From a virus, in IMG/VR virus record IMGVR_UViG_3300028596_000067, positions 1 through 22,752 of that record: DNA of 22,752 nt, one strand, 5' to 3'. The position numbers were made by a program, and so were the translations under genes. The notes below the pieces were generated by a model. That model searched no databases. It saw only the letters and a list, made by a program, of their open reading frames with translations, and was not told the origin of the DNA. Shown piece by piece: positions 1 through 22,752 of this stretch (position 1 is its first letter; the number at the start of each line of letters is the position of its first letter).

Positions 1-113
1 CAGATGACTTCCCCGCTCTCAAGGAGCTGGTTCAAGGACACATTTTGCTGCCACAGCCCCCAAACATGAGCGATCTGCGGACTCGTCTCGATATCGATCG
101 TAAGAAGTCGCAC
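1..113 (-). CDS. DnaQ/RNase H-fold 3'-5' exonuclease, 5' part only
   Basis: Only the first 37 codons are inside the window, and the gene continues beyond position 1. The GTG start shares one base with the TAG stop of the upstream homing endonuclease gene, so the two are translationally coupled. The visible protein begins VRLLTIDIETSP and continues AHVWGLW with QNVSLNQLL. The DIET stretch matches the exo I motif (Asp and Glu metal ligands) of DnaQ-like and RNase H-fold exonucleases, and the following VWGLW with QNV is familiar from small phage exonucleases of this type. A role in phage DNA replication or repair fits the primase, helicase and nuclease neighbours. The later catalytic motifs lie outside the window, so activity cannot be judged. 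Confidence 0.7.
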   Translation of the reverse strand, partial: MRLLTIDIETSPQIAHVWGLWQQNVSLNQLLESGEVI

Positions 114-622
114 TATATGTGCCTCCAGATTCGTCGGGTCTCTATCTGATGGATGAGACTCGGAGAAACGCCGTATCTGCCGGCTAGCTCCTTTTTGCTC
201 ATCGTTCCAACAAGAGCCCTGATCTCCTGGACCTCATTGGCGGTTAGCTTCGCGTTGTGGACCCTCTCTCCCAGAGGGAGCGTTCCGTGAACGCTCTTGT
301 CCTTGGCATTCTCCGTGGGAGTACCAAGAATCAGGTTCGACACCCGGTTGTTATCCTGATCTCCGTCCAGGTGACGGACGTGAAACCCTTCAACCCGATT
401 CCCGGTATATACCTCATAGACCAAGTGGTGAAGAAGCCACGGTTCCCCCTTGAGACGGAGGAACCAGTAACCGTCTTTCCTCTTCCGAGGCTTCATCATC
501 TTCGGTACGGATCGAAAGGTTCTGTGTCTGGCGGACAGAATCCAGGTGCGAACCTGGCCCTGACTACTCACGTCGTAGAAGCCTTCAAGTCCGGGGACCG
601 GTTTCCAATCCTCATCGTCCAA
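113..622 (-). CDS. HNH homing endonuclease with NUMOD4 domain
   Basis: A free-standing homing endonuclease of about 169 aa. Near the N-terminus, DEDWKPVPGLEGFYDVSSQG is a NUMOD4 motif. It is followed by an HNH core with LLHHLVYEVYTG, HVRHLDGDQDNN and RVSNL, and then by a C-terminal helix-turn-helix (KKELAGRYGVSPSLIHQIE) that would help bind DNA. The chosen start is TTG at 622, preceded by GGGGGA four bases away. The frame is open upstream to 694, but that would overlap the DUF3310 gene by 83 bases. The start overlaps the end of that gene, and the stop overlaps the exonuclease start. The architecture matches the endonuclease between the terminase genes (10686-11177), so the two are probably related selfish elements. 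Confidence 0.8.
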   Translation of the reverse strand: MDDEDWKPVPGLEGFYDVSSQGQVRTWILSARHRTFRSVPKMMKPRKRKDGYWFLRLKGEPWLLHHLVYEVYTGNRVEGFHVRHLDGDQDNNRVSNLILGTPTENAKDKSVHGTLPLGERVHNAKLTANEVQEIRALVGTMSKKELAGRYGVSPSLIHQIETRRIWRHI

Positions 623-1100
623 CGGTTCCCCCAAGACGCTGAATCTCCCGTTCGACGTACCAGAGAGCCTTCTGAAGATCCTGAATCGGGTCATCCGACT
701 TCAGACCAGCCCGCCATATGTACTTGGTGGCATTGCCCAGGTTGAAGTTCATGTGCTCAGTGACCTGAATGCACTCAACCCCCGAGGGGTGGGAGGTGTA
801 GTGAGAAGGATGATTGACAGAATCACTCTTATCAACCTTGAGGCCAAGAGATTCTGCGATCAAATCATGAGCCTGGACAACGTCTGCATCAGAAGGCTTG
901 GAAAGCGCGTCATAGACGTTCTCGAACTCCAGCTCCTCTTCCTTGAAGCAAGGGCGATTACCGTCACCGGTTTCGACCCTGACCGAAAGTATGTTTCCCG
1001 TGTCAGGGTTCGCTACTTCGCCCCTCGTACCCATCCAGTACCCATAGGCTATGTCGTCCTTCACCACAACCACACGGTCACCAGGCTTGAACTTACTCAT
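612..1100 (-). CDS. SH3/KOW-like N-terminus fused to DUF3310 protein
   Basis: A 162-aa protein with two parts. Residues 1 to about 55 (KFKPGDRVVVVKDD then GTRGEV) look like the small KOW/SH3-type beta barrel also seen in the next two upstream genes. Residues 95-156 are a DUF3310 domain, with VNHPSHY, GVECIQVTEHM, NATKYIWRAG and DLQKALWYVEREI. This family is often labelled 'nucleotide kinase' in phages, but no Walker A motif is visible and I would not assume that activity. The ATG overlaps the stop of the upstream KOW-like gene (GCATGA). A degenerate operator motif lies inside the coding sequence at 824-836. Confidence 0.78.
   Translation of the reverse strand: MSKFKPGDRVVVVKDDIAYGYWMGTRGEVANPDTGNILSVRVETGDGNRPCFKEEELEFENVYDALSKPSDADVVQAHDLIAESLGLKVDKSDSVNHPSHYTSHPSGVECIQVTEHMNFNLGNATKYIWRAGLKSDDPIQDLQKALWYVEREIQRLGGTVGR
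824..836 (-). promoter_or_regulatory. operator/stoperator-like motif inside a gene (2 mismatches)
   Basis: Read on the minus strand this is GTTGATAAGAGTG, 11 of 13 matching GTTGATAAGAGAT and in the left-pointing orientation. It lies within the DUF3310 gene, at the codons for KVDKSDSV. TTGATA is followed after 17 bases by CATCCT, which resembles the CATACT -10 box of the exact sites but is weaker. It may be a coincidence of coding sequence or a genuine intragenic stoperator. Confidence 0.4.
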
Positions 1101-1279
1101 GCCTCCACCTTCCGAAGCTCATCGTCGTTGTACCAAAGGACCGGATTACCGATGTCAGCTCCATCGTCAATCATGATCGTGATGAAACCATGCTCGGGGA
1201 AAACGCCGATGACGTTCCCAAAACAACCAACGAGGGGATCATCTGCAATGACCTCAACGCGGTCTCCGACCTCGAACAT
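1097..1279 (-). CDS. small KOW/SH3-like protein
   Basis: A 60-aa protein beginning MFEVGDRVEVIADDP and ending NDDELRKVEA. The opening F-V-G-D-R-V-E-V and the regular alternation of strands suggest a single small beta barrel of the KOW/SH3 kind. It is clearly paralogous to its upstream neighbour at 1279-1449 (MFVNGDRVEAVTDD, ending SELRKTGA), so the two arose by tandem duplication. Its ATG overlaps the upstream TGA (TGATG), and its stop overlaps the ATG of the DUF3310 gene. The function is unknown. Such domains bind nucleic acid or protein in other systems, which is only a guess here. Confidence 0.72.
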   Translation of the reverse strand: MFEVGDRVEVIADDPLVGCFGNVIGVFPEHGFITIMIDDGADIGNPVLWYNDDELRKVEA

Positions 1280-1449
1280 CAGGCACCTGTCTTCCGAAGT
1301 TCAGAGAAGTCGAACCAAAGCGGATAAAACTCGTCATCCAAATGAACGCGGGCGTCCGAAGACTCAGTAAGAACTTCCACCACTTCACCAAACGCACCGT
1401 TGAAATGGTCGTCCGTTACTGCCTCAACACGATCACCGTTTACGAACAT
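1279..1449 (-). CDS. small KOW/SH3-like protein, paralogue of next gene
   Basis: A 56-aa protein: MFVNGDRVEAVTDDHFNG at the start, FYPLWFDFSELRKTGA at the end. It aligns with the 60-aa product of 1097-1279 along its whole length (M-F-V-x-G-D-R-V-E at the start, W-(F/Y)-x-D-x-x-E-L-R-K at the end). The ATG at 1449 overlaps the TGA of the gene upstream, and its TGA overlaps the ATG downstream, so translation is coupled throughout this cluster. GGAGAAGTG just before the ATG provides a ribosome binding site. No function is recognised. Confidence 0.75.
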   Translation of the reverse strand: MFVNGDRVEAVTDDHFNGAFGEVVEVLTESSDARVHLDDEFYPLWFDFSELRKTGA

Positions 1450-1628
1450 CACTTCTCCATCTCGTTAGCCGCACGGATCAGGTGCTCTCCAAGAGCACGC
1501 ATCTGAGAAGGGGTTAGCGGATTGTCGTTGTAGACGATGTCCAGGTCCCTCATCTCCTCTGCCTGAAGGCAGAGGGTTCCGGACTTTGCGTATGCCTCTG
1601 TGAGGCTCCAACCACCCATGTCAGTCAT
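1449..1628 (-). CDS. hypothetical protein, 59 aa
   Basis: The protein starts MTDMGGWSLTEAYAKSGTL and is acidic and mostly helical in appearance, ending HLIRAANEMEK. I recognise no family. The ATG at 1628 has GGAG five bases upstream; a GTG one codon earlier is also possible. The start overlaps the stop of the TOPRIM gene and the stop overlaps the start of the KOW-like gene, which supports it as a real member of the operon. The DIVYNDNPLTPSQ segment and the final helix look suited to a protein-protein contact, but that is inference. Confidence 0.6.
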   Translation of the reverse strand: MTDMGGWSLTEAYAKSGTLCLQAEEMRDLDIVYNDNPLTPSQMRALGEHLIRAANEMEK

Positions 1629-2326
1629 CACTTCTCCAGACCAAGCAGTTGTCGAATGCAGCCGTCGCCGTGCTGACGACGAAGAGAATCCGGGTCCTCC
1701 CCTTCGGGGAGCTGGATAGGAACTCCGTTGGGGAGCTTCTCGGCTAGCTTCTCGTTCATGTCCTGCCCCGCCTTGTCCCCGTCCCCCAGGAGGAACACCT
1801 TCTCGTAGCCGGCGAAGGCTCGTTCAAAGTGCGTCTTCCAGGCACTTACACCCTGGAGGGCTACCGCGGGGATGCCTTCCAAGTCGACTGACCAGGAAGA
1901 GAACTCCCCCTCAGTGATGGCTACATAAGGACTAGAGGAGATGAGGGCCCCGGTGTTGTAGAGCCGGGGCGTATCTCCAGGGAGGGACTGGTACTTCCCA
2001 TGTCCCTCGTGATGCTCCTTCTCTCCCAGGAGGAAGAAGTACGTCCCATCAGGAGCCCGTACACACTCGTCTCGGATGCATCGGAAACGAACCGTGGCTA
2101 CCAGGTGAGGACCGCCAGCCGGCCGCAGGTACGGAAGAACGAGGTGATGCCGGTACTTCTCATGACCCGTCACCGAATCGCCTACGTAGCCGGGAAGCCA
2201 CCTCTCTGCGCCCTCGTCCAAACCGCGGGCGATCAGGAACTCCTCTGCTGGGCTTCCCTTGTACTGGCTCTGGTAGTGCTTCGCTGCTTCCACCGAACCG
2301 GGCATCTGCCCATTCGATCGCTTCAC
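1628..2326 (-). CDS. DNA primase, TOPRIM (catalytic) part
   Basis: This frame encodes the catalytic half of a DnaG-like primase that makes RNA primers for phage DNA replication. The TOPRIM fold shows in AITEGE (Glu at about residues 139 and 141) and in VFLLGDGDKAG (Asp 182 and 184), the metal-binding acidic residues. The first alignable residues are about EAAKHYQSQY, roughly 13 codons in. The zinc-finger half lies immediately upstream in another frame (2160-2585). The GTG at 2326 has AGGAGG about 12 bases away, which is rather far, and an in-frame ATG at 2305 is weakly supported. The protein may therefore be made by +1 frameshifting from the upstream frame or by reinitiation. Confidence 0.82.
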   Translation of the reverse strand: MKRSNGQMPGSVEAAKHYQSQYKGSPAEEFLIARGLDEGAERWLPGYVGDSVTGHEKYRHHLVLPYLRPAGGPHLVATVRFRCIRDECVRAPDGTYFFLLGEKEHHEGHGKYQSLPGDTPRLYNTGALISSSPYVAITEGEFSSWSVDLEGIPAVALQGVSAWKTHFERAFAGYEKVFLLGDGDKAGQDMNEKLAEKLPNGVPIQLPEGEDPDSLRRQHGDGCIRQLLGLEK

Positions 2327-2585
2327 GGAAGCCGATCCCCTCCTCTCGCATAATCACGTCTAGGCTGTCTTCAGAGACATCGCACGCGTGGCAATGCCAT
2401 CTGTTGGCCTCGGAGTTGATTGACGCGCTTGGTCTGTCTTCTATGTGCAAAGGGCACAGGATCTTCTTCCAAGCCCCTCCCCAATCGGGGATATCAACTT
2501 CGGGGTAGAACTCCTCAAAGACTTCGAGGATCGGAGGCTTAGGCGGAGGCGGAAGCTTCTGTCCGGAGGTAAATCCTCGTGCCAT
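2160..2585 (-). CDS. DNA primase, CHC2 zinc-finger part
   Basis: A 141-aa frame whose first 95 residues or so form the N-terminal zinc-binding domain of DnaG-type primases. C44 and H47 (CPLH) and C65 and C68 (CHAC) are the metal ligands, followed by SLDVIMREEGIGFREAIEWA, the typical helix after the finger. Beyond about residue 100 the sequence becomes low-complexity and Arg-rich (GRGRREVASRLRRRFG) and is probably not part of the folded protein: the +1 frame takes over the primase homology there. The ATG at 2585 has AAGGAG seven bases upstream. The start lies inside the preceding 55-aa gene. The protein acts in priming with the TOPRIM half and the DnaB-like ATPase. Confidence 0.78.
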   Translation of the reverse strand: MARGFTSGQKLPPPPKPPILEVFEEFYPEVDIPDWGGAWKKILCPLHIEDRPSASINSEANRWHCHACDVSEDSLDVIMREEGIGFREAIEWADARFGGSSEALPEPVQGKPSRGVPDRPRFGRGRREVASRLRRRFGDGS

Positions 2586-2706
2586 CCTCGTTCTCCTTGA
2601 ACACGTGGACAGGGAACTCATAAGTGCGGTGGAGGCAGGACATGAAGTGCTGAGTTCCAGCCCACTCACGGAAGGAGGAGACGTTCGTACCGTCAAGCTT
2701 CTGCAT
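2539..2706 (-). CDS. hypothetical protein, 55 aa
   Basis: A short frame starting MQKLDGTNVSSFREWAGTQ and ending LRTEASASA. Its ATG overlaps the TGA of the Endo VII-like gene (TGATG), and its last 47 bases overlap the start of the primase zinc-finger gene. I recognise no family. Residues 25-48 (LHRTYEFPVHVFKENEDGTR) look like a compact beta hairpin. The coupled start and its place between two well-supported genes are the main support. Confidence 0.55.
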   Translation of the reverse strand: MQKLDGTNVSSFREWAGTQHFMSCLHRTYEFPVHVFKENEDGTRIYLRTEASASA

Positions 2707-3131
2707 CAGTCTGTTTCCTTACGGTTGTCACGATGTATTCGGATTCCGAGGAACTGAACCGCAGGTGGAGAGACCAGATACTCCGCGGCCTTGAGAAGGA
2801 CTTCGGGCTTGTCCCGAGCTGCTGTCAGGAGCCTGCCGTTACACATCCGGCAGAGAAGGCCCCGAACAATCCCTGTCTTGTGGTCGTGGTCCACGGAGAG
2901 CCTCTGTCTCCGAGTTCCTCCGCAGATAGCGCACTTCCCGCCCTGCGCCTCAAACAGCCGGTCGTACTCGCCGGCTTCAAGTCCGTAGGTGTCCTGGACT
3001 CGGAACTCATGGGACGCCTTGGAGCGTCCCTTCTTCCGACAGTCCGCACAGAGCTTGCCTCGTGGTGTGAAGAACCTGAGAGCCCTGTTCTTTGAACACC
3101 TCGTGCACCTGCGGGTCTTAGAACCTGACAT
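2706..3131 (-). CDS. Endonuclease VII-type HNH nuclease
   Basis: A 141-aa protein of the recombination endonuclease VII (Endo VII) family, which cuts branched DNA such as junctions in T4. N-terminal C9xxC12 and C28xxC31 form a probable extra zinc site. The core carries GGKCAICGG (C67, C70), LSVDHDHKTG (the DH...H active-site loop), and GLLCRMCNG (C94, C97, N98), the structural zinc and catalytic Asn arrangement of the family. The role in this phage could be resolving replication or recombination intermediates before packaging. The ATG at 3131 is formed partly by an exact operator motif (3130-3142), which also lies over the end of the upstream gene. Confidence 0.85.
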   Translation of the reverse strand: MSGSKTRRCTRCSKNRALRFFTPRGKLCADCRKKGRSKASHEFRVQDTYGLEAGEYDRLFEAQGGKCAICGGTRRQRLSVDHDHKTGIVRGLLCRMCNGRLLTAARDKPEVLLKAAEYLVSPPAVQFLGIRIHRDNRKETD

Positions 3132-3417
3132 CTCTTATCAACCTTCGCTCCAAAGAAAAGAGCCGGCTCTCGTTATGGGTCGCCTGAAGCCGACCAAGGA
3201 ACTCGACCAGACTCATCTTGACTCGGGAGAACTTCCCCTGATCCAGGACCAGAGTCTTGTAGCCGCCCTGGAAGTACCGAATAAGGACTTCCCCAAGAGT
3301 CTTGGTGTCGAGCCGGCGGGGGTTGGTGATCCGGAGGTAGAGGACTGCCCCCTCAGTTGTGATGTCCTTCTGGAGACCGAAGCCAACACTCTTCTTGTTC
3401 GTTCGCATCTTGTTCAC
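3118..3417 (-). CDS. hypothetical protein, 99 aa
   Basis: The protein begins with GTG (VNKMRTNKK) and is basic, with TTEGAVLYLRITNPRRLDT and a C-terminal SLERRLIRDVRF. No family is recognised. The start is unusual: an operator-bearing promoter (3424-3452) would place the transcription start at about 3417, so the message could be leaderless from this GTG. The alternative ATG at 3408 has GGAG 11 bases upstream. The gene's end overlaps the start of the Endo VII-like gene by 14 bases, and its last codons run close to an operator. Confidence 0.6.
   Translation of the reverse strand: MNKMRTNKKSVGFGLQKDITTEGAVLYLRITNPRRLDTKTLGEVLIRYFQGGYKTLVLDQGKFSRVKMSLVEFLGRLQATHNESRLFSLERRLIRDVRF
3130..3142 (-). 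promoter_or_regulatory. exact 13-base operator/stoperator at a gene start
   Basis: Read on the minus strand: GTTGATAAGAGAT, an exact copy of the repeated motif. It covers the first bases of the start codon of the Endo VII-like gene. The expected -10 position 17 bases beyond the TTGATA has no good box (AGACCC), so this copy looks like a stoperator that would block passing transcription rather than a promoter operator. Confidence 0.7.
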
Positions 3418-3423
3418 ATCTCC

Positions 3424-3453
3424 AGTATGACTGTTCGAACATCTCTTATCAAC
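3424..3453 (-). promoter_or_regulatory. leftward promoter with embedded operator
   Basis: On the minus strand, -35 TTGATA (3452-3447), a 17-base spacer and -10 CATACT (3429-3424). The exact operator GTTGATAAGAGAT (3453-3441) overlaps the -35 box, so a bound repressor would exclude RNA polymerase. The -10 region GTCATACTGGAG is identical to that of the promoter at 5544-5572. The expected transcription start falls at about 3417, at the GTG of the 99-aa gene. Confidence 0.72.
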
Positions 3454-3483
3454 CTTGAAGGAGTTGTGAAGGAGTGATCTACG

Positions 3484-3825
3484 TCACTCCACAACCGGAA
3501 CCATGGTGTCCTCGTAGCCCACCCTGTGGTTTCCAGTGGGGTCCTCCAGGACATACAGGGGGTTGCCGTTCCGCCGGAAAGGACCAGCCGCCACCTTGCA
3601 CAGGTCTCCTGTTGTGTGGGTACGGACCACCTGTCCCGCCTCGAACTTGGGGGCAGGTGTCAGGTCGACAGACCGCACGATGGAAGAACAACCCTCCAGA
3701 GGACCGAACTCCAGCCACTTCACTAGGTAGCTATCTACCCCACCAGGCCCGCGGAACGGCCCGAACTGGACCTCAGCCTTGTCTTCGTCCTGGAAGACGA
3801 CCTTGTCACCCTGCTTGAACTGCAT
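3484..3825 (-). CDS. KOW/SH3-like hypothetical protein, 113 aa
   Basis: The protein starts MQFKQGDKVVFQDED, the same kind of opening as the small KOW/SH3-like proteins at 1097-1449. A second similar segment begins near residue 60 (KFEAGQVVRTHTTGDLCKV), so it may contain two small beta barrels in tandem. GGGGAGTC precedes the ATG at 3825. It lies just downstream of the DnaB-like ATPase gene, with an 8-base gap. No enzymatic motif is visible, and the function is unknown. The gene ends about 30 bases before the operator-promoter at 3424-3453. Confidence 0.65.
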   Translation of the reverse strand: MQFKQGDKVVFQDEDKAEVQFGPFRGPGGVDSYLVKWLEFGPLEGCSSIVRSVDLTPAPKFEAGQVVRTHTTGDLCKVAAGPFRRNGNPLYVLEDPTGNHRVGYEDTMVPVVE

Positions 3826-3833
3826 GACTCCCC

Positions 3834-4673
3834 TTAGAAGTTGATACCCATAGCGTCCTCTGCGTCCTTCAGACGCAGGGTTGTGCTGTCCAGCTCCAGC
3901 CGGGCAAAGGTTTGCCCGGAGGGGTCTGCAACGTCTTCACGGTTCTTCACAGAACTGACGTTGAGGACTCGGTTCATCCCAACCTCGTCCGGCTCCCGAT
4001 GGATGGTCAGGATCAGAGCTGGCACACGACCGATCTTCCCCTTCACACCAGACAACGGAATGGGCTTCAAGCCATCAGAGAACTCGCCGGTGACATGGTG
4101 AAGAGCCATCACATGAGACTCAGTCTGTCGAGCCATATCAGACAGGTACTCACACATGCCCTCAAGACCGAATGTGAAGGACTCGGCATCCCCGGCTCCG
4201 CCATTGTCAACATTGGTGATGTTGTCCACGACACACAAATGGGGATGACAGCCGAAGACCTCGTAATAGGTCTCAAGGTCCGCCTCCATGTCAGACGGAG
4301 TCGGCATGGCCTCATAGGACATGCGAACCCACCATTTGTCACTAAGAGCCCTCTCGTACTCCTGGAACTTGCCCTCCAGGAGTGCCTTCTTGACATCCCG
4401 AATATCGTCACCAGTCAGCATTGCCGTGGCTCGACTGAGCTGAGTTGCAGCGTTGCTGTCCGCAGACCAGTACATAACTGGCATGGAGCCATACAGGGCC
4501 ACGTTCATTGCCAGCAGGGACTTGCCTGTTCCGGGGCCGGCTGCAACAAGGGACAGCTCGCTTCGTCGGAACTCGACTCCGAGCTTCTGAAGTGCCTTGG
4601 AGGGATTGGGGATTGGCTCTCCTGCTGAGCCCTTGATCCTTGCAGACTGGACCAAGCTATAGATGATGCTCAC
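3834..4673 (-). CDS. DnaB-like replicative helicase/RecA-fold ATPase
   Basis: A 279-aa RecA-fold ATPase. Walker A is AAGPGTGKS (residues 44-52), Walker B is LCVVDN (146-151), and ALHHVTGEF near 190-198 resembles the H-motif region of DnaB-type helicases. The protein lacks the N-terminal domain of full-length DnaB, which is common in compact phage helicases. A likely role is unwinding at the phage fork with the primase encoded downstream. An auxiliary RecA/DnaB-family ATPase is the alternative. The start is GTG at 4673, after GGAAGAAG. The gene lies about 20 bases beyond a strong minus-strand terminator (4694-4720), so it may rely on read-through or an unseen promoter. Confidence 0.8.
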   Translation of the reverse strand: MSIIYSLVQSARIKGSAGEPIPNPSKALQKLGVEFRRSELSLVAAGPGTGKSLLAMNVALYGSMPVMYWSADSNAATQLSRATAMLTGDDIRDVKKALLEGKFQEYERALSDKWWVRMSYEAMPTPSDMEADLETYYEVFGCHPHLCVVDNITNVDNGGAGDAESFTFGLEGMCEYLSDMARQTESHVMALHHVTGEFSDGLKPIPLSGVKGKIGRVPALILTIHREPDEVGMNRVLNVSSVKNREDVADPSGQTFARLELDSTTLRLKDAEDAMGINF

Positions 4674-4693
4674 CTTCTTCCAGACATGCGAAA

Positions 4694-4720
4694 GGGCCCC
4701 GAGGTGTTGTCTCGGGGCCC
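4694..4720 (-). terminator. intrinsic terminator-like hairpin, leftward
   Basis: A perfect 10-base-pair stem (GGGCCCCGAG / CTCGGGGCCC) with a 7-base loop. On the minus strand it is followed by TTTCG, a short U tract. It follows the 51-aa gene (4734-4889) and precedes the helicase gene. Confidence 0.75.
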
Positions 4721-4733
4721 TCAGCGGAGGGGG

Positions 4734-4889
4734 CTACTTGGGATTGCTCGGGAACGGCCCTCGAAGAAGGGCCCATACGTCCCACTGATCACTAAAAGTG
4801 GGATGCGACTGCTTCACCTCAATATCCTCCTCTGAGATTCCGAGAGTCACCAGACGAGCCTTCTCCTTGTTCGCTTCGTCTAGAGTCAC
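4734..4889 (-). CDS. hypothetical protein, 51 aa
   Basis: A GTG-started frame (VTLDEANKEKARLVTLGI) with GAGGAG five bases upstream, formed from the last codons of the lipoprotein gene. The protein is acidic and ends ALLRGPFPSNPK. I recognise no family. It ends 14 bases before a strong terminator, which fits it being the last gene of a two-gene unit with the lipoprotein. Confidence 0.6.
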   Translation of the reverse strand: MTLDEANKEKARLVTLGISEEDIEVKQSHPTFSDQWDVWALLRGPFPSNPK

Positions 4890-4891
4890 TT

Positions 4892-5431
4892 CTACTCCTC
4901 AATCTCCTCAACGGGAGGCAATCCTAGGTGGGCCCTGACGAGGCCGGCGGCCTCTCCGTCTTGAGTCAGCGGATACTTGGGGTCGAACAGATCGTCTTCA
5001 GTCTCGACCTCGGACAACTCCTGCCAGGCCAACTGATCTGCCCTGGTCTCATCGATCAACAGACTGATGGACTCCTGAGCCTCAGCCGGCCAAGGAACCT
5101 TGCCTACCTCATCAGCGAACTGCCTGTTGACTGAAGGCATGTCCTTGCAAGCCTTACGGATCTTGGAGAAGTCACCTGACTTGACGATTCCCTCATCAAG
5201 AATCGGGTTCACGACGGGAAGGCACTTGTCCAAGCCTTCGTTGTAGGGCTCCACCAGTTCCAAGTACTTCTCGGCTCCCTGCTCTCTGGTGAGAGCAGTC
5301 GGTGAAGCCTGTGTGGTTGGCGACGAGACAGACTTACTGCTGTTGGTAGGCGCCGGCTGCTCTTCAGAGGAGCAGCCGACACCCAGCACAACCAGACCAA
5401 TGACCAGGGCAGATACACGAGTTGACTTCAT
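4892..5431 (-). CDS. predicted secreted lipoprotein
   Basis: A 179-aa protein with a classic lipoprotein signal: MKSTR, a hydrophobic stretch (VSALVIGLVVLGV), then the lipobox LGVGC with Cys 20 as the lipidation site. A Ser/Thr/Pro-rich linker (about 22-47) leads to a helical domain with two further cysteines (KCLP, KACKD). It should be anchored outside the host membrane. It has its own operator-controlled promoter (5465-5494). Phage lipoproteins can block superinfection or alter the host surface, but repression in the prophage would argue for an early lytic role. The function is unknown. The predicted leader is about 27 bases, with only GGGG near the ATG as a ribosome binding site. Confidence 0.82.
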   Translation of the reverse strand: MKSTRVSALVIGLVVLGVGCSSEEQPAPTNSSKSVSSPTTQASPTALTREQGAEKYLELVEPYNEGLDKCLPVVNPILDEGIVKSGDFSKIRKACKDMPSVNRQFADEVGKVPWPAEAQESISLLIDETRADQLAWQELSEVETEDDLFDPKYPLTQDGEAAGLVRAHLGLPPVEEIEE

Positions 5432-5464
5432 GCCCCGGACACTAGCACCCTGTCCACAAGGAAG

Positions 5465-5494
5465 ACTCTACACAACCTAACCTCTCTTATCAAC
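5465..5494 (-). promoter_or_regulatory. leftward promoter with embedded operator
   Basis: On the minus strand: -35 TTGATA (5493-5488), 17-base spacer, -10 TAGAGT (5470-5465). The operator (5494-5482) matches 12 of 13 bases and overlaps the -35 box. The start of transcription should be near 5458, giving a short leader before the lipoprotein ATG at 5431. Confidence 0.72.
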
Positions 5495-5510
5495 CTAGGA
5501 GCCTTAGAAG

Positions 5511-5530
5511 AGGGGCCTCATCGGGCCCCT
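5511..5530 (-). terminator. hairpin, probable leftward terminator
   Basis: A 7-base-pair GC-rich stem (AGGGGCC / GGCCCCT) with a 6-base loop, followed on the minus strand by CTTCT. The U tract is poor. It lies after the Cas4/RecB-type nuclease gene and just before the lipoprotein promoter, as expected for a unit boundary. Confidence 0.55.
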
Positions 5531-5543
5531 TCCCTCTACCTCC

Positions 5544-5573
5544 AGTATGACAGACCAAGCATCTCTTATCAAC
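5544..5573 (-). promoter_or_regulatory. leftward promoter with embedded exact operator
   Basis: On the minus strand: -35 TTGATA (5572-5567), 17-base spacer, -10 CATACT (5549-5544). The exact operator (5573-5561) overlaps the -35 box and also the stop codon of the nuclease gene. The 12-base block GTCATACTGGAG around the -10 is identical to that at 3420-3431. A transcript would start near 5537 and meet the hairpin at 5530-5511 almost at once. Confidence 0.7.
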
Positions 5574-6414
5574 CACGAGACCGATAAAAAGAGCAAGCGT
5601 GGCTCACGTCACAGAACCTGCAATGGAAACCAGGCTTGGCTTCGAACCGGCCAGCCTTCACGCCCTGGTCCATCTCCACGAACCGAGCTGCAACCTGATC
5701 CTCGGTCACCTCGGAGAGGTCCACGGGCCGGGACAGCCGGCCCTCCTTGCCGAAGTACCAGTCGCCAGTGTTGACCTCAAGCCCGAACTGCTTCTCCACG
5801 GCAACCTTGTAGGTTTCAAGTTGGAAGTGGCTCTTGGTCGATCCCGTCTTGAGGTCCCGTACTCGGTATGCCCCGATGTCCTTCGGGTCCATGACGACCT
5901 GATCGATGTAGCCACGGACAACCACACCCCCCAGTTCGACTTTGAAGTACAGCTCCAAGCCCATCGTGGTGTCGTACATCGGAGCATCCGCGATGTCGAA
6001 GCCGTTCCAGCCCTCGTTGTCATGCCAGATCTCAGGCTCGTTCTCCTTGGACCACCGAACGTAGTCCCGTACCTGACTCTGCCCCAGGGCGTACCGCTCT
6101 TCGATGTCCTGTCCGGCCGGCTTACCGTTGGCAGTCATCCAACGGTTCAGGTCCGGCTCCTTGTACATGGCTCCGTTGACCATGGCTGAGTACTGGTCAG
6201 AGAAGAGCTGAACCATCTCCTCCTCCGAAGACTCCCGGAACCCCTTCTCGAACTCCTCAGCAGCCGAGTGGAAGGCAGTCCCCTGGAAGGACCAGGCCGC
6301 CGGCCTCGGGACCACTCGCTTCACCCGCTGAAGGTAGAACTGCCATGAGCACTTCTCGTACTGGTCAACCTGACTGACGCTCCGCGGCTGCGTAGCGATG
6401 TCTCGCTTGCTCAT
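5569..6414 (-). CDS. Cas4/RecB-family nuclease with probable Fe-S cluster
   Basis: A 281-aa nuclease of the PD-(D/E)XK superfamily. H49 (GTAFHSAAEEF), D171 (RGYIDQVV), D187 and K189 (VRDLKTG) and Q198 (FQLETY) are the conserved RecB/Cas4 active-site residues in order. C22 (EKCSWQFYL) plus C265, C268 and C274 (CRFCDVSHAC) have the spacing of the four ligands of the 4Fe-4S cluster in Cas4 and AddB. It is likely a DNA end-processing exonuclease used in phage recombination or replication. No CRISPR array or other cas gene is present in the window, so a role in spacer acquisition is not indicated. The ATG follows GGAGAGCAG. Confidence 0.88.
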   Translation of the reverse strand: MSKRDIATQPRSVSQVDQYEKCSWQFYLQRVKRVVPRPAAWSFQGTAFHSAAEEFEKGFRESSEEEMVQLFSDQYSAMVNGAMYKEPDLNRWMTANGKPAGQDIEERYALGQSQVRDYVRWSKENEPEIWHDNEGWNGFDIADAPMYDTTMGLELYFKVELGGVVVRGYIDQVVMDPKDIGAYRVRDLKTGSTKSHFQLETYKVAVEKQFGLEVNTGDWYFGKEGRLSRPVDLSEVTEDQVAARFVEMDQGVKAGRFEAKPGFHCRFCDVSHACSFYRSRG

Positions 6415-6439
6415 CTGCTCTCCTCGTCCAGACGTGAAA

Positions 6440-6470
6440 GAGGGCCATGTCCCTGAATGACATGACCCTC
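6440..6470 (-). terminator. intrinsic terminator-like hairpin, leftward
   Basis: A 12-base-pair stem with one G-U pair (arms 6440-6451 and 6459-6470) and a 7-base loop. On the minus strand the stem ends CCCTC and is followed by TTTCACG. It follows the 110-aa gene. Confidence 0.65.
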
Positions 6471-6484
6471 AGATGGGTGGGTTC

Positions 6485-6817
6485 TCATCCTCCGTACACC
6501 GTCACAAGATCGAAGTAATTGCTTCCGGGGAAGAACCGATGAGGCCCTGAATGCCTCTCCCGTTCAACCACACAGTCAGGCAGATTCTTCCCCAACTCGT
6601 CTGCCAGCCTGTTCAGTTCGAGGACATCATCTTCTGTCACCTCGTCGGTTATCACGATCATGAAGTACCGAAGGAACGGTTCTCCGGTGACTTCCGTGAT
6701 CAGGAGAGCATCCGTCTCGACCCATGTGGAGGTCTTACGGATCTTGCCCCTGTAGATCATCCCCAGTACGTCTTCCCCGCCGGCCTGAGCCTGGCTGGAC
6801 GTGATCATGCGGAGCAT
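6485..6817 (-). CDS. hypothetical protein, 110 aa
   Basis: The protein starts MLRMITSSQAQAGGEDVLG and ends FPGSNYFDLVTVYGG. I chose the ATG at 6817 because AAAGGGGAGG lies six bases upstream. The frame is open to a GTG at 6898 but without a comparable site. The middle (LLITEVTGEPFLRYFMIVITDEVTEDDVLELNRLADELG) reads as a mixed alpha/beta domain. I recognise no family. It is a single-gene unit, bounded by terminators on both sides, with a near-exact operator about 85 bases upstream of the start. Confidence 0.65.
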   Translation of the reverse strand: MLRMITSSQAQAGGEDVLGMIYRGKIRKTSTWVETDALLITEVTGEPFLRYFMIVITDEVTEDDVLELNRLADELGKNLPDCVVERERHSGPHRFFPGSNYFDLVTVYGG

Positions 6818-6902
6818 CTGGCCCTCCCCTTTGAGACCCGAGTTAACCGTACGTTCCCGGTCACTCTCAGTCGAAACATACACACGTTCTCCACACAACT
6901 AC

Positions 6903-6915
6903 ATCTCTCATCAAC
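6903..6915 (-). promoter_or_regulatory. operator/stoperator-like motif (1 mismatch)
   Basis: On the minus strand GTTGATGAGAGAT, 12 of 13 matching the repeated motif, pointing left. The position 17 bases beyond TTGATG (GAGAAC) is not a convincing -10. It lies between the repressor terminator and the 110-aa gene, so it is either a weak promoter operator or a stoperator. Confidence 0.6.
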
Positions 6916-6973
6916 GTGACGATCACCACACCGTAACCGGCACAACCATTAGGGTGACCTAACCCAAAGCAAA

Positions 6974-6997
6974 AGACCCCCTGGTCACAGGGGGTCT
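6974..6997 (-). terminator. intrinsic terminator, leftward
   Basis: A perfect 10-base-pair stem (AGACCCCCTG / CAGGGGGTCT) with a 4-base loop. On the minus strand it is followed by TTTGCTTTGG. It lies just after the stop codon of the probable repressor gene. Confidence 0.82.
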
Positions 6998-7002
6998 CGG
7001 AG

Positions 7003-7512
7003 TCACGCTGACTCTTTCTGTGGCTCTGGTGGTAGATCCAGAGCCCTCTTGAACCGTTCATTTGGGAAGGGTAGGTCCGCGGGCCAATCGATAACTCGCA
7101 TCCCATCTGCTGGTGTCCGAGGTCGGTAGAACCACCCCTCTCGGGTGCTGGGGTCGTAGCAGAGGACCGTGTCCCGTCGTCGGAGGTTCCTCTCCCACTG
7201 ATCAGCTAGCTTGTTCTGCGCAGGACTGAGCTTGTCGTCTCCGAGTCGGCGTCGGAGCCACACCCTCAGGGCCCTGGCTGAGTGGCGTGAGTGGTGGCTC
7301 TCCGCGGTTGGGACCGTGAAGACCGTCCACCGGGCGGCCAATCCTTCCGCCACCAGGTCTACGATCTCCTGCCTGCGGAGCCCGAGTTTGACCCTGCGCT
7401 TGCTCACGGCCTGCGGCGTAATTCCGTATTCCTTCGCAATCTCCCTGTCTGTCCGACTTAGGTGGAACAGCTTCACCAAGGTCGCATCAGTCAGTTCCGA
7501 TTCCCAGGGCAT
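7003..7512 (-). CDS. helix-turn-helix DNA-binding protein, probable immunity repressor
   Basis: A 169-aa basic protein. Residues about 20-42 (RTDREIAKEYGITPQAVSKR) are a clear helix-turn-helix. The rest resembles, as I recall it, the repressors of L5-like mycobacteriophages: an HSRHSARALRVWLRRRLG segment, then a C-terminal region with YDPSTREGWFYRPRTP and DGMRVIDWP. Those proteins bind short asymmetric sites as monomers. Here the same kind of site (13 bases, asymmetric) is scattered through both arms. The gene is the first of the leftward arm, with degenerate copies of the site upstream at 7613-7625 and 7708-7720, which would allow autoregulation. AAGGA lies about six bases before the ATG. 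A general transcription regulator is the alternative. Confidence 0.68.
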   Translation of the reverse strand: MPWESELTDATLVKLFHLSRTDREIAKEYGITPQAVSKRRVKLGLRRQEIVDLVAEGLAARWTVFTVPTAESHHSRHSARALRVWLRRRLGDDKLSPAQNKLADQWERNLRRRDTVLCYDPSTREGWFYRPRTPADGMRVIDWPADLPFPNERFKRALDLPPEPQKESA

Positions 7513-7612
7513 GTTGAGTCCTTAACGAGTTGGATACACACAGGGGCCCTTTGCTCCCAGACACCAGCCGGCGTCCGGTAGGTCCACCATAGTCAGTAAC
7601 GGCGCTCAGAGT

Positions 7613-7625
7613 CTCTCTTCTCAAC
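7613..7625 (-). promoter_or_regulatory. degenerate operator upstream of repressor gene (2 mismatches)
   Basis: Minus strand GTTGAGAAGAGAG, 11 of 13 matching the repeated motif. TTGAGA could act as a -35 box, with GTTACT 18 bases away as a weak -10. It is about 100 bases upstream of the repressor start and may be an autoregulatory site. Confidence 0.45.
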
Positions 7626-7707
7626 CTGTGACCGTCCTCACACTTCGTAGTGGAGTCTTGCTTTCCTCATCAGTAACCGCCCTCACGTCACAGGAGCCCC
7701 CCTGAGG

Positions 7708-7720
7708 CTCTCTCGTCAAC
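7708..7720 (-). promoter_or_regulatory. degenerate operator upstream of repressor gene (3 mismatches)
   Basis: Minus strand GTTGACGAGAGAG, 10 of 13 matching the motif and left-pointing. No -10 box is found at 17-18 bases. Support comes mainly from orientation and from the neighbouring copy at 7613-7625. Confidence 0.35.
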
Positions 7721-7859
7721 CTAGTGGATCAAGAGCCCAAGGGCGACTTCCTAGACCCTCGCGGGCCAGCCTAGGCACCTTCCTGGGGTCTCTAAGGTCA
7801 ACTGCTAACCTTTGGCCAACGGAGATACCCCAGTCTAGTCACACAGGGGTGTGATCTGC

Positions 7860-7872
7860 ATCTCACTTCAAC
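7860..7872 (-). promoter_or_regulatory. degenerate operator-like motif (3 mismatches)
   Basis: Minus strand GTTGAAGTGAGAT, 10 of 13 matching, left-pointing. The mismatches are clustered in the centre, so it is the weakest member of the set. Confidence 0.25.
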
Positions 7873-7945
7873 CTAGGCTGTCACAAACCTTGGTCAAGTG
7901 ACACCGACGTCTATAGTAGAAGATAAAAGATAAAAAGCCCTTAGA

Positions 7946-7971
7946 AACCAAGCTCCTTGAAGAGCTTGGTT
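7946..7971. repeat. hairpin 1 of four with similar loops
   Basis: A perfect 10-base-pair stem (AACCAAGCTC / GAGCTTGGTT) with loop CTTGAA. The CTC-loop-GAG closing is shared with hairpins 2 and 3. The right arm runs into the -35 box of the rightward promoter at 7970. Confidence 0.75.
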
Positions 7972-7999
7972 GACAAGAGTTGCAAGGGCATGCTAGACT
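7969..7999 (+). promoter_or_regulatory. strong rightward promoter with operator variant
   Basis: -35 TTGACA (7970-7975, consensus), 18-base spacer, -10 TAGACT (7994-7999). The -35 lies within GTTGACAAGAGTT (7969-7981), 11 of 13 matching the operator and in the right-pointing orientation. The transcript should start near 8006. It would contain hairpins 2-4 and either end at the terminator-like hairpin at 8135-8160 or continue into the late genes. Confidence 0.7.
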
Positions 8000-8005
8000 G
8001 ATATT

Positions 8006-8168
8006 AAGAGGTAAAGAACAGAGGGACTCCTAAAGAGTCCCGATAAGTTAAATACCTAGTAAGTGAGTCTCCTTAAAGAGACTCACCTAAACATGACTAA
8101 GTTTCCTTCTTGTTGATCTCCCTGTTGATTAGGTAGCCAAGGCCCTTAAAAGCCTTGGCTTATTGTTT
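8006..8168 (+). ncRNA. candidate small RNA or leader with three similar hairpins
   Basis: The segment between the predicted start of the rightward promoter and the U-rich run after hairpin 4 is about 160 bases, AT-rich and has no coding frame of note. Hairpin 2 (8023-8041) is a 7-bp stem with loop CTAAA. Hairpin 3 (8063-8086) is a 9-bp stem with loop CTTAAA. Hairpin 4 (8135-8160) is a 9-bp stem with loop CCTTAAAA. Around the loops, CTCCTTAAAGAG and CTCCTAAAGAG include a CTCCTT-like core, the complement of the Shine-Dalgarno AAGGAG. The segment could be a small regulatory RNA acting on ribosome binding sites, an untranslated leader, or a protein-binding array. The ends are predictions. Confidence 0.5.
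8135..8168 (+). terminator. terminator-like hairpin 4, rightward
   Basis: A perfect 9-base-pair stem (AGCCAAGGC / GCCTTGGCT) with an 8-base loop, followed by TATTGTTT. It would end transcripts from the promoter at 7970, giving the short RNA described above. Confidence 0.65.
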
Positions 8169-8176
8169 CCAGGTTA

Positions 8177-8189
8177 GTTGATAAGAGAT
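8177..8189 (+). promoter_or_regulatory. exact 13-base stoperator, rightward
   Basis: GTTGATAAGAGAT, exact and right-pointing, just before the first gene of the right arm. The -10 position 17 bases beyond TTGATA reads AAGGGC, so this is not a promoter. It fits a stoperator placed to block transcription entering the late genes. Confidence 0.7.
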
Positions 8190-8203
8190 CCATGAAGGCG
8201 AAG

Positions 8204-8238
8204 GGCCCCGGCTGCCAGACCAGAACCCAGCCGGGGCC
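8204..8238 (+). repeat. large perfect hairpin before the HNH gene
   Basis: A 10-base-pair GC-rich inverted repeat (GGCCCCGGCT / AGCCGGGGCC) with a 15-base loop. It is followed by a second, smaller one (CCAGCCA at 8249-8255, TGGCTGG at 8279-8285). There is no U tract. Possible roles are an mRNA leader structure or part of a packaging (cos) region; I cannot choose between them. Confidence 0.5.
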
Positions 8239-8315
8239 AGAGACTTGACCAGCCACCCAGGAAGCTAAGGCTCCTCACTGGCTGGCCCCTACTTCGGTTG
8301 TTGGTGGAGGTGACC

Positions 8316-8633
8316 ATGCCAAGGGCAAAATCGATTTGCTTGGACAAGGGTTGCACCTCCACCACCATCCGGGATGGTCGGTGCCCAAAGCACCAGACCC
8401 GGAGAGCCTGGCAGAACACCTCTGCCAGGAACCTCAGCCGGCCTAGCAACTGGCCCTCCATCAGGGCCCAGGTGTTGGCTCGGGACAAGTTCACTTGCCA
8501 GATGTGCGGAAAGAGATCCGAGCTGGAAGTTGATCACATTGTCCCTGTGGCCAAGGGCGGTTCGTGGGAGCTGGACAACCTGTGGGTCCTCTGCAAGGAG
8601 GACCACAAGGCCAAGTCCAGGAAGTTTGGTTAG
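8316..8633 (+). CDS. HNH endonuclease (terminase-associated type)
   Basis: A 105-aa HNH nuclease. An N-terminal Cys/His set (C8, C13, C23, H26) suggests an extra zinc site. The HNH core has C61xxC64, EVDHIVPVAKGG (D73-H74), LDNLWVLC (N88, C93) and H97. Small HNH proteins of this type flank the terminase genes of many cos phages and assist the large terminase in cutting cos DNA; that is the likely role here. The start is ATG 8316, with GGAGGTGA just upstream; the frame is open a few codons earlier. A 315-base gap without genes separates it from the tRNA. Confidence 0.85.
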   Translation: MPRAKSICLDKGCTSTTIRDGRCPKHQTRRAWQNTSARNLSRPSNWPSIRAQVLARDKFTCQMCGKRSELEVDHIVPVAKGGSWELDNLWVLCKEDHKAKSRKFG

Positions 8634-8949
8634 CACTTGCTGAGCCGTGAGGACCAGGGAACTGGACTACTTGCCGCGGTTTAGAGCCCATAGCCGATGG
8701 CGTGATGGGCAACTAAGAGTGAGGCGTCCTGTGACTGTCCGGCCGGCGGTCGCCCGAAGGTGGTCATGATCCGCAGAAGCGGGGAGCCACGCTGTACGAC
8801 GGCGGGACCCGTGCAGCACCAAAGATGTGCATTACCGGAGCCGGACTCTAAGCGGTGACGTGGGCAGGACTTAGAGCTACTGCCTGCACGGTATTGCAAA
8901 GCTCGGCAAGGAAGCGGTGGGGCTGTGCTCCTGTCCTTGTCGGGCCATG
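8634..8949 (+). other. non-coding, apparently structured region before the tRNA
   Basis: No convincing gene is found in these 316 bases, yet complementary segments are dense. GCCCAT/ATGGGC (8686-8691, 8705-8710) and an 8-bp stem with one G-U pair (8791-8798, 8810-8817) come first. A 10-bp long-range helix with one mismatch (8828-8837 with 8889-8898) encloses a 7-bp stem, CTCTAAG/CTTAGAG (8846-8852, 8870-8876). The loop of that stem (GGGCAG, 8862-8867) pairs with CTGCCT (8880-8885), making a candidate H-type pseudoknot. It may be a structured RNA or a packaging site. I assign no known family. Confidence 0.5.
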
Positions 8950-9021
8950 GTGACGGTAGCTCAACGGCTAGAGCACCCGGTTGTGGTCCGGAAGATGAGA
9001 GTTCGATTCTCTCTCGTCACA
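8950..9021 (+). tRNA. tRNA-His (anticodon GTG)
   Basis: A full cloverleaf can be drawn. The acceptor is GTGACGG/TCGTCAC, the D arm GCTC-AACGGCTA-GAGC, the anticodon arm CCCGG-TTGTGGT-CCGGA with anticodon GTG at 8983-8985, and the T arm GAGAG-TTCGATT-CTCTC. CCA is not encoded. Oddities: the outermost anticodon-stem pair is C-A, the variable loop has four bases, and position 73 is A, whereas bacterial tRNA-His normally has C73 opposite G-1 (a G is present at 8949). It may supplement host tRNA during late expression. Confidence 0.85.
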
Positions 9022-9086
9022 CTTGGTAGGGCTGATAATGACGGAGTCATGAACCGCCTAGGCCCTGCCATCAATACTTAACCCAC

Positions 9087-9111
9087 CCCGTTCCTCGTGG
9101 ACGGGTTTTTT
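9087..9111 (+). terminator. intrinsic terminator, rightward
   Basis: Stem CCCGT/ACGGG with a 9-base loop, followed by six T. It ends the HNH-tRNA segment. The U tract is followed by CATGCC and then by the ribosome binding site of the 30-aa peptide gene, a layout repeated at 14953-15000 and 17751-17795. Confidence 0.82.
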
Positions 9112-9132
9112 CATGCCTAAAAGGAGTTGGCC

Positions 9133-9225
9133 TTGGCCACCGAGGAAGAGATGCGTAGTCCCGATTGGTGTTGGTCTCACGGCTGCCACAGATCCCAATG
9201 CCCAGTACCTCCGGAGGAGCACTAG
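9133..9225 (+). CDS. 30-aa Cys/His-rich peptide
   Basis: A small frame with TTG start preceded by AAAAGGAG six bases upstream. The peptide contains DWCWSHGCHRSQC, with Cys at 13, 18 and 23 and His at 16 and 19, a spacing that could bind one zinc ion. The TAG stop is two bases before the ATG of the Acb2-like gene, and the gene's last codons (GGAGGAG) supply that gene's ribosome binding site, so the two are probably coupled. No family is recognised. It could be a true small protein or a leader whose translation opens the next gene. Confidence 0.55.
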   Translation: MATEEEMRSPDWCWSHGCHRSQCPVPPEEH

Positions 9226-9227
9226 CG

Positions 9228-9446
9228 ATGAGCCCTGAAGACATTGAGCACCGGTTCGCCTTTCACCCTGCCAGCCGGCAGGAGAAGCGAGATGAGCACA
9301 CGTCAGCTCGGCAGAGCTGCCGGCAGCTTGCAGACCATCTGAACGAGCTTCTCCCTGAGGGCCGTGAGAAGGCTCTTGCGGTTACCAAGCTGGAAGAGGT
9401 CATGTTCTGGTCCAACGCTGCGATTGCTCGGAGCGTCGATGACTGA
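9228..9446 (+). CDS. Acb2/Tad1-hairpin-type anti-CBASS protein
   Basis: A 72-aa all-helical protein. The motif LPEGREKAL followed by KLEEVMFWSNAAIAR is the signature of the Acb2 (Tad1-like hairpin) family, small phage proteins that form hexamers and sequester cyclic nucleotides made by CBASS, and in some members also by Thoeris, so that the defence effector is not triggered. The family is normally this short, so it appears complete. The frame is open further upstream (to 9165), but the ATG at 9228 has GGAGGAG upstream and fits the family's usual N-terminus (MSPEDIEHRFAFHP). It lies in the late operon next to the NlpC/P60-like gene, with which its end overlaps. Confidence 0.82.
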   Translation: MSPEDIEHRFAFHPASRQEKRDEHTSARQSCRQLADHLNELLPEGREKALAVTKLEEVMFWSNAAIARSVDD

Positions 9447-9954
9447 GACTCAGCCCCTGCCTGGTGACATCGGCCTGACCAAGATAGGCGGCCTTGCCGG
9501 CGCCTTCGTGAACTTCGGTCAGTGGTTCGTAGGCGACTTCGCCCCCGTCCAACACGCCCTGGTCTACGTCGGAGACGGCAAGGTCGTCCAGGCCATGCCC
9601 TCGGGGGCAGAGCTGATCAATCTGGAGGACGCATCTCCAGTAGTCATGTGGTCCACGGACCGGATCAACCTCTCCACTGAGGAGAGGTTCCGTATCTCCG
9701 TAGAGGCCCTCTCCCTTGTCGGTACCCCGTACTCCTTCCTGGACTATGTCTCAATCGCCCTTGAGCGCCTTGGTGTGCGCCCAAGGTTGGTAAGAGATTA
9801 TGTCGCCGCCACGGGCCATCTGATCTGTTCACAGCTCGTCGTACTCGCCTACGAACGAGCCAGCATCAACCTCTTCCCCGGAACCTTCCCTGGCGACGTA
9901 ACGCCTGGAGACCTTTACAAGCTGCTCAAGGAGCTGGAAGCACGTGATGACTGA
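9439..9954 (+). CDS. permuted NlpC/P60 (YiiX-like) cysteine hydrolase
   Basis: A 171-aa protein with the motifs of the circularly permuted NlpC/P60 papain-like family. PGDIGLT at the N-terminus is followed by VQHALVYVGDGKVVQAMPSG with catalytic His 39, then GTPYSFLDYV, then HLICSQLVVLAYE with catalytic Cys 130. Members hydrolyse amide, peptide or lipid ester bonds. Here it might act on cell wall peptides during entry or lysis, but no signal peptide or wall-binding domain is present. The ATG overlaps the TGA of the Acb2-like gene by eight bases. Confidence 0.75.
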   Translation: MTETQPLPGDIGLTKIGGLAGAFVNFGQWFVGDFAPVQHALVYVGDGKVVQAMPSGAELINLEDASPVVMWSTDRINLSTEERFRISVEALSLVGTPYSFLDYVSIALERLGVRPRLVRDYVAATGHLICSQLVVLAYERASINLFPGTFPGDVTPGDLYKLLKELEARDD

Positions 9955-10108
9955 GTTCGATGACGAGTTCTTCTACGAGGATGTCAAGCGGCCCTCTAAG
10001 GCCGCGGAGCGTAAGGGATGGCGTTCTGCTGTCCAGGACGAGCTTGACGACCTCTCAGACCTCTACGAGCTTCCTGACGGCATACAGATTCCGGGGGTGA
10101 AGGTCTGA
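9947..10108 (+). CDS. hypothetical acidic protein, 53 aa
   Basis: The frame begins MTEFDDEFFYEDVKRPSK and ends LPDGIQIPGVKV. It is strongly acidic with one basic patch (KAAERKGWR). Its ATG overlaps the end of the hydrolase gene and its TGA shares a base with the ATG of the next gene (TGATG). No family is recognised. Confidence 0.6.
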   Translation: MTEFDDEFFYEDVKRPSKAAERKGWRSAVQDELDDLSDLYELPDGIQIPGVKV

Positions 10109-10275
10109 TGTGCTCCCATCCTGAGCATCGAGTTGAAGTGCTTCCTGACGGACAGACCAATGAGACTCACATCCATCTTGAAGGGGAACTGGCTGACTGG
10201 TTTGGCTCTTTGAGCCCCGAGCTACAGCAGAAGGTTCTTTACAACGCATTTGGGGGAGGTGGTTCTCATGGGTAG
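10108..10275 (+). CDS. hypothetical protein, 55 aa
   Basis: The frame begins MCSHPEHRVEVLPDGQTN and ends YNAFGGGGSHG. It is coupled to the previous gene by TGATG and overlaps the first bases of the small terminase gene, whose GGAGGT ribosome binding site lies inside it. CSHPEH might bind metal with HIH further along, but this is weak. No family is recognised. Confidence 0.6.
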   Translation: MCSHPEHRVEVLPDGQTNETHIHLEGELADWFGSLSPELQQKVLYNAFGGGGSHG

Positions 10276-10696
10276 TCGGGGACCTGCCCCGAAGGAGAAC
10301 GCACGCCGTAGGAACAAGCACGAGTACGAGACTGAGCTTTCCAAGGAGTCTCGGCCCCCTCGTCCGCTTCCGCGGACTCTTCCGGTCTCTACATCTATGG
10401 CTAAGGAGTTCTGGAAGACCTGGGCAGCAGCTCCTCAGTCAGCAACCTTTCTTGAGACTGACTGGTTTGAGCTGGAGATGGTGACCATCCTGGTGGATGA
10501 CTTCGTTAAGGGTGATCGGAAGTTGGCCGGTGAGATCCGGCAGAGGGTTGCCAAGTTCGGAGCTACCAACGAGGACAGGGCAAGGCTCCGGATGAAGTTC
10601 GAGGAGAAGAAAGACGAAGGCTTCTCTGAAGAAGAAGCCGCAGAGCAGTTGGTGTCTGATACGGAAAACTTCCTGAAGGCGTTTGGTGGTAACTGA
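10268..10696 (+). CDS. terS: terminase small subunit
   Basis: A 142-aa protein starting MGSRGPAPKENARRRNKH, the typical opening of P27-type small terminases in actinobacteriophages. A Pro-rich link (RPPRPLPRTLP) leads to a helical body with MAKEFWKTWAAAP and FLETDWFELEMVTILVDDF. It recognises the packaging site and hands the DNA to the large terminase. The ATG at 10268 has GGAGGT upstream. An HNH homing endonuclease separates it from its partner gene. Confidence 0.82.
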   Translation: MGSRGPAPKENARRRNKHEYETELSKESRPPRPLPRTLPVSTSMAKEFWKTWAAAPQSATFLETDWFELEMVTILVDDFVKGDRKLAGEIRQRVAKFGATNEDRARLRMKFEEKKDEGFSEEEAAEQLVSDTENFLKAFGGN

Positions 10697-11177
10697 GTTG
10701 ACTAGCTTTGCTCCCTTGCTGAACTTCCCCGGCTACTTTGCTTCCAGTGACGGGCGAGTCTTCTCACCCCGTGGTGAGGTTGGCCGTAGTCGAGACGCGC
10801 ACGGCCATCTTCAGGTTGACCTGAGGAAGGTTGGTGGGAAGAACGAGAAGAAGCATCGTCTGATCTACGAAGCCTTCCATGGAGAGATCCCGGAAGGGAA
10901 GCTCATTCGACACTGGGATGACAATCCCTCCAACAACCGGATAGACAACTTGGTTGTTGGTGACAAGTCAGACAACTTCTACGACGCTCGGCGTAACGGA
11001 AAGTCCTGTGATGGCTCCAAGAGTCCCATGGCCGTTCTGACAGAAGACCTTGTACCACTCATACGTAAGAGGTACGACGGGGGCGAGAACTGCGCATTGA
11101 TTGCTAGAGACCTCGGTCTCTCTCGACAGACTGTTTACTCCGCCGCATCTCGGAGGAGCTGGAAGCACATCAAGTAA
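10686..11177 (+). CDS. HNH homing endonuclease between terminase genes
   Basis: A free-standing homing endonuclease of about 163 aa. NUMOD4-like FPGYFASSDGRVFSPRGEVG is followed by HRLIYEAFHG, LIRHWDDNPSNNRIDNL (HNH core) and a C-terminal helix-turn-helix (CALIARDLGLSRQTVYSAAS). The best start is GTG 10686, with GAAGG six bases upstream, giving an 11-base overlap with the small terminase gene; TTG 10698 is possible. The architecture and several motifs match the gene at 113-622 (NRVSNL against NRIDNL; RRIWRHI against RRSWKHI). It has probably been inserted into the packaging operon as a selfish element. Confidence 0.82.
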   Translation: MVTELTSFAPLLNFPGYFASSDGRVFSPRGEVGRSRDAHGHLQVDLRKVGGKNEKKHRLIYEAFHGEIPEGKLIRHWDDNPSNNRIDNLVVGDKSDNFYDARRNGKSCDGSKSPMAVLTEDLVPLIRKRYDGGENCALIARDLGLSRQTVYSAASRRSWKHIK

Positions 11178-11191
11178 ATAGAAGGATGGGG

Positions 11192-12835
11192 GTGATTGCC
11201 ATTCAGACTGGCAACGCTCCTAGTGAAGCTCCCAAGCGCACATTGGCTTGGGAGCTTCTTGCTTGGGCACAGCGATTCATTGTGCAGCCGGACGGAGAAC
11301 GCGCCGGCCACCCCTGGAAGTTCACTCCAGAGCAGATTAGGTTCCTAGCCCACTGGTTCGCGGTTGATGACCGCGGTAAGTGGGTTTACTCCACAGGCTC
11401 TCTCCGTCGCAGCAAAGGATGGGGGAAGAGCCCTGTTCTTGCAGCCCTCTGCATCATTGAGTTCATCGGTCCTTGCCGGTTCTCTCATTGGGCTCGACAG
11501 GGTGAGCGGTGCTACTCCTGTGAAGTGGAGGGCAGGGGCCCTCACCACGTTGGTAACGAGCTGCATCCCATTGGTAAGCGTGTTCCGCTTCCCTTGGTGA
11601 ACTTGGCAGCCACGTCTATTGATCAGACGAAAAACGTGTACGACGCCATCCGCGGCATGCTTGCTGAGTCCCCCGCAGAGCGGGAATTTGACCTGGACAT
11701 CGGTAAGACCCTGGTTCAGTTCAAGTCTGGCAGGCCCGGAAAGATTGAACCTGTCACGGCCTCGTCCCGAGGATTGGAAGGCGCCAGGCAGACCTTTGTT
11801 TGCCTTGACGAATCACACCACCTTGTCCCCAATAACCAGGGTGTATACGTCTACGAGGTGTTGGACCGCAACGTCCGCAAAACCGCGGGTGCCGGCTCTC
11901 GTCTCCTGGAGAGTACGAACGCCTTCTCCCCCAACGAAGCATCTGTAGCCCAGGGAACCTTTGATGCCTTCGAGGCTGGTACTCCTGGCCTCCTGTACGA
12001 CTGCGTAGAAGCCTCCAATCCTGAGATAGACCTCAAGGACACTGAGGCTGTCCGAGAGGCTGTCATAGAGGCTTACGCGGATTCCTACTGGGTTGATGTG
12101 GACAGCATCATCCAAGCTATCCAGGACCCTCGTACTCCTAAGAACGTGGCTCACCGGTTCTACCTGAACCAGATTGCGGAGTCCGCAGACACTTGGATGC
12201 CAAAGGATGAATGGGATCTGGTCCTCTCTGGAGAGGACCCCATCAAGCCTGGTGACCAAATAGCCATCGGCTTTGACGGATCAATCCGCGGTGACGCAAC
12301 GGGCCTTGTTGGTTGCCGACTCAGTGATGGCAAGCTCTTTGTGATCGACGTCTGGGAGCGTCCCAAGGACGCTAAGGATGATTGGGAAGTAGACACTCTC
12401 GCGGTTGAAGCCGCGGTCTACAAGGCATTCAAAGAGTACCAAGTCGAGTGGTTCTACGGGGACCCTCCCTACTTCCAAGAGGCTCTTGGTAGGTGGGCGA
12501 TTCAGTTCGCCACCAGGGATACCGAGTACGTCTTTGAGTTCTGGACCAATAAGCCAACCAGGATGGTTCAGGCAACGGAGCGCTTCCGCTCCGCGGTGAT
12601 GACCAAGGAAATCTGCCACGACGGAGACGAGCGTCTTACTCGTCATGTCCTCAATGCCGTGACTCGTGAAGTCACAGTAGGAGGAGAAGTCGGAATTCTC
12701 ATTCAGAAGGACAGCCCACGGAGTAAACGGAAGATTGACCTTGCGGTGTGCGCAATTCTCGCCCTGGAGGCGAGAGCGGACGCCATTGCTGATGGTCGCA
12801 TGAAGCGCCGGCGGAGCCGGGTGGTGGGCTTCTAG
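11192..12835 (+). CDS. terL: terminase large subunit
   Basis: A protein of about 547 aa that powers DNA packaging and cuts the concatemer. The ATPase domain has Walker A-like RRSKGWGKS (about residues 72-80) and Walker B TFVCLDES (202-207). The RNase H-like nuclease has IGFDGSIRGDATGL (first catalytic Asp about 362), YGDPPYF and, near the end, KIDLAVCAILALEA. GTG 11192 is preferred because GAAGGA lies five bases upstream; an ATG two codons earlier has no spacing for a site. A Cys/His cluster (C95, C107, C110, HH118-119) sits just after Walker A, an unusual feature. Confidence 0.9.
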   Translation: MIAIQTGNAPSEAPKRTLAWELLAWAQRFIVQPDGERAGHPWKFTPEQIRFLAHWFAVDDRGKWVYSTGSLRRSKGWGKSPVLAALCIIEFIGPCRFSHWARQGERCYSCEVEGRGPHHVGNELHPIGKRVPLPLVNLAATSIDQTKNVYDAIRGMLAESPAEREFDLDIGKTLVQFKSGRPGKIEPVTASSRGLEGARQTFVCLDESHHLVPNNQGVYVYEVLDRNVRKTAGAGSRLLESTNAFSPNEASVAQGTFDAFEAGTPGLLYDCVEASNPEIDLKDTEAVREAVIEAYADSYWVDVDSIIQAIQDPRTPKNVAHRFYLNQIAESADTWMPKDEWDLVLSGEDPIKPGDQIAIGFDGSIRGDATGLVGCRLSDGKLFVIDVWERPKDAKDDWEVDTLAVEAAVYKAFKEYQVEWFYGDPPYFQEALGRWAIQFATRDTEYVFEFWTNKPTRMVQATERFRSAVMTKEICHDGDERLTRHVLNAVTREVTVGGEVGILIQKDSPRSKRKIDLAVCAILALEARADAIADGRMKRRRSRVVGF

Positions 12836-12848
12836 AACAGGAGGCCCC

Positions 12849-14294
12849 ATGATTATTCCTCCCAGTGGCTATACGTCCGTTGGGCCACCTCAGACAGAGG
12901 TGGACTGGCTTGCCTTCCTTCAGGGGAAGATAACCGATGGTCGAGAAGACATCCTCAAGTACATCGCGTACTACGAGGGCGAACAGCAGAAGATGGCATT
13001 TGCTCAGGCCCGGTACAGGAGCGCATTCCGAGACCTCTTCAACGACTGGCGAGACAACTTCTGTGGTCTCATCATTGACTCTGCTACAGAGCGAATGAGG
13101 GTCGATGGTTTCCGCATCCCATCAGAAGGCGGGATGAGCAAGGAGGCTCGGGAGTTCTGGCAGAGGAACAGCCTGGATTCACTGGCCAACGCCGTGCACC
13201 TGGACGCGATGGTGCAGGGCAAGGCTTACGTTGTGGTCTGGGGTGACAACGATGGGGAGCCCATTGTTACGCCCGTCTCCGCTGAGGAAATGGCCGTTCA
13301 GTACAAGCCCGGCTCCCTCACAGAGCTGGAGGCTGCTGCACGGTTCTTCATGGACTCTTGGGGACGTACTTGGGTGACGTTGTGGACTGAGACTTACGTC
13401 TATGAGGTCCCTCTTGGAAATACGATGTGGGAACAAGGAGAGCGCCGGCCGAACCCCCTTGGGAGGGTTCCTGTCGTCCCCTTTCACAACAGGTCCCGTA
13501 TCAATGGTGATCCTTACTCGGACCTTGCCAACATCATCCCCATTCAGGATGCCATCAACAAGATTACGTCTGATGCTCTCCTGGCCTCGGAATTCGCCGC
13601 ATGGCCTCAGCGTTGGGTAACTGGGCTGGATATCCAGCTTGACGAAAACGGCAAGCCTAAGGCGCCTTACGACATTGGCGCCGACAAGCTTCTTCAGGCT
13701 GAGAACCCTGAAGTCGTCTTTGGGCAGTTCGAGGCAGCAGACCTCAAGAACTACGTGAACTTCATAAACCTCCTGGTGCAGCACCTTAGTTCTGTATCCA
13801 GGACCCCAAGTCACTACTTCCTGGTCAACCAGGGCACCGCTCCTTCCGGTGAGGCGATTATCAGCGCCGAGGCCGGCCTGGTCTCCAAGGTGAAGGAGAG
13901 GATGCTGTACTTCGGGGAAGCCTGGGAGCAGGTCATTCGACTGTGCTTCCAGATCAAGAATGACAAGAGGGCTGAGGAAGTCTCTCTTGAGACTGTGTGG
14001 GCTGACCCCGAGTACAGAACTGAAGCCCAGCACATTGATGCTCTGCTGAAGCTGAAGCAGCTCAACGTCCCCGAGGAAATCTTGTGGATGCGAGCCGGCT
14101 TCTCGGCTACCGAAATCGAGATGTTCCGCGAAATGCGGAAGGACGATGCAAAGGCAGCGAAGGAAGTAGCGGAGCTTGGCCCCCAGGCGCCTGAGCCTGG
14201 CGCCCCTGGAGCAGGTAAGGCAGCCGCAATGGCTAACAAGCCTCCTCAGGGCAACTCCGGGAATGTCTCCCGGAAGCTTAACGAGAAGAAGTAA
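12849..14294 (+). CDS. portal protein (SPP1 gp6-like)
   Basis: A 481-aa portal of the SPP1 gp6-like family, which forms the dodecameric channel at the capsid vertex. Typical features are an N-terminal helical region with YEGEQQ, the DNFCGLIIDSATERMRVDGFRI segment, NPLGRVPVVPFHNR, DPYSDLANIIPIQDAINK and the LSSVSRTPSHYFL stretch. The C-terminus is Pro/Gly/Ala-rich and disordered. The ATG follows AGGAGG by six bases and lies 13 bases after the large terminase stop. Confidence 0.88.
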   Translation: MIIPPSGYTSVGPPQTEVDWLAFLQGKITDGREDILKYIAYYEGEQQKMAFAQARYRSAFRDLFNDWRDNFCGLIIDSATERMRVDGFRIPSEGGMSKEAREFWQRNSLDSLANAVHLDAMVQGKAYVVVWGDNDGEPIVTPVSAEEMAVQYKPGSLTELEAAARFFMDSWGRTWVTLWTETYVYEVPLGNTMWEQGERRPNPLGRVPVVPFHNRSRINGDPYSDLANIIPIQDAINKITSDALLASEFAAWPQRWVTGLDIQLDENGKPKAPYDIGADKLLQAENPEVVFGQFEAADLKNYVNFINLLVQHLSSVSRTPSHYFLVNQGTAPSGEAIISAEAGLVSKVKERMLYFGEAWEQVIRLCFQIKNDKRAEEVSLETVWADPEYRTEAQHIDALLKLKQLNVPEEILWMRAGFSATEIEMFREMRKDDAKAAKEVAELGPQAPEPGAPGAGKAAAMANKPPQGNSGNVSRKLNEKK

Positions 14295-14299
14295 TTCTG

Positions 14300-14383
14300 T
14301 TCGGTTGGAGCCAATCTAACTGAACTGAACAACTAGCGCATGCCGGCCAACCGAAATGGGAGGTCGGTCTAACCGAAATGGGA
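14300..14383 (+). repeat. inverted and direct repeats between portal and scaffold genes
   Basis: TTCGGTTGG (14300-14308) and CCAACCGAA (14347-14355) form a perfect 9-bp inverted repeat. AACCGAAATGGGA is repeated exactly at 14349-14361 and 14371-14383, 22 bases apart, and GCGCATG also occurs twice nearby. It could fold the intergenic mRNA or bind a protein. No terminator U tract is present. Confidence 0.55.
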
Positions 14384-14390
14384 TGAGCGC

Positions 14391-14933
14391 ATGAGTACAC
14401 CTGTTGAGCCCACCACGGAACCGACCACGGAGCCTACGACTGAGCCCACTACGGAGCCTGTGAAGACTCCTGAACAGCTAATTGCAGAGCTTACCGCGGA
14501 TCGCGACAAGTGGCAGGCCCTGAGCAAGAAGAATGAGGACAACTACAAGGCCGCTTCTAAGGAGCGGGACAACCTGAAGTCGTCCCAAATGACCGATGCC
14601 GAGAAGGCCATTGAGGCTGCTCGTACTGAGGGCCGGAATTCCGCACTCAGTGAAGTGGGCACAGACCTGGTTACTGCCGAAATGGCGCTCCAGGCTGCTA
14701 CGGCTGGAGTCACTCTTCCCCCGGCTGAGTACCTGAACGTTTCCAAGTTCCTCGGAGAGGACGGGCGTCCGAACAAGGATGCTGTGAAGTCTTTCGTGGA
14801 GTCTCTGCCTAAGGCCAAGGCCGAGTTCCCCAATCTCCAGGGCGCCGGCAAGCAGTCCGGTGGCGCCCCCGAGATCACGTCCATGGACCCCAAGGAGCTT
14901 GCAGACATCATCTCGGACGGGTTGATCCTCTAA
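14391..14933 (+). CDS. capsid scaffolding protein
   Basis: A 180-aa protein placed directly before the major capsid gene. It opens with four tandem PTTE repeats (residues about 7-22), then a long charged helical region (EQLIAELTADRDKWQALSKK and onward) typical of scaffolds, and ends with MDPKELADIISDGLIL, a short C-terminal helix of the kind that docks on capsid protein. It should be incorporated in the procapsid and then released. No protease motif is seen in it or nearby. Confidence 0.8.
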   Translation: MSTPVEPTTEPTTEPTTEPTTEPVKTPEQLIAELTADRDKWQALSKKNEDNYKAASKERDNLKSSQMTDAEKAIEAARTEGRNSALSEVGTDLVTAEMALQAATAGVTLPPAEYLNVSKFLGEDGRPNKDAVKSFVESLPKAKAEFPNLQGAGKQSGGAPEITSMDPKELADIISDGLIL

Positions 14934-14952
14934 CCCTCTCTAACCATCTGTG

Positions 14953-14978
14953 AGCCCTCCCCTCCGGAGGGCTTTTTT
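14953..14978 (+). terminator. intrinsic terminator just before the capsid gene
   Basis: Perfect 8-bp stem (AGCCCTCC / GGAGGGCT) with a 5-base loop and six T (sharing one base with the stem). Only 22 bases separate the U tract from the capsid ATG, too few for a separate promoter. The tract is followed by CATGCC and GGAGG. Confidence 0.85.
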
Positions 14979-15000
14979 CATGCCCTTTTGGAGGCCGTAC

Positions 15001-16086
15001 ATGGCTACTACGCACCACTTTAACCTTGACCCGAAGCAGGTGACCATCGCTGCTCTGGGCCTTCTGGACCGACAGCTCACCCTTGGTTCTATCCCGGCTC
15101 GTTACTCGGAGCTGAACTTCGTTGGTGGTCTCGGCGACGTGATTAACGTCAACCGCCCGAGCCGTTCTATCCCGGTTCAGGAGACGAACGTCTCCAGCAT
15201 CATCAAGAACACCATTACCGGTGACAAGAACGTCTTTGCTGCGGCTGCTGAGCGTACCGACCCGACCGCCCGCCGGGCGACGAATGGGTTCATTAACGAG
15301 ACCCGTTTTCCGGTTCAGCTCACCACGCTCGTTCAGAACGCGTCGGCTCTTTCGATGGAGCAGGTTGCTTTCGACCTGAAGAAGTTCGGTGGTCAGATCC
15401 TCGCTCCGCTTACCCGCGGTATGGCTGAGTATTTTGACGACACCATTGCGGCCTGGATCAAGGCCAACATCACCCGTTCCGCTCTGACCGCTGGTCAGAA
15501 GACGGCTATTGGTGGTGACGTTGAGGTCTCCATTCCGCAGTACGACGGTACTCGGGAGAACCTGATGGAGCGTGCTCTTGCTCTCCGGGTTGCTTTTGTG
15601 GATGCTCGTATGGCGCTGAACAAGGCCAACGTTCCTTCCTCGGAGCGCTACGTTATTGCTGGCCCTGAGGTTGAGGCCATTCTCCTGAAGGACCCGGAAT
15701 TCGTTGCGGTTGACTATAGCGGTGACACCAACGCCCTTCGCCGGGCGATCATCGGTTCCTACTACGGGTTCGATGTCGTGGTACACAACAGCTTCGACCT
15801 GGAGATGTACTTCTTCCACAAGAGTGCCTTCCTCCTGGCCACGGTTTGCCCCGCCATTCCGATGGGTGCGGTTACCGGTTCTGTCCAGTCCGTCAATGGG
15901 ATTGCCACCCGCATGCTCGTTGACTACGACTATGACAAGAAGGCCGACACTATCGGCCTGGACACCATGTACGGCTTCACCACCATCAAGGAAGACCCGG
16001 ATTACAACGTCCGTGGAACCCTGATTGGTGAGAAGTTCGTTCGTGGTCTGAAGGTCAACATTACCGAGGTCGCTCCTGCTCCGTAA
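15001..16086 (+). CDS. major capsid protein
   Basis: A 361-aa major capsid protein, starting MATTHHFNLDPKQVTIAALG after GGAGG. The family is that of actinophage capsid proteins with the HK97/P22-like fold: an N-terminal arm with INVNRPSRSIPVQE, a central helix-rich part (AEYFDDTIAAWIKANI), VIAGPEVEAILLKDPEF, and a C-terminal VNGIATRMLVDYDYDKKADT domain. It follows portal and scaffold genes and is followed by connectors. T-ending codons such as GGT, CGT and GCT are noticeably frequent, as expected for a highly expressed gene. Confidence 0.88.
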   Translation: MATTHHFNLDPKQVTIAALGLLDRQLTLGSIPARYSELNFVGGLGDVINVNRPSRSIPVQETNVSSIIKNTITGDKNVFAAAAERTDPTARRATNGFINETRFPVQLTTLVQNASALSMEQVAFDLKKFGGQILAPLTRGMAEYFDDTIAAWIKANITRSALTAGQKTAIGGDVEVSIPQYDGTRENLMERALALRVAFVDARMALNKANVPSSERYVIAGPEVEAILLKDPEFVAVDYSGDTNALRRAIIGSYYGFDVVVHNSFDLEMYFFHKSAFLLATVCPAIPMGAVTGSVQSVNGIATRMLVDYDYDKKADTIGLDTMYGFTTIKEDPDYNVRGTLIGEKFVRGLKVNITEVAPAP

Positions 16087-16099
16087 GTTGATTTGAGAT
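16087..16099 (+). promoter_or_regulatory. stoperator-like motif after the capsid gene (2 mismatches)
   Basis: GTTGATTTGAGAT, 11 of 13 matching the repeated motif, in the right-pointing orientation. It lies in the short gap between the capsid gene stop and the ribosome binding site of the next gene. The two mismatches are adjacent in the centre. Confidence 0.45.
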
Positions 16100-16112
16100 G
16101 GGAGGTCACCTG

Positions 16113-16673
16113 ATGGCCTTTGTCACTGTTGAAGAGGTGGCCTCCCGCTTGGGATGGCCCCTCACTCCCGAGGAAGAGACTCGTGTCCAAGCCTTCATTG
16201 ATGACTGCACCGTCCTCATAGAGGACTACTGCGGTAAGGACTTCCAACGTCATGAGAATGAAGCCTTCCAGCTCCCCACTAAGGGGAGCTGGTTCCTTGA
16301 GATCCCCATAAGGTACACCTCGTTCCTCACCGTGGATTCCGTCGCCCTGAGCGACGGGACCGTGGTTGAGGACTGGACGATGAACGGTAACTGCCTGGTC
16401 CTTGAGGCAGGTTGGCCCGAGTCTGGCTACGTCACCATCACTGGTTCCTGGGGGTACATCACTCCGCCGGCAGTCCTCAAGACTGCCACCGCGGCTGAGG
16501 TCATCAGGTGGATGGCTCAGACTCCTGGTCTTGCCATGGAGCGGACTGGAGAGAGGGAAGTCGAGTACGCAACTGCCTCGTCTCCTCAGTCTCTGTCGGC
16601 TGCTGCCATGCAGGCACTTCGGAGGTACCGGCCTTCGGCCGGAACCATCACCCTCAAGCGGGGTGACTGCTGA
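16113..16673 (+). CDS. head-tail connector (adaptor) protein
   Basis: A 186-aa protein starting MAFVTVEEVASRLGWPLTPE. The early helical part with VQAFIDDCTVLIEDYCGKDF and later TITGSWGYITPPAVLKTATAAEVIRW are typical of the gp6-like/SPP1 gp15-type adaptors that bind the portal ring. GGGAGGT precedes the ATG at 16113. Its TGA overlaps the ATG of the next gene. Confidence 0.8.
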   Translation: MAFVTVEEVASRLGWPLTPEEETRVQAFIDDCTVLIEDYCGKDFQRHENEAFQLPTKGSWFLEIPIRYTSFLTVDSVALSDGTVVEDWTMNGNCLVLEAGWPESGYVTITGSWGYITPPAVLKTATAAEVIRWMAQTPGLAMERTGEREVEYATASSPQSLSAAAMQALRRYRPSAGTITLKRGDC

Positions 16674-17002
16674 TGAGCCAGTGGGACGAGCGGATTGAGG
16701 TCTACTCGGCTGCTGAGGCGGAAGGCACTTACACCACGAAGAGGGACTGGACTAGCCCTGTGCTGGTCCTGACCTCTCGTGCCAGTGTCCAGCCTGACAG
16801 GAACTTCGAAATGAGGTCCCCTGAAAGGGACTTGGCCCAGGAGAGACTCCATGTCTATCTGCCTTATACGGAGTCGGTAGACGACCAGCACCGCGTCATG
16901 TGGCGTGGGCTCTGGTACGAGATCGATGGACCTCCAGACCTCTGGCCTTATGGCTCTACCCGTCATACGCACTTGATCATTTGGAGGGCGAAGAACGGAT
17001 GA
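16673..17002 (+). CDS. head-closure/stopper protein
   Basis: A 109-aa mainly beta protein (MSQWDERIEVYSAAEAEG at the start, MWRGLWYEIDGPPDLWPYGS late). Its length, composition and place between adaptor and gp10-like genes match SPP1 gp16-type head-closure proteins, which seal the channel before the tail joins. The start is coupled to the upstream stop by TGATG and the stop overlaps the next start. Confidence 0.75.
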   Translation: MSQWDERIEVYSAAEAEGTYTTKRDWTSPVLVLTSRASVQPDRNFEMRSPERDLAQERLHVYLPYTESVDDQHRVMWRGLWYEIDGPPDLWPYGSTRHTHLIIWRAKNG

Positions 17003-17352
17003 GAGAAGGCGAGTTCAAGCTAGTCATGCACCGCGGTTGGGAGAACGACGTTCTCTCGACACTGGAGGCCGGCGCCCTGGTGGCTGAGGTCACCGGAGAG
17101 ATCCGGAACAACGCCGTGAAGATGGCTCCAAGAGCCAAGAACACGAAGACCAACTGGAACCAGAGCAAGAAGAACATCTCTGCCTTCGTCGAGAAGGACC
17201 ACAAGGGCTACTACGGCAACGTCACAATCGAACTCAACGATCGTGTTCGCCACACCCTTCTTCAGGATCGAGGCTGGACCGATAAGGGAGGCCGTAGGCA
17301 TCCCGGCAAGAGGTTCCTGAGGGCTGCTCTTCTGAATGCGAGGGTTGAATGA
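16999..17352 (+). CDS. HK97 gp10-like connector/tail completion protein
   Basis: A 117-aa basic protein (ATG overlapping the previous gene's end as ATGA). APRAKNTKTNWNQSK and the C-terminal GRRHPGKRFLRAALLNARVE are typical of HK97 gp10-like proteins. A tail-side connector at the head-tail interface is the expected role. Confidence 0.75.
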   Translation: MREGEFKLVMHRGWENDVLSTLEAGALVAEVTGEIRNNAVKMAPRAKNTKTNWNQSKKNISAFVEKDHKGYYGNVTIELNDRVRHTLLQDRGWTDKGGRRHPGKRFLRAALLNARVE

Positions 17353-17735
17353 GTCTTGACCCTATGAAGGCTGTGGTGTCCTTCCTGAGAAGCCTGCCTG
17401 ACATTCCTCCGGGAAGTGTCGTAGGTGACATGAACTCTCGTGAGGTCGGAGACACCTCGGTCTATGTCTATCTGGAGGACGGCTATCGAGTCGTCCGGGA
17501 TGCGATGGATCGCATCTACGTTGCTTTCGAGGTCTACAGCCTTGACAGGGAACAGGCCGCGGAACTGTCCCTCGTGGTTCGAGAGCACCTCCTGAAGGGT
17601 CTCCGAGCCGTGACCGTTGGAGACCACTACTTCCTTGATGCCCATGACGAGGAGTACCCGAACTACGAGCCTGACACCAGTTCACGGGAACACGTCTATT
17701 GCGGGGTTGTCTCCCTGTATCTCGTAGAAGCCTGA
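17349..17735 (+). CDS. tail terminator protein
   Basis: A 128-aa protein in the tail terminator position, directly before the major tail gene. It starts MSLDPMKAVVSFLRSLPDIP, has RIYVAFEVYSLDREQAAELS in the middle and ends YCGVVSLYLVEA, giving the alpha/beta pattern of gpU/gp17-type terminators, which cap the tail tube and set its length. The ATG overlaps the previous stop by four bases. Confidence 0.75.
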   Translation: MSLDPMKAVVSFLRSLPDIPPGSVVGDMNSREVGDTSVYVYLEDGYRVVRDAMDRIYVAFEVYSLDREQAAELSLVVREHLLKGLRAVTVGDHYFLDAHDEEYPNYEPDTSSREHVYCGVVSLYLVEA

Positions 17736-17750
17736 ACCAAATAACACCCC

Positions 17751-17775
17751 AACGGCCCTTGAGGGGCCGTTTTTT
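17751..17775 (+). terminator. intrinsic terminator just before the major tail gene
   Basis: A perfect 8-bp stem (AACGGCCC / GGGCCGTT) with loop TTGAG, followed by a U run to 17775. The ATG of the major tail gene is 20 bases further on, after GTTGCC and AAGGAG. Confidence 0.85.
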
Positions 17776-17795
17776 GTTGCCCCCAAGGAGTCCAT

Positions 17796-18389
17796 ATGCC
17801 TTCTGGAAATGCAGAAAAGATCCGGTTCGCACCGGATGGAATGCTTTACATCGCCCCTACTGGTGGTGGTCTCGTTCTTCCGACCGATGTTGGTGACGGA
17901 GTCACTGCGCCGGCTGGTTACAAGGCACTCGGTTATGTTTCGGAGAACGGAGTCACGCTGACTCCGACCATCACCACCACGCCTCTGCCTGCCTGGCAGT
18001 CCGCGGCCCCGGTCCTCTACAACGTTGATGCCGCTGCTTTCCAGCTCCAGGCCACGCTTCTGGAGGCAAGCAAGCTGGTTACTGAGACGTTCTTCGGGAC
18101 CACATGGTCAGAGGTTATGGAAGACGTGGGCGGTACCCCGACCCCGACGGGTGAGTACCGACTCGACCTGTCCAGCCTTCCGGACCTTGCCGAGTTCAGT
18201 CTTGTTTGTGACTGGAACTACAAGGGCAACCTGTGGCGAGCCGTCATTGAGCGAGCCATGGTCGCTGAGCGAGGAGCTATCACCCTCCAGCGTACTCAGA
18301 GTCAGCAGTTTGAGTTGACCATCGACGCCATGGACGCCTCTGGTTCTCTGGGCTACATCCTCACCACTGAGGACATGGTTGACGCCTGA
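17796..18389 (+). CDS. major tail protein
   Basis: A 197-aa protein that forms the tail tube. It starts MPSGNAEKIRFAPDGMLYIA and has a beta-rich body with ALGYVSENGVTLTPTITTTP, characteristic of siphophage tube proteins, and ends GSLGYILTTEDMVDA. AAGGAG lies five bases before the ATG. It has its own terminator upstream and an exact operator straight after its stop, so its expression may be set separately from neighbours. Confidence 0.85.
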   Translation: MPSGNAEKIRFAPDGMLYIAPTGGGLVLPTDVGDGVTAPAGYKALGYVSENGVTLTPTITTTPLPAWQSAAPVLYNVDAAAFQLQATLLEASKLVTETFFGTTWSEVMEDVGGTPTPTGEYRLDLSSLPDLAEFSLVCDWNYKGNLWRAVIERAMVAERGAITLQRTQSQQFELTIDAMDASGSLGYILTTEDMVDA

Positions 18390-18391
18390 TA

Positions 18392-18404
18392 GTTGATAAG
18401 AGAT
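18392..18404 (+). promoter_or_regulatory. exact 13-base operator/stoperator after the major tail gene
   Basis: GTTGATAAGAGAT, exact and right-pointing, two bases after the tail gene stop. A poor -10 (ATCTAA, 18416-18421) lies 17 bases beyond TTGATA, so a weak promoter for the chaperone genes is possible. A 6-bp GC stem (18408-18413 with 18425-18430) overlaps that box. Confidence 0.65.
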
Positions 18405-18495
18405 CTTGCCGGGAGATCTAAAACCCCGGCGCCTCTCTCACTTATCGGTGTAGCTGCTAGCTCCACCTACTCACTCACTGTTCTGGAGACCCATT

Positions 18496-18792
18496 ATGTC
18501 GACTGCACGTAAGGCCGTGGCTCCCAAGCCTAAGCCGGTTGAGACCGTTACCGACGAGACTCCGAAGGTCAACACCTTCGAGTACAAGGGCACCACCTAC
18601 TCTGTGCCGGCTGACCCGCTGGACCTCCCTATGGAGGTCGCTCTTGCTGAATCTGAGTTCGAGATCGTTCAGGAGATTGTGGGCCCGGATCAGTTTGTAG
18701 AGTTCCGCAAGACTCGTCCCACTATCCGTGACTTCCAGACGTTTACGGAGCACGTCTTCAAGGCTTGTGGGTACGACGAACCGGGAAACTGA
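18496..18792 (+). CDS. tail assembly chaperone, upstream frame
   Basis: A 98-aa protein starting MSTARKAVAPKPKPVETV, placed between major tail and tape measure genes. It has an N-terminal basic/Pro segment, FEYKGTTYSVPADPLDLP and a helical C-terminus. It corresponds to lambda gpG. Near its end, GGGAAAC (18783-18789), read as G-GGA-AAC, is a classic -1 slippery heptamer, directly before the TGA. Most ribosomes stop there and make this short form; some shift to give the fused product. Confidence 0.85.
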   Translation: MSTARKAVAPKPKPVETVTDETPKVNTFEYKGTTYSVPADPLDLPMEVALAESEFEIVQEIVGPDQFVEFRKTRPTIRDFQTFTEHVFKACGYDEPGN

Positions 18793-19202
18793 TCCTGACC
18801 GTCCGCGCATACCAGGAGTACCGGGATGAACTGGAGGCAGACCTCCAGGAGTTCTTTCATTTGGACCTGGACGAGTTCAAGCGCGGGCGGTTGTCACTTC
18901 ATAAGATCTACGTTTGTGTCAAGTCTCTGATGCGGAAGCCAGGGAGATCAACTCTCCTCATGGCGATAGACGAGGCTACTGAGTGGGGCCCTGATCTGTA
19001 TATCGCGGCCCGGATATCTGATGCTCTTGAGCTATCCAACTATTTGTTCATTCAAGCCAACTCGGCTGAGGGCTCAGAGGTTCCTTTGCCCGAGCCGATT
19101 GAACGACCTGGGAAGCCTGTGGAGGCTGAAAAGCCCAAACCCGAAGACTTTGCTACCGGCCAAGAAGTGGCCGCCTTCTTCGGAAGGATGAATAGTAAGT
19201 AG
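18789..19202 (+). CDS. tail assembly chaperone, -1 frameshift extension
   Basis: This frame is expressed by a -1 shift at GGGAAAC. The fusion reads through as LILTVRAYQEYRDELEADL and runs to a TAG at 19202, giving a fused protein of about 235 aa (98 from the first frame plus 137). It corresponds to lambda gpGT. The extension is helical with HLDLDEFKRGRLSLHKIYV and an acidic Pro-rich tail. Both forms bind the tape measure protein during tail assembly and are absent from the mature tail. No independent start with a good ribosome binding site is seen. Confidence 0.85.
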   Translation: MILTVRAYQEYRDELEADLQEFFHLDLDEFKRGRLSLHKIYVCVKSLMRKPGRSTLLMAIDEATEWGPDLYIAARISDALELSNYLFIQANSAEGSEVPLPEPIERPGKPVEAEKPKPEDFATGQEVAAFFGRMNSK

Positions 19203-19210
19203 GAGGCCGT

Positions 19211-22200
19211 ATGGCTAGCACTGGCAGCGGCCGGGGTCCCATAAAGGTGGGATCGGGCTACATCGATGTCTTCCCTAAGATCAATCAGAAGCAGCTCAGA
19301 GAGACTCGTGCTCAGCTTGAGAAGCAGATGGGTCTTACTGGCAAGAAGGCCGGCAAGTCCTTCACAGATGGTGTGACTTCCCAGGTTTCCCAGATCCCGC
19401 GTAAGGCCAAGGCTGCTGCGGAGAAGGCTCAGCGTGAGATCCAGAAGAATGCCCAGGACTCCAAAAAGGTCCTGAAGCGCATTGAACAGGAGATCTCGAA
19501 GACATACGGCAAGGAAGCTGCTAAGAGGTTCCGGGACTTTGCTGAGCAGGAGAAGAAGAAGCAGAAGCTTCTTGATCAGACTTCTGTGGCTACTCGTCGT
19601 GCGATCCGTGAGACGGAGCGCCAGGAGGAGAAGGCCCGGAGGGACCAGGCCCAGCGATGGCAGCGGGCTCAGCGCGAGTTCATGCGCTACCTCCAGGAGA
19701 AGGAGCGGGCAGAGCAGAGAGCCGCCCGTGACGCGGCTCGTCGGGAGGAGCAGGCGCTTCGGTCCTACCAGCGCTTCCTTCGAGACAGGCAGAAGGCCGC
19801 CGAAAGGGCGGCCCGTGACGAGGCTGCTGCCTTCCGCCGTGCTCAGCAGCAGGACAGGGCGGAGCTTCGCCGGACTCTGACTGAGATGAGGCAGGCCCGC
19901 CTTGCTGATCTCCGGTCTCAGATGGATGCCCACCGAAGCCAGACCGCGGCTCTCCGGGCACAACTCCAGGGCTACCGCCGGCAGATGCAGGACCACACCA
20001 GGTCTGTTGGTCGCAGCCTGACAGGGCTACAGACCAGTTGGCGCCGGCAGGGCGAGGCGATTAACCAGCTCGGTACGAACATCACCGAAACCGGACGCCT
20101 GGTCTCTACTCAGCTCCTCGGGCCTCTGGCTGCTGTCTCCGGGATGCTCACCACCATTGGTGTGCAGTCTGCGGACATGCGAATTCTGGGACAGCTCGGT
20201 CTCTCCGCAGCAGGTGTTTCCAAGAAGTCGTCTGCGGCGGAAATGAAGCGTATCCAGGAATACGCTATCAACACGCCTTTCAGCATCGAAACGATGCACG
20301 AGTACCAGATGAAGATCATTCGCTCTATCGCAGCGAATGACAAAACCTGGTATAACCCGAACACGAAGACTTCGGCAGCCAACAGGGCTGCTGCTAAGAC
20401 CTCGGACGTCATTATGTCCGTAGGCGACTCCATGGCTCGGGCAGGTAACTTGGACCCCGAGCAGTTCAAGCGAGCCATGTATGCGGTTGACCGCATCATG
20501 GACATGGACAAGGCTCCGACGAGGAACATCAACCAACTCGTCCGGGCCACGGGTATCCCCGCGGCTGAGCTTGCCAAGATGTTTGGGTACGAGTCTGCTG
20601 GTGCCTTCTGGAAGCAGGTTGGAACTCCTGTTGCCAAGGGTGGTGGCATCTCAGGTCAGGACATGATTGACAACCTACTCCGCGCCTGGGACCCGAATTA
20701 CTTCGTCATGGGCAAGGACGGTAAGCCCAAGATTGACCCCAAGACGGGTCAGCCCATTGTCAATACTGGTAGTGACCGAACCGGCGGTTCAGCCGGCTTC
20801 GGTGAGAAGATGACCTCTGCGACCATTTCAGGTCGAGTCTCCCAGATCAAGGAACGGGCTCAGTACGAACTCGGTTCACTTTTTGCCACTGAGGACGAGG
20901 AGACCGGCGAATACCGGTACACGGGCCTTGGTGAAGTCATCATGGGGAAGCGGACTCCTGTCATGAAGAAGGGGCCTGACGGCTCCATGGTGGAGTCTGG
21001 GGAGTACACCTACGAAGGTGGACTTCTCCAGCAGGTACAGGAGCTGGGCGCAGGTCAGAAGGACAATGTCGTCACTCTCCTCAAGACCTCTCTCGGGGCT
21101 TTGAGTACTTTCATTGAGCAGATTCAATGGTTCTCTGACTGGCTCAACGCACACCCTGAGGTCAAGGAAGTATTCGCAAACCTCCTGAAGATGGCTGCTG
21201 TAGCTCTGCCGTTCATTCTGGCTATCGGTCTTCTGACGAAGACCTTCGGCATGATGAACAAGGTTTTTTCATCTGCTCTGACTCCGTTCAAGGCAGCAGG
21301 GCGCGGTGTTCGGGCTGCTACCCGAGGGACTCGTCAGGTTGGGGCCGGCGTCCGTTCAGCCCGAAACGGTGATGGCTTCCGGCAGGGCTACAGGGATCGC
21401 CGTACGGCTCTGCGAGATGGGGATGTCCGCGGGCCTGTTGCCCGCGTCCGTGACCGGATCACCGGCCGTGACTCTGGGCGCAACCAGCTTCAGCAGCAGA
21501 TACGGGATACCGAGGACGCCATCAGGCAGGCCGAGGACGGCATGAGGGATCTGCAACGGCAGATCCGAGAAGCCAACTCCACTTCGATCCGTCAGCTTGT
21601 TGACCAGTTCGCGGGTACTGCCGGAAGCGGCAGCCTCCAAGGGGCTGCCAACAACGCTGGTGGACAGGTCAACAACGTCACCAACCAGACACAGCAGCTC
21701 AACCGACAGAGTCTCTCGCAGGTACTCCAGCAGTACGGAGATCTGGAGAACAAGGTTCGGGACCTGGTGCAGAAGGTCAAGGACGCCGCCCAGTCAGTGA
21801 AGAGCCTGGACGGAGAGAAGCTGACTTCTCTGAAGGTGACCGTTGATGGAGCCGAGGGCGCCGTACAGGATCTCAAGAACTCCATAGACAATGCCGGCGT
21901 TGCTACAGGCAGCCTGAACCGTCGGAAGCTGGAGGAACTCCGGGAGGAGTTCCGTAAGTCCACCAATTCCGCGGACTCCTTCCGGGACAAGGTCCACGAG
22001 GCTATTAATTCAGTCAACAGCCTGGACAAGGAATCCTTGAAGGGTCTCCGAAAGGAATTCAAGGATCTCCACACCTCGGTTAACGACGTTCATAAGCTGG
22101 TTGGTACCACCAAGAGCGGCCTTGCGGGCCGTGTGTCCAACCTGAACGACCGTAAGCTGAACAAGGTCATCTCTCAGGTCAAGGAACTGAAGGGTGCCTT

Positions 22201-22752
22201 GGATGGTGCAGGGGACGAGGCTGACACCCTCGAAAACCGCCTGGACGACATTTCCCGGCATGCCCCTGGTGGAGGCTCCTCCTCTTCAGGCTCCAAAAAG
22301 AACAAGAAGAAGGCTGATGGTGGTGTCCTCTCAGGATACTCCCCCAACGTAGATATCCACACCTTCACCTCACCTACCGGCGGCATTCTTCACCTTGGCG
22401 GTGGAGAGGCCATCATGCGCCCGGAAGTCACCGCGGTACTTGGCGAGAGCAGAATCAACCGCCTCAATGCGGCTGCTCGAACTGAAGGCACTGCTGGTGT
22501 CCGAAGGGAAATGCGGTTCGCCAACGGCGGTGTTCTTGACAGGCTCGGGCTTGGTCCTCTCGTCGATGGAGTGAACAATTTCCAGGTTGGCTGGGATGTA
22601 GCCGGCGCTTCTCAGAACATGACGATGAACGAGTCCTCCGATGCCATCGGCGGCCCTGCTCAACGAGGTGTCATCGGTGCTGGCACAAGAGGGTCTCACT
22701 TCATAGGTGGGGACCTGGGCAGTAGATTCCGGGGAATATACGACTTCATGAC
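19211..22752 (+). CDS. tape measure protein, 3' end beyond window
   Basis: An open frame of at least 1180 codons, starting MASTGSGRGPIKVGSGYIDV after AGGAGG and still open at the window end. Residues about 25-270 are a long charged coiled coil rich in Arg, Gln and Ala. A more globular part follows (MLTTIGVQSADMRILGQLGL), with a hydrophobic stretch around 661-677 (MAAVALPFILAIGLL), then Gln-rich coiled coil. Near 1060 comes GGGEAIMRPEV, often seen in actinophage tape measures before a C-terminal enzymatic or lysis-like domain. It sets tail length and is ejected with the DNA. Confidence 0.9.
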   Translation, partial: MASTGSGRGPIKVGSGYIDVFPKINQKQLRETRAQLEKQMGLTGKKAGKSFTDGVTSQVSQIPRKAKAAAEKAQREIQKNAQDSKKVLKRIEQEISKTYGKEAAKRFRDFAEQEKKKQKLLDQTSVATRRAIRETERQEEKARRDQAQRWQRAQREFMRYLQEKERAEQRAARDAARREEQALRSYQRFLRDRQKAAERAARDEAAAFRRAQQQDRAELRRTLTEMRQARLADLRSQMDAHRSQTAALRAQLQGYRRQMQDHTRSVGRSLTGLQTSWRRQGEAINQLGTNITETGRLVSTQLLGPLAAVSGMLTTIGVQSADMRILGQLGLSAAGVSKKSSAAEMKRIQEYAINTPFSIETMHEYQMKIIRSIAANDKTWYNPNTKTSAANRAAAKTSDVIMSVGDSMARAGNLDPEQFKRAMYAVDRIMDMDKAPTRNINQLVRATGIPAAELAKMFGYESAGAFWKQVGTPVAKGGGISGQDMIDNLLRAWDPNYFVMGKDGKPKIDPKTGQPIVNTGSDRTGGSAGFGEKMTSATISGRVSQIKERAQYELGSLFATEDEETGEYRYTGLGEVIMGKRTPVMKKGPDGSMVESGEYTYEGGLLQQVQELGAGQKDNVVTLLKTSLGALSTFIEQIQWFSDWLNAHPEVKEVFANLLKMAAVALPFILAIGLLTKTFGMMNKVFSSALTPFKAAGRGVRAATRGTRQVGAGVRSARNGDGFRQGYRDRRTALRDGDVRGPVARVRDRITGRDSGRNQLQQQIRDTEDAIRQAEDGMRDLQRQIREANSTSIRQLVDQFAGTAGSGSLQGAANNAGGQVNNVTNQTQQLNRQSLSQVLQQYGDLENKVRDLVQKVKDAAQSVKSLDGEKLTSLKVTVDGAEGAVQDLKNSIDNAGVATGSLNRRKLEELREEFRKSTNSADSFRDKVHEAINSVNSLDKESLKGLRKEFKDLHTSVNDVHKLVGTTKSGLAGRVSNLNDRKLNKVISQVKELKGALDGAGDEADTLENRLDDISRHAPGGGSSSSGSKKNKKKADGGVLSGYSPNVDIHTFTSPTGGILHLGGGEAIMRPEVTAVLGESRINRLNAAARTEGTAGVRREMRFANGGVLDRLGLGPLVDGVNNFQVGWDVAGASQNMTMNESSDAIGGPAQRGVIGAGTRGSHFIGGDLGSRFRGIYDFM

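Follow-up and report, generated by a model that had tools for sequence, protein, structure and literature searches.

A conserved, structured leader RNA at the start of the HNH-terminase-head operon of temperate Streptomyces phages

Genomic context of the leader region

The window (the whole 22,752-nucleotide stretch of virus record IMGVR_UViG_3300028596_000067 that was analysed) comes from an Ibantik-like, temperate phage of Streptomyces, with Streptomyces phage Ibantik as the nearest named relative. The region described here is located between a leftward repressor gene and a rightward operon in which an HNH endonuclease gene is followed by a tRNA gene, the terminase gene, and the head genes (Table 1). 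It comprises the predicted repressor-controlled promoter and the leader of that operon and thus opens the packaging/structural operon of the phage. The repressor shares 61% identity with Ibantik gp55 ('immunity repressor'). Intrinsic terminators are present within the operon at 14953–14973 and 17751–17771; the latter (+ strand) lies 5′ of the major tail gene and is conserved in relatives. Between the divergent units, a box with the sequence TGACACCGACGTCTATAGTAGAA (7899–7921) is still discernible in the distant phages L033, L038, L102, and L160 and is perhaps the leftward promoter.

A preliminary description of this DNA had reported four hairpins with stems of 10, 7, 9, and 9 bp, and their coordinates, stem lengths, and loops (CTTGAA, CTAAA, CTTAAA, and CCTTAAAA) proved to be exact. 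The conserved structure at 8105–8239 is longer and extends past the coordinates given there.

Table 1. Features of the leader region and flanking genes, in window coordinates
Feature	Position	Strand	Description
Repressor gene	7003–7512	−	L5/R4-type repressor-stoperator kind; divergent from leader; phrog_3929 (E 1.8e-9), phrog_357 transcriptional repressor
Hairpin 1	7946–7971		Perfect 10-bp inverted repeat, loop CTTGAA; abuts −35 box, 5′ of transcription start
Predicted operator	7969–7981	+	GTTGACAAGAGTT, variant of the phage's stoperator; overlaps −35 box
Sigma-70-type promoter	7970–7999	+	TTGACA-N18-TAGACT; −35 box 7970–7975, TAGACT 7994–7999; start expected at ~8006
Hairpin 2	8023–8041		Perfect 7-bp stem, loop CTAAA
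Hairpin 3	8063–8086		Perfect 9-bp stem, loop CTTAAA; counterpart in every relative
Structured leader RNA element (P1, P2, P3, P4)	8105–8239	+	Conserved; match of model R1
P1, 5′ strand	8105–8120	+	CCTTCTTG-TT-GATCTC; partner 8185–8198; wobble changes in three columns
P2, 5′ strand, and UU bulge	8121–8126	+	CCTG (partner CAGG, 8170–8173), then conserved UU bulge ahead of P3
Hairpin 4	8135–8160	+	9-bp stem, loop CCTTAAAA; inserted at P3 tip; resembles intrinsic terminator
Predicted stoperator	8177–8189	+	GTTGATAAGAGAT; in leader, between hairpin 4 and P1 3′ strand
P1, 3′ strand	8185–8198	+	GAGATC-CATGAAGG; partner 8105–8120
P4	8204–8238	+	G+C-rich 11-bp stem, near-invariant 13-base loop CCAGACCAGAACC
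HNH endonuclease gene	8316–8633	+	First gene of operon; PF01844 (E 1.6e-12), phrog_144 (E 7e-27)

Promoter, operator, and stoperators

The near-consensus promoter named in the preliminary description is present and is kept in 13 close relatives (the window counted), in which the spacer is 17–18 bases long and its sequence drifts. The predicted operator over its −35 box has two mismatches relative to the window's own stoperator set. In relatives, the same position is occupied by GTTGACACGAGAY, though their other stoperators differ. The second predicted site, in the leader, follows the phage: in L027, L028, and L030, its sequence tracks the own stoperator set of each phage. The commonest 12-mer of the window is GTTGATAAGAGA, and the commonest 13-mers of Ibantik are GTTGWCACGAGAC; both sets consist of asymmetric sites that are oriented with transcription. 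Sites resembling GTTGATAAGAGAT are found in the window at 3130, 3441, 5482, 5561, 6903, 7613, and 7708 on the − strand and at 7969, 8177, 9786, and 18392 on the + strand. Their orientation agrees with the direction of transcription genome-wide, the variants differ from relative to relative, and six more relatives contain 12–20 such predicted sites apiece. Because stoperator-type sites lie both over the −35 box (7969) and in the leader (8177–8189), the promoter is, judging from its sequence, very probably a repressor-controlled lytic promoter. The repeated GTTGA motifs of the element were also considered as stoperators and were rejected, as their sequence does not track the phage-specific sets.

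Repressor-stoperator immunity with asymmetric, transcription-oriented sites has been described for Cluster A mycobacteriophages and Streptomyces phage R4 (PMC6550527, PMC9283540, PMC10276819). The window resembles these systems in its repressor gene and in its asymmetric 13-base sites that are oriented with transcription, one of them on the −35 box. As in L5/R4-type operators, the site at 7969–7981 that lies over the promoter appears to belong to the phage's own set. However, this likeness covers the regulatory setting and not the RNA, and the sites in the window are predicted ones.

A conserved structured RNA element in the leader

The element is ~90–135 bases long and is composed of helices P1 and P2, a UU bulge, helix P3, and a separate G+C-rich stem-loop, P4. 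In relatives of the window, a nearly invariant stretch, GTTTCCTTCTTGTTGATCTCCCTGTTGA, follows hairpin 3, and its partner sequence is located beyond hairpin 4; the consensus of the 3′ strand of P1 is GAGATC-CAWGAAGG. In non-window phages, P1 is formed by UCUCCUG/CAGGAGA, P2 by CUG/CAG, CUCG/CGAG, or CGG/CCG, and the same UU bulge leads into a short hairpin, P3 (GAGC/GCUC). The near-invariant unpaired bases are the UU bulge, UUGA, and the P4 loop (CCAGA.CAG.A.C). In the predicted structure, hairpin 4 thus extends the tip of P3 within a larger structured RNA, as an insertion that is found in the window's group.

A family model (R1) that was trained on 18 non-window sequences, with no window-type sequence used, recovered positions 8105–8239 of the window (+ strand, 55.8 bits, E 6.7e-9) together with 12 close relatives. 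Covariation in the element is strong. In 45 loci, which give 44 distinct rows, 95.7% of the cells are paired and 22 of the 25 pairs change on both sides, with such changes in every helix (6/6, 8/8, and 8/11 pairs), as counted in a structure-fitted alignment. The covariation score is 0.378, whereas shuffles score 0.165 and slid partners no more than 0.107. MAFFT alignments also show P1 and P4, and one of them shows P2 and P3 as well. In a model-free alignment of the close family, P1–P3 contain 19 G-U and 0 A-C cells, which indicates that the RNA of the + strand is what is kept.

Phage records that were scanned over their full length contain one copy of the element each. The P4 pattern matched 36 stretches in viral contigs, and in those inspected the start of an HNH protein with the same N-terminus is located downstream. 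Among 247 Streptomyces genomes, model R1 matched seven. Judged by their context, five or six of these matches appear genuine; on inspection, the one in L166 seems to be a chance match, and the one in L163 is ambiguous. In 198 genomes of the same class, the model gave no match beyond the Streptomyces reference. A scan of the window with Rfam 15 returned nothing at the gathering score except a tRNA, and a relaxed threshold (E up to 5) applied to 7900–8330 gave chance-level matches only. None of the Rfam 15 families fits the element or shares a feature with it, and two surveys of bacterial structured RNAs name no HNH motif. On the comparisons above, the element is a single-copy, covarying leader RNA without a match in the Rfam library, kept at the operon start in phages and prophages of Streptomyces and close kin, with no fewer than 44 distinct loci. 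It marks the first gene of the HNH operon and could aid the annotation of Streptomyces prophages.

Hairpin 4 and the short leader transcript

Hairpin 4 had been described as terminator-like. In eight of the 13 close relatives, a clean U-tract follows the stem, whereas in the other five the tract is interrupted or missing; these include the window, with the U-rich but interrupted tail TTATTGTT. Hairpin 4 may serve as an intrinsic terminator, and the conserved promoter and the clean U-tracts in relatives make the previously suggested RNA of ~160 bases plausible. Since the U-tract is imperfect in 5/13 and phages outside the window's group have no hairpin 4, the terminator is no part of the element's general design. 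Hairpin 4 and P1–P3 are compatible rather than mutually exclusive, so the two do not form a classical terminator/antiterminator switch.

The ~160-base RNA had been proposed to act in trans by pairing with ribosome-binding sites through CTCCTT. Such an RNA would be delimited by the promoter and, in relatives, by the terminator, and termination at hairpin 4 would leave part of the C/U-rich strand 8105–8123 exposed. However, that strand is accounted for by covarying pairing with 8170–8198, and most element-bearing phages have no terminator at this place. Moreover, CTCCTT is not conserved in the hairpins, and its CTC is base-paired where present (unpaired probability ≤0.01). With CTC buried in the stem and CTCCTT not kept, an anti-Shine-Dalgarno small RNA is improbable.

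An array of Watson-Crick inverted repeats

Among the 13 relatives (the window counted), one to three hairpins of the type of hairpins 1–3 are located between the promoter and the element, usually with one more before the promoter. The one before the promoter, hairpin 1 in the window, lies 5′ of the start site and therefore cannot belong to the promoter-started RNA. Its site is occupied in most relatives by a near-perfect inverted repeat with other arms, and no clean counterpart was found in L023, L030, and L031. The region from 7946 to 8168 is the densest in stems of all 223-base stretches of the 22.7-kb window, and when it was shuffled 2000 times with its dinucleotide composition kept, a single shuffle reached four stems of 7 bp or longer (shuffle mean 0.12). 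In 31 array hairpins, the arms vary and the centres stay near CTTRAA (CTTAAA in nine, CTTGAA in five). This bears out the earlier view that the loops are conserved beyond stem formation: in relatives, they stay alike and the stems change. From these alignments, hairpins 1–3 form an array that is specific to the lineage, with inverted repeats that are strictly Watson-Crick and centred on CTTRAA. As the arms differ, the CTTRAA-like centres persist, and the stems are strictly Watson-Crick, the array is real and is selected or renewed; it may act at the level of RNA or of DNA.

Action at the DNA level would mean that the hairpins are not RNA signals but cruciforms, protein-binding dyads, or repeats perfected by template switching. 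This is somewhat unlikely as an account of the hairpins, and it may apply to hairpins 1–3 even with an RNA element downstream. In its favour, G-U pairs occupy 0 of 280 stem cells in the 31 array hairpins versus 19 of 273 in P1–P3 (Fisher P 1e-6), the centres are near-palindromic (CTCYTTRAAGAG), and hairpin 1 is located outside the transcript. However, strong terminator-like stems avoid G-U pairs too, and the detection rule favours perfect stems; it missed two marginal wobbles (L029 and L031), and with these included P is 6e-5. Kissing between identical loops was considered and is not general, as the CTTGAA loops lack self-complementarity on inspection. Three pattern matches in viral contigs (L012, L015, and L017) are unrelated A+T-rich DNA. 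In Thermobifida phage P318 (L103, 1120–1460), the HNH gene is preceded by some five hairpins whose loops resemble UUAA or UUCA; model R1 has no match in this phage despite the hairpin array.

Possible role of the leader RNA in late transcription

The reading that we favour, tentatively and at a little under an even chance, is that the P1–P4 leader RNA acts in cis and controls RNA polymerase on the late operon by attenuation or antitermination. The sigma-70-type promoter, with the repressor operator on its −35 box, would start a leader RNA that contains the perfect hairpins 2 and 3 followed by the folded P1–P4 element. Many transcripts would end at hairpin 4 by default. Once P1–P4 is complete, the polymerase, alone or with a factor, would read through the internal terminators of the long operon. 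The leader RNA would in this way probably help to time transcription of the packaging/head operon. A cis role on transcription is favoured because of the leader position, the single copy, the terminators inside the operon, and a tRNA gene that intervenes between the element and HNH in five loci (L116, L127, L160, L161, and L164). Most phages outside the window's group lack a recognisable sigma-70 promoter in the 260 bases that precede the element.

The HNH gene was found 3′ of the element in the loci inspected, and no element without an HNH gene was seen, so an HNH-linked role is possible. The element would then be a 5′ untranslated control site at which the HNH protein or the ribosome binds P1–P4 and sets HNH translation, and its end mostly lies 17–29 bases before the HNH start codon. 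We regard this as unlikely. As HNH is the first gene of the operon, any leader of that operon would be linked to it. Moreover, the tRNA gene splits the element from HNH in at least five loci; action during transcription fits better, since excision of the tRNA would sever the element from the HNH message. Neighbouring tRNA genes also imply that the transcript is cut anyway, and very stable stems are located close to its 5′ end, which would suit a processing or stability structure in which the hairpins and P1–P4 shield the 5′ end of the late mRNA or take part in its maturation. Stability alone, however, does not explain the near-invariance of the unpaired bases in the UU bulge, UUGA, and the P4 loop, and such a role is rather unlikely.

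The preliminary description had also raised the possibility of a packaging site. A packaging end is ruled out for the sequenced relatives Ibantik, Ponzi, and Success: their homologous genome ends lie elsewhere and the element is mid-genome. That P1–P4 could also work as an RNA partner of the adjoining HNH/terminase machinery, either in packaging or as a guide of the HNH nuclease, is highly improbable.

Resemblance to known phage systems

The put RNAs of phage HK022 (putL and putR) consist of two adjacent stem-loops, the first of them bulged, in the nascent leader near a phage promoter (PMC9378689). RNAs of the put type suppress terminators farther along the operon by contacting the zinc-binding domain of RNA polymerase. 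The element is alike in its two adjacent stem-loops (the first bulged), its place in the leader of a long operon, and its distance of ~100–270 bases from the promoter, so the put arrangement of two stem-loops in a nascent phage-operon leader is also found in the structure modelled here. However, the element precedes the late operon and put the early operons, one copy is present here compared with two in HK022, and the host phylum and the sequence are different; the likeness is one of structure and position.

In the window's group, the order of promoter, short RNA, terminator-like hairpin, and late operon is similar to the pR′-tR′ region of phage lambda, in which the short leader RNA is the 6S RNA. 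In lambda, the late promoter pR′ is followed by a short leader RNA and the terminator tR′ and is part of the Q system (PMC6606751). Unlike pR′, the promoter in the window bears a predicted repressor operator, and a covarying RNA structure surrounds the terminator, which is missing in many relatives and has an interrupted U-tract in the window (clean in 8/13). No Q homologue or QBE was identified, and no Q-type protein was seen among the ten proteins scanned. Both put and pR′-tR′ are best regarded as resemblances and not as evidence of membership.

How the late operons of temperate phages of actinobacteria are switched on and escape termination is poorly known, and the element is a concrete, easily tested candidate for their control. 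An action on RNA polymerase would make it an RNA-based control of elongation outside lambdoid phages.

The window contains further features of note. The protein encoded at 9165–9446 (+) is small and has the hairpin domain of Acb2/Tad1 (PF24729, E 2.1e-19); members of this family are sponges for cyclic nucleotides that counter host defence. A perfect 13-bp hairpin is located at 11225–11258 (+) within the start of the large terminase gene, and Ibantik keeps a 10-bp version of it at 28575–28602.
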